From positions 1 through 64,000 of the forward strand of contig JBCBZW010000011.1 of NCBI GenBank assembly GCA_039815145.1: a stretch of DNA of 64,000 bases, in the 5' to 3' direction. Within the stretch, counting starts at the first letter, position 1, and each line of letters opens with the position of its first letter. The notes beneath the pieces were generated by a model, which saw nothing but the letters and a program-made list of their open reading frames with translations, ran no database searches and was not told the DNA's origin. Positions 1-64,000 of the stretch are shown here, piece by piece. Both the position numbers and the translations under genes were made by a program. The stretch comes from Pseudomonadota bacterium. Its GTDB lineage: Bacteria > Pseudomonadota > Gammaproteobacteria > Steroidobacterales > JBCBZW01.

Positions 1-425
1 CCCAGCAGGCGCCCAGTGCCGAGCAGCTCGCGCAGGACACCGGTGATGAGGGGCACTGCCAGCGCCGCTCGGCTCGGCTCAGCAATGGGATCGTGTTCTC
101 GCCCTGTTGCGACCAGCAGCGCGAAGCTGCCCACCGCCAGGGGCGCGTAGGGCCCTAGGGCTCCACGCAACTCCGGCGCCATCCAATGCAGTAGCAGATC
201 GAGCACGCTGACCCAGGTGGCAGCGACCATGAGGCTCGTGCCAGGCAAGCGCAAGGCGCTCCAGCGCGCGGCCACCAGCTTGGACAGGGGGAGGCTCACG
301 AGCAGCGTGCTGGTGGCGATGAACGCCACGACGAGTCCCGTCAGGGCGCTGTCGGAGAGCATGCACAGAGGGGCCATCGCGAAGACGGTGGTCGTCCAGC
401 CCGAGGGAGTGGGTCGGCGCCTCAT
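1..425 (-). CDS. rnfE: Rnf electron transport complex subunit RnfE, divergent, partial
   Basis: Membrane subunit of an Rnf/Rsx-type redox-driven ion pump. It is cut by the window edge, so only the first 141 residues are visible. Reading back from the ATG gives several hydrophobic segments. Near the cut end is the motif RELLGTGRL, which resembles REIIGxGxL of RsxE/NqrD. The ATG overlaps the rnfG stop by four bases (ATGA), making it the sixth coupled rnf gene. Family members carry two cysteines (GLCP and TNC motifs) that hold half of an intramembrane [2Fe-2S] cluster. By my hand alignment those positions here read MAPL and GSF, with one cysteine two residues displaced. The protein is very divergent, so the call rests on position, topology and the one motif. 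Confidence 0.75.
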   Translation of the reverse strand, partial: MRRRPTPSGWTTTVFAMAPLCMLSDSALTGLVVAFIATSTLLVSLPLSKLVAARWSALRLPGTSLMVAATWVSVLDLLLHWMAPELRGALGPYAPLAVGSFALLVATGREHDPIAEPSRAALAVPLITGVLRELLGTGRLL

Positions 426-1009
426 GGCGTCGCGTCCGTAAGCTCGACGCTGGCGGCGAGCAAGAGGGCGTGCAGGGCGGCGCGCGAAGTGGTGGTGGCG
501 CCGGTCAGTTGGTCCACCTCGCCGCCGTCGCGTCGAACGCGCCAGCGCGGGTCCTCGCTGTGCGGTGTACGGGCATCGAACTGCGCGAGCCAATTCGACT
601 CGACGAGGCGGCGGCCGAGACCGGCCGTTTCGCGCTGCGTCAGCACTTGCGTGCCGAGGACTCGCCCTTCCGTGGCGAAGGCGACGCGCAGCACTACGTC
701 GTCGACGTAGCCCCGCGCTCGCGCGTCCACCACCACCCCCACCTGCCGTCCGCCCGCGCGAAGGGGCATGGCTTGCACGAGCGTCGCGTTCAGGCCCGGC
801 AGGGGCGCGCGTGTGCTGAGGTCTTGCACGGCAGCGAAGGGATCGTTGTCGAAGGCGACCGGGTCGGCCAGGGCGGCGAGCTCACGCAGGGCGGCGCGGC
901 GTTCGCGCTCGCGCGTGGGTTCCACCAGCAACGCCTGCGCAATGAACACGACCGCGGCGAGGGTGAGGCCGAATCCCAGGGCCACCACGCGATGTGTGTC
1001 AGTGCTCAA
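422..1009 (-). CDS. rnfG: Rnf electron transport complex subunit RnfG (covalent FMN)
   Basis: Periplasm-facing flavoprotein subunit of the Rnf pump, about 195 residues. One N-terminal membrane segment (VVALGFGLTLAAVVFIAQA) is followed by a soluble FMN-binding domain. The C-terminal motif LTGATTTSRA is the site where ApbE attaches FMN to threonine through a phosphoester. The TGLGxR-like stretch AGLGRRLVESNW and a WRV-D-QLTGAT ending are also typical of the family. I place the start at a TTG whose last two bases form part of the rnfD stop (TTGA). An upstream ATG at 1126 would overlap rnfD by 120 bases and add residues without family likeness. No apbE is visible in the window, so flavinylation must rely on a gene elsewhere. 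Confidence 0.88.
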   Translation of the reverse strand: MSTDTHRVVALGFGLTLAAVVFIAQALLVEPTRERERRAALRELAALADPVAFDNDPFAAVQDLSTRAPLPGLNATLVQAMPLRAGGRQVGVVVDARARGYVDDVVLRVAFATEGRVLGTQVLTQRETAGLGRRLVESNWLAQFDARTPHSEDPRWRVRRDGGEVDQLTGATTTSRAALHALLLAASVELTDATP

Positions 1010-2028
1010 TTGCCCACCACCCGCGGTCGGGTCCACCGATCGATCAGGGGCACCGTGAGGTTCATGACCAGCACCGCATAGGCGACGCCGTCCGGATAGG
1101 CGCCGAAGCGCCTGATCAGCACGCACAGCACGCCCACCCCCGCCCCGAAGACGAATCGCCCGGGCGGCGAGGTGGCGCTGGACACGGGGTCCGTCGCGAT
1201 GAAGAATGCGGCGAGCACCGTGGAGGGGACCGCGAGGTGGAACAGCACGCCGGCATGACTGTCGGGTGCGCTCGCCGCCAGCACGATGGCCGCGAGCGCC
1301 GCGCCCGCGAAGACGCCGATCGGTGCGTGCCAGGTGATGATCCGTCGCCAGAGTAATGCCACCCCACCCAGCAGAAACGCTAGGCTAAGGAGATCCCAGC
1401 GCGGGCCGTAGGCGGCGCTGAAGCCGCCCTCGGCGCGGATCTCCGACACCATCATCATCTGGCTCAGGCCGTCCTGCATCCGATCGAGGGGAGTCGCGCC
1501 CGTGATGGCGTCCGCCCGGGCGAGCTCCTGGGGCAAGCCGCCGATGAAGATCGCGAAGCTCTGCGCCAACGACGTTGCGCCACCCGTGTCATGCGGGTAG
1601 CCCACCAGCTGCGCGGGGAAGGCGAGGAGCACGGCGGCGTAGCCCACCATCGCCGGGTTGAAGGCGTTCTTACCGAGGCCACCGAACAGTTGCTTGCCCA
1701 GTACGATCGCGATCGCCGCCGCGCTGGCGCTCACCCACACGGGCGTCAGGGGCGGTAGGCAGAAGGCGATCAGGATGGCCGTGACCAGCGCGCTACCGTC
1801 ACCCACGGGTGGGCGCCAGGTGCGCGGGTTGTCGAGCCAGCGCGCGCTGAGCCCATCGCAGAGCAGGGCGACGGTCACGGTGCTGGCGAGGTTCAGGGCC
1901 AAGCCTGCGCCGAAGCACAGCACATGTACGGTGGCGGCCGGGAGCAGGGCGATGCACACGGGCGCCATCACCCCGATGACCTGACGGGTGGGGGCGAGGT
2001 GCGGGGCGGGGGCTGTGTCGAAGCGCAT
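1006..2028 (-). CDS. rnfD: Rnf electron transport complex subunit RnfD (covalent FMN)
   Basis: Large integral membrane subunit of the Rnf complex, 340 residues, homologous to NqrB. It has many hydrophobic segments. The conserved motif GGLGKNAFNPAMVGYA lies about residues 115-130, and TGATPLD about residue 178 carries the threonine that covalently binds FMN. TDPVSS and FGAYPDGVAYAVLVMN match the C-terminal family motifs. The gene lies six bases after rnfC and overlaps the rnfG start. In the family this subunit passes electrons between the two covalent flavins across the membrane and forms part of the ion path. All its cofactor motifs look intact, in contrast to the membrane partners RnfA and RnfE here. 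Confidence 0.93.
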   Translation of the reverse strand: MRFDTAPAPHLAPTRQVIGVMAPVCIALLPAATVHVLCFGAGLALNLASTVTVALLCDGLSARWLDNPRTWRPPVGDGSALVTAILIAFCLPPLTPVWVSASAAAIAIVLGKQLFGGLGKNAFNPAMVGYAAVLLAFPAQLVGYPHDTGGATSLAQSFAIFIGGLPQELARADAITGATPLDRMQDGLSQMMMVSEIRAEGGFSAAYGPRWDLLSLAFLLGGVALLWRRIITWHAPIGVFAGAALAAIVLAASAPDSHAGVLFHLAVPSTVLAAFFIATDPVSSATSPPGRFVFGAGVGVLCVLIRRFGAYPDGVAYAVLVMNLTVPLIDRWTRPRVVGN

Positions 2029-2034
2029 CGTCGC

Positions 2035-3678
2035 CTAGCCGTCCGTGTCGGGGTCGCGACGGGGGCGCTGCCGTCGTTGCCGTGCACGTTCGATCGAGGC
2101 GCGGATCACCGCCTGGCGCTCGTCCTCCGTCGCCCGCGTGTCGGGACGTCCCGGCACGTGATCGACCACTGGCGGTGTCGGTGCCGCCGCGTCGGCCGCC
2201 GCGGCCGTGGTGCGAGCCGCCCGGCGCGAAGCCCGCGCGGCGTCGGCGCGATCGTCGGTAGCGAGGCGATGGTTGCGGCGCTCGAAGGAGGCGCGCCAAC
2301 GGTCCGCGCGCTGGGTCTCCTGTTGCGTGCGGGCGATCGTGCGCTTCGCCTGACGAAACGCTTCGGTCAGGGGCAGCTGACTCGGGCACACGGTGTCGCA
2401 GCTGCCGCACTCGATGCAGTCGACGACGTGCAGGGCGCTTGCGCTCGCCAGGTCGCCGGAGTCGAGGTGGCGGAACAGCTCCTGCGGCTGCAGGCGTGCG
2501 GGACACACGGCGGCGCAGTCGCCGCAGCGAATGCACGGCAGTGCGCCCCGGTGGCTGGGCTCCTGGGTACGCGTCCCGGTGAGTACCAGGAGGCCGTTGG
2601 TGGCGGGGGTGATCGGCGCGTCATCATCCGCCATGGCGATGCCCATCATCGCGCCGCCGACCACCAGGCGGCTGGCATCCTCGCGGTAGCCGCCCGCGCC
2701 GTGTTCGATCAGGTGGGCGATGGAGGCGCCGAGGGGGGCGATCACGTTGCCCGGTTGGGCGACGCCGGGCCCCGCGATGCTGATGATGCGCTCGGTCAGC
2801 GGTTGCCCCTGGCGCACGGCATCGTCGAAGGCGGCCGCCGTGGCCACGTTGAAGCTCACGTAGCCGGCGTGCACCGGCCAGGTCTCCGTGGGCACTTCCA
2901 CGGCGAACAGGCGCTCGATCAGCTGGCGTTCACCGCCCGCGGGGTAGCGCGGCGCGACGGGAATGACCTCGAGACGCGGGTCCGCGGCGTCGGCCACCGC
3001 CGCCTCCATCGCCGCGACGGCGGCTGGCTTGTCGTCCTCCAAGGGCAGCACGCAGCGCTCAGCACCGCATGCGCGCAGCAGCAGCTGGGCACCGCGCACG
3101 ATCTGGGCGGCGTAGGCCTGCATCAACCACTGATCGCACGTGAGGCTGGGATCACACTCGGCCCCGTTCACGATCAGTGTGTGCACGCCCGCCGCCGCAG
3201 CCAGTTCGAGCTTGGTGACCGTGGGGAACTGCGCACCTCCCATGCCCATTAGGCCAGCCTCGCCGGCGCGGGCGCGAAGCGTTTCCGGCGCCGCCGACTC
3301 CGGCGCAGTGATCGGGGTCAACCAGGGGGGCTGGTCCTTCTCTGCCCGCGTCGCGATCACGATACAGCGCGTGCGCTCCACCACGGGATCGATCACGGGA
3401 TGTTCATCCACCTCGCTCACCGTGCCCGCGGCGGCGGCGTGCAGGGACAGGGCCGATCCCTCGGGCCCCACGGCCAGCGTTTCACCGAAGCGCACGCGAT
3501 CGCCCACGCCCACCGCCGGCGTGAGGGTCCACCCGCCCGGGTGATGCAGGGGAAAGGTGAGCTGTGCCGGTAGTGGCACCCGGCGCAGGCCCGCGGGTTC
3601 CTCGCGGGATCCTTGCAGCACCTCCGGGGCGAGGGCCAAGCCGGGCCGCAACCCGTGCCACCAGGCGCTGAGGCTCAT
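2035..3678 (-). CDS. rnfC: Rnf electron transport complex subunit RnfC
   Basis: Cytoplasmic NADH-side subunit of the Rnf pump, about 547 residues, carrying FMN and two [4Fe-4S] clusters in the family. [10 protein letters not shown] about residue 140 matches the GxGGAxFP nucleotide/FMN site. [13 protein letters not shown] follows, and the two ferredoxin-like motifs [12 protein letters not shown] and [12 protein letters not shown] lie about residues 365-415. The C-terminal 120 residues are an Ala/Arg-rich, probably coiled or disordered tail, common in proteobacterial RnfC. The start ATG at 3678 overlaps the rnfB stop as ATGA. The frame stays open upstream through rnfB, but those residues are the antisense-like out-of-frame reading of rnfB and were discarded. 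Confidence 0.95.
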
Positions 3679-4205
3679 GACGGCGTGCCCTGCCGCGGCG
3701 GGAGTGCCGGCGCCGGGAGCAGGTCGATGCAGTCCACCGGACAGGGCGGCAGGCACAGTTCGCACCCCGTGCAGTCCTCGGCCAGTACCGTGTGCATGAG
3801 CTTCGGCGCGCCGACGATGGCATCGACGGGACAGGCCTTGATGCAGAGGCGACAACCGATGCAACGGCTCTCGTCGATGCGCGCGAGCTGCAGCGGGCCG
3901 TGCGTGCCGTGGCGGGGGTCGAGGGGCATAGGTTCGCGCCCGAGCTCCCGTGCGAGCAGTGCGATGGTCGCCTCGCCACCAGGCGGACAGCGGTTGATCT
4001 GCGCCTCGCCCTGGGCCATGGCGTCGGCGTAGGGCCGGCAGCCGTCGTAGAGACACTGGCGACACTGGGTCTGGGGCAGCAGGCGATCCAGGCGCTCGGC
4101 GAGGGCTGCGCGCGCGTCGGGGGGCGACGGCGCCGGCCGTCTCTCGCGTGTGAGGGCGAACGCGGTAAGTCCGCCGATCAGCGCCAGGCAGAGCAAGCTC
4201 AACAT
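3675..4205 (-). CDS. rnfB: Rnf electron transport complex subunit RnfB (ferredoxin-like)
   Basis: Ferredoxin-interacting Fe-S subunit of the Rnf complex, 176 residues. It has a single N-terminal membrane helix ([15 protein letters not shown]). Next comes the RnfB-specific cysteine motif [17 protein letters not shown] with a later cysteine at RCPPGG, then two ferredoxin motifs, [16 protein letters not shown] and [16 protein letters not shown]. The length is close to E. coli RsxB (192). The gene is coupled to rnfC by a four-base overlap and starts 22 bases after rnfA. All expected cluster-binding cysteines are present, so the cytoplasmic electron-entry side looks functional. Confidence 0.95.
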
Positions 4206-4227
4206 CGCAGCTCACCTGGCGATAGCA

Positions 4228-4800
4228 TTAGGCACCCCCTAGGCCGACCACGGCCATGCTGGCGATCGCCGTGCTCAGCAGCACCGCGCTGGCGAGGCTC
4301 ACAGTGCGCGGCAACCCGGCGCTGATGAGCCGTCCGTGCCAGGCCGTCAGGGCGATCGTAGCGGCGCCGTAGCCGGTTCCCAAGGCCAGCGCGTCGAGGG
4401 CGGCGTTCGCGACGGAAGCGCTATCGGCGGTGACTCGCCAAAGCACCACGAGTTGCACCAGGTAGCCCGCCCCGAGCAGGCCTTGGGCCACCAGGCGTTC
4501 ACCTAGCGCCGGGTATCGGTCACTCACGAGGCGATGGGCGAGAGCGCTTGCGCTCAGGCACAGGGGCACCCAGAGCAGGAGGCGCAAGGCGGTGGCGTCG
4601 GCAGGTTGCAGCAGCCATCGATCCGCGGCGTAGGCCAGGGCGGCCGCCGGCACCACGGCGAGGAGAGTACTAGCCGCGTGGGCGCAGGCCGTGTCCAGGC
4701 GTCCCCCGCAAGCCAAGGCAGCGCCGAGGCCGACCGCCTGCGTCAGGAGCAGATTGTGGAGGACGGCGAGGGTTGCGAAGGTCGAGAGCAGGGACGCCAC
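4228..4800 (-). CDS. rnfA: Rnf electron transport complex subunit RnfA, divergent
   Basis: Hydrophobic 190-residue protein, the length of E. coli RsxA (193), in the rnfA position upstream of rnfB. It can be aligned end to end with RsxA by hand: NNFVLVKFLGLC corresponds to HNLLLTQAVGLG, and the tail SLAFMGFSGL to SMAVVGLGG. The two RsxA/NqrE cysteines that bind the intramembrane [2Fe-2S] cluster (GLCP and TTNC) are replaced by GLGA and LVQL. The protein's own three cysteines lie elsewhere. The gene begins nine bases after the metG stop, so it is probably co-transcribed with metG. A generic membrane protein is the alternative, but the context makes RnfA much more likely. Confidence 0.8.
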   Translation of the reverse strand: MASLLSTFATLAVLHNLLLTQAVGLGAALACGGRLDTACAHAASTLLAVVPAAALAYAADRWLLQPADATALRLLLWVPLCLSASALAHRLVSDRYPALGERLVAQGLLGAGYLVQLVVLWRVTADSASVANAALDALALGTGYGAATIALTAWHGRLISAGLPRTVSLASAVLLSTAIASMAVVGLGGA

Positions 4801-4809
4801 GGCTAGCCC

Positions 4810-6465
4810 CTAGGCCGCCGGCGGCTCGCGCCCTGCTTCGAGCATCTGTTCCACGGCAGCCGCATCCACCCGCGTCATCAGCGCCTTGAAGGGGGCGATC
4901 TGCGTGCCGAGCAGCGGCGTACCCGCGTCGTCCCAGCTGAGCGGATCGACCTGCAGGAAGGCCTCGGCTTTCTCGGCCACCGCCGGCAGCACGGGCTTCA
5001 GCCACACCAGCAGCACGCGGAACAGGTTCAGCCCCTGAGTGCAGATCGCCTGCACCTCATCGAGGCGATCAGGTTCCTTCGCCAGCACCCAAGGCTTGTG
5101 GTGATCCACGTACTGGTTGGCGCGATCGGCGAAGGCCATGATCTCGCGCATGGCACGCCCGAATTCCCGCTGCTCGTAGGCTTCAGCGATGGACTCGCTG
5201 CCCTCGATGAAGGAGGCGTAGAGGGCCTCGTCGGGCAGCGCGTCCGCCAGGCGACCGTCGAAGCGCTTAGTGATGAAGCCCGCGCAGCGACTGGCGATGT
5301 TGACGAACTTACCCACGAGGTCCGAGTTCACGCGGGCGACGAAATCATCGAAGGCCAGGTCGATGTCATCGATGCCGGGGCCTAGGCGTGCGGCGTAGAA
5401 GTAGCGCAACCACTCGGGATTGAGATGCTCGATGTAGGTGCGGGCGCGCACGAAGGTGCCGCGACGCTTGGACATCTTCTCGCCGTTCACGTTGACGAAG
5501 CCGTGCACGTGCACGTTGGTGGGCAGGCGATGGCCCGAGCCCTGCAGCACCGCCGGCCAGAACAAGCAATGGAAGTAGAAGATGTCCTTGCCGATGAAGT
5601 GGTGCAGCTCTGCCTCGCTGTCCGCGCCCCACCAATCCTCGAAGGTGAGTCCCTCGCGTTCGCACAGGGCGGTGAAGCTCGCCATGTAGCCCACCGGGGC
5701 GTCGAGCCAGACGTAGAAGAACTTGTTCGGGTGGCCGGGGATCTGGAAGCCGAAGTAGGGCGCATCGCGGCTGATGTCCCAGTCGCGCAGTTCGCCGTCC
5801 AACCACTCGTCGAGCTTGGCCCGCACCTCGCGCGCCACCGCGCCCGTGTCCAGCCACGCCTTGACCGCGTCGGCGAAGTGCTCGAGGCGGAAGAACAGGT
5901 GCTCGCTGTCGCGCTCAACCGTGGGCGTGCCGGAGATCACCGACACCGGGTCGATCAGTTCCGCCGGCGTGTAGGTGGCGCTGCAGTTCTCGCACGAGTC
6001 GCCATACTGATCCGGCGTCTTGCAGACCGGGCAGGTGCCCTTCACGAAGCGATCGGGCAGGAACATCTGCTCCTGCTCATCGTAGGCCTGGCGCACGTTG
6101 CGACGGGCGATGTGCTCGCCGGCCTCCAGGGCCTGGAAGATCTGCCCCACCAGACGCTCGTTCTCCGGCGAATGGGTGGAGTGATAGAAGTCGAAGCTGA
6201 TCAGGAAGTCGGCGAAGTCGCGCTGGTGTTCCTCACCAAACTGCTGAGCCATCGCGGCCGGCTCCATGCCCTCGCTGCGGGCACGCAGCATCACCGGCGT
6301 GCCGTGGGCGTCGCTGGCGCAGACGTAGTAGCAGTCGTGACCGCGCATGCGTTGGAATCGGGCCCAGATGTCCGTCTGCACCACCTCCAGCAGGTGGCCC
6401 AGATGAATGGGGCCGTTAACGTACGGCAGGGCGCTCGTGATGAGGATCTTTCGGGGCGTGCTCAT
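4810..6465 (-). CDS. metG: Methionyl-tRNA synthetase
   Basis: Charges tRNA-Met with methionine in the cytoplasm; class I aminoacyl-tRNA synthetase of 551 residues. The HIGH motif appears as HLGH at residues 21-24 and the KMSKS loop as KMSKR at 330-334. A zinc-knuckle region with [17 protein letters not shown] lies about residues 145-165, and the anticodon-binding helical domain fills the C-terminal third. It stops before the Trbp111-like dimerisation domain found in the 677-residue E. coli enzyme; this shorter form is common. The rnf genes follow closely downstream on the same strand. The start ATG is followed at once by the family-typical [15 protein letters not shown]. Confidence 0.97.
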
Positions 6466-6516
6466 GGGGTGTCCGACGCTTCAGGCGCGAAGTCCACCAG
6501 TATGCCACAAGCATGG

Positions 6517-6535
6517 CCGGGCCCTGGCGGCCCGG
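6517..6535. terminator. GC-rich hairpin between pilus-motor operon and metG
   Basis: CCGGGCC and GGCCCGG form a perfect seven-base-pair stem with a five-base loop, 15 bases beyond the stop of PilT paralogue 1 and 52 bases before the metG start. It may end the pilus-motor transcript, but no T run follows on the minus strand. Confidence 0.35.
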
Positions 6536-6549
6536 GGATTATTCGCGCC

Positions 6550-7647
6550 TCACGCGGGCTCGCTGACGAAGGACTCGAACTTGCTCTTGGTGATGGCCTT
6601 CTCGTAGGCCTCGCGCGGTTCGATCTGGCGCTCTTTCAGCAGGGCCATGAGCGCACTGTCCATGGTTTGCATGCCGAGGTTGCCCCCGGACTGCATAGCC
6701 GTCTCCAACTGGTCGAGCTTGCCCTGGCGGATGAGGTTGCCGACGGCCGGGGTGCTGACCATGATCTCGAGCGCCGCCACGCGACCTTTGCCGCCGGCTT
6801 TCTTACATAGCTGCTGTGAGATCACGCCCTTCAGGGAGGTGGAGAGCATGGAGCGGATCTGCGATTGCTTGTCCGCGGGAAAGGTGTTGACGATGCGGTC
6901 GACGGTGGAGGCGGCGCCGTTCGTGTGCAGCGTGCCCATGACCAGGATCCCCGTCTCCGCCGCGGTCACGGCGATGCCGATGGTCTCGAGATCGCGCATC
7001 TCACCCACCAGGATCACGTCCGGGTCCTCACGCAGGGCCGAGTGCAGGGAGGCGGCGAAGCTCTTCGTGTGCGAACCCACCTCGCGTTGACTCATCAGGC
7101 ACCCGCGCCGCTCGTGGGTGAATTCGATCGGATCCTCGATGGTGAGGATGTGCCCCTTCCGTTCCTTGTTGATGAAATCGATCATCGCCGCGAGCGTGGT
7201 GGACTTGCCCGAGCCCGTCTTGCCCGTGACCAGCACCAGCCCCTGCTTGTGCCGACACATGCCTTGGACGACATCGGGCAGGTTGAGCTCCTCCAACGTC
7301 AGGGCCTGCGAGGGAATCGCGCGCATGACCGAACCGATGCCGCCGATGTGGCGAAACACGTTCACGCGAAAGCGTGAGAGCCCCTCGATTTCATAGGCGA
7401 AGTCCGCGCCGTCGTGCTGGTCGAAGAGCGTCTGCTGGCGCGCCGGCATGATCGCGAACAGGGCCTCGCGCAGGGCGACCGGCGAGAGCTTCTCGTCGGA
7501 CACGGGCTCGAGATCGCCGTAGCGCCGCACCCGCGGCGGATCGCCCGCGAGCAGGTGCAGGTCTGAGCCGTCCTGCTCGATCATGGTACGCAGGAAGCGA
7601 TCGATGCTGAGCTTCTCGCCCGTGCTGGCAGTGGTGTCGGTGCTCAT
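6550..7647 (-). CDS. PilT-family type IV pilus retraction ATPase (paralogue 1)
   Basis: Cytoplasmic hexameric ATPase that powers disassembly of type IV pili, 365 residues. After the N-terminal PAS-like domain there is Walker A GKTGSGKST, an Asp box (TIEDPIEF), Walker B (DVILVGEMRD) and a His box (GTLHTNGAASTVDRI). The C-terminal motif reads AVGNLIRQGK where PilT has AIRNLIRE, so this is the better match of the pair to a retraction-competent PilT. Its ATG overlaps the stop of the second PilT-like gene by four bases. It is third in an operon led by a HEAT-repeat kinase. It could be the PilT or PilU partner; I cannot decide which, so no symbol is given. Confidence 0.9.
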   Translation of the reverse strand: MSTDTTASTGEKLSIDRFLRTMIEQDGSDLHLLAGDPPRVRRYGDLEPVSDEKLSPVALREALFAIMPARQQTLFDQHDGADFAYEIEGLSRFRVNVFRHIGGIGSVMRAIPSQALTLEELNLPDVVQGMCRHKQGLVLVTGKTGSGKSTTLAAMIDFINKERKGHILTIEDPIEFTHERRGCLMSQREVGSHTKSFAASLHSALREDPDVILVGEMRDLETIGIAVTAAETGILVMGTLHTNGAASTVDRIVNTFPADKQSQIRSMLSTSLKGVISQQLCKKAGGKGRVAALEIMVSTPAVGNLIRQGKLDQLETAMQSGGNLGMQTMDSALMALLKERQIEPREAYEKAITKSKFESFVSEPA

Positions 7648-8744
7648 GCGCTCTTCTCCCCCTGTTGCATCTGCGGCAGCAGATCGAGATCGGTGACGTA
7701 GCGTTCGAAGGGCTTCTTGTTCGCCGCGAACAGGAAGGCCTCGTCGGGGTCGACGGTCTTCGCCTTCACCGCCTCAAGCAAGGCCTGATCCATCAGCTGC
7801 ATGCCCTGATCGCCGCCGGTTTGGATGATCGAGGGGATCTGGTGCGTTTGGTCCGTGGTGATCAGCTTGGCGATGGCGCGGTTCGAGACCATGATCTCCT
7901 GCACGGCCGTGCGCCCGCGTCCGTCCGGCGTCTTCAGCAGGATCTGACTGATCACCGCCTGCAAGCTCTGGGACAGGAAGGCCTTGGTCTGCTCGCGCAG
8001 CTCCGCCGGCAGGGCGTCGAGCACTCGGTCAACGGTTTTGACAGCTCCGGTGGTGTGCATGGTGCCGAGCACCAGGTGCCCCGTCTCCGCCGCCGTCATG
8101 GCCATCGAGATGGTGACGGGGTCGCGCATCTCACCGACCAGGATCACGTCGGGGTCTTCGCGCAGGGCGGCGCGCAAGCCGTCCGCGAAGCTCTGCAGGT
8201 GCGAGCCCACCTCGCGCTGAATCACCTGTGATTGCTTGCTCGGGTGAACGAATTCGATGGGGTCCTCGAGGGTGAGGATGTTGAGCTTTCGGGTCTCGTT
8301 CAGGTGATTGATCATCGAGGCCAGGGTGGTCGACTTACCCGTGCCCGTGGCGCCCGTGACCAGGATCATGCCCTGGTGCATGTCGCACAGCTTCTCGATG
8401 ATCGGCGGCAGGTTCAGCTTCTTCATGCTGGGGATGTCGTTGGGGATATGCCGCAGCACGGCGCCGACACCGGTCGCCTTGTGGAATACGTTGGCGCGAA
8501 AGCGTGTGCCTTCGGCGGTGACGTAGGAGAAGTCGAGATCTTCGCCGGAGGCGAGGCGCGCCTGCTGCTGTGTCGTGAGCACTTCGCTGATGTAGGTGTT
8601 CAGCTCCGTCGCGCCAAGCTCACGAAATTTGATCGGTAGGAGGTCGCCGCGCATGCGCAGCATCGGCGGCACGCCCACCGCGAGGTGAACATCGGAGCAG
8701 CCTTGCTGCAGGCCGAGTTTCAGGAAGGCATCGATACGGGCCAT
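7644..8744 (-). CDS. PilT-family type IV pilus retraction ATPase (paralogue 2)
   Basis: Second PilT-like motor ATPase, 366 residues, with Walker A GATGTGKST, Asp box TLEDPIEF, Walker B DVILVGEMRD and His box GTMHTTGAVKTVDRV. The retraction motif AIRNLIRE of classical PilT is altered to AIAKLITT, so its mechanical role may differ from paralogue 1. PilT/PilU pairs, in which PilU needs PilT to act, are known in Pseudomonas and Vibrio, but both proteins here resemble PilT more than PilU. The gene begins five bases after the stop of the HEAT-kinase gene and overlaps paralogue 1 (ATGA), so all three are probably made from one mRNA. Confidence 0.9.
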   Translation of the reverse strand: MARIDAFLKLGLQQGCSDVHLAVGVPPMLRMRGDLLPIKFRELGATELNTYISEVLTTQQQARLASGEDLDFSYVTAEGTRFRANVFHKATGVGAVLRHIPNDIPSMKKLNLPPIIEKLCDMHQGMILVTGATGTGKSTTLASMINHLNETRKLNILTLEDPIEFVHPSKQSQVIQREVGSHLQSFADGLRAALREDPDVILVGEMRDPVTISMAMTAAETGHLVLGTMHTTGAVKTVDRVLDALPAELREQTKAFLSQSLQAVISQILLKTPDGRGRTAVQEIMVSNRAIAKLITTDQTHQIPSIIQTGGDQGMQLMDQALLEAVKAKTVDPDEAFLFAANKKPFERYVTDLDLLPQMQQGEKSA

Positions 8745-8749
8745 TCTGG

Positions 8750-11206
8750 TCAGTCCTCTTCGGCGGGCTGGTCGCTGAGCTTTTCCATCAGCCGCGACAG
8801 GTCGCGGGTGACGTACTCCATCGTTTGGTAGCGCCGGTCCGGCTGCACCATCATCAAGCGCTTGACCAGCTCGGAGACGGACTCCGGCAAGTCTGGGTTC
8901 ACCTCGTCGACCGGCTTGGCCGTGCCCTGCACGTGGGCGTACATCACCGCCATCTGATCGCCTTCCGCGTAGGGCGGTCGACCGGTGAGCAGTTCGTAGA
9001 GGATGACGCCGAGGGCGTAGATGTCCACGCGCTGGTCGATCTCCTTGCCCAAGATCTGCTCCGGGGCCATGTACTTCGGTGAACCGATTACGTAGCCCGT
9101 CTTCGTGAGGTCCGTCTCCGCGTTCATCACCGACGACACGCCGAAGTCCACGATCTTCACAAGATCTGCCTGGTTGACCAGGATGTTGGCGGGCTTCAGG
9201 TCGCGGTGAACGATCTGTTCCTGGTGCGCCACTGTCATCCCTAAGGCCACATCGTGGGCGATGCGCAGGGCGCGCAGCATGGGCACGGGCTGTCGATCGG
9301 CCACCTCGGCGGTCAAGGGGTTCGATGGGAAGTACTCCATCGAAATCGCATTGAGGCCTTCGAGGGATAGGAAGTCGTAGAGCCGGATCACGTTTCGGTG
9401 AGTGATCTTGCGCGCCAGGCGCACCTCCTGTACGAAGCGGCGCATGGTTTCCTGGTCGTTGGCGATGCTCTTGTTGAGGAACTTGAGCACCAGCTTCTCG
9501 TCCACCACCGTGTCGCTCACCAGGAGCACCGTGCCGAAGGCGCCGCGGCCGATCTGTTTGATGAACTCGTAGCGCCCGTCGATCATGTCGCCGGGGTTGA
9601 GGTGGGCGATATCAAAGCGCGACGCGGCGGCCGCCGCATCCGGCAACGGCGGCGGTGTGCTGGTGGGCGAGGGCACCGTCTCACCCAACAAGGCCGCCAG
9701 TTGATCGGCGTCGGGAACTTCGGCCAGCAGGGTGCGCGAGGGATTGCCGAACTGGGCCGCGCTGTCCGTGCTCACCGTGTCCGGGAAGCGTTGATCGAGG
9801 CTGCGTACGGCATCCTTGATGGCCAGGATTACCTCCGTGTCGCTGCTGTTCTCGGCGGCGATGCGGGTGCGCAGGGTGGGTGCGAGGTCCTTGTCGGCCA
9901 GGCGCACGACGGTGTTGATGGCCTCGATCTTGACCGACTTGTCCGGCGCCTGAATCAACGGCATCAGATGGGGAACGACGCGACGATCGCCGAAGGACGC
10001 GAGGGCTCGGATCACGGCCGGAGCCGAACTCGGGGCGGTGCGCAGCATGTTCACCAGCGCCGGTACGGCCTTGCGATCGCCGATCTTGGCCAAGGCGTCG
10101 GCAGCGCGCTCGCGCACCCACCAGTCATCGTCCTGGGTGGCCTTGATCAGGTAGTCGAGGGCGCGCTTGTCCTCGGTGGTGTTCAAAATCTCGATGACCG
10201 CGCGACGGATCTCCTCGTCCGGGTCGTTGAAGAGCGAGAGCACCGCATCCACCACGCGCGGGCCGCCGATGGAGGCGAGGGCGTCCGTGGCGCGCGAGCG
10301 CACCCACCAGTCGTCGTCGCGCAGGGCGGAGAGCAGGTCCTTCACGTTCTCGGCGGTGCCGATCTCGTTGAGCACTTCCACCGCCGAGCGCCGCGCGTAC
10401 TCGTTCTCATCCTTGAGCACGGCCACCAGGTGCTGGGTGGTCTCGGGGTGGTTCAACTCGGTGATTACCTCGACGGCGGCGTTCTGCACATCCACGTCGG
10501 GATCCGTGAGCATCTGGCACAGGCGGGTGATGTTGATGCGGTTGGGCATTCGCGCCATGCCGCGGATCGCCGCGCTGCGCACGCCGCGGTCTTGATCATC
10601 GAGCTGGCGGGCCAGGGCGCTGGCCACGTCGTCCCGCGGGAAGCGGCCGACGATCTCGGTGATCGAGCGGCGCACGTCACGGTCGGAACCCGTGAGGCGG
10701 TCGAGCAGGTCGGGCACCAGGGACTCGGTGGCCAGATCGCTCAGGATGCGCAGGAGCGCTTCCTTGTCCTTGCCGTCCACCTCGTAGGCGTAGCGCAGGA
10801 GTTGGCGCACATCCAGGCGGTCTTTTTGCGCGTCCAGCACCTCGAGCAGGCGTGAGCGCGCGACCTCCTGGTCTTCCAGCAGGTCGAGGAGGTTGTTGGG
10901 ATCGTAGCTACGCCGACTGGCCATCGCCCACGCTGCGCCTTGGACCACCTTGGGGTTGTCGTGGCGCAGGGCGTCGCGGAAGTGGCGTAGGGATTTTTCG
11001 TCGAGCAGGCGGCCCAGCGGCTCGATGAGCAGCATCATCTGCTGGCGATCCGCGTCGGCCAGCGTGCCGAGCAGGCGCGGCACGGCACCTCCGCCCAGCT
11101 TGGCGATACGTTCCACCAGCGCATTGACCTGCTCCGGGGAGCCGCCGTCGAGCGAGGTGAGCTCGGCGATCAGCTTCTCCGCCTGCATGCCCGCAAGGAG
11201 TTTCAT
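8750..11206 (-). CDS. HEAT-repeat protein with C-terminal Ser/Thr protein kinase
   Basis: A two-part regulator of about 818 residues. Residues 1-480 are a long run of HEAT-like helical repeats (recurring units such as DDDWWVRSRATDALASIG and DDDWWVRERAADALAKIG), a protein-binding solenoid. A Pro-rich linker follows, then a Hanks-type kinase: glycine loop GRGAFG at 553-558, catalytic Lys575, HRDLKPAN at 667-674, DFG at 687-689 and an APE motif. No transmembrane helix is evident, so it is probably cytoplasmic. I chose the ATG at 11206 because GGGAAAG lies just upstream; an in-frame ATG at 11257 lacks this. It directly precedes two PilT motor genes, which suggests (inference) that it phosphorylates or scaffolds the pilus retraction machinery. 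Confidence 0.92.
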   Translation of the reverse strand: MKLLAGMQAEKLIAELTSLDGGSPEQVNALVERIAKLGGGAVPRLLGTLADADRQQMMLLIEPLGRLLDEKSLRHFRDALRHDNPKVVQGAAWAMASRRSYDPNNLLDLLEDQEVARSRLLEVLDAQKDRLDVRQLLRYAYEVDGKDKEALLRILSDLATESLVPDLLDRLTGSDRDVRRSITEIVGRFPRDDVASALARQLDDQDRGVRSAAIRGMARMPNRINITRLCQMLTDPDVDVQNAAVEVITELNHPETTQHLVAVLKDENEYARRSAVEVLNEIGTAENVKDLLSALRDDDWWVRSRATDALASIGGPRVVDAVLSLFNDPDEEIRRAVIEILNTTEDKRALDYLIKATQDDDWWVRERAADALAKIGDRKAVPALVNMLRTAPSSAPAVIRALASFGDRRVVPHLMPLIQAPDKSVKIEAINTVVRLADKDLAPTLRTRIAAENSSDTEVILAIKDAVRSLDQRFPDTVSTDSAAQFGNPSRTLLAEVPDADQLAALLGETVPSPTSTPPPLPDAAAAASRFDIAHLNPGDMIDGRYEFIKQIGRGAFGTVLLVSDTVVDEKLVLKFLNKSIANDQETMRRFVQEVRLARKITHRNVIRLYDFLSLEGLNAISMEYFPSNPLTAEVADRQPVPMLRALRIAHDVALGMTVAHQEQIVHRDLKPANILVNQADLVKIVDFGVSSVMNAETDLTKTGYVIGSPKYMAPEQILGKEIDQRVDIYALGVILYELLTGRPPYAEGDQMAVMYAHVQGTAKPVDEVNPDLPESVSELVKRLMMVQPDRRYQTMEYVTRDLSRLMEKLSDQPAEED

Positions 11207-11295
11207 CTTTCCCTTAGATCTCCAGATGACACGCGAGGGTGGGCTGCAGGAGGGCAATACGCACCGGCATGCGCCGCTGCCGCGGCGCAGGATAT

Positions 11296-11304
11296 TGCTA
11301 CAAT
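11296..11304 (+). promoter_or_regulatory. Possible extended -10 promoter of apbC
   Basis: TGCTACAAT reads as an extended -10 element (TGN followed by TACAAT) 66 bases before the apbC start, in the divergent region between the kinase gene and apbC. No convincing -35 is present, as is usual for extended -10 promoters. The assignment is from sequence likeness alone. Confidence 0.4.
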
Positions 11305-11370
11305 CGCCGACTTTCCCTGTCGCCGGTCGCAGCGCGAGCGCGCGTCGCCCTGTCTACACCAGAGCCTCAC

Positions 11371-12462
11371 ATGTCCGATCTTAGCAAATCCACGATCGAT
11401 AACTTTCTAGACCAGTTCGCCGACGATTTCATTGATCTGCGCCTCGATGAGGCGGGTGCCGATATCACCACGGAACTGGACGGGGGCCATCTGAAGGTGC
11501 GCCTGGAGGTCGGCTTTCCCACTGCCCGCCACCGCTACCGCCTGAGCGCCGCGCTGGAGGCTGCCCTGCGCGAGGCCTTCGGTGCCCTCGATCGGGTCAC
11601 GATCGACGTGCACAGCAGCATCCGGTCGCACGCGGTGCAGGCCAACCTGAAGCCGATCGACGGTATCGCGAACGTGATTGCGGTCGCCTCGGCCAAGGGC
11701 GGGGTCGGCAAATCCACTACCGCCGCCAACCTGGCCCTGGCCCTGGCCAGCGAGGGCGCCCGCACGGGGCTGCTCGATGCGGACATCTACGGCCCGAGTC
11801 AGCCGCGCATGCTCGGCCTGCGCGGGCGCCAGCCGACCACCCCCGACGGCAAGTTCGTCGACCCCCTGAAGGCCCACGGCATCGTCGCCATGTCCATCGG
11901 TTTTATGGTGGATGAGGCGCAGCCCATGGTCTGGCGCGGCCCGATGGTGACCCAAGCCTTGAACCAGCTGATCGCCCAGACCAACTGGGGCGAACTGGAT
12001 TACCTGATCGTCGACATGCCGCCCGGCACGGGCGACACGCAACTCACGCTCGGTCAGCGCGTGCCCCTGAGCGGCGTGGTGATCGTGACCACGCCCCAGG
12101 ACATCGCGCTGCTCGATGCGCGCAAGGGGCTCAAGATGTTCGAGAAGATCAATGTGAACGTGCTCGGCGTGGTGGAGAACATGAGCACCCACATCTGCTC
12201 GAAGTGCGGCCATGAGGAACACATCTTCGGCAACGACGGCGGGCGGCGCATGGCCGAGGAGGACGGCGTGCCATTCCTCGGCGCCCTGCCACTCGACATC
12301 CGCATTCGCGAACAGGCCGATGGCGGCGCCCCGACGGTGATCGCCGAGCCCGATGGCGAACTCGCCGAAGACTACCGCCGCATCGCCCTACGGGCGACCT
12401 CGCGCCTCGCGGCCCAAAAACGAGACTACTCGCACCGCTTCCCGAACATCGTGGTGGAATGA
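11371..12462 (+). CDS. apbC: Iron-sulfur cluster carrier protein ApbC/Mrp
   Basis: Mrp/NBP35-family P-loop ATPase that carries and delivers [4Fe-4S] clusters in the cytoplasm, 363 residues. It has an N-terminal MIP18-like domain (about 1-90), a deviant Walker [11 protein letters not shown] at 107-116, the switch motif [15 protein letters not shown], and CSKCG, the CxxC pair that bridges the cluster between two subunits. I chose the ATG at 11371 rather than the open frame from 11239, because the family N-terminus begins here and the upstream residues are Arg/Cys-rich and unlike it. metG and apbC neighbour each other in many gammaproteobacteria; here the pilus-motor operon sits between them. 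It overlaps dcd by four bases. Confidence 0.95.
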
Positions 12463-13028
12463 TGAGCATCAAATCTGATCGCTGGATTCGCCAGCAAGCC
12501 GAACAACACGGACTGATCGAACCCTACGAGGCGGGTCAGGTGCGCACGGTGGACGACCGCCGGGTGATCTCCTACGGCACCTCGTCCTACGGCTATGACG
12601 TGCGCTGTGCGCGCGAGTTCAAGGTGTTCACCAACATCAACTCCGCCGTGGTCGACCCCAAAGCCTTCGATGAGAGCAGTTTCGTCGATATCACCGCAGA
12701 CGAGTGCATCATCCCGCCGAACTCCTTCGCCCTGGCACGCACGGTGGAGTACTTCCGCATCCCGCGCGACGTACTAGTGATTTGCTTGGGTAAATCGACT
12801 TACGCGCGCTGCGGCATCATCGTCAACGTGACGCCGTTGGAGCCCGAGTGGGAAGGCCACGTGACCCTGGAGTTCTCCAACACCACGCCCTTGCCTGCGC
12901 GCATCTACGCCAACGAAGGCGTGGCGCAGGTGTTGTTCCTGCAGTCGGATGAGGCGTGCGAGGTGAGCTACGCCGATCGCGCCGGTAAGTATCAGGGCCA
13001 GCGCGGGGTGACCCTGCCCAAGGCCTAG
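12459..13028 (+). CDS. dcd: dCTP deaminase
   Basis: Deaminates dCTP to dUTP, feeding dTMP synthesis; 189 residues, the usual length of the trimeric bacterial enzyme. The family motif [20 protein letters not shown], with the catalytic Glu in the following [14 protein letters not shown] stretch, is present, as is the C-terminal nucleotide-closing segment GKYQGQRG. The gene starts at an ATG overlapping the apbC stop (ATGATGA, so the second ATG is also possible). It faces the 3' end of purM with only 13 bases between the two stops. I see no obvious terminator in that gap. Confidence 0.97.
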
Positions 13029-13041
13029 GAACTGCGGGCTG

Positions 13042-14085
13042 CTAGTCGACGATCACCGCGCCGGATCCGGCGCGGATCGAGCCCACCTCGAAGGCATCCT
13101 GACCGCCGTGCTGGGCAAGGATCCTCAGCACCTCGTCACGGCGCTCGGCCGGGACGGCCAGGACCATGCCGAGGCCGCAGTTGAAGGTGCGCAGCATCTC
13201 CTCGTGGGCGACGCCTCCCGCCTGCTGCAACCACTGGAAGACCGGCGGGAATGTCCAGCTGTCGGCGCGCAGGTGCGCGTCCAGCGAATCGCTCAGGATG
13301 CGCACCACGTTGCCCGGGATGCCGCCGCCAGTGATGTGGGCGGCCGCGTGCAGGGCGCCCGCCTCGTGCACGGCGAGCAACGCCTTGACGTAGATGCGCG
13401 TGGGCGCGAGCAGGTGCTCGGCGAGTGGGCGCTCGTCGTCGCTGTCCGCGAGCGACGCCTGCAGATCGGCACCGCTGTGCTCGAGGATGCGCCGGATCAG
13501 CGAATAGCCATTCGAATGCGGGCCGCTCGAGGGCAGGGCGATCAGGGCGTCGCCGTCGGCCACCTGGCTGGCATCGATCAGCTTGGCGCGTTCCACGGCA
13601 CCGACGCAGAAGCCCGCCAGGTCGTAGTCGTCCTCGGCGTACATGCCAGGCATTTCCGCCGTCTCACCGCCGATCAGGGCGGCCCCGGCCAGGCGGCAGC
13701 CCTCGGCGATGCCCGCCACCACGTCGGCGGCCACGTCGACGTCGAGCTTGCCGGTGGCGTAGTAGTCGAGGAAGAACAGGGGTTCGGCGCCCTGCACGAT
13801 CACATCGTTCACGCACATGGCCACGAGGTCGATGCCGATCGTGTCGTGACGCCCGAGGTCGATGGCCAGGCGCAGTTTGGTGCCCACGCCGTCCGTGCCG
13901 GCCACGAGCACCGGCTCATGGTAGCGGCCCGGCGGCAAAGCGAAGAGCCCGCCGAATCCGCCGAGGCCGCCGATCACCTCCGGCCGCTGCGTGCGTCGCA
14001 CGGCAGGCTTGATGCGGTCGACGAGGCGGTCTCCCGCGTCGATGTCCACGCCGGCATCGCGGTAGGTGAGGGATCGGTCGGTCAT
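13042..14085 (-). CDS. purM: Phosphoribosylformylglycinamidine cyclo-ligase (AIR synthetase)
   Basis: Fifth step of purine synthesis, converting FGAM plus ATP to AIR; 347 residues, the typical length. The ATP-binding motif GTDGVGTKL lies about residues 65-73. [20 protein letters not shown], the [11 protein letters not shown] loop and the [11 protein letters not shown] motif are all intact. The start at 14085 has an AAAGGAG ribosome site; the longer open frame upstream is Arg-rich noise. purN is not adjacent in this window, whereas in Pseudomonas purM and purN are side by side. The gene is divergent from the DUF2066 gene. Confidence 0.97.
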
Positions 14086-14177
14086 CGGGTCGAGTCTCCT
14101 TTGGGCGGCCTGTCGTGGCCGCTGCGCGGGCGATTGTCGCACGGTGCGTGGGCGACGGCAGCGCGCGGGCGTCGCTG

Positions 14178-14186
14178 TGGTATGTT
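14178..14186 (+). promoter_or_regulatory. Possible extended -10 promoter of the DUF2066-hda unit
   Basis: TGGTATGTT gives a TGN plus a -10-like hexamer 83 bases before the start codon at 14269, in the divergent gap upstream of purM. No suitable -35 is seen at the usual spacing. This is a likeness call only. Confidence 0.35.
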
Positions 14187-14268
14187 CTCGACCGCGCAGC
14201 GCTCCCGCTGGGGTCGGGCCGCGCATCCGCTTCGCGGTACTCAGCCACCTACGCGGAAGGCATTGATC

Positions 14269-15528
14269 ATGGGTGAGACAATCAGGGCGACAGATCGCCG
14301 CGGCATCGTTGGCCGTGGGAGCGACCGACGGTCGCTTGCGGGTCGGCGCGGTTGGATGGCGGCATTGATGTTGGCCGTGCCGCTCCTGGGGTCCGCCTCG
14401 ACCGTCGATGATCTGTACGGTGCGTCCGTCGATCTGATCCCGGGCGAGCGGGCGGCCTCGGAAGCGACGGCGCAGCGGGCGCTCGCGGCGGTGCTGGTGA
14501 AGGTCACCGGGCTCGGTGATGTCACTGGGTCCACCCTCGTCGCGCCGGTGTTGGCGCAGGCGGAGCAACTGGTGCAGCAGCAGGGATTCAGCGCCCGGCG
14601 AACCCTGCGCTACGTATTCGACGAGGGCGCCACGCGCGAAGCCGTGTTGGCGGCTGGCCTGCCGTATTGGGATGACGACCGGCCGCGGGTCCTGGCCCTA
14701 CTGCAGTTGCCCCCCGATGCGTTGGCGGGGCCCAAGCAAGCGCCAGCGCCGGGCGATTCCGTGCCCGGCGCCGGGGTCGCGTGGCGGTCACGGTATCTGA
14801 CCAGCGAGGACGAGGGTGAGGTGGTCACCGCGCTGCTCCGCGCCGCTGATCGGCGCGGTCTGCCGCTCCTGCTGCCCACGCCCGAGGCGCTCATCGATAC
14901 CCCCCTCGATGCGGCCCCCGCACACGATGCGCCGCGCTTCGACCGGCCGGGCGCCACCGCGTTGCTACCGACCACCGTCGATGCTGCCCACCCCGCCTTG
15001 GTGCTGGCGCGTGCCCAGGGCGCGGACGTGGTGCTGATGGGTGAGGGGGATCGCACGGCCAATGGCATCTGGCAGGTGCGCTGGCAACTGTTCGCCGATG
15101 CCCAGACCCAGCCGTGGATCGGTGGTCTGGAAACGGGCCCCGAGTTCCTAGCAGATTTGCTAGCGTCTCGCTACGCGGCCTACGCCGGTGTCGGCGTGCG
15201 CCAGGTGGGCCTGGAACTCAGCGGCATCGACAGCGCTCCCGCCTACGAGCGCACGCTCGCCTACCTTCGCCGCCTCGATCTCGTGCAGCGGGTGGATCTG
15301 CGTCAGGCCCGCGCCGGACGTGTACTGCTCTCGCTAACCACCCGCTACGAGCCCGCCAAGCTCGCTCGCTTGTTGCAGCTATCGGATTTCCTCGTTCCCA
15401 CGGAAGATGGGCGCGGGATGCTTCCCGACACCTTGCGCTTCGATTTCCAAAGCGCGCCCGCCGCGCCAGCGCCCGGGCTCTCCCTGCCGGCGGGGGGGCT
15501 GACCGGTGACGGGGCGGACTCGCGCTGA
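14269..15528 (+). CDS. DUF2066 domain-containing secreted protein
   Basis: A 419-residue protein with a signal-peptide-like segment ([15 protein letters not shown], residues 30-44) after a long basic N-terminus, so probably exported to the periplasm. The body matches the DUF2066 family seen between purM and hda in Pseudomonas: an early [11 protein letters not shown] stretch, [10 protein letters not shown], and later [19 protein letters not shown]. Function is unknown. The start is supported by GGAAGG eight bases upstream. It runs directly into hda (stop TGA, then ATG with no gap), implying co-translation, yet an exported protein beside a replication regulator gives no obvious shared job. Confidence 0.8.
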
Positions 15529-16266
15529 ATGCGTCAGCTACCCCTCGGCGTACGCCTCGCTGACCACGCCACCTTCGACACCTTCCACGTAGGGCCCAAC
15601 GCACAGGTGCTGGATCGCCTGGTGGCCTTCGTCGATGGCGACTTCGAGCGCACGAGTAGCACCAGCCTCGTGCTCGCCGGCCCACCGGCCAGCGGCAAGA
15701 CCCACCTGTTGCAGGCGGCCTGTGCGCGCTTCAGTGCCGGCGAGGAGGGCGCTACCACCGTCGGCACCCGTCCCTGCGGTTACCTCTCCTTGGGTGAGCT
15801 CCCGCGCGAGCGGCTCGCGAGTGCGCTCGAGGGATGGGGACGCCTGGCCCTGGTGGCGCTCGATCGTGCGGACAGCATCTTCGGCGACCACGACGCTGAA
15901 GTGGCCCTGATGCGCTTGTACAACGACCTGCAGGCAAAGGGCGGGCGCCTGGTGCTGGCCGTTCGCCAACCCTTGGCGGCGCAGTCCCCGCAGCTGCCGG
16001 ACCTGGCGTCGCGTCTGCGCGCCGGGCTGCACGCGAGCTTGAGTCCCCTGGATGACGATGCGGCAGGTGCCGCCCTGCGCCTGCGGGCGGCGGCCCGCGG
16101 GCTCGAACTGCCCGATGAGACCATCACCTGGTTACTGCGCCGTGCGCGCCGGGACATGCACTCCCTGTGCGCCCTCTTGGACGGCCTGGATGAGGCCTCC
16201 CTGGTCGCCCAGCGGCGCCTGACCGTGCCCTTCGTCCGTGACATGCTGCGCGTGGACGACAATTGA
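15529..16266 (+). CDS. hda: DnaA regulatory inactivator Hda
   Basis: DnaA-homologous AAA+ protein of 245 residues. In the family it works with the loaded beta clamp to stimulate ATP hydrolysis by DnaA and so prevents over-initiation of replication. The short N-terminus QLPLGVRL resembles the clamp-binding QLxLxxxL box. Walker A appears as GPPASGKTHLL, the Walker B region as LVALDRADSIFGD, and a sensor-2-like helical domain follows. It lacks the DnaA DNA-binding domain IV, which separates it from DnaA. It is translated immediately after the DUF2066 gene. Confidence 0.93.
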   Translation: MRQLPLGVRLADHATFDTFHVGPNAQVLDRLVAFVDGDFERTSSTSLVLAGPPASGKTHLLQAACARFSAGEEGATTVGTRPCGYLSLGELPRERLASALEGWGRLALVALDRADSIFGDHDAEVALMRLYNDLQAKGGRLVLAVRQPLAAQSPQLPDLASRLRAGLHASLSPLDDDAAGAALRLRAAARGLELPDETITWLLRRARRDMHSLCALLDGLDEASLVAQRRLTVPFVRDMLRVDDN

Positions 16267-16285
16267 AGTCTCACTTCGACCCTGC

Positions 16286-16315
16286 TTGACGGGTCCTTCG
16301 AGCCGCTGCTACCGT
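16286..16315 (+). promoter_or_regulatory. Sigma-70-like promoter of the small lipoprotein gene
   Basis: TTGACG (-35, 16286-16291) is followed after 18 bases by TACCGT (16310-16315), preceded by TGC, an extended -10. It lies just after the hda stop and before the lipoprotein start at 16351, so that gene and acylphosphatase probably have their own transcript. Confidence 0.5.
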
Positions 16316-16350
16316 CGAATGGTCGGTAGACGTACGCGAAGACAAGAAAT

Positions 16351-16653
16351 ATGAGACGGATCACCTTGGTGGCATTGCTCGGGGCCGTAGCAGCGTTGGC
16401 TGCAGGGTGCGCCTCGACTCCGCCGGTGCAGGAACTCAGCGACGCGCGTCAGGCGATCATGGCAGCTGAAGATGCCGGGGCTGATCGCTACGCAACGGCT
16501 CGCCTCAACGCCGCCCAGATGCTGCTCTCGAGCGCCGAAGAGAAGCTCCAGGAGCAGGACTACCGCGGTGCGCGCACAGATGCGGTAAGCGCCCATTCGC
16601 GCGCCGTCGAAGCACGCGTCATCGCCAGGGCCAGCCTCCCCGAGAACCGCTGA
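16351..16653 (+). CDS. Small DUF4398-like lipoprotein
   Basis: A 100-residue protein with a lipoprotein signal: basic start, hydrophobic core and lipobox LAAG with the lipidated Cys at position 20. The mature part is predicted to be almost wholly helical and charged (SDARQAIMAAEDAGADRY, then LLSSAEEKLQEQDY), resembling the DUF4398 family that often sits beside OmpA-like proteins. There is no OmpA domain here. Its role is unknown; a short coiled-coil periplasmic lipoprotein is what can be seen. A good promoter precedes it, and acylphosphatase follows 15 bases after its stop. Confidence 0.75.
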   Translation: MRRITLVALLGAVAALAAGCASTPPVQELSDARQAIMAAEDAGADRYATARLNAAQMLLSSAEEKLQEQDYRGARTDAVSAHSRAVEARVIARASLPENR

Positions 16654-16668
16654 ACCCTCCACCCGCAC

Positions 16669-16971
16669 ATGGCCCCTGAAGGATCGCCATCACCCCTAGC
16701 GGCGCGACGCTGCTGGGTGAGCGGTCGCGTGCAGGGCGTCGCCTTCAGGGCCAACACCGCTCGCCAAGCGCAGGCCTTAGGCATCCGTGGCTACGCGCGC
16801 AATCTGCCCGATGGACGTGTGGAGGTGCTCGCCTGCGGTGCCGACGAGGCACTCGAGGCGCTGATCGCGTGGCTCCACCAAGGCCCCTTGTTCGCCCGCG
16901 TAGATGCCGTGCAGGTGGCGCAGGTGGACCCGGGCGTTGAACAGATTCCCGCCGATTTCACTACCGGCTGA
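16669..16971 (+). CDS. acyP: Acylphosphatase
   Basis: Small cytoplasmic enzyme of 100 residues that hydrolyses carboxyl-phosphate bonds in acylphosphates. The catalytic motifs are clear: [16 protein letters not shown] contains the phosphate-loop arginine, and [13 protein letters not shown] contains the catalytic asparagine. The fold would be the usual ferredoxin-like ACP domain. Its stop abuts the stop of the oppositely oriented transglycosylase gene, with no base between. No ribosome site is obvious, so translation may depend on the upstream lipoprotein gene. Confidence 0.93.
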
Positions 16972-17619
16972 CTAGAGTCGATACCAGCGAGAACGCAGGC
17001 GATCGAGCACCTTGTAGGGGTAGGTGCGACGGCCGAGGCTGCCGTTGTAGCGCGCCAGGGCGCGGATCAGGTCGCCCTTCTCCAGGTCGTAGTAGTAGCG
17101 CAGGATGGTGCAGCCGTAGCGCAGGTTCACCGGTACCTTGAAGAGGTTGTCGTCGGGGCGACCGATCTCATCCAACCAGAAGGGCATGATCTGCATGAGC
17201 CCGCGCGCGCCGGCGCTCGAGATGGCGTAGCGGTCGAAGTTGCTCTCGACATCGATCACGGCCAGTACCAACTCGGGCGCGAGGTCCACCCGCGCCGCCT
17301 CCGCATGCACCAACTTGAGCAGCTCGAGGCGCTCCTTCGTGTCGGGCAATTTGCGCGAGAGCCGCGTGGACATGTCCACCAGCCAGACCTCGGCATCGAA
17401 GCGGTCGCGAAAGCTGTCCGCTTCGTTGACCGCCTCCACCAGCAGGCGGCGCAGGGCCGGGTCAGGAGCGGGCGTGGTCTCGCCAGCTTGGGCCAGGGCA
17501 GGTGGTGTCGCGATGAGCATCGCCCATCCGAGCGCCGCGGCCGCCGCCCAGCGCGCGCGTCGCTTGCGCCCGCGACGCGGGACCGCCTGCTCGTCCCTGT
17601 GCGCGCATGGGGTGTCCAA
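16972..17619 (-). CDS. Lytic transglycosylase (SLT domain)
   Basis: Periplasmic murein-cleaving enzyme of about 215 residues. A very basic N-terminus (RRGRKRRAR) leads into a signal peptide core ending at PPALAQ. The C-terminal SLT domain has the catalytic glutamate in VIDVESNFDRYAISSAGA, followed by GLMQIMPF and the ARYNGS motif, all standard for family 1 transglycosylases. The start appears to be TTG with no strong ribosome site; no ATG exists early enough to include the signal peptide. It follows proS by 13 bases on the same strand, an arrangement seen in other gammaproteobacteria. Confidence 0.9.
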   Translation of the reverse strand: MDTPCAHRDEQAVPRRGRKRRARWAAAAALGWAMLIATPPALAQAGETTPAPDPALRRLLVEAVNEADSFRDRFDAEVWLVDMSTRLSRKLPDTKERLELLKLVHAEAARVDLAPELVLAVIDVESNFDRYAISSAGARGLMQIMPFWLDEIGRPDDNLFKVPVNLRYGCTILRYYYDLEKGDLIRALARYNGSLGRRTYPYKVLDRLRSRWYRL

Positions 17620-17632
17620 GCGTACGATCGTC

Positions 17633-19351
<1,719 letters not shown>

Positions 19352-19434
19352 GATTCTTAAGGTCCTTCGGGTTGGCCACGCGGGGCGTGGGAGCTGGCGG
19401 GCGCCGACGGTAGGCGCGAAACAGGTGGGGATTC

Positions 19435-19449
19435 TACCCGCTTCGGGTA
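19435..19449. repeat. Perfect 15-base palindrome between proS and udg
   Basis: TACCCG-CTT-CGGGTA is a perfect inverted repeat with a three-base loop in the divergent region between proS and the uracil-DNA glycosylase gene. It could be an operator or a short RNA hairpin in the proS leader. Nothing else supports either use. Confidence 0.6.
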
Positions 19450-19534
19450 ATCCAGCGGCGCCGGGGATGGCGAGACCGGCGGCGGGGGCGGTACCCTGAT
19501 CACCGTCCGTGGTACGGCTTGAGGAGAATTGTCG

Positions 19535-20323
19535 GTGGGGTTGGATCGACGCGCCCGTCGCGCGCTTTCGCTGATGGGGATAGAGCGCTGGACGCTGCGA
19601 GGTGGCGAGGGCGAGGCCCTGACGGACGACGCACCGGCGCGCGAGACTGCGGTTGCGCCGGCACCGACCCCCGCGCCAGCCCCAGCGTCGTCCCCGTCGC
19701 CATCTCTGGTGGCGACCAGCCCGGCGCCCGCCACCCTACCGCTCGCCGACACGATCAACGTAGACGCCATGGACGTGGACGCCCTGCGCGCCACCGTGGC
19801 GGGCTGCCAGCGCTGCGCCCTGCACAGCACGCGCACCCACACGGTGTTCGGCGTCGGGAGCTTGCAGGCGGACTGGATGTTCGTAGGGGAAGCCCCGGGG
19901 GCGCAGGAAGATCGTCAGGGCGAGCCGTTCGTCGGCCGCGCCGGCCAACTCCTGAACGCCATGCTGGCCGCCACGGGCCGCGAGCGTCAGGAGGTGTTCA
20001 TCGCCAACGTGCTCAAATGCCGCCCGCCGAACAACCGTGATCCGAGCGCCGACGAGGCTGCTCAGTGCGCGCCCTACCTGCAGCGGCAGATCGCCTTGAT
20101 CCGGCCGAAGGTCATCATCGCCCTCGGACGTATCGCCGCCCAGCGCCTGCTGGGCGTGGATACGCCGCTCGGTCGACTTCGCGGACGCGCCCATCAGTGG
20201 CAAACTGACAGCGGTCCGGTGCCCTTGGTGGTGACCTACCACCCGGCCTACCTGCTTCGCAGCCCGGGCGAGAAACGTAAGGCGTGGGAAGACCTGCGCC
20301 TGATTATGGAGCTCAGTGCATGA
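19535..20323 (+). CDS. Uracil-DNA glycosylase, family 4 (Fe-S)
   Basis: DNA-repair enzyme that excises uracil, about 262 residues. The catalytic domain carries [20 protein letters not shown] and the HPAYLLR motif of family 4/5 enzymes. Cysteines for the [4Fe-4S] cluster are at CQRCAL, CRPPNN and CAPYL. Between a short N-terminal helix ([15 protein letters not shown]) and the enzyme lies a Pro/Ala linker (about residues 38-65). I prefer the GTG at 19535, eight bases after GAGGAG; a TTG at 19529 is too close to that site. The last bases overlap the rimI start (ATGA). Confidence 0.92.
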
Positions 20324-20832
20324 GTGCGGCCAGCGCAGAAGCCTCCGTCATCGTCCGCGCGATGGGCGAGGATGACCTCCCGGCGGTGTGGGCGCTCGAG
20401 AAGGGCGCCTACCAATACCCGTGGAGCCAGACGATCTTTCGCGACTGCCTGCGCGTAGGTTATTGCTGCCGTGTGGCCGAGCAGGGCGGCGTGCTCCACG
20501 GCTACTCCATCATGAGTGTGGCGGTGGGCGAGGCTCACCTATTGAATCTGTGCGTCGGCGTGGATTCGCGGGCGCGTGGCTACGGCCGCAAGCTCCTCGA
20601 CAAGGTCATCGGCGAGGCGGCGCTGCTGAACGCGACGCGCCTGTTCCTCGAGGTGCGACCCACCAATCACGCCGCTCGGGGCCTCTACGACTCGCTGGGC
20701 TTTCGCACCATCGGGCGCCGCACGGCCTACTACAAGGCGCCCCAGGGCCGCGAGGACGCCTTGGTGTTGGCCCTAGACTTAGGCCCCGCCGAGCCGGACG
20801 CAGCGTCCCGGGATCCCCACGACCCCCGCTAG
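20320..20832 (+). CDS. rimI: Ribosomal protein S18-alanine N-acetyltransferase RimI
   Basis: GNAT acetyltransferase of 170 residues that acetylates the N-terminal alanine of ribosomal protein S18. The acetyl-CoA pyrophosphate loop is VDSRARGYGRKLLDKVIGEA. Motif B, LEVRPTNHAARGLYDSLGF, matches RimI closely, and RTAYYKAPQGREDALVL is the family C-terminus. It overlaps the uracil-DNA glycosylase stop by four bases. In many gammaproteobacteria rimI is near tsaB; here tsaB is about 15 kb away. It converges on the PLP decarboxylase gene, with a 14-base gap. Confidence 0.92.
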   Translation: MSAASAEASVIVRAMGEDDLPAVWALEKGAYQYPWSQTIFRDCLRVGYCCRVAEQGGVLHGYSIMSVAVGEAHLLNLCVGVDSRARGYGRKLLDKVIGEAALLNATRLFLEVRPTNHAARGLYDSLGFRTIGRRTAYYKAPQGREDALVLALDLGPAEPDAASRDPHDPR

Positions 20833-20846
20833 GAGGCCAGGGCCGC

Positions 20847-22100
20847 CTAGACCAGCATTTCCCGCGAGCTCGGGTGCGATAGGAACGCGCTCGGCGAGGC
20901 CGTCGGCCCGTAGGCACCCGACTGCAGCACAGCGATGAGATCGCCCTCCTGCGCGGGCGGCAACGCCATACGATCGCCAAGCAGGTCGAGGGGCGTGCAG
21001 AGGGGGCCCACGACGGACTGCACCTCACGTGCCTGCTCGTGCATGCGCGAGGCGACGACCACGGGGTAGTTCTTGCGCAAGACCTGTCCGAAGTTGCCCG
21101 ACGCGGCGAGCTGATGGTGCAGGCCGCCATCCGTGATCAGGAACGGATGCCCGCGCGAGATCTTCCGGTCGACCACACGGCACACGTAGAGGCCCGCTTC
21201 GCCCACCAGGAAGCGCCCCAATTCCATGATGATCTGGGTCTCCCGCAGGGGCGCGGGCAGATCTGCCATGGTGCGGCGAAGGGCGTCCCCGACCGCGGCC
21301 AGATCGAGCGGCGTCTCGCCAGGGAAGTAGGGGATACCCAAGCCGCCGCCGATGTTGACGTGGGCCATGGGGGCCGGCGCCGCCGCGGCGAGCTCGGCGG
21401 CGAGGGCCAGGGTCTTGGTTTGCGACTCGATGATGGCTTCGGCGCGCAGGTTCTGGGAGCCGCTGTAGATGTGCAGGCCAACGAACTGCACCGGTAGGCT
21501 GGCCGCTTCGCGCAGCATGTCCGGCACGCGTTCGGCATCGACGCCGAACTGCTGCGAGCCCCCGCCCATCTTCATGCCCGACGTCTTCAGCTGGAAGTCT
21601 GGGTTGACGCGTACGGCTACCTTGGCAGGTACGTCGAGGCGCTCGGCGATGGCGGCCACGCGCCGCATCTCCGTCTCGGACTCGAGGTTGATGGTGGCGC
21701 CCGAGGCCACGGCCTGGGTCAGCTCGCCCTCCTGCTTACCGGGACCGGCGAAGCTGATCCGTTCGGCGGGCATACCGGCATCCAGGGCCACGCGCAGCTC
21801 GGCCCCCGAGGCCACGTCGAGGCCGTCCACCAGGCCCGCCATGTAGCCCACCACCGCAGGCATCGGGTTGGCCTTCATCGCGTAGTGCAGGTGGAGCGCC
21901 TTCGGCATGGTGTCGCGAAGGGCTTGTACGCGCGCCGCCATGGCCGCGCGCGAGTAGATGAACAGCGGCGTGCCGCCCGCCTCTTCCACCAACAGGTTCA
22001 GGGGGCGACCGTCTACTTCAAGGAAGCCGTTGGCGGCTCCGCTGTGAAAGAACGGATGCTCTGCGTGGGCCGGTGGGGCCTTCTTCTTTGCTTCGCTCAT
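20847..22100 (-). CDS. PLP-dependent decarboxylase, exosortase A-associated type
   Basis: Fold-III pyridoxal-phosphate decarboxylase of 417 residues, related to diaminopimelate and ornithine decarboxylases. The PLP lysine is in HYAMKANPMPAVV; glycine-rich phosphate binding is at NIGGGLGIPYFPGETPLDL. The long stretches GLVDGLDVASGAELRVALD, VRVNPDFQLKTSGMKMGGG and ITDGGLHHQLAASGNFGQV match, as I recall it, the subfamily named exosortase A system-associated (TIGR03099) rather than LysA. The substrate of that subfamily is unknown. Its start overlaps the ligase stop (ATGA). It is the last gene of the galE-ligase-decarboxylase operon. Confidence 0.88.
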   Translation of the reverse strand: MSEAKKKAPPAHAEHPFFHSGAANGFLEVDGRPLNLLVEEAGGTPLFIYSRAAMAARVQALRDTMPKALHLHYAMKANPMPAVVGYMAGLVDGLDVASGAELRVALDAGMPAERISFAGPGKQEGELTQAVASGATINLESETEMRRVAAIAERLDVPAKVAVRVNPDFQLKTSGMKMGGGSQQFGVDAERVPDMLREAASLPVQFVGLHIYSGSQNLRAEAIIESQTKTLALAAELAAAAPAPMAHVNIGGGLGIPYFPGETPLDLAAVGDALRRTMADLPAPLRETQIIMELGRFLVGEAGLYVCRVVDRKISRGHPFLITDGGLHHQLAASGNFGQVLRKNYPVVVASRMHEQAREVQSVVGPLCTPLDLLGDRMALPPAQEGDLIAVLQSGAYGPTASPSAFLSHPSSREMLV

Positions 22101-23698
22101 GCGCCATCCTCGTCGAACTCGTTGGCGTAGGTGTTCGCCAGCTGGGTGCGGTCCAGCTTGCCGTTGGGGTTGCGCGGTAGGCTGTCCACCCACGCTACGG
22201 CGGCGGGTTGCATGAAGTTGGGCAGGCGGCCCTGCAGGTGGGCCCGCAATGCCTGCTCGCTCTCCTCGGCCTGGGTGTTTGCCTTGGCCACGCATACCAG
22301 CACGATCGCCTGCCCCGCTTCGGGGTGGCGTACGCCGACGGCGGCCGCCTCGGCCACCGAGCCGGACCCGTAGGCCTCCTCTTCCACCTCCGCCGGGCTC
22401 ACGCGGTAGCCGGAGGTCTTGATCATGTCGTCCTGGCGACCGACGAAGTAGAGATAGCCGTCCGCGTCCTTGCGCACCGTGTCGCCGGACCAGACGGCCA
22501 CTTCCTCGAGCGGGGAGCCGTTGGTGGTGGGCAGGGCTTTGAAGCGGCGTGCCGTACGCTCGGGATCGTTCCAGTAGCCGAGCGATACCAGCGCCCCGCG
22601 GTGGACCAGCTCGCCCGGCTCGTCGGGATCGCAGGGCGAGCCGTCCGGGCGTAGCACCATCACCTCGGCGTTGGGGATGGCGCGGCCGATCGAATCGGGG
22701 CGAGCATCCACCTGATCCGGCGGCAGGTAGGTGGAGCGGAAGGCTTCGGTAAGCCCGTACATTAGGTAGAACTGGGTGTTCTGGAGCGATTCGCGCAGGG
22801 CGGCGAGGGTGCGCTTGGGCATGGCGCCGCCCGAGTTGGTGGCGTAGCGCAGGGTGCGGCGTGCCGCTTCCGGCCACTCGAGCCCGGCGAGCTGCACCCA
22901 CAGCGGCGGCACGGCGGCAAGGCCGGTCACGCCGTGCTTCTCGATGGCGCGCACCACGTCGCGGGGCATCAGGTAGTCGAGCAGCACCACGCTGGCGCCG
23001 ACGCTGAACGCCGTGGTGAGCTGGCTGAAGCCGTAGTCGAAGCTGAAGGGCAGGGCTGCCAGGAGGCGATCCTGCGCCGTGTTCTCCAGGTACTCCGCCA
23101 CGCTCAGGGCGCCCGCCACCATGTTGGCGTGCGAGAGCACGACCCCTTTGGGTTTGCCCGTGCTGCCACTGGTGTAGAGGATGGCGGCAACGTCCCGATC
23201 GATCACCCTATGCGGTGTCGCCTCGGGAGCGTCGGTCAGCGCCGACCACCCGATCACCGGGCGGTCGCCGAGGGGCTCGAGCTCCTCCCCCTCCTTGGCG
23301 TCCGTGAGCACGATCAGGCGCAGGGCGGGGCAGTCGGCGAGGGTCGGGGCGAGCTGGCGCAGGCGAGACTTCGCCGTGATCAGCACGCGCACATCGCAAT
23401 CGTTGAGGATGTGACCGATCTGGGGTGGCTTGAGCACCGGGTTGACCGGCACGAACACGCCCCCGGCGATCGCAGCGCCGAACAGGCTGGCCACCGTCTC
23501 CAACTGCTTGGGCAGGTACACGGCGACGCGCTCCTGGCGCTCGAGGCCGGTCTTGAGCAACCCGTGGGCGACGGCGCGCGCGGCGTTCGCCAGTTCGGCG
23601 TAGCTTTGCTCGCGCTTGCCGTGCAGCGCCGCGCTCGCGTCGGGCCAGCGGGCCGCAGCCTCGAGCAGAAGTCCGTGAATCAGACCAGTGTGGCTCAC
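22097..23698 (-). CDS. Acyl-CoA ligase (AMP-forming), exosortase A-associated type
   Basis: ANL-superfamily adenylating enzyme of 533 residues. The AMP-binding motif YTSGSTGKPKGVVLSHANMV lies about residues 175-195. The A5 region is YLMYGLTEAFRSTYLPPD, the hinge is in FVGRQDDMIKTSGYRVSPAE, and the catalytic Lys is in LPRNPNGKLDR. It is paired with the exosortase-A-type decarboxylase and resembles the partner ligase family TIGR03098. In known loci these lie near an acyl carrier protein and exosortase; neither is present here. It is translationally coupled to both neighbours by four-base overlaps. The acid it activates is unknown. Confidence 0.87.
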   Translation of the reverse strand: MSHTGLIHGLLLEAAARWPDASAALHGKREQSYAELANAARAVAHGLLKTGLERQERVAVYLPKQLETVASLFGAAIAGGVFVPVNPVLKPPQIGHILNDCDVRVLITAKSRLRQLAPTLADCPALRLIVLTDAKEGEELEPLGDRPVIGWSALTDAPEATPHRVIDRDVAAILYTSGSTGKPKGVVLSHANMVAGALSVAEYLENTAQDRLLAALPFSFDYGFSQLTTAFSVGASVVLLDYLMPRDVVRAIEKHGVTGLAAVPPLWVQLAGLEWPEAARRTLRYATNSGGAMPKRTLAALRESLQNTQFYLMYGLTEAFRSTYLPPDQVDARPDSIGRAIPNAEVMVLRPDGSPCDPDEPGELVHRGALVSLGYWNDPERTARRFKALPTTNGSPLEEVAVWSGDTVRKDADGYLYFVGRQDDMIKTSGYRVSPAEVEEEAYGSGSVAEAAAVGVRHPEAGQAIVLVCVAKANTQAEESEQALRAHLQGRLPNFMQPAAVAWVDSLPRNPNGKLDRTQLANTYANEFDEDGA

Positions 23699-24687
23699 GA
23701 GTTGCGAAGCTCCTTTAGCTTGTGTTCCCAGGCGAGCGACGTGCGCACGATGACGTCAAGGTCGTCGTAGCGCGGGGTCCATTGGAGCACGTCGCGAATT
23801 CGGTCGGCGCGGGCGATCAGGGTCGGGGGGTCGCCTGCGCGTCGTCCTTCCTCGATCACCTTCAGCGGGCTGCCGTGGGCGCGGGTTACCGCATCGATCA
23901 CCTCACGCACGCTGAAGCCACGCCCATAGCCACAGTTGAGGGTGAGCGACTCACCACCACCGCGCAGGTGATCGACGGCCCGTACGTGGGCGTCGGCGAG
24001 GTCTTCCACATGGATGTAGTCACGCACGCCGGTGCCATCTGGCGTGTCGTAGTCCGTGCCGAAGATCTTCACGTGATCGCGCACACCTGCGGCCACCTCA
24101 CAGGTCACTTTGGTGAGTAGGGTTGCCTGACGGGTCGATTGACCGATGCGCTGGCCGGGGTCGCAGCCAGCGACATTGAAGTAGCGCAGGGCCACGTAGT
24201 CCATGTCGCCGGCGGCCGACAGGTCGCGCAGCATCCATTCGCTCATCAACTTGGAGCTGCCGTAGGGGTTGATGGGAGCGGTCGGGTCGGTCTCCTCGCA
24301 GACACCGCTGCCCGGTGTGCCGTAGACGGCGGCTGTCGAGGAGAAGATAAAGCGACGGACACCGGCTTCGCGGCAACAGCGCAACATGTTGAGTGTTGCC
24401 GCGGTGTTGTTCTGGTAGTAGCGCAGCGGATCTGCGACGCTCTCCGGCACGATGGTACGAGCGGCGAAGTGGATCACTGTGTCGACCTGGTGCTCGTCGA
24501 GAAGTTGGAGGACGAGTTCGCGATCACCGGTGTTGCCTTCGACCAGTGCGCCGTAGAGGACTGCGTCGCTGAAGCCAGTGGAGAGGTCGTCCAAGGTGAC
24601 CGTGCGCTCACCGCGCTCTCCGAGCTGTCGCACGACGTGGCTGCCGATGTAGCCGGCGCCGCCGGTGACGAGTATCGCGTTGCTCAT
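23695..24687 (-). CDS. galE: UDP-glucose 4-epimerase
   Basis: Extended short-chain dehydrogenase of 330 residues that interconverts UDP-glucose and UDP-galactose, or the N-acetyl forms. NAD binding is through TGGAGYIGS at residues 8-16, the catalytic Ser/Thr is in FSSTAAVYG, and the YxxxK motif is YGSSK. The NxxxxN substrate region ALRYFNVAGCDP and DGTGVRDYIHVEDLA are GalE hallmarks. It is first in an operon with the ligase and decarboxylase, so its sugar product may feed the same glycan or glycolipid pathway (inference). Substrate preference cannot be judged from sequence alone. Confidence 0.93.
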   Translation of the reverse strand: MSNAILVTGGAGYIGSHVVRQLGERGERTVTLDDLSTGFSDAVLYGALVEGNTGDRELVLQLLDEHQVDTVIHFAARTIVPESVADPLRYYQNNTAATLNMLRCCREAGVRRFIFSSTAAVYGTPGSGVCEETDPTAPINPYGSSKLMSEWMLRDLSAAGDMDYVALRYFNVAGCDPGQRIGQSTRQATLLTKVTCEVAAGVRDHVKIFGTDYDTPDGTGVRDYIHVEDLADAHVRAVDHLRGGGESLTLNCGYGRGFSVREVIDAVTRAHGSPLKVIEEGRRAGDPPTLIARADRIRDVLQWTPRYDDLDVIVRTSLAWEHKLKELRNS

Positions 24688-24763
24688 GGGGGTGTCTGAC
24701 TCGAGGGTGATTGGGATGACGTCCTGAGGAGTACGCCGCTGCTCGGCGCCCTCCGCCGGCGCG

Positions 24764-24772
24764 ATGATAGCA
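24764..24772 (-). promoter_or_regulatory. Possible extended -10 promoter of the galE operon
   Basis: On the minus strand TGCTATCAT forms an extended -10 element 77 bases before the galE ATG, in the 264-base divergent gap. No good -35 is seen. The rest of the gap holds no reading frame or RNA structure that I can support. Confidence 0.4.
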
Positions 24773-24951
24773 GCGCAACAAGTCGGCGCGCTTCAGGGGC
24801 AGTTCAGCCTCGGCGCGCCACACTGACCCCAAGGTGCTGTCGGGTGCGTCCCGCCGCTTTCGCCAATCGCAAACTGTGCCACGGCACTCGTGCGGGATCC
24901 GTGCATAAGTCACGCGAGCTGTGAACAATCGCTGAGCAGGAGAGCAATCGA

Positions 24952-26655
24952 ATGAGATCAGTCGACGACGGAAGGATCGCCCACCGCGGCCTCGTCCTCT
25001 GCCTGCTGACGACGTTGGCCCTGGGCCTCGCGGCCTGTGGCGGCGGCGGAGGCGGTGGTGGCGGCACCGGAGGTGATGGTGGCGACGCCGGAGGCGGCGG
25101 TGGTGGCGGCGATACTGGTGGTGGCGGCGGCGGTGGCGCCGCGCCCGACGTGACCATCAGCGGCAAGGTTCAGTTTGAGCGGGTGCCGCACACGGGCACT
25201 GGCCCCCTGGACTACAACGCCGTCTTCGATGTGCCCGTGCGCCAGGCTGTTGTGCAGGCGGTGAGCAGTACCGGCTCGGTGCTCGAGACCGCGCGCACGG
25301 ACGACGCCGGCGACTACTCCCTGGTCGTGCCCGGCGAGACTCAGCTCTTCATTCGCGTGCGCGCCGAGATTGTCGACTCCGGCGGGCGCTGGGACTTCAA
25401 AGTGGTGGACAACACCAGCAACGGCGCCTTGTACGTGCTGGACGGTGCCGTTGCCAGCAGCGGCGACGCCGATTCCGTGCGCGACCTGACGGCACAGACC
25501 GGCTGGAACGGCTTCTCCTACGCCAGCGCCCGCGCAGCCGGCCCCTTCGCGATCCTCGATTCGGTCAACGAGGCCCGTCTGGCCGTGTTGGCGGTCGATC
25601 CCGACGTGAGCTTCGAGGCGCTGACCCTCAATTGGAGCCCCGACAACCGACCCGTGTCGGGATCGCGAGCCAACGGCGAGATCGGCACCACCTTCTACAC
25701 CGCCAACGAGATCTTCGTGCTCGGCGCGGAGAACAACGACACGGACGAGTACGACGGCCATGTCGTGGTTCATGAGTTCGGGCACTTCTTCGAGGACACC
25801 CTCTCGCGTGCCGACAGCGTCGGTGGCCCTCACACCACCGCCGATATCCTCGATCCGCGCGTCGCCTTCAGCGAGGGCTTCGGCTACGCCTGGGCGGGGA
25901 TCGTGCTCGGCGATGCGGTGACTCAGGACTCCTTCGGTAACGATCAGTCGCTCGGCTTCATCATCGACGTCGATGCCAACGTCAACGCCAACCCGGGCTG
26001 GTACAGCGAGGGCTCGGCGCAGTCGATCCTCTTCGACCTGTTCGACGCAGACGACGACGGCGTCGACAACATCGCCCTCGGCTTTCAGCCCCTCTACGAC
26101 GTGCTGGTGAACACCCAGCGCACCAGCGACGCCTTCACCACCGTCTTCAGCTACGTCGACGCCCTCAAGACCGCCCGACCCGCGGATGCAGCGGCGATCG
26201 ATGCGGTAGTGGCGGCGCAGGACATCGTGAGCGCCACCATCGAGCCCTTCGCGAGCACCGAGACCAACGATGCCGGCAATGCGGACGTACTGCCCGTCTA
26301 CACCGAAATCACCGTGGGCGGGCCGGCGCGGACCGTATGCTCGATCGACACCTTTGGTGACTTCAACAAACTCTCCAACCGTCGCTTCCTATGGTTCGAC
26401 GTCGCGGCGTCGGGGCGCTACGAGGTCACCGTGACGGGGCCCAACGGCTCCGACCCGGACATCGTGCTCTGGCAGCGCGGCTTCGTGGCGATCTCCCAGC
26501 TCGAGACCAACGGTCAGGAGACCCTGACCACCCCGGTGCTCGCCCCCGGTCGCTACTTGCTGGAGGTCTATGAGGGGAGCTTCGTCTTCACCAATTTGGC
26601 TGGCGGTGTACCTAGCGGTCGCGCCTGCCTCGACGTCTCCGTCGCCACTAGCTAG
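24952..26655 (+). CDS. Putative HExxH metallopeptidase lipoprotein with polyglycine linker
   Basis: A 567-residue predicted lipoprotein: lipobox LGLAA with Cys at residue 29, followed by about 33 residues that are nearly all glycine, a flexible tether to the membrane. Residues 65-160 look like a carboxypeptidase-regulatory or Ig-like beta domain (DDAGDYSLVVPGETQLFIRV). The catalytic centre is VVVHEFGHFFEDTL with His274, Glu275 and His278, and a likely third zinc ligand Glu308 in AFSEGFGYAW, the gluzincin pattern. The C-terminal 130 residues look like a PPC-type beta domain. AGGAGA precedes the start. I do not recognise the exact family. The next gene, 9 bases on, encodes a secreted partner. 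Confidence 0.8.
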   Translation: MRSVDDGRIAHRGLVLCLLTTLALGLAACGGGGGGGGGTGGDGGDAGGGGGGGDTGGGGGGGAAPDVTISGKVQFERVPHTGTGPLDYNAVFDVPVRQAVVQAVSSTGSVLETARTDDAGDYSLVVPGETQLFIRVRAEIVDSGGRWDFKVVDNTSNGALYVLDGAVASSGDADSVRDLTAQTGWNGFSYASARAAGPFAILDSVNEARLAVLAVDPDVSFEALTLNWSPDNRPVSGSRANGEIGTTFYTANEIFVLGAENNDTDEYDGHVVVHEFGHFFEDTLSRADSVGGPHTTADILDPRVAFSEGFGYAWAGIVLGDAVTQDSFGNDQSLGFIIDVDANVNANPGWYSEGSAQSILFDLFDADDDGVDNIALGFQPLYDVLVNTQRTSDAFTTVFSYVDALKTARPADAAAIDAVVAAQDIVSATIEPFASTETNDAGNADVLPVYTEITVGGPARTVCSIDTFGDFNKLSNRRFLWFDVAASGRYEVTVTGPNGSDPDIVLWQRGFVAISQLETNGQETLTTPVLAPGRYLLEVYEGSFVFTNLAGGVPSGRACLDVSVATS

Positions 26656-26664
26656 GAGAGAGTC

Positions 26665-27261
26665 ATGAACGTAGCTAAGAGACCATCATTCACCGCGCTT
26701 ACCCTCGCGGCCCTCGCGCTGCTGACCCAAGGCGCGGTCGCGGCCGAGCAGAGCGCGGCCTATCCCGAGCACTTGCTCACGGGGTCGAGCCACCCGAGCT
26801 TCAGCAAGGCGGCGATGGGTCACCTGCCGGCCACCGCGTACGCCACCAAGGCGCCGATCGCCCTGAGCTGGCGCCTGGCGGCACCGCCGCGCCTGGGCGA
26901 ACCGGTCGCCATCACCCTGGACTTCCGCGCCCTCACCGGCCTCTCGGCGCAGGTGCGGTTGGCCGGCGAAGAGGGGCTCGAGGTGAACTCGCCGGACTTC
27001 GAGATCGGGCACCGCGCTGCACGGGAGCACTGGACTCAGCAGGTGCTGGTCACCCCGACCCTCGCATCGCGTCGCTACCTGAACGTGGTGGTGAGCACCC
27101 TGGACGATACGGGCGCGCGGCGCATGCGCGGCTTTGCCGTGCCCGTGGTGGTCGATCCCGGCGCCGCCCGAGCTAAGGCGAACGCTCGGGTGAGCACGGA
27201 TGCCCACGGCGTCGCGGTGCGCTCGATGCCAGCCCGTGAGGAGGTGCGCGCCGCGCCCTAG
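26665..27261 (+). CDS. Secreted protein of unknown function, partner of HExxH lipoprotein
   Basis: A 198-residue protein with a clear cleavable signal peptide (hydrophobic core LTLAALALLTQGAVAAEQ, cleavage probably after AVAA). The mature region has a beta-rich middle (IALSWRLAAPP, PVAITLDFRAL, QVRLAGEEGLEV, RRYLNVVVSTLDD) suggesting an immunoglobulin-like or DUF-type sandwich, then a basic disordered tail. No cysteines are seen in the mature part and no catalytic motif is recognised. It has an AGGAGAG ribosome site and follows the metallopeptidase gene by only nine bases, so the two are probably co-expressed; it could be a substrate, inhibitor or chaperone of it. Confidence 0.7.
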   Translation: MNVAKRPSFTALTLAALALLTQGAVAAEQSAAYPEHLLTGSSHPSFSKAAMGHLPATAYATKAPIALSWRLAAPPRLGEPVAITLDFRALTGLSAQVRLAGEEGLEVNSPDFEIGHRAAREHWTQQVLVTPTLASRRYLNVVVSTLDDTGARRMRGFAVPVVVDPGAARAKANARVSTDAHGVAVRSMPAREEVRAAP

Positions 27262-27350
27262 TGCTAGTGCGCGCCGCAGGGCGGCGCGTTGCAAAGCTCC
27301 CCCGGATTGCCCATGCTCGCAGCGGATGACCGCCGCGAGGGATGCCGACC

Positions 27351-28484
27351 ATGCTGAGGGAGCCGCCGTTCACCATCGGGATCGAGGAGGAGTACCTGCT
27401 CGTCGATCGCGAGACCCGCGATACCGCCCAGGAGCCGCCGGAGGAGATGATGGCCTCCTGCGCCGCCAGGTGCGATGACCAGGTCACGCCTGAGTTCCTG
27501 CGCGCCCAGATCGAGATCGGCACCCGCGTGTGCAAGAACGTGGCGGAGGCGCGCGAGGAGCTCAAGCACTTGCGCGGCACCATCGTCGAGGTGGCGGGGG
27601 AGTACGGCCTCGCGCCGATTGCGGCCTCCTCCCATCCCTTCGCTAACTGGCACCAGCAAAAGCGCACCTCCAAGGATCGCTATGCGGCCCTGGAGACGGC
27701 GATGCAGGCCTCGGCCCGGCGCCTGTTGATCTGCGGCATGCACGTGCATGTGGGCATCGACGATGACGAACTGCGCATCGACCTGATGAATCAGTTCACC
27801 TACTTCCTGCCGCACCTGCTCGCGCTCTCTTGCTCCTCGCCCTTTTGGGAGGGATCGGATACGGGGCTTCAGTCCTACCGACTGACCGTATTCGATGGGC
27901 TTCCTCGCACGCGCCTGCCGGAGAGCTTCTCGAGCTTTGCCGAGTTCGAACGCCATGTGGCGGTGCTGGTGAAGTCGGGCGTACTCGAGGACTCGTCCAA
28001 GATCTGGTGGGACATCCGGCCGAGCTCGCGCTACCAGACCCTGGAGACGCGGGTCATGGACGTGTGCACTCGCCTAGAGGATTCCTTGACTCTCGCCGCG
28101 CTCACCCAATGCCTGATGCGCTTCCTGTTCCGCCTGCGTCGCGGCAATCAGCGCTGGCGTAACTTCGCCAACATGCTGATCCAGGAGAATCGCTGGCGCG
28201 CGATGCGCTACGGGTGTGACGGTGGGCTGATCGACTTCGGTATCTCCCAGGTGGTGCCCTACCAGAGCCTGCTCGATGAGATGCTGGACCTGATCGCGGA
28301 GGATGCTGAGTTCTTCGGCTGCACGAGCGAGGTCGAACGGGCCCGCGACATCGTGACCCGGGGCAACAGCGCACGACGTCAGGTCGCCGCCCATGCCGAG
28401 GCGATCGCTTCGGGGGCGAGCAAGGAGCAGGCGCTGCGCGCCGTGGTGGACATGCTGATCGAAGAGACGGCGATGGACCTGTGA
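27351..28484 (+). CDS. YbdK-like carboxylate-amine ligase (glutamate-cysteine ligase family 2)
   Basis: GCS2-type ATP-dependent carboxylate-amine ligase, about 377 residues. The N-terminal TIGIEEEYLLVD carries the metal-binding glutamates. GMHVHVGIDDDELRIDLMN, SSPFWEGSDTGLQSYR and WWDIRPSSRYQTLETRVMD match YbdK-type proteins, which have weak gamma-glutamylcysteine synthetase activity in E. coli. I start at the second ATG (27351), which has GAGGG nine bases upstream; the ATG at 27342 sits on top of that site. The stop overlaps the GTG of the next gene. The physiological substrate is not known. Confidence 0.88.
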   Translation: MLREPPFTIGIEEEYLLVDRETRDTAQEPPEEMMASCAARCDDQVTPEFLRAQIEIGTRVCKNVAEAREELKHLRGTIVEVAGEYGLAPIAASSHPFANWHQQKRTSKDRYAALETAMQASARRLLICGMHVHVGIDDDELRIDLMNQFTYFLPHLLALSCSSPFWEGSDTGLQSYRLTVFDGLPRTRLPESFSSFAEFERHVAVLVKSGVLEDSSKIWWDIRPSSRYQTLETRVMDVCTRLEDSLTLAALTQCLMRFLFRLRRGNQRWRNFANMLIQENRWRAMRYGCDGGLIDFGISQVVPYQSLLDEMLDLIAEDAEFFGCTSEVERARDIVTRGNSARRQVAAHAEAIASGASKEQALRAVVDMLIEETAMDL

Positions 28485-29488
28485 GTGCGTCGGCCCAGGC
28501 GCCTCTGACTCAAGAAATACCTGATACCCTCGCTTGGCGCGTCGACAGCCATGGCGCCGCCCAGAGCGTCGAGCCAGACGCGGTGCTCGAAGGCGTCGCC
28601 GACACCGGATACGTGTGGGTACATCTGCGCCGCGATGCCCCTGGCAACGCGCAGTGGCTGAAGGCACAGTCGGGCCTGCCCGTGGTGATCACCGATGGCC
28701 TCAGCGCGGACGACACGCGCCCCAGGGTCACCTTGCATGAGCCCGGCGCGCTGGTGAACCTGCGCGCCGTCAACCTCACGCCGGGGGCCGAGCCCGAGGA
28801 CATGATCTCGGTGCGCTTGTGGGTGGACGCGGATCGGGTGGTGGGCGTCTGGCTGCGTCCCATGCGCGTCATCGCCGGGCTCCACGAGGCGCTCGCGCGC
28901 GGTCGAGGACCCAACTCGCCGGGCGATTTCGTGGCCCGCCTCGCCACGAGGATCGTCGAGGGCATCGAACCGGTGGTGGCGGCGCTCAACGATGCGGTCG
29001 ATGACCTGGAGGAGGCCGGCGAGAACCTGCAACGCGGCGCCCTGAGCGAGCAGCGGTCGCGGCTCGCTGATCTGCGTCGGCGGGCCATCGCCCTACGCCG
29101 CTTCATGGCCCCCCAGCGCGATGCCCTGTCGGCCCTCGCGAGCGAAGAACTCCCCTGGCTCACGCGCACCGCCCGCAGCGGCCTGCGCGAGGCCTCCGAC
29201 CGTACCACCCGCCTCGCCGAGGAGTTGGAGGCCGTGCGCGAGCGCGTCGGGGCTGCCCAAGACCAACTGCTCGACCGGCGCAGCGAGGAGATGAACCGCA
29301 CCATGATGCTGCTGGCGGTCGTCACCGCCTTGTTCCTACCCCTGGGGCTGCTGACGGGCTTGCTCGGTATCAACGTGGGTGGAATGCCCGGGGTGGAGTC
29401 ACCGAATGCCTTCTGGCTCGTCTGCGGGATGCTGTTGGGCTTGGGGCTGGCGCTTTTCGCCGCCTTCCGTTGGCGCGGGTGGCTATGA
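28481..29488 (+). CDS. ZntB-like CorA-family transporter
   Basis: Inner-membrane divalent-cation transporter, 335 residues, of the CorA/ZntB family. A soluble cytoplasmic N-terminal domain and a long helix (about 180-275) lead to two C-terminal transmembrane segments. The pore motif between them is GINVGGMPG; GxN is the CorA signature and the NVGG form is typical of ZntB zinc transporters. The start is GTG within a GTGA overlap with the upstream ligase gene, and the stop overlaps dusA (ATGA). The ion is inferred from the motif; magnesium or nickel transport cannot be excluded. Confidence 0.87.
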   Translation: MSASAQAPLTQEIPDTLAWRVDSHGAAQSVEPDAVLEGVADTGYVWVHLRRDAPGNAQWLKAQSGLPVVITDGLSADDTRPRVTLHEPGALVNLRAVNLTPGAEPEDMISVRLWVDADRVVGVWLRPMRVIAGLHEALARGRGPNSPGDFVARLATRIVEGIEPVVAALNDAVDDLEEAGENLQRGALSEQRSRLADLRRRAIALRRFMAPQRDALSALASEELPWLTRTARSGLREASDRTTRLAEELEAVRERVGAAQDQLLDRRSEEMNRTMMLLAVVTALFLPLGLLTGLLGINVGGMPGVESPNAFWLVCGMLLGLGLALFAAFRWRGWL

Positions 29489-30495
29489 GCCCGCCCGCCC
29501 ACCGCCTCTCGGTCGCACCGATGATGGAGTGGACCGACCGGCACTGCCGCTATTTCCTGCGCCTGCTGGCGCCGCGCGCGCAGCTCTACACGGAGATGGT
29601 GGTGGCCGCGGCGATCGTGCACGGTGATCGCGATCGCTTCCTCGCCTTCGACGGTGCCGAACACCCGCTGGTACTTCAGCTCGGCGGTAGTGACCCCGCC
29701 CAACTCGCGCAAGCCGCGCGCGTCGCACGCGAGGCGTACGGCTACGATGAGATCAACCTGAACGTCGGCTGCCCCAGTGATCGCGTGCAGTCGGGCCGCT
29801 TCGGCGCCTGCCTGATGCGCGAACCCGATCTCGTCGCGCGCTGCCTGGAGTCGATGGCGCGTGCGGTGGACGTGCCCGTGACCGTCAAGACCCGTTTGGG
29901 CGTGGATGAGCAGGACAGCTACGAGTTCCTCGTTGAGTTCCTCGAGGCCGTCCGTGCGGTCGGATGCGGCACCGTGATCTTGCATGCGCGCAAGGCGCTG
30001 CTGAGTGGTCTGAGCCCGAAGCAGAACCGCGAGATTCCACCGCTGGACTACGCACGTGTGCAACGGGTGAAGCGCGACTTCCCGCAGCTGACGGTGGTGA
30101 TCAACGGTGGCATCGCCAGCGCTGAGCTCGCCCTGGAGCAGCTCGAGGCAGGCCTGGACGGCGTGATGGTGGGGCGCATGGCCTACCACGACCCCTGGCG
30201 CTTTGCGGCCCTGGAGCAAGCGGTGTTCGGTAGCGAACGCCCGCCGAATCGGGCCAGCGTGGTGCTCGCCTTCGAGCCCTATTTGCGCGATCAGCACGCC
30301 CGCGGCGTGCCGCTCAAGGTGATGACCCGTCACCTCTGTGGATTGTTTAGTGGCTGCTACGGCGCGCGGCGCTGGCGCCGGGCCATGTCCGATCCAGCGC
30401 TGATCGCCGAACACCAGCTGGACATTCTGCGCTACGGACTCTCGTTGGTCAGCGAGGCGCCGGTCCCATCCGACGACGTCGCGAGCCCCGTGTAA
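29485..30495 (+). CDS. dusA: tRNA-dihydrouridine(20/20a) synthase DusA
   Basis: FMN-dependent reductase that makes dihydrouridine in the tRNA D-loop, 336 residues. It has the TIM-barrel start VAPMMEWTDRHCRYF, NVGCPSDRVQSG followed by the catalytic Cys in FGACLM, and the flavin phosphate-binding GVMVGRMAYHDPW. The C-terminal helical tRNA-binding domain includes MTRHLCGLFSGCYGARRWRR. These features, especially RHLCGLF and YHDPW, mark the DusA subfamily rather than DusB or DusC. It begins at an ATG overlapping the transporter stop; the TTG 15 bases earlier is less likely. Confidence 0.96.
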   Translation: MSPPAHRLSVAPMMEWTDRHCRYFLRLLAPRAQLYTEMVVAAAIVHGDRDRFLAFDGAEHPLVLQLGGSDPAQLAQAARVAREAYGYDEINLNVGCPSDRVQSGRFGACLMREPDLVARCLESMARAVDVPVTVKTRLGVDEQDSYEFLVEFLEAVRAVGCGTVILHARKALLSGLSPKQNREIPPLDYARVQRVKRDFPQLTVVINGGIASAELALEQLEAGLDGVMVGRMAYHDPWRFAALEQAVFGSERPPNRASVVLAFEPYLRDQHARGVPLKVMTRHLCGLFSGCYGARRWRRAMSDPALIAEHQLDILRYGLSLVSEAPVPSDDVASPV

Positions 30496-30633
30496 AGAAC
30501 TCGATCTGTCACTCGATTGGACAGCAGCCCTAGCCAACCGGAGAATACGCGCGGTTGTGGGCGCGGCAGCGTCGTTCCGGTACCGTGCGGCCCGCTCAGG
30601 TTGCGGGGCGCCTTTCTACTCTTAAGGACCAAG

Positions 30634-31488
30634 ATGGCGAAGAAAGACCGTAAGAAAGGGAAGGCGGACAAGCCGGCCAAGAAAGCGGGCAAGAAGGCGA
30701 CCCTCGCCAGCCAAGCGGATCGGCATGTGCTTTACGAGAAGTCCGTGCAGAGCCCGGAGGATGAGATCGATCTGATTCGCCAGTTCTACGCCAACCACCG
30801 CAAGGTGAAGCCGCGCGTGCTACGCGAAGATTTCTGCGGCACGGCCACGCTCACCTGTGAGTGGATCAAGGCCAACCCCAAGCATCGCGGTATCGGCGTC
30901 GACTTCGACCGTGAAGTGCTCGATTGGGGACGCGAGAACAACGTCGGCAAGCTCACGGCTAAGCAAGCCGATCGGATAGAGCTGATCGAGGCCGACGTGC
31001 TCAAGGTCGAGACCGATCCGGCCGACATCCTGGTGGCCTTCAACTTCAGCTACTGGACCTTCCAGACCCGCGAGCGGATGTTGGCGTACTTCCGCCGGGC
31101 CCTCGCGTCGCTGAGCGACGACGGCCTGATGCTGCTCGACTTCTACGGTGGCCCCGACGCGTTCACCGAATGTGTGGAGAAGACCAAGCACGAGGGCTTC
31201 ACCTACGTCTGGGAGCAGGCCAACTACGACCCGCTTTCCGGCAGCGTCGACTGCTTCATCCACTTCCACTTCCCGGATCGCTCCAAGATGGAGCCGGCCT
31301 TCTCGTACCGCTGGCGGCTGTGGACGCTGCCGGAGCTGCGCGACGTGATCATGGAGGCGGGCTTCAGCGACATCACCGTGTACTGGGAGCAGGCTGACGA
31401 TGAGGGTGAAGGCACCGGCGAGTACGAGGCCGTCGAGAAGGGCGAGGCGGACCCGGCGTGGATCGTGTACGTGGTTGCCGAGCCCTAG
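30634..31488 (+). CDS. SAM-dependent methyltransferase with lysine-rich N-terminus
   Basis: Class I methyltransferase of about 284 residues. The first 25 residues are almost all Lys/Ala/Gly/Asp, a basic unstructured extension that could bind nucleic acid or ribosomes. The Rossmann core follows: motif I appears as VLREDFCGTATLTCEWI, the acidic residue after beta-2 is in GIGVDFDREVLDWG, and motif II/IV is about DILVAFNFSYWTF. The substrate is unknown; similar proteins are annotated only as class I methyltransferases. AAGGACC precedes the chosen ATG, whereas the frame open from 30517 lacks a ribosome site. The stop codon lies inside the first copy of a 24-base tandem repeat. Confidence 0.85.
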   Translation: MAKKDRKKGKADKPAKKAGKKATLASQADRHVLYEKSVQSPEDEIDLIRQFYANHRKVKPRVLREDFCGTATLTCEWIKANPKHRGIGVDFDREVLDWGRENNVGKLTAKQADRIELIEADVLKVETDPADILVAFNFSYWTFQTRERMLAYFRRALASLSDDGLMLLDFYGGPDAFTECVEKTKHEGFTYVWEQANYDPLSGSVDCFIHFHFPDRSKMEPAFSYRWRLWTLPELRDVIMEAGFSDITVYWEQADDEGEGTGEYEAVEKGEADPAWIVYVVAEP

Positions 31489-31530
31489 GGTGGCAGATCG
31501 CTCTCCCCCTAGGGTGGCAGATCGCTCTCC
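31483..31530 (+). repeat. Tandem 24-base repeat containing CCCTAGGG
   Basis: Two perfect, adjacent copies of a 24-base unit (31483-31506 and 31507-31530). Each begins with the self-complementary octamer CCCTAGGG followed by TGGCAGATCGCTCTCC. The first copy holds the methyltransferase stop codon. The pair lies about 85 bases before the cyclase gene, with TTGACT just after it. It could be a recent duplication or a regulator site. Confidence 0.85.
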
Positions 31531-31613
31531 CTTGACTACGTGGCGGCCCACACGCACCCTAAGCGGGTTAGCCACCACGCGGCCCGGGTCCTCGGTTTCC
31601 GGTCGAAAGTAGC

Positions 31614-32522
31614 ATGCCCCAGCGGAGCGCCTCCCTCGCCGTAGTTTTCGCCGACGTCGTCGGCAGCACTCGCCTGTACGAGCAGCTGGGCGACGCCAGG
31701 GCCCGCGACACGGTCGCCCGATGCATCGAGGTCATGACCAAGGCCACCCAGCTGCACGGCGGCCGAGTGGTCAAGACCATGGGCGATGAGGTGCTCGCCA
31801 CCTTCGCCAGTTCCGCCGCCGCCGTTGAAGCCTCCTGTCGCATGCAGATGATGATCAAGGAGGACATGCGCGGTGCGGGCGTGCCCGTAGACATCCGAAT
31901 CGGCCTGCACTACGGCCCGGTCATGGAGGAGGAAGACGACGTCTTCGGCACCACCGTGCACACGGCCAATCGCATGACCAGTCAGGCCAAGGCGCAGCAG
32001 ATCATCACCACGGGCGCCACCGTGGATACCCTCCCAGCCAACCTCCAGGGCGCGACGCGCCAGATCGACTTCGCCAAGGTGAAGGGGCGCAGCGACGGCA
32101 TCGCCCTGTTCGAGGTGTTGTGGCAGCGAGATGACAACACCGCGATGTTGCCCACTATCGAGGGCATGGTCGGTGAGACCAGCGCAAAGCGCCTGGTGCT
32201 CCGCTACCAGGGGCAGGAGTTCGTCGTTGGAGAGTCCGCCACCCAGGCCACCCTCGGTCGCGCTGAGGACAGCGATCTGGTGGTGAAGGACACGCTGATC
32301 TCGCGCGCCCACGCCCGCGTGGAGTACGAGCGCGGTCGATTCACGCTGTACGACGAAAGTACCAACGGCACCTGCGTGATCACCGAGGACGGCGAGGAAC
32401 TCTACATCCGCCGTGATCACGTGCAGATCAAGGGGCGGGGCATCATCGGCTTGGGCCGGGTGGCACGCCGCGACACGATTCACACGCTCAGCTTCGAGTT
32501 GCTCGAAGACAGCAGCGATTGA
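31614..32522 (+). CDS. Class III adenylate/guanylate cyclase with C-terminal FHA domain
   Basis: A soluble 302-residue signalling protein. Residues 8-165 form a class III nucleotide cyclase domain: FADVVGST with the first metal Asp14, KTMGDEVLATF with the second metal Asp, and IGLHYGPV. The usual transition-state pair VNxAAR appears as VHTANR, so the Asn is replaced by His while the Arg remains. Residues about 190-300 are an FHA phosphothreonine-binding domain with LGRAEDSDL, SRAHARVEY and STNGT. FHA domains read Ser/Thr-kinase output, so it may respond to a kinase such as the HEAT-repeat kinase in this window (inference). Whether it makes cAMP is untested. Confidence 0.9.
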   Translation: MPQRSASLAVVFADVVGSTRLYEQLGDARARDTVARCIEVMTKATQLHGGRVVKTMGDEVLATFASSAAAVEASCRMQMMIKEDMRGAGVPVDIRIGLHYGPVMEEEDDVFGTTVHTANRMTSQAKAQQIITTGATVDTLPANLQGATRQIDFAKVKGRSDGIALFEVLWQRDDNTAMLPTIEGMVGETSAKRLVLRYQGQEFVVGESATQATLGRAEDSDLVVKDTLISRAHARVEYERGRFTLYDESTNGTCVITEDGEELYIRRDHVQIKGRGIIGLGRVARRDTIHTLSFELLEDSSD

Positions 32523-32572
32523 AGCTCGCGTGGTGGCCGTTGGCCTCACGCGCACGGGGGCGCTGAGAGACC

Positions 32573-32875
32573 ATGAAGATAAAACTTGAAGTCGATGTTG
32601 AGGCGTCGGAGATGCGCGAGTTGGTGGGCTTGCCCGACGTGTCGGGCCTGCAATCGGACGTGCTGAAGGCCGTTGGCTCGCGGGTCAACGCCGCCGCTAA
32701 GAGCGCCGATCCCCTCGCCCTGCTGAAGGCGATGGTGCCTCCAGGACTTCAGTCGGTCGTCGACTGGCCGGGACTTCTGCAACGAGCGATGCAGGAGGGG
32801 ATGGCCGAGGTCGAGATCGACCCCTCCAATCGCAAGGGCGCCGAACCGACCGGAGACGGTTCGACGCGCGACTGA
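32573..32875 (+). CDS. Small conserved protein, DUF6489-like
   Basis: A 100-residue cytoplasmic protein, no signal peptide or membrane helix. It starts MKIKLEVDVEASEMRELVGL, with the pattern of small proteins I recall as DUF6489 (acidic start, then LGLPDV and an amphipathic helix); this is from memory and moderate at best. The middle (LKAMVPPGLQSVVDWPGLL) could associate with lipid or a granule surface. It converges on the phasin gene with only 37 bases between the stops, and that gap contains an eight-base-pair hairpin. Small proteins of this type are found near phasin genes, so a link to storage granules is possible. Confidence 0.65.
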   Translation: MKIKLEVDVEASEMRELVGLPDVSGLQSDVLKAVGSRVNAAAKSADPLALLKAMVPPGLQSVVDWPGLLQRAMQEGMAEVEIDPSNRKGAEPTGDGSTRD

Positions 32876-32900
32876 GGGCTGGCCCAAGGGGCGCCAGCCC
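32876..32900. terminator. Hairpin between convergent genes, possible bidirectional terminator
   Basis: GGGCTGGC (32876-32883) and GCCAGCCC (32893-32900) form a perfect eight-base-pair stem with a nine-base loop in the gap between the convergent DUF6489-like and phasin genes. Position favours a terminator, but neither side is followed by a T run. Confidence 0.4.
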
Positions 32901-32912
32901 GCGCGGGATCGC

Positions 32913-33446
32913 TTAAGCCTTGGCGGTAACTTCGGCGACGGCTGCCTCGGCCGCTTCGGCCACCTGGCTAGCCGCTTCGCTGGCCGCCTCGGTCACCTCG
33001 TCAGCGACAGACTGCAGCGTGGACTTGTTGGAGAATTCCTCGCGCACGGCGGCCGTCATCTTGGCCTGGGTGTTGCCCAGGATGCCGATGGTGGTGCGCA
33101 CGTCGTTGACCACGCGGGTGCGGGTCTGCGGCAGCATCGACACCTGCTCGTTCACGAGCGTGCTGAGCGAGCCAGCCTGAGCGGCGAGCTGCAGGCGCTG
33201 AGCGCTCTCATCCACGATGCCTTCGACCACTTGCACCTGATGGCGCACGAGTTGGTCGATGCCGTCGTGGGCAACTTCGTTGATCTTCAGGCCGGCGCTA
33301 CCGATGCGCTGGGTGGGACCTTTGGCGCTGGCCACCAGGCCAGCGGTACGGTTCAGGGCGCCGCGAACGCGCACCACGGAACCGCGAGTGAGCCGCATCG
33401 GGGCGGACATGGCCTTCTGCAGTGCCGTTTCGGTGTTCTCGGTCAT
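32913..33446 (-). CDS. Phasin family protein
   Basis: A 177-residue, Ala/Val/Glu-rich helical protein with no signal peptide. Long amphipathic helices (HDGIDQLVRHQVQVVEGIVD, TIGILGNTQAKMTAAVREEF) and the Ala/Glu-rich tail are the phasin pattern; phasins coat polyhydroxyalkanoate granules. The ATG at 33446 has GAGGAAG eight bases upstream, so the longer open frame is rejected. No PHA synthase is in the window. It is divergent from yoaA and convergent with the DUF6489-like gene. A general granule or membrane-surface protein is the alternative. Confidence 0.75.
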   Translation of the reverse strand: MTENTETALQKAMSAPMRLTRGSVVRVRGALNRTAGLVASAKGPTQRIGSAGLKINEVAHDGIDQLVRHQVQVVEGIVDESAQRLQLAAQAGSLSTLVNEQVSMLPQTRTRVVNDVRTTIGILGNTQAKMTAAVREEFSNKSTLQSVADEVTEAASEAASQVAEAAEAAVAEVTAKA

Positions 33447-33591
33447 GGCTTCCTCGTCGTTTGGTTGATAATAGGGCGTTGCAAGAGCACCGTTTGATGC
33501 GCCGCAACAGGACGTAAAGTTATGGGTTTTGCTGCGCTGTGTCAAGAGCTCGAAATATAAAATTCTGTCGTTGCTTTGGCGGCCCGTCGAC

Positions 33592-35571
33592 GTGAGCGTC
33601 GATCAGGTCGCCCAGGCGTTCGCCGCGGGCGGAGCCCTCGCCCAGACCGTCGAAAACTACGCACCACGCGAAGAACAGCGGGAAATGGCGCTCGCCGTCG
33701 CCGACGCGATGGCCAGCGGCGAGAACCTCGTGGTGGAGGCGGGCACAGGTACCGGCAAGACATTCGCGTATCTGGTGCCGGCCTTGCTCAGCGGTAAGCG
33801 CGTGGCGATCTCCACCGGCACGCGCGCCCTCCAGGATCAGCTTTTCTCCCGCGACCTGCCGACCGTGGCGAGGGCCATCGGTGTGCCGGTGGAGGTGGCG
33901 ATGCTCAAGGGCCGCAGCAATTACCTCTGTCGTCATCGCTTGCCGCAGGCCGTGGACCGGGGCGCGGAGGGGGCGGCCCTGGCGAGAATTCGGGAGTGGG
34001 GTTGGCGCACCCGTACGGGCGATATCGCCGAGGTGGAGGACGTCCCCGAGGAGTCGCCGATCTGGGCTCAGGTGACCTCGACTGCTGACAACTGTCTCGG
34101 CAGCCGCTGCGGCAAGTTCTCGGACTGTCACGTCGCCCAGGCGCGACGTCGAGCGGGCGGAGCAGGGGTGGTCATCGTCAACCATCACCTGTTGCTCGCG
34201 GACCTTGCCTTGCGCGACGGCGGGTTCGGCGAATTGCTGCCGGACATCGATGTGGTGGTGGTGGATGAGGCGCACCAGCTGCCGCAGATCGCTGCCCAGC
34301 AGTTCGGTCGCAGCTTCGGTTCGGCCCAACTCGTGGCGTGGGTGGGGGACTTCACCGACGAGGTGACGCGCACCGCAAACGCGACGCCGCGCCTCGCGAG
34401 CCTGCGCAAGGACTTGGAGAATCGCGCGGCCGGTGTGCGCAGCGCCCTGGGCCAGGAGACCCGTCGCCTCGCCTGGGATGATCTCGGTGAGCGCGCCACC
34501 GCGCCTCTGAATCAAGCCTTGGACGAGATGGCCGAGCACCTGACAACGCTGGCGCTGGCGCTGGAGGAATTGGCGGACGACGAGCCCTCGAGCGATCACC
34601 TCGCCCGCCGCGCCCGCCAGCTCGGCAGTTTCCTGCAGGACTTCCTGGCCGCCGGCGACGCCAGCGCCCAAGCGGTAACAGACCCGGCGGATGCGCTGCT
34701 GCGATGGGTGGATGTGCACCGCCACCACTTTTCCCTGCACCTGACGCCGGTGGAGGCCGCAACGGCCCTCGGTGCATCGCTGCAGGCCCGGCGCTGCGCC
34801 TGGGTGATGACCTCGGCCACGCTGGCGGTGGAAAAGGACTTTCGCCACTACCTGGAACGCATCGGCCTCGATGCGCAGACGAAGACACTGCAGCTGACGA
34901 GCCCCTTCGACTACCAGCGAAACTGCCAGGTCTACCTGCCGGACGGCTTGCCGGACCCGAGTTCGACGGGGTACGTGCAACAGGCCTGCGCCGCTGCCCT
35001 GCCACTGCTCGCCGCCAACCCCGGCGGCAGCTTCGCTCTGTTCACCAGCCACCGGGCCTTGGAGGCTGCCCGGCGTTGGCTGGACGGTCGCCTCGACCGG
35101 CTCCTGCTGGTACAGGGCGATGCGCCGCGCTCGATCCTCCTGGAGCGCTTCCGTGCCGACGGACGAGCTGTGTTGCTGGGCACGAACAGCTTCTGGGAGG
35201 GCGTGGATGTGCGGGGGCCGGCGCTGTCCCTGGTGGTGATCGACAAGCTGCCCTTCGCGTCGCCGGGTGAACCATTGTTGAAGGCGCGCCTGGATTGGCT
35301 GAAGGAGCAGGGTCGCTCGGGATTTCGTGACCATCTGTTGCCGAACGCCGTTATTGCCCTCAAGCAGGGCGTGGGACGGCTGATCCGTGATCACGAGGAC
35401 CGCGGCGTATTGATGCTCTGCGATCCGCGCCTGCGCACGCGCGGTTATGGCAAGCGGTTCTTGCGCAGTCTGCCCACGATGACCACCACGTCCGAGGCGC
35501 AGGAGGCGATGGCGTTCCTGTGCGGTGTGGCGTCGACGTCCGTCGAGTCGCTACCGGAGGCATCGTCGTGA
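33592..35571 (+). CDS. ATP-dependent DNA helicase, YoaA/DinG family
   Basis: Superfamily 2 iron-sulfur helicase (XPD-like) of about 659 residues, likely acting in DNA repair. It has Walker A EAGTGTGKT, a cysteine cluster for [4Fe-4S] at CRHRL, CLGSRCGKFSDC, the DEAH box VVVDEAHQL, and the C-terminal helicase motifs GTNSFWEGVDVRG and KQGVGRLIR. YoaA-type proteins in E. coli pair with the polymerase III chi subunit. The start is unclear: GTG at 33592 fits the family N-terminus best, while in-frame TTG codons at 33529 and 33571 lack ribosome sites. The stop overlaps tsaB (GTGA). Confidence 0.92.
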   Translation: MSVDQVAQAFAAGGALAQTVENYAPREEQREMALAVADAMASGENLVVEAGTGTGKTFAYLVPALLSGKRVAISTGTRALQDQLFSRDLPTVARAIGVPVEVAMLKGRSNYLCRHRLPQAVDRGAEGAALARIREWGWRTRTGDIAEVEDVPEESPIWAQVTSTADNCLGSRCGKFSDCHVAQARRRAGGAGVVIVNHHLLLADLALRDGGFGELLPDIDVVVVDEAHQLPQIAAQQFGRSFGSAQLVAWVGDFTDEVTRTANATPRLASLRKDLENRAAGVRSALGQETRRLAWDDLGERATAPLNQALDEMAEHLTTLALALEELADDEPSSDHLARRARQLGSFLQDFLAAGDASAQAVTDPADALLRWVDVHRHHFSLHLTPVEAATALGASLQARRCAWVMTSATLAVEKDFRHYLERIGLDAQTKTLQLTSPFDYQRNCQVYLPDGLPDPSSTGYVQQACAAALPLLAANPGGSFALFTSHRALEAARRWLDGRLDRLLLVQGDAPRSILLERFRADGRAVLLGTNSFWEGVDVRGPALSLVVIDKLPFASPGEPLLKARLDWLKEQGRSGFRDHLLPNAVIALKQGVGRLIRDHEDRGVLMLCDPRLRTRGYGKRFLRSLPTMTTTSEAQEAMAFLCGVASTSVESLPEASS

Positions 35572-36269
35572 GGTTGCTGGCCATCGACACGGCGACTGAC
35601 GCGTGCACCGTGGCCCTGGCGGTGGGCGATCAGGTGCGATGTGAGCAAACCCATGAGCCCCGCGTCCATGCACAGCAGCTGCTCGCCATGGTCGACCGAC
35701 TCCTGCGCGAGGCGCAGCAGCCCCTGGGGGGACTCGACGGGATCGTGATCGGCGTCGGCCCTGGCAGCTTCACCGGCGTGAGAATCGGTTGCAGCGTCGC
35801 CCAGGGGTTGGCCCTCGCCGGCGACCTGGCGGTGCTGCCCGTCTCGAGCCTGGCCACGGTCGCCGCGCAGTTCGTTCCCCATCGGTTCGCCCAGGACAGC
35901 GCCCCGCGCGCGGTCGCGCGGGTGATCGTGGCCCAGGACGCGCGCATGGGCGAGGTCTACTGGGGGGCCTACGACGCCGACGAGGCGCATGTAGTGAAGA
36001 CCCGCGTGAGCGACCGTGCGGACCCGCCCGAGGCCATGCTCGAGCAGGCGAAGGCGCTGAGCGCGGAGGGAAAACCCTTGCTGCTGGCGGGGACGGGCGC
36101 GCAGGCCCACCCGCGCCTGCGGGAGTTGCTGCGAGCGCACGATAATGGCCTGTCCGCGCTGCCCAGCGCCCGCGACGCCCTGGCCCTGGGCGCGCGCGAT
36201 CTACTGCACGGCCCCGGCGGAGTGCCCCCGGAGCAGGCGCTACCGGTATACTTCCGCCCGCCGGTGTAG
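35568..36269 (+). CDS. tsaB: tRNA threonylcarbamoyladenosine biosynthesis protein TsaB
   Basis: Inactive ASKHA-fold partner of TsaD in the complex that makes t6A37 in ANN-decoding tRNAs; 233 residues. It opens with LLAIDTATDACTVALAVG, and GVGPGSFTGVRIGCSVAQGL is the TsaB hallmark. It lacks the metal-binding HxxxH of TsaD, as expected. The start is GTG with CCGGAGG seven bases upstream, overlapping the yoaA stop. The C-terminus EQALPVYFRPPV matches the family ending (PxYLRxP). It is separated from rimI, its frequent partner. Confidence 0.95.
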   Translation: MRLLAIDTATDACTVALAVGDQVRCEQTHEPRVHAQQLLAMVDRLLREAQQPLGGLDGIVIGVGPGSFTGVRIGCSVAQGLALAGDLAVLPVSSLATVAAQFVPHRFAQDSAPRAVARVIVAQDARMGEVYWGAYDADEAHVVKTRVSDRADPPEAMLEQAKALSAEGKPLLLAGTGAQAHPRLRELLRAHDNGLSALPSARDALALGARDLLHGPGGVPPEQALPVYFRPPV

Positions 36270-36347
36270 TGGGCGCGCACGGGGCGCGCTGCCGCCGGGC
36301 CACTTTCACCGTAGGCAACGCGCCGGACCCTGAGGAGGGACTCGCCA

Positions 36348-37043
36348 GTGGGTGACCAGCACATTCTGATCGTCGAAGACGAGCAGGCTATCCGAGAGAT
36401 GACGGCGTTCGGCTTGCGCCGGGCGGGCTTCGACGTGGCCCAAGCGGAAGACTGCCGCGGCGCCAGGTCGATGATCGCGGACAAGCAACCGGACCTGATC
36501 CTGCTGGACTGGATGTTGCCCGAGATGAGTGGACTTAAGTTCGTTCGTAGTCTCAAGAAGGACTCGAAGACCAGCGATATCCCCGTGATCATGCTGACGG
36601 CTCGTAGCCAAGAAGAAGATAAGGTTAAAGGGCTCGATAGCGGGGCTGATGATTACATCACCAAGCCGTTCTCGGCCCGGGAGCTCAATGCGCGTGTGCG
36701 GGCGCTTCTGCGTCGGGCGGCACCCGCCGGTGATGCCGAGGTGCTCAAGGCCGAGTCCCTGGAGTTGGATCTCCCCGGTCACCGCGTCACGGTGGATGGA
36801 AAGCAAGTTCAGCTGGGCCCCACCGAGTTCAAGCTGCTCAAGTTCTTCATGAGTCACCAGGATCGGGTCTACAGTCGCACGCAATTGCTCGACCGCGTTT
36901 GGGGTGGCAACGTCTACGTGGAGGAGCGTACCGTCGACGTGCACATTCGGCGCCTGCGCAAGGCCTTGTCGGAGCACGGCTGTGACAGCTTCATTCAGAC
37001 GGTGCGCGGCGCAGGCTACCGTTTCTCCGTGAAGACCGAGTAG
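36348..37043 (+). CDS. phoB: Phosphate regulon response regulator PhoB
   Basis: OmpR-family transcription factor of 231 residues that activates phosphate-starvation genes. The receiver domain has its phospho-acceptor Asp54 in LLDWMLPEMSG, the switch Thr in MLTARSQ and the conserved Lys in ITKPFSARE. The winged-helix DNA-binding domain (about 130-229) contains LGPTEFKLLKFFM and RTVDVHIRRLRKAL. The start is GTG, with GAGGAGGG about eight bases upstream. phoR follows 18 bases downstream, and the whole phoU-pst block comes next, so sensor, regulator and transporter form one locus. Confidence 0.97.
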   Translation: MGDQHILIVEDEQAIREMTAFGLRRAGFDVAQAEDCRGARSMIADKQPDLILLDWMLPEMSGLKFVRSLKKDSKTSDIPVIMLTARSQEEDKVKGLDSGADDYITKPFSARELNARVRALLRRAAPAGDAEVLKAESLELDLPGHRVTVDGKQVQLGPTEFKLLKFFMSHQDRVYSRTQLLDRVWGGNVYVEERTVDVHIRRLRKALSEHGCDSFIQTVRGAGYRFSVKTE

Positions 37044-37061
37044 CCCCCAGCGGCGCCACCC

Positions 37062-38408
37062 ATGACGCCGGTGCGCTTCTGGATCCTCGCCACCCTACGC
37101 GTGCTCGCCGTGCTTGGCGTGCTCGCCCTGTTCGGCTCCCTTATCGGCTACCCGGTGACGTCTGTCATCGTAGGCATCGCCCTCTACACGAGCTGGCATC
37201 TGGTGCAGCTGAAGCGCCTCACGCGCTGGCTTCAGCGCCAACAGGCTGATCTCGAGGAAGTGCCGGACGCGGTCGGATTGTGGGGCGAGCTGGCGGCGCA
37301 GTTGCGTGGCCTGGTGTACCGCGATCGACGGCGCGAGCGACGCTTCGAGACGATGCTGCGCGAGTACCAGGAGTCCACGGCGGCGATGCCCGATGCGTCC
37401 GTGGTGCTCAACGAGAGTCGCGAGATTCTGTGGATGAACGAGGCGGCCTCCCGCCTGCTCGGCCTCGACGGTGAGCGGGACATCGGTCAGCGCGTTGACA
37501 ACCTCATCAGGCGACCGGAGTTCGCCAGTTACCTCACCCAGGAAGATGTGCGCGAGCCCTTGGAGATCGCTTCGCCCATCAACAAGAAGACCAAGCTCGC
37601 CGTGCACATCGTGCCCTTCGGTACGGGGCGGCGCTTGCTCATGTTCCGTGACAACACCCGCCTGCATCAATTGGAGAAGGTGCGGCGGAAGTTCGTCGCC
37701 AACGCCTCCCACGAGCTGCGCAGCCCGCTTACCGTGATCACCGGTTACCTCGAGCAGATGAGCGACGATCCGGAGCAGTCCGCCGAGTGGGACGTGCCCC
37801 TGGGAGAGATGCAGCGCCAGGCCAGGCGCATGGCCGCGATCATCGACGACCTGCTCGAACTGTCCCGTCTGGAATCGTCGGCGCGACCCGCACGGCTCGA
37901 ACCCGTCAACCTTGCCGCCATGCTGAGGGACGTCGTTTCCGAGGCGGCCTCGCACGCGGCGGAGCCCCCGAAGATCAAGCTCTCCCTGGAGTCGGATCAA
38001 CGGATCCTCGGTGAAGAGCATGAGCTGCACAGCGTCTTTGCCAACCTCGTGATCAATGCCGTCAAGTACACCCCCAGCGATGGTCGGATCAACGTGCGTT
38101 GGCGAGTGGTCGACGGCGTTGGCGAACTCATCGTGGAAGACACGGGGATCGGTATCGCACCGGAACATGTCATCCGGCTTACAGAGCGCTTCTACCGGGT
38201 CGACAAGGGGCGCGCTCGACAGGCAGGGGGGACGGGGCTTGGCTTGGCGATCGCCAAGTACGCCCTGCAGCGCCACGATGCGACGCTCGAGGTGGAGAGC
38301 GCGCTCGGCGAGGGCTCGCGGTTTACCTGTCGCTTTCCGTCGCGGCGAGTGGGCCCCGCAGCGCCTTCCGAGGAGGCCTCACGGTCGGCCGTCGCCGCCG
38401 CTGACTGA
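37062..38408 (+). CDS. phoR: Phosphate regulon sensor histidine kinase PhoR
   Basis: Inner-membrane histidine kinase of 448 residues that phosphorylates PhoB when phosphate is low. Two closely spaced hydrophobic segments at residues 5-45, with almost no periplasmic loop, are typical of PhoR. A charged linker and a PAS domain follow (about 95-200). The HisKA motif NASHELRSPLTVITGY carries His217. The HATPase domain shows the N-box LVINAVKYTP, VEDTGIGIAPEH and GTGLGLAIAKYAL. The missing sensor loop fits the model in which PhoR reads phosphate through PstSCAB and PhoU, all encoded next door. Confidence 0.96.
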   Translation: MTPVRFWILATLRVLAVLGVLALFGSLIGYPVTSVIVGIALYTSWHLVQLKRLTRWLQRQQADLEEVPDAVGLWGELAAQLRGLVYRDRRRERRFETMLREYQESTAAMPDASVVLNESREILWMNEAASRLLGLDGERDIGQRVDNLIRRPEFASYLTQEDVREPLEIASPINKKTKLAVHIVPFGTGRRLLMFRDNTRLHQLEKVRRKFVANASHELRSPLTVITGYLEQMSDDPEQSAEWDVPLGEMQRQARRMAAIIDDLLELSRLESSARPARLEPVNLAAMLRDVVSEAASHAAEPPKIKLSLESDQRILGEEHELHSVFANLVINAVKYTPSDGRINVRWRVVDGVGELIVEDTGIGIAPEHVIRLTERFYRVDKGRARQAGGTGLGLAIAKYALQRHDATLEVESALGEGSRFTCRFPSRRVGPAAPSEEASRSAVAAAD

Positions 38409-38580
38409 CGTCTTAGGGAACTCTTCCCGTTGCCACAAGTCCGTAACACTGTTCAACTTATTATTAGTCGGGACTTGAATTCTTCCTCACGATCGTTTGC
38501 ACTCTTCAGGTGAGGTGACGAAGAAGCAACCCACCGGCGGCTGCCTTGGCGGCCCCGAATTGAAGGCAAAAGGGTGAAGC

Positions 38581-39366
38581 GTGGATCAGCAAGATCTAGG
38601 GCATCACATCTCGCGCCAGTTCGACGAAGACCTTTCTGCACTGCGGCATCGCGTGTTGCACATGGGAGGCATGGTCGAAGCTCAAGTTGAGCGTTCCCTG
38701 CGCGCGCTATCCGACGGCGACGAGCGTCTCGCGGCCGAGGTGTGCGCGGACGATCGCAAAATAAACCGCATGGAAGTGGTTTTGGACGAGGAATGCAGGC
38801 GCATTCTGGCCTTGCGCCAGCCCGCCGCCAGCGACCTCCGTCTGGTCGTCGCCACCCTCAAGACGGTGACCGATCTCGAGCGCATCGGCGACGAAGCGCA
38901 GAAGATCAGCGAAGCGGCGGCCCGCCTGAGCGAGATCGATCGCAACGGCCCGGTCTTCGATCGACTGCAGTCCCTCGGCCGCCAGGTCATGACCATGGTG
39001 TCGGGCGTTCTCGACGCGTTCGCCAGACTCGACGCGCGTCATGCGATCTCAATTGCGCGAATGGATAGTGCGATCGATGCGCAACACTTCACTATTCGAG
39101 AGGATGCGACGGCGGCGATGATGGAATTGCCCGCCGCCGTGCCGATGCACTTGGATGCCATTTGGGCGTCGCGCTCCCTAGAGCGCATCGGCGACCACGT
39201 CCACAACGTCTGCGAGCATGTGATCTTCATGGTGTACGGCCAGGACGTGCGCCATAGCGAGCTCGCCGACCTCGACCTGGCGCTCGCCGCCAGCGGCGCG
39301 GGCGACGATCCAAGCGTCGACGGCCCGCCCCAGGGTTCCCGACAGAGCCCTTTGCCCACCGCCTGA
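38581..39366 (+). CDS. phoU: Phosphate signalling protein PhoU
   Basis: Peripheral protein of 261 residues that links the Pst transporter to PhoR, shutting off the Pho response when phosphate is ample. It consists of two tandem three-helix PhoU repeats with metal-binding motifs TDLERIGDEAQKI and SRSLERIGDHVHNVCEH. A C-terminal tail of about 30 residues (DDPSVDGPPQGSRQ) is probably disordered. The start is GTG with AAAAGGG a few bases upstream. In enterobacteria phoU ends the pst operon; here it precedes pstS, behind a 172-base gap after phoR that may hold its own promoter. Confidence 0.96.
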   Translation: MDQQDLGHHISRQFDEDLSALRHRVLHMGGMVEAQVERSLRALSDGDERLAAEVCADDRKINRMEVVLDEECRRILALRQPAASDLRLVVATLKTVTDLERIGDEAQKISEAAARLSEIDRNGPVFDRLQSLGRQVMTMVSGVLDAFARLDARHAISIARMDSAIDAQHFTIREDATAAMMELPAAVPMHLDAIWASRSLERIGDHVHNVCEHVIFMVYGQDVRHSELADLDLALAASGAGDDPSVDGPPQGSRQSPLPTA

Positions 39367-39388
39367 AACACAAGCTTTATCTGACCAC

Positions 39389-39394
39389 TATAAA
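39389..39394 (+). promoter_or_regulatory. Possible -10 element upstream of pstS
   Basis: TATAAA lies 53 bases before the pstS ATG, in the phoU-pstS gap. No sigma-70 -35 occurs at the right spacing, as is usual for PhoB-activated promoters, but the bases upstream match the Pho-box consensus too poorly to claim one. Confidence 0.3.
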
Positions 39395-39447
39395 CTTGCT
39401 CCGATTCGACCGGGCGGGGTCCGGTGCGTTGTGTCGTCGAGGAGCTG

Positions 39448-40509
39448 ATGCTGCTTCAAGCCAGGCTGTTGATCGCGTCCGTCATGTTGGCGGCGCTGCC
39501 GCTCATGGTGGGCTGCGGCTCCGGGCAGGGCGTGCGGGAGCACATCCATATCGTGGGGTCCTCCACCGTCTATCCGTTCTCGACGGTGGTGGCGGAGCAG
39601 TTCGGCCAGAAGACGCCGTTCCCGACGCCGCTCATCGAGAGCACGGGCTCGGGCGGTGGTATCAAGCTGTTCTGCGCTGGACTCGGCTTTCAACACCCCG
39701 ACGTGGTGAATTCCTCTCGTCGCATCAAAGCCTCCGAGGTGGCCGCGTGCGAGCGTCATGCCGTCGATGACATTGTCGAGGTGAACATAGGCTACGACGG
39801 GATCGTCATGGGCCTCTCCCGGGCCAATCCCCCGCCGGCCCTGACCCGCGCGCACATCTTTCTGGCGCTCGCCAAGCAGGTGCCCGACGGTGATGGGCTC
39901 ATCGACAACCCTCATCGGTTCTGGAGCGACATCGATCCGGCCTTGCCGAACTGGGAGATCCAAGTATTCGGTCCGCCGCCGACCTCGGGCACGCGAGACG
40001 CCTTTGTCGAACTCGCGATGGAGGATGGCTGCAAGCACTCCGCTGGATGGATCGCAGCGCTTGCCCACACGGACGAGCGTCGCTTTCGTGTCCTCTGCCA
40101 CGCGATGCGCGAAGACGGGCACTTCGTGGAAGCTGGCGAAAACGACAATTTGATCGTGAAGAAGCTGAACGCCAATCCGCAGGCGCTCGGTATCTTCGGC
40201 TTCAGCTCCCTCGACCAGAATCTCGATCAGGTGCAGGCGGCCCCGGTGGACGGGGTCACCCCCACCTTCGCCAACATCGCCAACCGCAGCTACCCCGTCT
40301 CCCGGCCGCTCTACTTCTACGTCAAGAAGCGCCACGTGCGCCTGGTGCCCGGCTTGCGCGAGTTCCTCGCCGAGTTCACCGGTGAGGATGCGAGTGGCGA
40401 GTTCGGCTATCTCTCCTATCGCGGGCTCATTCCCCTGGCCGATGGGCACCGCCGCGATGTGGCCCAGCGGGCCGCTGACCTGACACCGCTACGACTGCCC
40501 GAGTCGTGA
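39448..40509 (+). CDS. pstS: Phosphate-binding lipoprotein PstS
   Basis: High-affinity phosphate-binding component of the Pst ABC transporter, about 353 residues. The N-terminus is a lipoprotein signal with Cys23 in LMVGCGSG, so it is membrane-anchored, unlike the soluble E. coli PstS. Phosphate-contact motifs are GSSTVYPFS, ESTGSGGGIKLFCAG, NSSRRIKASE and TSGTRDAF. The C-terminal YFYVKKRH and LAEFTGE match the SphX/PstS group. I start at the ATG preceded closely by GAGGAG; a GTG at 39424 in frame is possible and would add eight residues. It overlaps the start region of pstC. Confidence 0.93.
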   Translation: MLLQARLLIASVMLAALPLMVGCGSGQGVREHIHIVGSSTVYPFSTVVAEQFGQKTPFPTPLIESTGSGGGIKLFCAGLGFQHPDVVNSSRRIKASEVAACERHAVDDIVEVNIGYDGIVMGLSRANPPPALTRAHIFLALAKQVPDGDGLIDNPHRFWSDIDPALPNWEIQVFGPPPTSGTRDAFVELAMEDGCKHSAGWIAALAHTDERRFRVLCHAMREDGHFVEAGENDNLIVKKLNANPQALGIFGFSSLDQNLDQVQAAPVDGVTPTFANIANRSYPVSRPLYFYVKKRHVRLVPGLREFLAEFTGEDASGEFGYLSYRGLIPLADGHRRDVAQRAADLTPLRLPES

Positions 40510-41879
40510 TGATTCTGTTCCTGCTCCTGGTCGGCTTAGGGATCGCTGCCTATCGGATAGGTTCGCAGCGTGCCGTGAGCGCTGTCGGCGGCCTCGATAA
40601 GGTCCGCCAGCTGCACTCTCGACCCGGCTACTACGGCGCCCTCACGGCCCTGTGGTGCGTGCTGCCGGCGCTGCTGGTGGCCGTTATCTGGACGACGCTA
40701 CAGCCCGTGTTGCTGGACTCCCTGTTGATCGACAGCCTACCCGCCACCGCCCCCCAACTCAGTGCTGACGAGCGCAGCGCCCTCGCCGCCAACGTCCGCC
40801 AGCTGGCGCAGGGGCGGGAGGTCTTCGCCGAGGTGACACCGGCCATGGCGGCGGCGGCGGCCGACTATGCGAGTTGGCAACGCCTCGGACAGATCGCCTT
40901 GCTCGTCACCGTGCTCGGTCTGGCCACCTTCTTCGGTTGGCTCGTGGTGCAGCGGATCAACCCGCAGCTGCGCGCCCGTAACCGCGTCGAGCAAGTCGTG
41001 CAGGGCCTGCTCATCGCAAGCTCCTCGGTGGCGGTCTTCACCACCTTGGGGATCGTGCTGTCAGTCCTGCTCGAGGCCCTGCGTTTCTTCCAGGCCGTGC
41101 CCCTGACGGAGTTCTTGTTCGGTCTGGAATGGTGGCCGAGTCGGGAGGGCCAGGACGGTGAGTCGGGGTCCTTCGGGGCGATCCCGCTCTTTGCGGGCAC
41201 CCTGCTGATTTCCATCATCGCTCTCGCCGTGGCGGTGCCCGTCGGCCTCATGTCCGCCATCTACCTCGCCGAGTACGCGACGCCCCGGATGCGGGCCGTG
41301 GCCAAACCTCTGCTCGAGATCCTCGCCGGCATCCCCACCGTGGTCTACGGCTTCTTTGCAGCCCTCACCGTGGCCCCCTTCATTCGCGACGTGGGCATGA
41401 GCGTCGGCTTGCCCGTCGCCTCGGAGAGCGCGCTGGCGGCGGGGCTCGTGATGGGCATCATGATCATTCCCTTCGTCTCCTCCCTCTCGGACGATGTGAT
41501 CTCCGCCGTGCCCCAGGGCATGCGCGACGGCTCCCTCGGGCTCGGCGCCACGAGCTCCGAGACCGTCGTGCGCGTGGTGCTGCCCGCCGCCCTGCCAGGG
41601 GTGGTGGCCAGCGTGCTGCTGGCCGCCTCACGGGCGATCGGCGAGACCATGATCGTGGTAATGGCGGCTGGCCTGGTCGCAAACCTGTCAGCCAACCCCC
41701 TGGAAGCCGTCACCACCGTGACCGTGCAGATCGTCACCCTGCTGGTGGGGGATCAGGAGTTCGACAGCCCGAAGACCCTCGCCGCCTTCGCCCTCGGGCT
41801 CGTGCTGTTCATCGTCACCTTGCTGCTGAACGTGGTGGCCCTGCAGGTCGTGCGCCGATACCGGGAGCAGTATGAGTAG
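40509..41879 (+). CDS. pstC: Phosphate ABC transporter permease PstC
   Basis: Inner-membrane permease of about 456 residues. An N-terminal extension with three hydrophobic segments and a periplasmic stretch (residues 60-125) precedes the standard permease domain with LAEYATPRMRAVAKPLLEIL, the EAA-like coupling loop ATSSETVVRVVLPAALPG and ARAIGETMIVVMAAG. E. coli PstC is only 319 residues; the long form is the one seen in pseudomonads and alphaproteobacteria. The ATG shares one base with the pstS stop (TGATG); the adjacent GTG at 40506 is an alternative. It overlaps pstA by eight bases. Confidence 0.94.
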   Translation: MILFLLLVGLGIAAYRIGSQRAVSAVGGLDKVRQLHSRPGYYGALTALWCVLPALLVAVIWTTLQPVLLDSLLIDSLPATAPQLSADERSALAANVRQLAQGREVFAEVTPAMAAAAADYASWQRLGQIALLVTVLGLATFFGWLVVQRINPQLRARNRVEQVVQGLLIASSSVAVFTTLGIVLSVLLEALRFFQAVPLTEFLFGLEWWPSREGQDGESGSFGAIPLFAGTLLISIIALAVAVPVGLMSAIYLAEYATPRMRAVAKPLLEILAGIPTVVYGFFAALTVAPFIRDVGMSVGLPVASESALAAGLVMGIMIIPFVSSLSDDVISAVPQGMRDGSLGLGATSSETVVRVVLPAALPGVVASVLLAASRAIGETMIVVMAAGLVANLSANPLEAVTTVTVQIVTLLVGDQEFDSPKTLAAFALGLVLFIVTLLLNVVALQVVRRYREQYE

Positions 41880-43215
41880 CTCCACCGTAGAGCCGACCGG
41901 CGTCACCGCCCGCCCGGCGGGCGGGATCGAGGGGCTGCTCGATCCGCAAGAAGCGGCGCGTCGTGTGCAGGCGCGGCTCGCCAAGCGTCATCGTGCAGAG
42001 AAGATGTTCCGCTTGGCTGGGGTAGCATCGCTAACGGTAGGGTTAGGCTTTCTGGTCATCTTGTTGAGCAGTGTCGTCTACCAGGGCTTGCCCGCGTTCA
42101 CGCAGACCCACATGGCGCTCGATATCCGCTTCGATGCCGAATTACTGGCACCGGGCGGTGACGCCTCGGCCGATGCGCTGGCGCAGGCCGCTTACGGGCG
42201 CCTCGTCCGAGACGCCCTCGATCGTGTTTTCCCCGATGAGTCTCGTCGAGATCGGCGCAACCTCTATCGTCTGGTCTCGATGGGGGCCACCTACCGCGTA
42301 CGCGACTACCTGCTGAGTCATCCGCAGGCGCTCGGCACTGAACGCCGCTTTTGGCTACCGGCGGACGAGGAGGTCGATCTGCTCGTCAAGGGCTACGTCG
42401 ATCGCGACGATGCCGCCACGCCCAGCCGCCTGTCGACCAAGGAACTTGCCTGGGTGGACGAACTGCAGGCGCAGGGGCGCATCAAGCGACGCTTCAATCT
42501 GGCGCTGTTCAGCCGCGGGGATTCGCGCAACCCGGAACTCGCCGGAATCCTGGGGGCGACGGTGGGATCGGCGCTGACCCTGCTGGTGACCTTGCTGGTG
42601 TCGTTTCCGGTCGGCGTGGCCGCGGCGATCTACCTGGAGGAGTTCGCACCGAAGAACCGCATCACCGATGTCATCGAGGTGAACATCAACAACCTCGCGG
42701 CGGTGCCGTCGATCGTCTTCGGTCTCCTGGGCCTGGCGCTCTTCATCGATCTGTTCGGCCTACCGCGCTCCGCGCCCCTGGTCGGCGGCCTGGTGCTCTC
42801 CCTGATGACCTTGCCCACGATCATCATCTCCAGTCGCGCGGCCCTGAAGACCGTACCGCCCTCGATCCGAGATGCGGCGCTCGGCTTGGGCGCCTCGAGG
42901 ACGCAGGTCGTCACCCACCACGTTCTGCCGTTGGCCATGCCCGGCATGCTCACGGGGACGATCATCGGCATGGCCCGCGCCCTCGGCGAGACAGCGCCAC
43001 TGTTGATGATCGGCATGGTAGCGTTCGTGGTGGATGTGCCGGGCAGCCTGACCGATCCGTCGACGGTGCTGCCGGTACAGATATACCTCTGGGCCGACAG
43101 CCCGGAGCGGGCATTCGTCGAGCGAACCTCCGCCGCCATCATGGTATTGCTGGTCTTCTTGATCACGATGAACGGCCTGGCGGTGTACCTGCGCCGGCGC
43201 TTTGAGCGGAGCTGA
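41872..43215 (+). CDS. pstA: Phosphate ABC transporter permease PstA
   Basis: Second permease subunit, 447 residues, against 296 in E. coli. After the first transmembrane helix (about 48-68) there is a large soluble insert of roughly 130 residues, presumably periplasmic, before the permease core. The core has AAIYLEEFAPKNRITDVIEV, the coupling loop LGASRTQVVTHHVLPLAMPG and ARALGETAPLLMIGM. The long insert is known in the pseudomonad-like PstA subfamily. It starts within the end of pstC and its stop is followed directly by the pstB ATG, so stoichiometric synthesis is likely. Confidence 0.94.
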   Translation: MSSSTVEPTGVTARPAGGIEGLLDPQEAARRVQARLAKRHRAEKMFRLAGVASLTVGLGFLVILLSSVVYQGLPAFTQTHMALDIRFDAELLAPGGDASADALAQAAYGRLVRDALDRVFPDESRRDRRNLYRLVSMGATYRVRDYLLSHPQALGTERRFWLPADEEVDLLVKGYVDRDDAATPSRLSTKELAWVDELQAQGRIKRRFNLALFSRGDSRNPELAGILGATVGSALTLLVTLLVSFPVGVAAAIYLEEFAPKNRITDVIEVNINNLAAVPSIVFGLLGLALFIDLFGLPRSAPLVGGLVLSLMTLPTIIISSRAALKTVPPSIRDAALGLGASRTQVVTHHVLPLAMPGMLTGTIIGMARALGETAPLLMIGMVAFVVDVPGSLTDPSTVLPVQIYLWADSPERAFVERTSAAIMVLLVFLITMNGLAVYLRRRFERS

Positions 43216-44037
43216 ATGATGCTGGACTCGGTTAACCAGGACGCACTGGAAACCGGTACGGTCGGTACGCCGACCCTGCGCGATCCCTGGATCTCCGCCA
43301 AGAACGTCAACGTGTGGTACGGCGATAAGCACGCGATCAAGAACGTGACCCTCGATATCGGGCGGCACCAGGTCATCGCCATGATCGGTCCCTCAGGCTG
43401 CGGCAAGTCGACCCTCCTGCGCTGCCTCAATCGCATGAACGACACGATTGAGGGGTGTCGCGTGGAGGGGGACATCCGCCTCGACGGCCACGATGTGTAC
43501 GACAGGACGGTGGACCCGGTGGCCCTGCGGGCGCGGATCGGTATCGTCTTTCAAAAACCCAACCCCTTTCCTAAGTCCATCTACGAGAACGTCGCCTATG
43601 GGCCGCGGATCCACGGCCTTGCCAGCGGCCGGGCCGAACTCGACGAGATCGTGCACACCAGCCTCGAGAAGGCCGGCTTGCTGGACGAGGTGAAGGATCG
43701 GCTGGACTCACCGGGCACCGGGCTCTCCGGCGGCCAGCAGCAGCGCCTGTGCATCGCCCGCGCGATCGCCGTGAGCCCCGAGGTGATCTTGATGGACGAG
43801 CCGTGCTCCGCCCTCGACCCGATCGCCACCGCGCGGATCGAAGATCTGATGGACGAGCTACGCCAGAACTACACCATCGCCATCGTGACCCACTCGATGC
43901 AGCAGGCCGCCCGCGTGTCCCAGCGAACGGCCTACTTCCATTTAGGCCACCTGGTGGAGGTGGGGGAGACGGATCGGGTCTTTACCAATCCTCTGCACAA
44001 GCTAACCGAGGACTACATCACCGGCCGCTTCGGCTGA
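43216..44037 (+). CDS. pstB: Phosphate ABC transporter ATP-binding protein PstB
   Basis: Cytoplasmic ATPase that drives phosphate import, 273 residues. Walker A is GPSGCGKST, the ABC signature LSGGQQQRL, Walker [14 protein letters not shown] and the switch His in [14 protein letters not shown]. The ending DYITGRFG is characteristic of PstB. A 20-residue leader precedes the nucleotide-binding domain. It is the last gene of the Pho block and converges on dapE with three bases between the stops. Confidence 0.97.
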
Positions 44038-44040
44038 GCG

Positions 44041-45213
44041 TCAGCCGATCAGGGTCTCGATAAGATCCAGGTAGATGGCGGTGAGCCGACCGATGTCCTG
44101 CACGTCGATGTGCTCATCGATCTGGTGAATACTGGCGTTCACCGGCCCCAGCTCTACTACCTCGATGCCGGCAGGCGCGATGAAGCGTCCATCGGAGGTG
44201 CCGCCGCCCGTGTCCATCGTGGGCGCCGTGCCCGTGTGCCTGGGAAGCACCTCGCGCACCGCGTCCGCGAGCGCACCGGCCTTGCTCAGGAAGGGGGGCG
44301 ACGGCGGGTCGTCCCACGTGAGCTCGACGCGGTCACCCAAGCCGTGGCGACCCAGCGTCTCCAGCACGCGCCGCTGCAGGGCATCGACCGTGGACTCGGT
44401 GCTGTGGCGGAAGTTGAACACCACATCCAGGTGGCCGGGGATGACGTTGCTGGCGCCCGTGCCAGCCTGCGCCTGTGCGATCTGAAAGCTGGTTGGCGGG
44501 AAGTACTCGTTGCCCTCGTCCCAGCGCGTGGCGACGAGTTCGGCCAACGCCGGTGCCGCCTCGTGGATAGGGTTGAGCGCCTTGTGGGGGTAGGCCACGT
44601 GACCTTGCTTGCCGATCACGCGCAGGCGTCCGGTCAGCGAGCCCCGCCGGCCCACACGCACGATGTCGCCCAGCGCGCCCTGGGAGGAGGGCTCGCCGAT
44701 CACGCACCAATCGATGCGTTGGTCGCGCGCTTGCAAGGCCTCGATGACGCGGCGGGTGCCGTCGCGGGCCGGGCCTTCCTCGTCGCTGGTGAGCAGAATC
44801 GCCAGGCGGCCGCGGCCCGAGGTGCGGGCGATCCAGGCCTCGAAGGCTGTCACCATGGCGGCAACGCCGGACTTCATGTCGGCTGCGCCCCGTCCGTAGA
44901 GCTTGCCCTCGCGCACGGTCGGCTCGAAGGGCGGGCTGGTCCAGCGCTCCAGGGGGCCGGTGGGTACCACGTCCGTGTGGCCGGCAAAGCACAGGACGGG
45001 GGCATCCGCCGGCGTGTCCGCGCCGCCGGGGTGCAGGGCCCACAGGTTGCTGACCTCGCCGAAGGGCATGTCCTCGACCTCGAAGCCAAGGGCACGCAGG
45101 CGTTCGGCGATCGATGCCTGGCAGCCCGCGTCCTGCGGCGTGACCGACGCACGGGCGATGAGCTCGCAGGTAAGGGCGAAGGCCGCGTCTTGCAGGGCGG
45201 ACGAACTGCTCAT
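44041..45213 (-). CDS. dapE: Succinyl-diaminopimelate desuccinylase
   Basis: Zinc-dependent M20 deacylase that releases L,L-diaminopimelate in the succinylase route to lysine and peptidoglycan; 390 residues. Metal ligands and catalytic residues are in [39 protein letters not shown] and [16 protein letters not shown] near the C-terminus supplies the last zinc ligand. The start at 45213 overlaps the dapD stop (ATGA). The frame is open far upstream through dapD, but those residues are out-of-frame noise. Confidence 0.97.
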
Positions 45214-46031
45214 GTCGTGCGCAGCAGCTCGTTGAGGCCCACCTTGGCGCGGGTCTTCGCATCTACGCGCTTGACGATCACCGCGCAGGCGAGGGCATAG
45301 CGGCCATCCTCCGCGGGCAGGGACCCGGGCACCACCACCGCGCCGGGCGGCACTTCGCCGTAGCTCACCTCGTCGCGCTCGCGGTCGTAGATGCGGGTGC
45401 TCGCACCGATGAATACGCCCATGGCGATCACCGCCCCCTGGCGCACTCGCACGCCCTCGACGACCTCCGAGCGCGCGCCGATGAAGCAATCGTCCTCGAT
45501 GATGGTCGGTGCCGCCTGCAGGGGTTCCAAGACACCGCCGATACCGGCGCCTCCTGACAGATGCACGTTGCGGCCGATCTGCGCGCAGGAACCGACCGTC
45601 GCCCAGGTGTCGATCATGGACCCTGCGCCCACGTAGGCGCCGAGGTTGACGTAGCTGGGCATGAGCACGACATCGGGCCCCACGTAGGCGCCGCGTCGCA
45701 CTACGGCTTGCGGCACGACCCGTACCGCTTCCTGGCGAAAGCGGCCCTCGTCGTAGTCTTCGTACTTCAGGGGCACCTTGTCGTAGTAGCGACTCACACC
45801 ATCGTCGCTCACCGCGTTGTCGCGCAGGCGGAAGGACAGCAACACCGCCTTCTTCAGCCATTCGTTAACCCGCCAACCCTCGTCCACCGGTTCGGCCACG
45901 CGCAGACTGCCCTCATCGAGCCCGTCGAATACCGATTCCACGGCTTCCACCAGGGCGGGATCTGCGTTGGCAGGCGTGATGTCCCCGCGCCGTTCAAAGG
46001 CATCTTCGATCAGCTGTCGCTGTGCTTCCAT
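45210..46031 (-). CDS. dapD: 2,3,4,5-tetrahydropyridine-2,6-dicarboxylate N-succinyltransferase
   Basis: Transfers succinyl from CoA to tetrahydrodipicolinate in the lysine pathway; 273 residues (E. coli 274). The N-terminal helical domain is followed by a left-handed beta-helix of hexapeptide repeats, seen in [20 protein letters not shown] and [36 protein letters not shown] is the strongly conserved active-site stretch. TAGGAAA precedes the ATG. It lies between dapC and dapE, so three consecutive pathway steps are encoded together. Confidence 0.97.
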
Positions 46032-46077
46032 TAGCAGTTTTCCTAGGCTTTGAGTGTTCGTGATGCGGCGCCTCGCA

Positions 46078-47295
46078 TCACGGTGTGACTGGAGCGAGGG
46101 CGTCGAGCAGAGCGCGCAAGCGCTGCAGCGCTTGCGTGCAAGCCTCCACGGTCGGGACCAGCGAAATGCGCACGCGATCTGCGCCTGGAATGCGGCCGGA
46201 GGAGTCGTCGCGACGCGCCATGTAGGCGCCCGGCAGGAGCTTGAGCGCCTGTCGCGCCCACGCCTCGCGCGCGAAGCGTTCCGCGTCGATCGGTGGCCGT
46301 GCCCAGAGGTAGAAGCTCGCCGGGGGAATCGCGGCATCGAAGGCGGCCGGCAGGTGGGCGCGGGCGAGGGCGAACTTCTCGCGGTAGGCGGCGCGGTTCT
46401 CGCGAACGTGCGCCTCGTCCCCCCAGGCGGCGATACTCGCGTGCTGGGTCGGCAGGGGCATGGCGCACCCGTGGTAGGTGCGATACCGGCGAAATGCGCT
46501 CATCAGGCGGGCGTCGCCGGCGACGAAACCGCTGCGCAGCCCCGGTAGGTTCGATCGCTTGGAGAGTGAATGGAAGACGGCGCAGCGGGCGAAGGTGTCC
46601 TCGCCAAGGCTGGTGGCCGCCGCCAACAGGCCCGCTGGGGGTGCCGACTCATCGAGGTAGAGCTCGCTGTAGCACTCATCGCTGAAGACGACGAAGTCGT
46701 GGCGGTGGGCGAGTTCGATCGCGTGCCTGAGGGTCGCTAGGTCGGCGACTGCCCCCGTGGGGTTGCCGGGCGTGCATAGCACCAACAACTGGCAGTCACG
46801 CCAGACGTGCTCCGGCACGCGGTCGAGATTCACCGCCCAACCGTCGTCTTCCTCGAGTGCGAGGTACCACGGACGAGCGCCCGCGAGCAGAGTCGCGCCC
46901 TCGTAGATTTGATAGCCAGGGTTGGGGACCACCACCGTGGGGTGCTTGCCAGCGCTGGAATCCAGCGTGGCGTGCAGGCAAGAGTAGAGACCCTCTCGGG
47001 TACCGCAGACGGGAAGCACATGTCGCTCAGGGTCCACCGCCGTCAGCTCGAATCGGGCTTGCAGCCATTGCGCGATGGCCTCACGCAGGGCCGGGAGGCC
47101 CGTGGTGGTCGGATACCGCGTCAGCTGGTGGAGATGGCGCTGCAGGCTCTGCACTACGAAGGTGGGGGCGGCGTGCTGGGGCTCGCCGAGGGCGAGCGAA
47201 ATCGGCGCCAGCGCCGCGGGAGGTTCCACGCCTGCGAGGAGCTTCCCGAGGCGCTCGAAGGGGTAGTCGTGGAGCTGGCCAAGGCGGGGGTTCAT
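46078..47295 (-). CDS. dapC: Succinyldiaminopimelate aminotransferase DapC
   Basis: Class I PLP aminotransferase of about 405 residues making N-succinyl-L,L-diaminopimelate. The PLP lysine is in [14 protein letters not shown], the NPTGAV motif and [11 protein letters not shown] are present, and the C-terminal arginine for the substrate carboxylate is in DRVRISLV. I prefer the ATG giving [19 protein letters not shown], the family N-terminus; an ATG at 47379 would overlap glnD by 47 bases and add 28 unlike residues. Neither start has a strong ribosome site. The order glnD-dapC-dapD-dapE resembles that of pseudomonads and xanthomonads. Confidence 0.93.
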
Positions 47296-47332
47296 CGACG
47301 CGTGGACGATGCCGCCGGCGGCGCCTGGCTCC

Positions 47333-50074
47333 TCAGGCACCCGTGCCCCGGGTGCGCTGCTGGGCGTCGTCGGGCTCATGCAGTGCGCTCAGCAGCAGCT
47401 CCTTGAGCTGCGCGCAGGCAGCGTCCGAGAGCGGCGCGCCCGACTCGTCCGTGAGGATGAACACGTCCTCGGCACGTTCGCCGATGGTGGAGATCTTGGC
47501 CGTGTGCAGCTGCACGCCCGCCTCGCGCAGGGCCGTGCCCGCATCGAAGAGCAGCCGGGGGCGATCCGGCGCGACGAGCTCCATCACCGTGTGCCCGGCG
47601 CGTGCGTCGGTGGCGAAGTCGATGCGCGTCCGGGTGGAGAACAGGCGCACGCGACGCGGGGTCTTGCGCGACACGGCGGGCTCGAGGCTATCGCCGGTCA
47701 TCGCTTGGCGCAGGCGTTGTTCCAGCTCGCTCACGCGGGCTGCGTCATCGAGGGTGTTGCCACTCTCATCCAACACCACGTAGGTGTCGAGGCTCGCCTG
47801 GTTGGCGACCACCGAGAGGCGGGCTTCGAACACGTTCAGTCCCAACTCGGCGAACACCGCCGTGGAGCGAGCGAAGTTGGCGGGCGAGTAGGGTTTGTAG
47901 ATGAGCACCCCCGTGCCGCCGCGCTTGGGCTCACGAGCCACCGCGATGAGCGACTCGGCGCCATCCATGGCGAGCGGAGCGAGACGGTTGCTGTGCCAGA
48001 TCACCTCCTGCGGCGAATGGCGCAGGAAGTACTCGTCCGTGAAGCGATCCCACACGCTGTCGATCGCCTCCGGCTCCAACCCACCCTCGAGCAGCTGTTC
48101 CCGAGCCGCCTCCTGGGTTTGCTCGATCAGCTCCTCGCGGTCGATCGGATTCTCCAGGCCCCGGCGCAGGGCCCGGCGCGTGGCCTGGTGCAGTTCGCGG
48201 AAGAGCGAGGCCTTCCAGGAGTTCCAGAGCTTGGGATTGGTGCCGCGAACGTCCGCCACGGTGAGCACGTAGAGGTAGTCCAGGTGGGTCTCGTCCCCGA
48301 CCACGGACGCAAACTCGTGCAGCACCTCCGGATCGCTGATGTCCTTCTTCTGCGCCGTGACCGAGAGCAGCAGGTGGTGGCGCACCAACCAGGCGACCAG
48401 GCGCGCGTCGTAGCGCGGCAGGCCGAGCTCGAGGCAGAAGGCCTCGGCGTCCACCGCGCCCAGCTCCGAGTGGTCACCGCCGCGGCCCTTGGCAATATCG
48501 TGGAAGAGGGCGCCGAGGTAGGCGATCTCCGGCTTCGGCAGCGCCTGCATGACATCGCTGACGTCGGGGAACTCCTCATCGAAGCGCGAGAGGGCCAGGC
48601 GGCGCAGGTTGCGCAGCACGAACAGCGTGTGCTCGTCCACGGTGTAGGTGTGGAAGAGATCGAACTGCATGCGTCCTACCACCCGACCGAAGGCTGGGAT
48701 GTAGCGCCCGAGTACGCCAAGCGCGTTCATGCGGCGTAGCTCGCGGGTCACGCCCTCGGGCGCTCGCAGCAGTTGTACGAACATCCGATGGTGGCGGGGG
48801 TTCTGGCGGAACTCCTCGTCGATCAGGTGCAGATTCTTGCGCACGGAGCGGATCGTACTCGCGCTAAGCCCGCGCAGGTGATAGTGCTGCTGCAGGATGA
48901 GGAACATCTCGAGCAGGGCCGAGGGCTCCTGCGCGAACACGCCCTCATGGCGCACGCGCATGTAGTCGCGATGGATCTCGAAGCGCTCGTTGATCGGCGT
49001 CGGCGCCTGATCGGCATCGGCGTCGATGATCGCCTCGCGCAGCATCTGCAGCAGCATATCGTTCAGGCGCGAGAGCTCCTTCACGGTGCGGTAGTAGCGC
49101 TGCATGAATTGTTCGACAGCGAGCGTGTAGCTGGCGTCCTCGTAACCGAACATCTTCGCTAGGCGAGTCTGCAGGTCGAAGAGCAGGCGGTCCTCGCGAC
49201 GGCCGCTGGCCAGGTGCAGGGCGAAGCGGATGCGCCACAGGAAACGTTGTCCGGAGAGCAGGGCCTGGTATTCGTCCGGCGTGAGGAATCCCTGATCGGC
49301 GAGCTGGTCGAGGGTGTAGGTGTTGAAGTGGCGCTGGGTCACCCAGGCGACGGTCTGGATATCGCGCAGACCGCCCGGGCTGCCCTTGACGTTGGGCTCG
49401 AGGTTGTAAGCCGTGTCGTGGTAGCGCGCGTGGCGCTGGGCCTGCTCCTCGGTCTTCGCTTCGAAGAACGCCGTGGAGGGCCACATGCGGGCCGGGCTGA
49501 TCGCCTCCTGCATGCGGGCGAAGTGCTCCGACGCCCCCGCCAGCCAGCGCGACTCCATCAGGGCCGTGACCACGGTGACGTCGCTGCGCGCTTCGCGCTC
49601 GCAGTCGCGCACGGTGCGGATGCTGTGGCCGACCTCCAGGCCCACATCCCACAGGGTGGTGATCATCTGGCTGATGGGATCCTGCTTGTCCTTCGGCGAG
49701 GCGCCGTCGGGCAGCAGCAGCATGATGTCGATGTCCGAGCACGGGTGGAGCTCGCCGCGGCCGTAGCCACCGACGGCGATCAGCGCGATGGGCATCTCAC
49801 AGGCGTCGAACACGCGGTGCCAGATGCGGGTGAGCACTTCGTCCACCAGGGCGGCGCGGCCGCGCACCAGCGACTCGATGCTGTCACCGGCCTCGAAGCG
49901 TCGGTGTAGTTCGCTATGGCCGAAGGCCAAGGCCTCGCGAAATAAGGTGATCGACTCCTCTTGAGGCGCACTCGCCGCACGGTCGAGCGTCTCCCGCGGC
50001 AGCCATTTGGCGGCGCTATCGCCGGCGAGGGTGCTCGCGGCGAGGCCAGGTTCGGCTGAGTAGAGTGGCGCCAT
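47333..50074 (-). CDS. glnD: [Protein-PII] uridylyltransferase / uridylyl-removing enzyme GlnD
   Basis: Nitrogen-status sensor of 913 residues that adds UMP to PII when glutamine is low and removes it when high. The nucleotidyltransferase centre GGYGRGELHPCSDIDIML begins at residue 102. The HD hydrolase domain has HDIAKGRGGDHSELG about residue 525. Two C-terminal ACT domains sense glutamine, the last running through MELVAPDRPRLLFDAGTAL. Length and domain order match the family. It starts three bases after the map stop and runs toward dapC, so map, glnD and the dap genes may form one transcript. Confidence 0.97.
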   Translation of the reverse strand: MAPLYSAEPGLAASTLAGDSAAKWLPRETLDRAASAPQEESITLFREALAFGHSELHRRFEAGDSIESLVRGRAALVDEVLTRIWHRVFDACEMPIALIAVGGYGRGELHPCSDIDIMLLLPDGASPKDKQDPISQMITTLWDVGLEVGHSIRTVRDCEREARSDVTVVTALMESRWLAGASEHFARMQEAISPARMWPSTAFFEAKTEEQAQRHARYHDTAYNLEPNVKGSPGGLRDIQTVAWVTQRHFNTYTLDQLADQGFLTPDEYQALLSGQRFLWRIRFALHLASGRREDRLLFDLQTRLAKMFGYEDASYTLAVEQFMQRYYRTVKELSRLNDMLLQMLREAIIDADADQAPTPINERFEIHRDYMRVRHEGVFAQEPSALLEMFLILQQHYHLRGLSASTIRSVRKNLHLIDEEFRQNPRHHRMFVQLLRAPEGVTRELRRMNALGVLGRYIPAFGRVVGRMQFDLFHTYTVDEHTLFVLRNLRRLALSRFDEEFPDVSDVMQALPKPEIAYLGALFHDIAKGRGGDHSELGAVDAEAFCLELGLPRYDARLVAWLVRHHLLLSVTAQKKDISDPEVLHEFASVVGDETHLDYLYVLTVADVRGTNPKLWNSWKASLFRELHQATRRALRRGLENPIDREELIEQTQEAAREQLLEGGLEPEAIDSVWDRFTDEYFLRHSPQEVIWHSNRLAPLAMDGAESLIAVAREPKRGGTGVLIYKPYSPANFARSTAVFAELGLNVFEARLSVVANQASLDTYVVLDESGNTLDDAARVSELEQRLRQAMTGDSLEPAVSRKTPRRVRLFSTRTRIDFATDARAGHTVMELVAPDRPRLLFDAGTALREAGVQLHTAKISTIGERAEDVFILTDESGAPLSDAACAQLKELLLSALHEPDDAQQRTRGTGA

Positions 50075-50077
50075 CGA

Positions 50078-50845
50078 TCAGATGTCGCCGGCGGATCCGA
50101 GCGTCAGGACCTCGAAGCCGTCGCGGGTGACGAGGATCGTGTGCTCCCACTGAGCTGAGAGCGAGTGGTCCTTGGTCACCACCGTCCAGCCGTCGGGGAG
50201 CAGGCGCACGTGGCGCTTGCCCGCATTGACCATGGGTTCGATGGTGAAGGTCATGCCTTCCTCCAGGGTGACGCCGGCGCCTGGCTTGCCGTAGTGCAGA
50301 ACCTGCGGCTCCTCGTGGAAGATCCGGCCGATGCCGTGGCCGCAGTACTCGCGCACGATGGTGCAGTTCTCCCCTTCGACGAAGGTCTGGATCGCGTGGC
50401 CGATGTCGCCGAGGGTGGTGCCGGGGCGGACCAGCTCGATGCCCCGCCGCATGCCCTCGTGGGCCACCTTCGAGACCCGGTCGGCGATCACCGCCGGTTT
50501 GCCGACGTAGAACATACGACTCGTATCGCCGTGGAAGCTGTCCTTTATCACGGTGATGTCGATATTCACGATGTCGCCGGCCCGCAGTTTCTTGTTCGAC
50601 GGGATGCCGTGGCACACGACGTGGTTGACCGATGTGCAGATCGATTTGGGAAATCCCTTGTAGTTCAGGGGCGCGGGAATCGCCTCCAACTGCTCGGTGA
50701 TGTAGCGGTGGCAGATGTCGTTGAGCTCATCTGTGGTCACACCGGGGCTGACATGCTCGCCGATCATGTCCAGTACCTGTGCCGCGGCCGCTCCCGCTGC
50801 ACGCATTTTTTCCTGATCTTCCGGGGACTTGATGCTAATCGCCAT
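50078..50845 (-). CDS. map: Methionine aminopeptidase, type I
   Basis: Removes initiator methionine from nascent proteins; 255 residues, a type Ia enzyme without a zinc-finger extension. The metal ligands are in NIDITVIKDSFHGDTSRMF (two Asp), GHGIGRIFHEEP (His), FTIEPM (Glu) and QWEHTILVT (Glu), with the substrate His in VCHGIPS. The start at 50845 gives MAISIKSPEDQEKMRAAG, the family N-terminus. It is divergent from rpsB, as in most proteobacteria, with 212 bases between the start codons. Confidence 0.97.
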   Translation of the reverse strand: MAISIKSPEDQEKMRAAGAAAAQVLDMIGEHVSPGVTTDELNDICHRYITEQLEAIPAPLNYKGFPKSICTSVNHVVCHGIPSNKKLRAGDIVNIDITVIKDSFHGDTSRMFYVGKPAVIADRVSKVAHEGMRRGIELVRPGTTLGDIGHAIQTFVEGENCTIVREYCGHGIGRIFHEEPQVLHYGKPGAGVTLEEGMTFTIEPMVNAGKRHVRLLPDGWTVVTKDHSLSAQWEHTILVTRDGFEVLTLGSAGDI

Positions 50846-50869
50846 ATTCGAACTTGGGTACCGAACCGA

Positions 50870-50898
50870 TTGTCGCTGAGGGGATTCCGTGCTATAAA
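50870..50898 (+). promoter_or_regulatory. Sigma-70-type promoter of rpsB-tsf
   Basis: TTGTCG (-35, 50870-50875), exactly 17 bases, then TATAAA (-10, 50893-50898), the best consensus promoter I see in the window. It would leave an rpsB leader of about 150 bases, long enough for the S2 autoregulatory leader known in E. coli. I did not establish a fold for that leader. Confidence 0.65.
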
Positions 50899-51057
50899 GC
50901 GCCCGCCATTTTGGCATAGCAGCAACCGGTGGCTCCAGCAGCCGCCAACACTTCTCACACACGTCGTCACACTCCGGTTGGGTGCCTGGCCGATCCTGCA
51001 AGGGTCCGCGGGTTTCCGGGTGGGGCGTGTGGAGGCCTAACCCGGAGAGAAAATCAG

Positions 51058-52008
51058 ATGGCTACTCCTTCCATGCGTCAGATGCTGGAGGCCGGTGTGC
51101 ATTTTGGCCACCAGTCTCGCTACTGGAACCCGAAGATGGCTCCTTACATCTTCGGCGAACGCAACAAGATCCACATCATCAACCTCGAGCGCACGCTGCC
51201 CCTGTATCAGGAAGCGGCGGGCTTCGTGAAGAACATGGTGTCCAACGGCGGTCGGATCATGTTCGTGGGCACCAAGCGCGCCGCGCGCGATACGCTCGCT
51301 CGCGAAGCGTCCCGCTGTGACATGCCCTTCGTGTCCCACCGTTGGCTCGGCGGTATGCTCACCAACTTCCGCACGGTGCGTCAGTCGATCAAGCGTCTGA
51401 AGGAGCTGGAGACCCAGCTCGAGGACGGCACCTTCGATCGCCTTGCGAAGAAGGAAGCCCTGAACCGTCGCCGCGAGCTCGAGAAGCTGGAGCGCAGCCT
51501 CGGCGGTATCAAGAACATGCCCGGCCTGCCCGATGCCCTGTTCATCGTCGACGTCGGTCACGAGACGATCGCGCTGAACGAGGCGCGCAAGCTGAACATC
51601 CCCGTGGTTGGGGTGGTGGACACGAACTGCTCCCCCGAGCGCGTGGACTACCCTATCCCGGGCAACGACGACGCCATGCGCGCCATCGAGCTCTACACCA
51701 TGGGTATCGCCGACGCGGTGCTCGAGGGTCGCGAGTCCTCGCCGGCGCTCGATCTCGGTGGTGAGGACGACTTCGTCGAACTCGATGAGGACGGTAAGCC
51801 GCGCAAGGCGGGCGACAACGGTCGTCGCGACGCCCGCGGTCGTGGCAACAAGCGTCGTGGCGGCGGCAGCGGCGGCGGTGCTCGCCGTGCGGCGGCGAGT
51901 GCAGAGCCTGCCCCGGCGCCGGCCAGCGAGGCCTCGGCAGCGGAAGCGCCGGCGGCGGCAGCGCCAGCAGAGGATAAGGGCGGCGACGGCGACGCGAGCG
52001 CCTCGTAA
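51058..52008 (+). CDS. rpsB: 30S ribosomal protein S2 with extended C-terminal tail
   Basis: Small-subunit ribosomal protein of 316 residues, about 75 longer than E. coli S2 (241). Residues 1-240 are a standard S2 core: [52 protein letters not shown] and [18 protein letters not shown]. The extra C-terminus first carries a basic Arg/Gly segment ([20 protein letters not shown]), then an Ala/Pro/Glu-rich acidic end. Such tails are known in some S2 lineages but their role is unclear. CGGAGAG lies upstream of the ATG. It is co-directional with tsf, the usual partner. Confidence 0.98.
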
Positions 52009-52086
52009 GCCATCACGCCTGCTACCGCCCGCGGCGGCCGCCGGTCACGGCGATCGCCGGTGGGCGGGATGAGAGAGAACGCCACA

Positions 52087-52113
52087 CCGCGCGCCGTTGC
52101 GACGGCGGCGCGG
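52087..52113 (+). terminator. Strong hairpin between rpsB and tsf, possible attenuator
   Basis: An 11-base-pair GC-rich stem with one bulged G and a TGCG loop lies between the rpsB stop and tsf start. Only a short T-containing stretch (CATCTTT) follows, so partial termination or mRNA protection is more likely than full termination. Confidence 0.4.
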
Positions 52114-52145
52114 CATCTTTGGCCCCAGCTGAGGAATATCAGGAC

Positions 52146-53024
52146 ATGAAGATCAGCGCTGACATGGTGCGCCAGCTCCGGGAGCGTACCGGCGCCGGCA
52201 TGATGGAGTGCAAGAAGGCACTGGTGGAGACCGAGGGCGACCTCGACGCCGCTGCCGAGAACCTGCGCAAGGCCGGCATCGCCAAGGCCGACAAGAAGGC
52301 TGGCCGCGTCGCTGCCGAGGGCGTCATCGCCGCGGCGGTGGCTGACAGCGGCAAGCAAGCCGTGCTCGTGGAAGTGAACAGCGAGACCGACTTCGTCGGC
52401 AATGGCGATGATTTCCGCGGTTTCGCGCACGCCGTCGCCGCCGTCGCCCTGCGCTTGGGCAACGAAGACGTGGCGGCGCTCGCGGGCGCCGAGTTCGCTG
52501 ACGGCAAGACCGTGGACGAGGCTCGTCGCGAGCTGACCGCTCGGGTCGGCGAGAACATCACCGTGCGCCGCATCTCCCAAGTCGCGAGCGACGGTGCCAT
52601 CGCCCACTACTCTCACGGCGGGCGCATCGGCGTGCTCGTGGCCTACCAGGGTGGCGATGAGCAACTCGGCCAGGATCTGGCGATGCACGTGGCTGCTGCC
52701 AAGCCCCAGTTTCTCGATGAGGCCGCGGTTCCCGGTGACACCGTCGCCAAGGAGCGCGAGATCCTGATCGCCCAGGCGGAGGGGTCCGGCAAGCCGGCCA
52801 ACATCATCGAGAAGATGGTCGAGGGTCGCCTGCGTAAGTTCCTGGGCGAGATCACCCTCATGGGCCAGCCCTTCGTCAAGGACCCCGATGTGTCCGTGAA
52901 GAAGCTTGTGTCCGGTGCCAAGGCCACCGTGAGCGCCTATCAGCGCTTTGAGGTGGGCGAGGGCATCGAGAAGGGTGGCGATGACTTCGCCGCCGAAGTG
53001 GCCGCCCTCAGCGGCGGCAACTGA
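52146..53024 (+). CDS. tsf: Translation elongation factor Ts
   Basis: Guanine-nucleotide exchange factor for EF-Tu, 292 residues. The N-terminal UBA-like domain has VRQLRERTGAGMMECKKAL, and the core carries the EF-Tu contact motif NSETDFVGNGDDF. The C-terminal half has the two-subdomain pattern with GKPANIIEKMVEGRLRKF. GAGGAA precedes the ATG by about 11 bases. The hairpin just upstream may tune its level relative to rpsB. Length matches E. coli EF-Ts (283) closely. Confidence 0.98.
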   Translation: MKISADMVRQLRERTGAGMMECKKALVETEGDLDAAAENLRKAGIAKADKKAGRVAAEGVIAAAVADSGKQAVLVEVNSETDFVGNGDDFRGFAHAVAAVALRLGNEDVAALAGAEFADGKTVDEARRELTARVGENITVRRISQVASDGAIAHYSHGGRIGVLVAYQGGDEQLGQDLAMHVAAAKPQFLDEAAVPGDTVAKEREILIAQAEGSGKPANIIEKMVEGRLRKFLGEITLMGQPFVKDPDVSVKKLVSGAKATVSAYQRFEVGEGIEKGGDDFAAEVAALSGGN

Positions 53025-53060
53025 GCGTAGGCGTCAGGGCACCTTGGAGCTGCCAACTGG

Positions 53061-53795
53061 ATGAGTGCTAACGGCCCCTTGATCTACCGTCGCGTGCTGT
53101 TGAAGCTCAGCGGCGAGGCGCTGCTCGGTGGCGTCGACTACGGAATCGACCCGGCGGTGCTCAAGCGCATCGCCGGGGAGATCCACGATGTGGTCTCCCT
53201 AGGTCTGCAGGTGGCCGTCGTCATCGGCGGCGGCAACATCTTCCGCGGCGCCGGCTTGGCACGCGCCGGCATGGACCGGGTGACTGGCGATCACATGGGA
53301 ATGCTCGCCACGGTCATCAACGCCCTCGCCATGCAGGATGCCCTGGAATCTTGCGGCGTGACGGCCCGGGTGATGTCCGCGATTCGCATCAACGAGGTGT
53401 GCGAGGACTACATCCGACGCCGGGCAATTCGCCATCTGGAGAAGGGTCGTGTGGTGGTGTTTGCGGCCGGTACGGGCAACCCCTTCTTCACCACGGATAC
53501 GGCGGCCAGCCTGCGCGCCACCGAGATCGGTGCGGATCTGCTGATGAAGGCGACCAAGGTGGACGGTGTGTACTCGGCTGACCCGATGACCACGCCGGAC
53601 GCCAAGCACTACCCGCGCCTGTCCTTCAATCAGGTGCTCGCCGATGATCTGCGCGTCATGGACACGACGGCAATCGTGATGTGTCGTGAACACAACTTGC
53701 CCCTGCGCGTGTTCAATCTGCACAATCCCGGTGGCCTCGAGCGCATCGTGCGGGGTGAAGACGTGGGGACGCTTCTGACCAACGATCCGCGGTAG
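53061..53795 (+). CDS. pyrH: UMP kinase
   Basis: Phosphorylates UMP to UDP, an essential hexameric enzyme regulated by GTP and UTP in the family; 244 residues. It has [13 protein letters not shown] at the N-terminus, [10 protein letters not shown] about residues 57-66, [18 protein letters not shown], and [16 protein letters not shown] for nucleotide binding. It has no likeness to eukaryotic UMP/CMP kinases. It sits in the canonical tsf-pyrH-frr order, 36 bases after tsf. Confidence 0.98.
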
Positions 53796-53860
53796 CTGAC
53801 GCGTAGCGATCTGGCGCCGCGGTCCTTGATGTGTCAAGGATGACGCGCCTGGAGTGACGA

Positions 53861-54418
53861 ATGATCGAAGACATTCAAAAAGACGCCGCCGAGCGTATGG
53901 CCAAGAGCGTCGAAGCACTGCGTTCGGACCTGAAGAAGATCCGAACCGGCAGGGCCCATCCGAGCCTTCTCGATGGGTTGAGCGTGGACTACTACGGCGC
54001 CAGCGTGCCCCTGAATCAGGCCGCCAACGTCGCCGCCGCCGATGCGCGAACGCTGAGCGTCACGCCCTTCGACAAGAACATGGTGTCGGTGATCGAGAAA
54101 GCGATCATCGACAGCGACCTGGGGCTCAACCCCTCGAGCGCCGGCACGGTGATCCGCGTGCCCCTCCCCGCCCTGACCGAAGAGCGCCGTAAGCAGATGA
54201 CGCGCCTCGTGCGCCAGGAAGCGGAGGCTGCGCGCGTGGCCGTGCGCAACATCCGACGGGACGCCAACCAGGACTTCAAGGAGCTCGCCAAGGAGAAGGA
54301 GATCACCGAGGACGATGAGCGCCGGGCTCAGGAGGAGACGCAGAAGCTCACGGACAAGTACGTCGCGCAAATCGACGATGTGCTCTCGGAAAAAGAAGCC
54401 GAGCTGATGGAGGTCTGA
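53861..54418 (+). CDS. frr: Ribosome recycling factor
   Basis: With EF-G, splits post-termination ribosomes; 185 residues, exactly the usual size. The tRNA-mimicking shape is encoded by a three-helix bundle ([20 protein letters not shown] at the start, [20 protein letters not shown] near the end) and a small beta domain ([32 protein letters not shown]). All conserved RRF stretches are present. uppS follows after three bases. Confidence 0.98.
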
Positions 54419-54421
54419 CCG

Positions 54422-55189
54422 GTGAGTACGCCGGCCAGTGCAGCCAACGCACCCCTACCGCGCGAGCCGGGCGCCCTGCCTCGGCACGTCGCGATCATCA
54501 TGGATGGCAACGGCCGCTGGGCCACCAACCGCTCTCTGCCCCGTAGTGCCGGACACCGCGCGGGTGTGAAGGCGACGCGGGCGGTGGTGCGAGCTTGTGC
54601 CGAGCGCGGCATCGAGACGCTCACACTGTTCGCCTTCTCCAGCGAGAACTGGGAGCGGCCCCGACGCGAGGTGGGTCTCCTAATGACCTTATTCGCCGAG
54701 GCGCTGCGCAACGAGGTGGCCGAACTGGACCGCAACGATGTGCGCCTGGAGTTCATCGGCAATCGCGACGCCCTCAATCCGCAGCTGCAAAAGCTGATGG
54801 TCGAGGCCGAGCAGACCACCCGTGAAAATTCAGGTCTGCGCCTGGTTATCGCCGTGTCCTACGGCGGACGCTGGGATCTGACCCAGGCGGCCAAGCAGCT
54901 CGCCGCCGACGCCCGCGACGGCAAGCTCGACCCCGATCATATCGGCGAGGAGCACCTGCACGAGCGCTTGGAGCTGACCCAGCTGCCCGATCCGGACCTC
55001 TTCATTCGCACCGGTGGCGAGCGTCGCGTGAGCAACTTCCTGTTGTGGAATCTGGCCTACACAGAGCTGCACTTCACCGATTGCCTATGGCCGGACTTCG
55101 ATGCGGCGGCTCTCGATGAGGCCCTCGAATTCTTCGCGCACCGAGAGCGCCGCTTTGGGCGCCTAGTCGGTCAGGCTCCTGGCGCGTAG
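54422..55189 (+). CDS. uppS: Undecaprenyl diphosphate synthase (cis-prenyltransferase)
   Basis: Makes the C55 lipid carrier for peptidoglycan and polysaccharide synthesis by adding isopentenyl units to farnesyl diphosphate; 255 residues. The catalytic Asp is in IIMDGNGRWATNR, and LFAFSSENWERP and RTGGERRVSNFLLW are the other family signatures. The start is GTG, three bases after frr. It precedes cdsA as in other gammaproteobacteria. Confidence 0.98.
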   Translation: MSTPASAANAPLPREPGALPRHVAIIMDGNGRWATNRSLPRSAGHRAGVKATRAVVRACAERGIETLTLFAFSSENWERPRREVGLLMTLFAEALRNEVAELDRNDVRLEFIGNRDALNPQLQKLMVEAEQTTRENSGLRLVIAVSYGGRWDLTQAAKQLAADARDGKLDPDHIGEEHLHERLELTQLPDPDLFIRTGGERRVSNFLLWNLAYTELHFTDCLWPDFDAAALDEALEFFAHRERRFGRLVGQAPGA

Positions 55190-55246
55190 GCGGCGCGCTC
55201 GCCCGCCCATGGTGCGCCCGCATCGTCGACACCCAAGGCTCAGGCG

Positions 55247-56095
55247 GTGCTGATCAAGCGTGCGCTAACCGGTATCGCGCTGGCCACGGCGGTCGGCGCC
55301 AGTATCTTGCTGGGGCCTCGCTGGTCGGCGGTGTTGCTGATCGGCCTGCTGGTGCTCGCCGGTGCCTGGGAGTGGGGTGCGCTGATCGATCAGCGCCTGA
55401 GCCCCGTGGTCCGCGCGCTTTATGTTGTTGTGATCGCGCTCATCATGGTGCTCAGCTGGTTTGCCACCGCGCAGGATCCGGGCGTTGGCGTGTCGATCTG
55501 GTGGATCGCTGCCGCATGGTGGTGCCTCGCCTTGGTGATCGTGCTGCGGGCTGGCGCGGAAGGTATCGACGAAGCGGTGGATGGGGCGACGCCGCGCACG
55601 GGCTGGCAGCGTTGGGCCGTAGCCTTGGCGGGGGTGCTCTGCCTGGTGCCGGCCTGGCTGGGACTGGGCGCGGTGCATGCGCAGTCCTCCGGTGCCTGGG
55701 CGATGTTGACCATCATCGGCCTCACCGTGGCGGCCGACATCGGGGCCTATACGATAGGTCGGCTCTTCGGGCGCCGACGGCTACTGCCCCGGGTGAGCCC
55801 CGGAAAGACGCTGGAGGGCTTGGCGGGCGGTGTGGCGTGGACGGTGCTGCTGGCGCTGCTGCTGAGCGTGCTACCGGTGCCGACGCCGCCGTGGTTCCTC
55901 CTCGCCGCGGTGGTGATCGCTCTGGTCTCGGTGCTGGGCGATCTGACGGTGAGCCTCTTCAAGCGCCGGGCGGGCGTCAAGCACAGTGGCACCTTGCTCC
56001 CTGGCCACGGTGGGGTGCTCGACCGTATCGACAGTTTTTGCGCGACGGCACCCGCCTGGGCCCTGTGGCTGGCCGTCGCAGGGGGTAGCGCGTGA
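55247..56095 (+). CDS. cdsA: Phosphatidate cytidylyltransferase (CDP-diglyceride synthase)
   Basis: Integral membrane enzyme of 282 residues that makes CDP-diacylglycerol for all phospholipids. Several transmembrane segments are evident, and the C-terminal signature region contains SPGKTLEGLAGG and SLFKRR followed by LLPGHGGVLDRIDS. Two normally conserved acidic residues differ from E. coli: GDLTES reads GDLTVS, and the KD of the signature reads KH, both unambiguous in the codons (GTG and CAC). The metal-binding Asp in GD and LDR remain. The start is GTG with a weak ribosome site. dxr, normally next, is absent. Confidence 0.93.
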   Translation: MLIKRALTGIALATAVGASILLGPRWSAVLLIGLLVLAGAWEWGALIDQRLSPVVRALYVVVIALIMVLSWFATAQDPGVGVSIWWIAAAWWCLALVIVLRAGAEGIDEAVDGATPRTGWQRWAVALAGVLCLVPAWLGLGAVHAQSSGAWAMLTIIGLTVAADIGAYTIGRLFGRRRLLPRVSPGKTLEGLAGGVAWTVLLALLLSVLPVPTPPWFLLAAVVIALVSVLGDLTVSLFKRRAGVKHSGTLLPGHGGVLDRIDSFCATAPAWALWLAVAGGSA

Positions 56096-56146
56096 AGCGC
56101 CAGCGGCCGGAACCAACGCAGCACGCGACGGGTCTGAGTCTGGCAA

Positions 56147-56170
56147 CCAGCGGTGAGGCCAGCGGTGAGG
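56147..56170 (+). repeat. Tandem 12-base repeat upstream of rseP
   Basis: CCAGCGGTGAGG occurs twice in direct succession (56147-56158, 56159-56170), just before the direct repeats and the -10 element of the rseP upstream region. It lies where dxr would normally be and could be a deletion scar or a binding site. Confidence 0.75.
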
Positions 56171-56210
56171 TTTGCGCGGCTAAGCCCTTATACTGTCGCG
56201 TTTGCGCGGC
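56171..56210 (+). promoter_or_regulatory. rseP upstream region: -10 element between direct repeats
   Basis: TATACT at 56189-56194 is a good -10 hexamer, flanked by two identical copies of TTTGCGCGGC (56171-56180 and 56201-56210), exactly 30 bases apart. No consensus -35 is present. The arrangement looks like a promoter with an overlapping operator for the rseP-bamA-skp-lpx genes, but this is inference from pattern. Confidence 0.4.
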
Positions 56211-56261
56211 GAGCGAATGGGCTCCCGCGCGTCTGAGTAAGAACCGGTCTCGAGTGACACG

Positions 56262-57635
56262 ATGACGATACTTACCTACGTCTTTGCCTTCTTGTTCGCG
56301 GTCGGCCTGCTGGTCGCCGTGCACGAGTATGGCCATTACTGGATGGCTCGGCGTCTGGGCTTCAAGGTGCTGCGCTTCTCCGTGGGCTTTGGCAAGCCTC
56401 TCCTACGCCGCGTGGCTGGCGCCGACCGCACGGAGTACGTGCTGGGCAGCCTCCCGCTCGGCGGCTATGTGAAGATGCTCGACGAGCGCGAGGGGCCGAT
56501 CCCTGAGCACGAGGTCCACCGCTCCTACAATCGCCGCCCGCCCTTGCACCGCATCGCGGTCCTCACGGCGGGGCCCGCCGCGAATTTTCTGTTTGCGATC
56601 GCCGCTTTCTGGCTGATCTTCCTCGTCGGGATGCCGGGCTTGCGGCCCTTCGTCGGCGCCGCCGAGGCGGGCTCGCCCGCCGCTGTCGCAGGCCTCCAGG
56701 AGGAGGACCTGATCGTCGCGGTGGACGGCAACGAGGTGCAGACCTGGGAAGGCGCACTGCTCGCGATCTACCGCACCGTGCTCGACGACGGCGAGGTGCC
56801 GCTGACGGTGCAGCGCGCCGGCGCCAGCGGTCGCGAGTTCGTGGTGCTGCGACCCACCGCTTCCCTGCGCGAGCTGACCCGACCGGGGGAACTGCTGCCG
56901 GGACTCGGCCTCAACGTCTGGTTTCCCGACGTACCCCCGATCATCGGCGAAGTGCCGAGCGACGGCCCGGCGGCGCGTGCCGGCCTGTCGCCAGGCGACC
57001 GGATCGTGGCGGTGGGCGACGCTCGCGTGGAGACGTGGAGCGACTTCGTCGATCAGGTGCGTCCCTTCCCTGGCCGTAGCACCTCGTTTGCAGTGACCCG
57101 CGCCGACGGTAGCGAAGCGGTTCTGGACATCACCCTCGGCGAGCAGGTGGAGGGCGAGCAGCGCGTCGGCTACGCGGGCGTGGCGGCAGCCCCCCTGCCT
57201 CGCGAGACGATCGATCAGCTGTGGTCCGAACAGCGCTTCGGCCCGGTCACGGCGGCCCGCAACGCGGCCGCCAAAACCTGGGAGATGACCAGCCTGACCC
57301 TCGATCTGTTCCGACGCATGCTCTTCGGACAGGTGTCGATGGAGAACCTCTCGGGGCCGATCAACATCGCAGTCTATGCGGGGGATACCTTCCGCAGCGG
57401 CTTCGTGGATTTCGTGCGCTTCCTGGCGCTGGTCAGCGTTAGCCTCGGGCTCATCAATCTGATGCCCGTGCCGATGCTGGACGGCGGGCAAATTGTGTTT
57501 ACGGCGATAGAGGGTGTGCGGGGTAGTCCCCTGTCCGATCGCGTTCAGCTGCTCGGTCAGCAAGTGGGGATATTCGCCGTGTTAGCGCTCATGACCCTCG
57601 CCTTGTACAACGATCTGTCGAGGCTCATCGGATGA
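56262..57635 (+). CDS. rseP: Site-2 intramembrane protease RseP
   Basis: Inner-membrane zinc metalloprotease of 457 residues that, in the family, cleaves anti-sigma factor RseA after DegS and clears signal peptides. The active-site HEYGH is in the first membrane segment (residues 21-25). Two periplasmic PDZ domains follow, each with the pattern SPAAVAGLQEEDLIVAVDG and PAARAGLSPGDRIVAVGD. The third metal ligand lies in LINLMPVPMLDGGQIVF. The stop overlaps the bamA start by four bases, tying envelope stress control to outer-membrane assembly. Confidence 0.97.
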   Translation: MTILTYVFAFLFAVGLLVAVHEYGHYWMARRLGFKVLRFSVGFGKPLLRRVAGADRTEYVLGSLPLGGYVKMLDEREGPIPEHEVHRSYNRRPPLHRIAVLTAGPAANFLFAIAAFWLIFLVGMPGLRPFVGAAEAGSPAAVAGLQEEDLIVAVDGNEVQTWEGALLAIYRTVLDDGEVPLTVQRAGASGREFVVLRPTASLRELTRPGELLPGLGLNVWFPDVPPIIGEVPSDGPAARAGLSPGDRIVAVGDARVETWSDFVDQVRPFPGRSTSFAVTRADGSEAVLDITLGEQVEGEQRVGYAGVAAAPLPRETIDQLWSEQRFGPVTAARNAAAKTWEMTSLTLDLFRRMLFGQVSMENLSGPINIAVYAGDTFRSGFVDFVRFLALVSVSLGLINLMPVPMLDGGQIVFTAIEGVRGSPLSDRVQLLGQQVGIFAVLALMTLALYNDLSRLIG

Positions 57636-60073
57636 TGCATTTGCTCGCGCCACGGAAGGCGAGGGCGGTATTGGGCGGCCTCCTGATGGGCTTGCTCGTG
57701 TGCCTCTCGGCACCGTCCTTCGCCCAGGTCGCGGCCAACGCCAACTTCACCGTGCAGGACCTGCGCGTGGAGGGCTTGCGCCGAATCTCCGAAGGCACGG
57801 TGTACAACTACCTGCCTATCAACATCGGTGATCAGCTCAACCCCGTGCGCCTTCGCGAAGCCTTCCGTGCGCTCTACGCGCAGGGGTTCTTCGATGGGAT
57901 CGAGTTTCGCCGCGATGGCAACACGCTGATCGTGGTGGTGCGCGAGCGCCCGTCGATCGCGTCCTTCGACATCAGCGGTAACGAGGATATCAAGACCGAG
58001 GATCTTCTCGGGTCACTGCGTGAGGTGGGCCTCTCGCCTGGCCGCTCCTTCGATCGCTCCGTCCTCGATAGCGTCACCCAGTTCCTCACCCAGCAGTACT
58101 TCGAACGCGGCAAGTACGGCGTCACGGTGGACACCTCGGTGACCGATCTGCCGGACAACCGCGTCAGCATCCAGGTCTTCGTCGAAGAGGGCGTGCGAGC
58201 CCGTATCCGGCAGATCAATATCGTTGGTAACGACAACTTCAAGGACAAGGAGCTGCTGGATGAGTTTCAGCTCAGCACGCCCACGCTGCTCTCGTTCCTG
58301 AACAAGCGCGATCGCTACGCCCGTGAGGCCCTGCAGGGCGACCTCGAAAGTCTGCGCTCCTTCTACATGGATCGGGGCTTCGCCTCCTTCGAGATCGAAT
58401 CCACTCAGGTGGCCATCTCGCCGGACAAGCAGGACATGTTCATCACGGTGAACATCGAAGAGGGCGAGCGCTACACCGTCTCTGAAGTGCGCATGACGGG
58501 CGATCTCGTCGTGCCCGAGGAGGATCTGTTGGGGCTGGTGTTGGCTCGGCCGGGCGAGACCTTCTCGCGCAAGCAGGTCACTCAGAGCACGGAGCTGATG
58601 GGCTACAGGCTGGGGCAGGAAGGTTACGCGTTCGCCAACATCAACCCGATTCCCGACATCAACCCCGAGACCCGCGAGGTGGCGATCAGCTTCTTCGTCG
58701 AGCCCGGTAAGCGTGTGTACGTGCGGCGGGTGAACTTCAATGGCACTACCACCGTCGATGACGATGTGTTCCGCCGCGAGATGCGTCAGTTGGAGGGGGG
58801 CTACCTCTCCAACGTGCAGCTCGAGCGCTCGGAGCAGCGCGTGCGACGCCTGCCCTTCGTGACCAACGTATCCACGGAGACCGTGCCCGTGCCGGGCTCG
58901 GACGACCTGGTCGATGTGGAAATGGAGATCGAGGAAGGCCTGCCCGGACAGTTCGGCGGCGGCATCGGATTCTCCGGCACGCAGGGTATCCTGCTCAACG
59001 GTAACTTCACGCACACCAACTTCCTCGGCCGCGGCACCCGCCTCGCCGCGGACCTCAACCTCGGCCAGTTCGTGACCTCCGCGCAGGTCTCGCACACCAA
59101 CCCCTACTGGACCAAGGACGGTGTGCAGCTAACGCTCGGGCTCGGCTACCGCGATTCCACCCAGTTCATCATCGGCGCGTCGGACTTCTCCACCGAGACC
59201 ATCAACGCGAGCTTCGAGTTTGGTGTGCCGATCTCAGAGTTCGGTTTCTTCCGCTACGGCTTGGCGTTCCAGAGTGCGGATCTCGTCACGGGCCAGTTCA
59301 GCGCCGAGCAGGCGCGGGCCTTCGTGCTCAACAACGGCGATACCTTCGAGGTGGCGGACGGGTTCTTCGGCACCAACTTCCGCACCATCGAGGCGTTCCT
59401 GGGCTGGGGCCGTGACACGCGTAACCGCGTGATCTTCGCTACCCGCGGCAGCCGCCAGCGCCTGACGCTCGGCGTGACCGCGCCCGAAGTGAGCGACGTC
59501 GAGTACTTCACCGCGCGCTACGACTACCTGAAGTACATCAACCTGCCGGGCCGCTGGGGCATCCGCGCGAACGCGGAGCTGGGCTATGGTCAGCCCCTTA
59601 ACGAGACGACGGACCTGCCACCGTTCAAGAACTTCTTTGCCGGTGGACCGGGCTCGGTACGTGGCTATCGCAACGGCTTCCTCGGGCCTCGTGACTCGTT
59701 CAACAACCCCTACGGCGGTAACGTCAAGGTGGTAGGCAACCTCGAACTGCTGGTGCCGACGCCCGAGAACTTCGGCGATAGCACGCGGTTTGCCATCTTT
59801 TACGACATCGGCAACATCTTCTACGAAGGCGACACTGACTTCTGTACGGCACGGGCGGACAATGGCAACCTGGTGGGTACGTCCTGCAGCACGCCCAGCG
59901 CCAACCGAACTGACTTCGGATTCGATCTGAACGAGTTGCGCAGCTCCGTCGGTGTCGGCGTCGAGTGGCTAGCGCCCCTCGGTACCTTCCGGTTCAGTCT
60001 CGCCGTCCCGCTCAACGCGGGTCCTCTAGACGAAGTCGAGCGGTTCCAGTTCTCCGTGGGCCAGACGTTCTGA
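57632..60073 (+). CDS. bamA: Outer membrane protein assembly factor BamA
   Basis: Essential core of the BAM complex that folds beta-barrel proteins into the outer membrane; 813 residues (E. coli 810). A signal peptide ends at PSFAQ, five POTRA domains span about residues 33-430, and the 16-strand barrel fills the rest. The lid-loop motif VRGY is found in GGPGSVRGYRNGFLGP, and the protein ends in phenylalanine (FSVGQTF), the C-terminal beta-signal. It is translationally coupled to rseP. Extra loop residues CTARADNGNLVGTSC near the end suggest a disulfide in an extracellular loop. Confidence 0.98.
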   Translation: MMHLLAPRKARAVLGGLLMGLLVCLSAPSFAQVAANANFTVQDLRVEGLRRISEGTVYNYLPINIGDQLNPVRLREAFRALYAQGFFDGIEFRRDGNTLIVVVRERPSIASFDISGNEDIKTEDLLGSLREVGLSPGRSFDRSVLDSVTQFLTQQYFERGKYGVTVDTSVTDLPDNRVSIQVFVEEGVRARIRQINIVGNDNFKDKELLDEFQLSTPTLLSFLNKRDRYAREALQGDLESLRSFYMDRGFASFEIESTQVAISPDKQDMFITVNIEEGERYTVSEVRMTGDLVVPEEDLLGLVLARPGETFSRKQVTQSTELMGYRLGQEGYAFANINPIPDINPETREVAISFFVEPGKRVYVRRVNFNGTTTVDDDVFRREMRQLEGGYLSNVQLERSEQRVRRLPFVTNVSTETVPVPGSDDLVDVEMEIEEGLPGQFGGGIGFSGTQGILLNGNFTHTNFLGRGTRLAADLNLGQFVTSAQVSHTNPYWTKDGVQLTLGLGYRDSTQFIIGASDFSTETINASFEFGVPISEFGFFRYGLAFQSADLVTGQFSAEQARAFVLNNGDTFEVADGFFGTNFRTIEAFLGWGRDTRNRVIFATRGSRQRLTLGVTAPEVSDVEYFTARYDYLKYINLPGRWGIRANAELGYGQPLNETTDLPPFKNFFAGGPGSVRGYRNGFLGPRDSFNNPYGGNVKVVGNLELLVPTPENFGDSTRFAIFYDIGNIFYEGDTDFCTARADNGNLVGTSCSTPSANRTDFGFDLNELRSSVGVGVEWLAPLGTFRFSLAVPLNAGPLDEVERFQFSVGQTF

Positions 60074-60123
60074 TTGCTGCCCACGCTTATTACCTAATGA
60101 AAAGGAAAACAGAGGTATACCTC

Positions 60124-60639
60124 ATGCGACAAGCGACCAAAGCCATGTTCCTGAGCGTTGCGCTGATGCTCTGCGCCACGACCGCTGCCACCGCCGCCGA
60201 CCTGAAGGTGGGCGTGGTGGATTTCGCCCGCCTGGTGGAGGCCGCTCCGCAATCCCAGTCCGTGCAGGAGCAGCTGAACCAACAGTTCGCGCCGCGCTTG
60301 AAGGAAGTGCAGAACGAGGGCCAGGCGCTGCAGCGTGAAGTGGAGAACTTCCGTCGCGACAGCCCGGTGATGGGAGCGAGCGAGCGCGAGCGTAAGGAAG
60401 CCGACATCAAGCGCCGCGAGCTCGACTACAAGCGCAAGGAGCGCGAGCTCCAGGAAGACTTCAATATCGCCCGCAACGAATCCCTGAGCAGGCTGCAGCG
60501 CGAGTTGTTGGTGGCGGTTCAGGACTACGCGAAGAGCAAGCGCTACGATCTGCTGGTCGGCGAAGGCGTGCTCTACGCGAGCGACAAGGCCAACATCACC
60601 GACGAGGTGTTGAAGGCCCTGGAGAAGAACGCCCGCTGA
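60124..60639 (+). CDS. skp: Periplasmic chaperone Skp/OmpH
   Basis: Holds unfolded outer-membrane proteins in the periplasm on their way to BAM; 171 residues. The signal peptide ends at TAATAAD. The mature protein starts LKVGVVDFARLVEAAPQS, then a long charged coiled coil (about 55-130) forms the tentacles, and a C-terminal strand region YDLLVGEGVLYAS closes the trimer body. AGAGGT lies eight bases before the chosen ATG; the in-frame ATG at 60097 would place charged residues before the signal. It is 50 bases after bamA. Confidence 0.95.
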   Translation: MRQATKAMFLSVALMLCATTAATAADLKVGVVDFARLVEAAPQSQSVQEQLNQQFAPRLKEVQNEGQALQREVENFRRDSPVMGASERERKEADIKRRELDYKRKERELQEDFNIARNESLSRLQRELLVAVQDYAKSKRYDLLVGEGVLYASDKANITDEVLKALEKNAR

Positions 60640-60655
60640 TCACTGGGCCACTGGC

Positions 60656-61699
60656 GTGCGTGGGGAGCCGCTAGCGCTCCGCTTGGGTGACCTGGCCGTG
60701 CGCGCCGGTGCATCGCTCCGGGGAGACCCGGAGCGCATGATCGCTCGCGTCGCCACCCTCGGCGATGCTGGTGAGGATGCCCTCAGTTTTCTCGCCAACC
60801 CTCGTTATTCGGGGGCACTCGCCTCGACCCGTGCCGGCGCCGTGGTGCTCCAGCCCCGGCACCTGGACGCCTGTCCGGTCGATGCGCTGATCAGCGACGA
60901 CCCCTACGTCACCTACGCCCGCATCGCGGATTGGCTCTACCCGCGGACGCGACCGAGCGCTGGGGTGCACCCCTCCGCCGTGATCGGAGAGCGCGTCGAG
61001 CTGGGGTCGGGCGTGGCCATCGGCCCCAACGTCGTCATCGAGGATGAGGTCCAGATCGGGGCCAACAGCGTCGTTGGCGCAGGCTGCGTGATCGGCGCCA
61101 GCTCCCGACTGGGTGCCGGTTGCCGGCTGGCGGCCAACGTCACGCTTTGTCACGACGTCACGCTCGGGGATCGGGTGGTGCTGCACCCGGCAGTCGTGCT
61201 CGGCGCGGACGGTTTCGGCATGGCGCGCACAGCCGAAGGCTGGATCGGCGTGCCCCAGATCGGCGGGGTACGGATCGGCAACGACGTGGAGATCGGGGCC
61301 TCCACCACCATCGACCGCGGTGCCATCGGCGACACGGTCATCGGCCACGGCGTGCGCTTGGACAACCTGATCCAGGTGGCGCACAACGTCAGCATTGGCG
61401 ATCACACGGTGATCGCCGCCTGCGTTGGTATCTCCGGCAGTACGCGAATCGGCCAACGCTGTATGATTGGCGGCGCAGCGTGCTTCAACGGCCATATCGA
61501 GATCGGCGATGACGTGGTGGTTACCGGCATGACCATGGTAACCAGGTCGCTCGCCGGTCCCGGCGTCTACTCCAGCGGCATTCCCGTCGAAGAGAACAAG
61601 CGCTGGGCGCGCGGCGTCGCGCGCTACAAGCAGCTCGATGATTTGGCGAGCCGCGTGAAGCGCCTGGAAAAACAGGTGACCACTCGCAACGACAACTAG
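60656..61699 (+). CDS. lpxD: UDP-3-O-acylglucosamine N-acyltransferase LpxD
   Basis: Third committed step of lipid A synthesis, transferring a 3-hydroxyacyl chain from ACP; 347 residues (E. coli 341). The uridine-binding N-terminal domain (to about 100) contains ALSFLANPRYSGAL. The left-handed beta-helix has many hexapeptides (IGPNVVIEDEVQIGANSVVG), with the catalytic His in NLIQVAHNVSIGDHT. A C-terminal helix follows (YKQLDDLASRVKRLEKQ). The start is GTG, 16 bases after skp. Confidence 0.97.
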   Translation: MRGEPLALRLGDLAVRAGASLRGDPERMIARVATLGDAGEDALSFLANPRYSGALASTRAGAVVLQPRHLDACPVDALISDDPYVTYARIADWLYPRTRPSAGVHPSAVIGERVELGSGVAIGPNVVIEDEVQIGANSVVGAGCVIGASSRLGAGCRLAANVTLCHDVTLGDRVVLHPAVVLGADGFGMARTAEGWIGVPQIGGVRIGNDVEIGASTTIDRGAIGDTVIGHGVRLDNLIQVAHNVSIGDHTVIAACVGISGSTRIGQRCMIGGAACFNGHIEIGDDVVVTGMTMVTRSLAGPGVYSSGIPVEENKRWARGVARYKQLDDLASRVKRLEKQVTTRNDN

Positions 61700-61714
61700 G
61701 CGGAAGGGGAGACG

Positions 61715-62185
61715 ATGGCAGCAGGAGAGCAGGGGCAGAAGCCGGTGATGGACATCCACAAGGTGATGAGCCAGCTGCCACATCGCTACCCGTTTCTTCT
61801 CGTCGATCGGGTGCTCGAGTGCGAGGCGAACAGCCACCTCGTGGCGATCAAGCAGGTCACCATCAACGAGCCGTTTTTCACGGGGCATTTCCCCCATCGA
61901 CCGGTCATGCCGGGGGTCCTCATCATCGAGGCGCTGGCGCAGGCGACTGGGTTGCTCGCCTTCCAGACCCTCGGCGTGCCGGACGAGACCGTGCTCTATT
62001 ACATCTGCGGGATCGATAAGGCCCGCTTCAAGCGTCCCGTGGAACCTGGGGATACGCTCACGCTGCGGGTGCGCTCCCTGCGCACGGTGAAGAACATCTG
62101 GCGCTTCGATGCGGTGGCAGAGGTGGACGGCGACGTCGCCGCGAAGGCTGAGATCATGGCTGCACGGGTGGAGATCGGCAGTTGA
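61715..62185 (+). CDS. fabZ: 3-hydroxyacyl-[acyl-carrier-protein] dehydratase FabZ
   Basis: Hot-dog fold dehydratase of fatty-acid synthesis, 156 residues. The catalytic His is in [13 protein letters not shown] and the catalytic Glu in [27 protein letters not shown] is the family N-terminal motif. It competes with LpxA and LpxD for 3-hydroxyacyl-ACP, and its usual place between lpxD and lpxA is kept here. AAGGGGAG lies just before the ATG. The stop is read into the TTG start of lpxA (TTGA). Confidence 0.98.
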
Positions 62186-62955
62186 GAGATGAGCGCGCGG
62201 TGATTTCACCGCAGGCTCGTTTACATGACTCGGTACAGGTCGACCCCTACGCGGTGATCGGCGCTGAGGTCGAGATCGGTGAGGGCGGCCGCATCGGTGC
62301 CCACGCCGTCATCGAGGGCCCGACCACCATCGGCCCTCGCACGCGCATCTACCCTTTCGCGGCGATCGGCGGCGACCCCCAGGACAAGAAGTTCGATGAC
62401 GATGAGGACAGTCGTCTCGAGATCGGAGCGGACAACACCATCCGTGAGTACTGCACCATCAACCGCGGCACCAGCGGGGGCGGTGGGGTCACCCGCATCG
62501 GCGATGGCAACTGGATCATGGCCTACGTGCACATCGCCCACGACTGCCTGGTCGGCGATCACACGGTAATGGCCAACAACACCACCCTGGCGGGCCACGT
62601 GACCGTGGACGACTACGCGGTGCTCGGCGGCTTCACCAAGGTCCATCAGTTCTGCCGCATCGGCTGTCACGCCTTCACGGCGATGGATTGTGGCCTCTCG
62701 CGCGATGTGCCCCCCTACGTGATGGCGGCCGGGCATCTGGGCGAGCCGCGGGGGGTGAACAGCGAAGGCCTCAAGCGCCGAGGCTTCACGGCCGAGCAGG
62801 TTCGTAACATCCGCAACGCCTTCAAGGTGCTCTATCGCAGCGAGCTGCGCCTGGAGCAGGCCTTGGAGCAGTTCGATGCGGTGGTCGGCGAGCAGCCCGA
62901 GCTGCAACCGCTGGTCGACTTCCTGCGCGACACCCAGCGCAGCATCATTCGCTAG
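62182..62955 (+). CDS. lpxA: UDP-N-acetylglucosamine acyltransferase LpxA
   Basis: First step of lipid A synthesis; trimeric left-handed beta-helix enzyme of 257 residues (E. coli 262). Hexapeptide repeats such as [20 protein letters not shown] are followed by the catalytic histidines in [12 protein letters not shown] and the C-terminal helical domain with [20 protein letters not shown] start at the TTG overlapping fabZ, because the resulting [12 protein letters not shown] resembles xanthomonad LpxA starts. A GTG at 62200 is a shorter alternative (251 residues). Confidence 0.96.
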
Positions 62956-62977
62956 CGCGCTCCCGCGGTAGGCGTCC

Positions 62978-64000
62978 ATGACCGACCAGCGCTCTCCTCG
63001 GATCGCGCTCGTGGCCGGTGAGGCGTCCGGTGATGCGCTCGGGGCCGATCTGATCGAAGCGCTTCGAGAGCGCTACCCGAAGGCCCACGTGTTCGGCATG
63101 GCTGGGCCGCGCATGCGCGCCCTAGGCTGCCAGGCGCTCGCTGACAGCGAGGAGATCGCCGTGATGGGCCTAGCGGAGGTGATAGGTCATCTGCCGAGGT
63201 TGCTTCGCCTGCGCTCGCGCCTGTTGCGCGAGATCGCGGCGGCCGCGCCAGATCTCTTCGTCGGTATAGACTCCCCGGACTTCAACCTCGGCCTCGCCCG
63301 ACGCCTGCGCTCGCGCGTGAGTGGCCTGCGCACCGTGCAATACGTGAGCCCTCAGTTCTGGGCCTGGCGCAGCGGGCGCGTGAAGCGTATCGGGGAGAGC
63401 GTGGATCACGTGCTCTGCCTGTTGCCCTTCGAGGCGGAGTTCTACGCGGAGCATGGTGTGGGTGCCACCTTCACCGGCCATCCGTTGGCTGACCGAGTGC
63501 CAATGACCAGCAATCCTGACCGCGCTCGCGCGGCGCTGGGCCTGCCGTCGGACGATGAGTCGCCCGTCGTCGCGGTATTGCCCGGCAGTCGCGAGGGCGA
63601 GGTTCGCCGGCTCGCGCAGCCCCTGGGGGACGCCATGCGTTGGCTGTTGGCACGTCGGCCGGCGGTGCGTTTCGTCAGTGCGATGGCAAACCCGACCGTG
63701 CGCAGCACCTTCGAGACCCTCCTCGCAGAGCAGCCAGGGTCGCCCCTGCCCCTCGCGTTGATCGACGGCCGTGCGAGCGAGGTGATGGCGGCTGCCGATG
63801 TGGTGCTGCTGGCCTCGGGTACGGCCACCCTCGAGGCCCTGCTCATCAAGCGGCCGATGGTGGTGTGCTATCGCGTATCGCCGGTGAGCGCCTGGGTGGC
63901 GAGACGATTGAAACTGATGACCACCGAGCGCTTCTCCTTGCCCAATCTGCTGGCGGGCGCGGACTTGGTGCCCGAGATCATGCAGGAGGCGGTCAGCGGT
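62978..64000 (+). CDS. lpxB: Lipid-A-disaccharide synthase LpxB, partial
   Basis: GT19 glycosyltransferase that joins two acylated glucosamines into the lipid A backbone. It runs off the end of the window after 341 codons, about 40 short of a typical full length. It opens RIALVAGEASGDALGADLIE, the LpxB signature. MGLAEVIGHLPRLLR, GIDSPDFNLGLARRL, YVSPQFWAWR, FTGHPLADRV, VLPGSREGEV and LASGTATLEALL all match the family. It is the last visible gene of the lpx cluster, 22 bases after lpxA. Confidence 0.97.
   Translation, partial: MTDQRSPRIALVAGEASGDALGADLIEALRERYPKAHVFGMAGPRMRALGCQALADSEEIAVMGLAEVIGHLPRLLRLRSRLLREIAAAAPDLFVGIDSPDFNLGLARRLRSRVSGLRTVQYVSPQFWAWRSGRVKRIGESVDHVLCLLPFEAEFYAEHGVGATFTGHPLADRVPMTSNPDRARAALGLPSDDESPVVAVLPGSREGEVRRLAQPLGDAMRWLLARRPAVRFVSAMANPTVRSTFETLLAEQPGSPLPLALIDGRASEVMAAADVVLLASGTATLEALLIKRPMVVCYRVSPVSAWVARRLKLMTTERFSLPNLLAGADLVPEIMQEAVSG

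Follow-up and report, generated by a model that had tools for sequence, protein, structure and literature searches.

Kinase and motor genes at the locus

The analysed window, a 64,000-nucleotide stretch of a gammaproteobacterial contig, carries on its minus strand three consecutive genes, denoted here KIN, PILTa and PILTb (5′ to 3′), which encode a HEAT-repeat protein kinase and two ATPases of the PilT/PilU family. The features considered below are as follows.

8750–11206, minus strand: KIN, soluble HEAT-repeat (residues ~2–473) and Hanks-type Ser/Thr kinase (541–811) protein, 818 aa
10091–10462, minus strand: KIN residues 249–372, candidate docking surface made up of four HEAT units, in which two D-x-D-W-W motifs are invariant
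9104–9148, minus strand: KIN residues 687–701, DFG through the invariant activation-loop Thr701
7644–8744, minus strand: PILTa, PilT/PilU-family ATPase of its own clade, 366 aa, strict AIRNLIRE motif absent
6550–7647, minus strand: PILTb, PilT/PilU-family ATPase of its own clade, 365 aa, AIRNLIRE-like motif kept

The three coding sequences are tightly coupled: precisely to the base as in the original prediction, KIN and PILTa are separated by 5 bp, and PILTa and PILTb overlap by 4 bp. KIN starts with an ATG codon, the longer TTG-initiated open reading frame (835 aa, to position 11257) being mechanical. The metG gene begins on the same strand 84 bp downstream of the trio, and mrp lies upstream in divergent orientation. 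The prediction that no further pilus genes are found nearby holds for the 22 other open reading frames of the window that were scanned with Pfam. The canonical pilT and pilU of this genome reside, along with a third paralogue, on a different contig (G000:C24), beside yggS, which rules out that PILTa and PILTb are the canonical pair.

Pfam analysis of KIN identified HEAT_2 in six stretches and a Pkinase domain (residues 546–799, E 5.6e-54), and no hydrophobic segment was detected in KIN, PILTa or PILTb (19-residue Kyte–Doolittle maximum of 1.25, 1.00 and 1.54, respectively), bearing out the initial description of an 818-residue cytoplasmic protein that combines a HEAT solenoid with a kinase. 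Judging by its catalytic residues, namely, the Lys, the alpha-C Glu and the HRD, DFG and APE motifs, all of which are present, KIN is a Hanks-type Ser/Thr kinase. Residues K575, E594, D669, D687 and T701 are retained in 72 of the 72 aligned KIN sequences, and the kinase is intact in each full-length orthologue that was aligned. The WW-rich solenoid patch (residues 249–372) is invariant as well; with a conservation of 0.72–0.75 per alignment window, it equals the catalytic core and is the most conserved non-catalytic region of the protein. The best solved-structure match is PknB; classification of KIN as a PASTA kinase of the PknB/Stk1 type was nevertheless rejected, given a score of 271 against the 450-bit cut-off of NF033483 (PknB_PASTA_kin) and the lack of a transmembrane segment. 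The best 50 matches of a fold search with KIN included nothing but kinase domains, and a plasmid search likewise returned kinase-domain matches only. Separately, the KIN linker contains a T-[LMK]-[LI] motif in 34 of the 39 sequences from the order to which the window belongs (shuffled mean 3.4, maximum 11) but in just 5 of 33 outside it; the rows are related, and the motif is a lead only.

PILTa and PILTb score 422 and 457 bits, respectively, against the curated 319-bit cut-off of TIGR01420 and, by this profile, are members of the PilT/PilU family. In the phylogenetic tree, each forms a single clade (ultrafast bootstrap/SH-aLRT 100/100 for PILTa and 100/98 for PILTb), distinct from canonical PilT, canonical PilU and the third paralogue, so that neither can be equated with PilT proper or PilU proper. 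Walker A, the Walker B glutamate and the Asp box are intact in both proteins; neither the Walker A Lys nor the GE glutamate varies in the 27 rows of each. The AIRNLIRE motif is absent from PILTa and degenerate (AVSNLIRE-like) in PILTb, in which, furthermore, the first His of the His box found in other groups is replaced by Ile.

Conservation of the trio

The three-gene order is not unique to this genome but is kept across the window's order and in many other families of the class. Orthologues of KIN were identified in 45 of the 59 genomes of the order, and in 43 of these 45 the trio is present in the same arrangement, the remaining two being broken by contig ends. Within the order, conservation extends to the entire stretch of genes from DCD to Rnf. 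Outside the order, DCD, MRP and METG are missing from all 40 loci examined, yet 35 of these loci contain the trio, and in distant families KIN repeatedly overlaps PILTa by 1 or 4 bp. The two genes lie apart in two genomes of one family (G220 and G421 of f25). Co-occurrence is equally tight: in a class-wide sample of 369 genomes, KIN is present in each of the 45 genomes that possess PILTa, and among the 14 genomes of the order that lack KIN, 13 also lack PILTa, the 14th (G032) having a PILTa cut at a contig end. The distances of KIN, PILTa and PILTb correlate at 0.84–0.89 (68 loci), which plain vertical descent produces equally well, and this value was not used as evidence. Across the phylum, the trio is rare, given that a draw of 398 genomes contained it once, in the window's own genome. 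Taken as a whole, the comparison of loci identifies KIN, PILTa and PILTb as an old, tightly kept gene set of many uncultured gammaproteobacteria.

Proposed control of the motors by phosphorylation

At related loci, the trio is accompanied by genes for reading and erasing Ser/Thr phosphorylation. A gene encoding a phosphothreonine-reading FHA protein is located directly downstream of the trio at 16 of 35 loci, in 10 other families, and all 16 were confirmed by Pfam FHA coordinates; one cyclase-FHA and one FHA-GAF-HD member were also confirmed by Pfam. A divergent PP2C phosphatase gene was found together with it at 9 of the 35 loci outside the order, and an EAL-GGDEF gene is present near some related loci. 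None of the 43 loci of the window's order, the window included, carries an FHA gene, a PP2C gene or the upstream 158-aa gene beside the trio.

Together with the conserved gene order, these observations make it reasonably probable that KIN, PILTa and PILTb are inherited as a single unit, with the soluble Hanks-type kinase governing a dedicated pair of PilT-family ATPases, and suggest that such PilT-relative motors are switched by protein phosphorylation. In this best explanation, with docking, substrate, direction of control and filament as its inferred parts, the D-x-D-W-W patch would provide the contact with the PILTa/PILTb hexamers or with the machinery powered by them; KIN would autophosphorylate at Thr701 and Thr703 of the activation loop and phosphorylate either the motors or a docked partner, so that a second motor pair is switched on or off alongside the constitutive PilT/PilU. 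At loci that encode them, FHA proteins would read the phosphothreonine and an Stp1-like PP2C would erase it. As for the filament, the type IVa pilus is the most likely candidate: PilB exceeds the cut-off in 38 of the 45 KIN-containing genomes of the order and in 32 of the 40 genomes with PILTa outside it. The trio is not needed for pili, because four genomes of the order (G020, G029, G033 and G044) have PilT and PilB without KIN.

Signal flow in the opposite direction, with the motors and filament load as the input and the kinase as the output, is unlikely, albeit the best of the alternatives. Under this scenario, the HEAT solenoid would sense, at the base of the pilus, what state the motors are in, and surface contact would be signalled by the kinase through FHA proteins, including the cyclase-FHA and FHA-GAF-HD forms, to second-messenger pathways, consistent with the downstream FHA genes and the neighbouring EAL-GGDEF gene. 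The motors, moreover, show no strong specific Ser/Thr phosphosite, the search having yielded three candidates only (T272 and T351 in PILTa, T270 in PILTb), a result that also counts against the favoured explanation. That the order of the window lacks reader genes next to the trio, however, argues against this scenario and weighs on the favoured explanation too.

That the motor pair works for a different type IV filament machine, such as the type II secretion (T2SS) pseudopilus, instead of the type IVa pilus, is quite improbable. It is brought up by one genome, G101 (closed 2.4 Mb contig, 99% completeness), in which the trio lies ~7 kb from a full gsp operon and the T2SS GspE is the only ATPase of the PilB/GspE family at E ≤ 1e-150; canonical PilT, PilU, a second PilC/GspF and a second secretin were not found in the ~840 kb (~35%) of this genome that were sampled. 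The type IVa pilus may thus not be the driven machine in every genome. Nevertheless, this is a single, partly sampled genome, PilB is common among PILTa-containing genomes outside the order, as noted above, and T2SS-type ATPases are also present in genomes of the order that lack KIN (for example, G012 and G025). Of the original prediction, control by phosphorylation is supported by the intact kinase and by the FHA readers and the phosphatase of related loci, whereas an invariable link to the type IVa pilus is called into question by G101. A bolder and distinctly unlikely extension is that a separate kinase-gated motor module can be coupled to several kinds of type IV filament machine, among them the T2SS pseudopilus in lineages that lack PilB, with Ser/Thr phosphorylation (KIN as writer, PP2C as eraser, FHA as reader) timing filament pull-back or reporting load.

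A purely structural role of KIN, as a scaffold or chaperone in building or positioning the motors, with vestigial catalysis, would fit the solenoid patch being the top-conserved non-catalytic region but is very improbable in view of the invariant catalytic and activation-loop residues (72/72) and the PP2C and FHA genes at related loci. Chance proximity or inertia of gene order without shared function, to which the block conserved throughout the window's order might point, can be dismissed as extremely improbable, because the block is gone outside the order while the trio remains, and the class-wide sample contains no genome with PILTa but without KIN.

Relationship to known systems

In a field in which the switching of type IV filament retraction is still an open question, and in which extra PilT-family motors of no known use are encoded by many genomes, a kinase found almost invariably with a motor pair of its own provides a named candidate regulator with named residues. 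Should the trio function where PilB is lacking, a possibility raised by G101, this would point to motor-driven retraction in a machine that is not known to have a retraction ATPase. Our survey of the open-access PubMed Central literature found no paper that joins a HEAT kinase with PilT.

The closest known counterparts of the motors are the PilT/PilU retraction ATPases of V. cholerae and P. aeruginosa (PMC6762196), which share with PILTa and PILTb the TIGR01420 family, the tandem arrangement, Walker A, the Walker B glutamate and the Asp box. According to that paper, AIRNLIRE is present in PilT and lacking in PilU. PILTa and PILTb form clades separate from those of canonical PilT and PilU and of the third paralogue; strict AIRNLIRE is absent from PILTa, and PILTb has Ile at the first His of its His box. 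PilT2 of Neisseria, a third PilT paralogue that modulates retraction, is similar by description, and the available portions of its reports mention no linked kinase (PMC10790696, PMC6762196).

Among kinases, PknB/Stk1 share the Hanks-type domain with KIN, which, in place of their transmembrane and PASTA parts, has a cytoplasmic HEAT solenoid. MasABK of Myxococcus xanthus resembles the trio in that its operon encodes a protein kinase that acts on pilus-based social motility; in the accessible part of that work, MasK is a membrane-associated protein that reacted with an antibody against phosphotyrosine, and it is encoded together with MasA and MasB, whereas KIN is encoded with PilT motors (PMC3546991). 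SpkA and SpkB of Synechocystis are Ser/Thr kinases needed for pilus-based motility; the available passages tie SpkA to pilin expression and do not mention PilT, setting both apart from KIN by description (PMC11863333, PMC10651672). Finally, the FimX/PilZ system parallels KIN in that a large cytoplasmic regulator works with a pilus motor but, in the text at hand, acts on the assembly ATPase PilB via c-di-GMP, with no mention of a Ser/Thr kinase (PMC11656802).

Distribution of the kinase–motor module

The HEAT-repeat Hanks-type kinase KIN and the two PilT-family ATPases PILTa and PILTb (together, the trio) constitute a real, conserved kinase–motor module, wider in distribution than the original prediction claimed. 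The names KIN, PILTa and PILTb are labels coined for this analysis. The layout predicted for the window, namely an 818-residue kinase followed by a 5-base gap and a 4-base overlap, agrees with the coordinates:

8750–11206, minus strand: KIN, 818 aa
7644–8744, minus strand: PILTa, 366 aa, 5 bases from KIN
6550–7647, minus strand: PILTb, 365 aa, overlapping PILTa by 4 bases

The metG gene lies 84 bases 3' of PILTb, and mrp is divergent, upstream of the trio. Scanning 22 further ORFs of the window revealed no additional pilus gene, in line with the predicted absence of such neighbours. A t44 RNA (Rfam RF00127) is located at 50936–51041 on the plus strand; the assembly of the window's genome (G000) comprises 6.0 Mb in 295 contigs.

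Within the window's order, Steroidobacterales, 45 of the 59 genomes carry a KIN orthologue (E <= 1e-110), of which 43 have the three genes in sequence (the window, 40 of 42 loci examined together, G004 and G046), the other two (G053 and G002) being cut by a contig end. Gene order alone is weak proof at this level, because the wider block of flanking genes from DCD through MRP and METG to Rnf is likewise conserved. PILTa is absent from 13 of the 14 KIN-less genomes and present in the remaining one, G032, as a fragment bordering a contig end; canonical PilT and PilB are encoded without KIN or PILTa in G020, G029, G033 and G044.

In the class sample, 51 of 369 genomes matched KIN (E <= 1e-60), 46 of them outside the order. 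Loci were retrieved for 40 of the 46, and in 35 of the 40 the trio is ordered on one strand (PILTb being cut by the contig end in L161), with DCD, MRP and METG absent from the retrieved stretch in all 40. The three-gene order is thus not unique to the window's genome, being found at 43 loci within the order and 35 of 40 outside. As for the remaining genomes outside the order, G265 has the trio, G243 has KIN adjoining PILTa, and G220 and G421, of one family, carry KIN and PILTa on separate contigs beside other genes; four could not be scored, owing to a run of N inside KIN (G340) or contig ends (G355, G367 and G242). G211, G321 and G416 encode a diverged kinase only, that of G321 (L163:8558-11008) being 28% identical to KIN and unaccompanied by PILTa or PILTb; a TfpZ-like pilin accessory gene lies nearby (L163:6600-7385). 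At E <= 1e-110, PILTa was detected in 45 genomes of this sample of 369, every one of which also matches KIN. The phylum draw, of 398 genomes, yielded a single one, the window's own.

KIN and PILTa commonly overlap by 1 or 4 bases, and by 13–14 in part of the order, with spacings above 100 bases in few loci. Among the 80 KIN relatives listed, of 569, the named ones are metagenome-assembled genomes, assigned to Woeseiaceae, Woeseia, Steroidobacter, Steroidobacteraceae, Chromatiales or Lysobacterales, or just to Gammaproteobacteria, Proteobacteria or Pseudomonadota. At these 80 loci, KIN, PILTa and PILTb are ordered in 72, six stop at a contig end after PILTa and two stop <=43 bases from KIN; some genomes are common to this set and the G-numbered genomes, so the two are not independent.

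Features of the kinase and motors

Domain searches identified HEAT repeats and a full kinase domain in KIN, and its predicted structure (mean pLDDT 84.7) comprises a helical solenoid (~2–473), a disordered linker (480–529) and a kinase fold (541–811) best matched by PknB. The kinase had been predicted to be intact, and catalytic K575, E594, D669 and D687, together with activation-loop T701, are indeed invariant across 72 full-length orthologues, position 703 being Thr or Ser in 71. T701 and T703 presumably correspond to the PknB phosphothreonines. Solenoid residues 249–372 are conserved at the level of the catalytic core (0.72–0.75 per 31-residue window, against 0.33–0.56 elsewhere in the solenoid) and contain two invariant D-x-D-W-W motifs; we read this patch as a putative binding surface. 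A T-[LM]-[LI] motif in the linker (476–533; ~9608–9781, minus strand), kept in sequences of the order only, is a possible phosphosite or docking motif. G000 has a rich Ser/Thr kinase repertoire (23 Pkinase matches). By hydropathy, no segment of the trio proteins is sufficiently hydrophobic for a membrane span.

PILTa and PILTb both pass the PilT/PilU cut-off (TIGR01420). The canonical PilT and PilU of G000 and a third paralogue are encoded together on another contig, beside yggS (yggS, pilT and pilU being named from sequence and gene order). The third gene, directly 3' of pilT-pilU (G000:C24:24412-27791; L098:7401-10822), is present at every one of 12 canonical loci inspected within the order. 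In a tree of 88 motors (27 PILTa, 27 PILTb, 12 PilT, 10 PilU and 12 third paralogues), PILTa and PILTb each form one group (ultrafast bootstrap/SH-aLRT 100/100 and 100/98) separate from the other three, their sister relation being weakly supported (94/78). Both keep the Walker A lysine, Asp box and GE glutamate. Strict AIRNLIRE is absent from PILTa and a similar motif is kept in PILTb, in which the first His of the His box is Ile (His in the other groups). Passages of one study describe AIRNLIRE as a PilT motif missing from PilU, and both His-box histidines as needed for function (PMC6762196). PILTa and PILTb may form a working pair.

Linked genes and the candidate filament

At the 35 distant loci with the trio, an FHA gene lies immediately 3' on the same strand in 16, all confirmed by Pfam match coordinates; these are related, falling in 10 families, and do not represent 16 independent events. 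Since the 35 genomes have just 1 to 17 FHA matches each, the adjacency is far above chance. A divergent upstream PP2C-like gene occurs in 9 of the 35 (one member checked: Stp1-like, 227 bits vs cut-off 230), a divergent FHA-GAF-HD gene in six, and a match to a cyclase-FHA protein cluster in six (one member checked of each). Directly upstream of KIN, 29 of the 35 have a 158-residue gene weakly resembling DUF6812 (e.g. L149:8228-8701); profile searches recovered it as a single copy beside KIN in three of four distant genomes and in none of 11 genomes of the order. None of these genes adjoins the trio at the 43 order loci, so that the idea of phospho-readers (FHA) and an eraser (PP2C) carries over to the window only with limits.

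Of the 45 KIN genomes in the order, 38 have a PilB above its cut-off, as do 32 of the 40 PILTa genomes beyond it; the shortfall mostly concerns fragmented assemblies. The exception is G101, a closed genome (one contig, 2.4 Mb, 99% complete) carrying the trio (G101:C1; L283, L284), in which the PilB-family search at E <= 1e-150 recovered a single ATPase, the GspE encoded by a complete gsp (T2SS) operon ~7 kb from the trio (gsp genes being named from sequence and gene order). Canonical PilT, PilU, a second PilC/GspF and a second secretin were not found in ~840 kb of its 2.4 Mb. In G012, G025, G037 and G049 (family f12), a PilB-like ATPase falls barely below the cut-off and no PilT exceeds its own.

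Comparison with known systems

The foremost candidate mechanism is direct phosphorylation of PILTa and PILTb. We found no matching description of a HEAT kinase with PilT, of PilT phosphorylation or of the two PilT-family clades of the module in the open-access PubMed Central literature searched. A Woeseiaceae study reports PilTIJU genes in every genome it covers, its main text, as far as consulted, mentioning neither kinase nor HEAT (PMC12175321), and the relevant parts of a review of PilB control cover two-component kinases and c-di-GMP (PMC11656802). Kinase control of pilus-based motility is itself already known, as described in portions of the reports on Myxococcus MasK (PMC3546991) and on SpkA and SpkB of Synechocystis (PMC11863333, PMC10651672).
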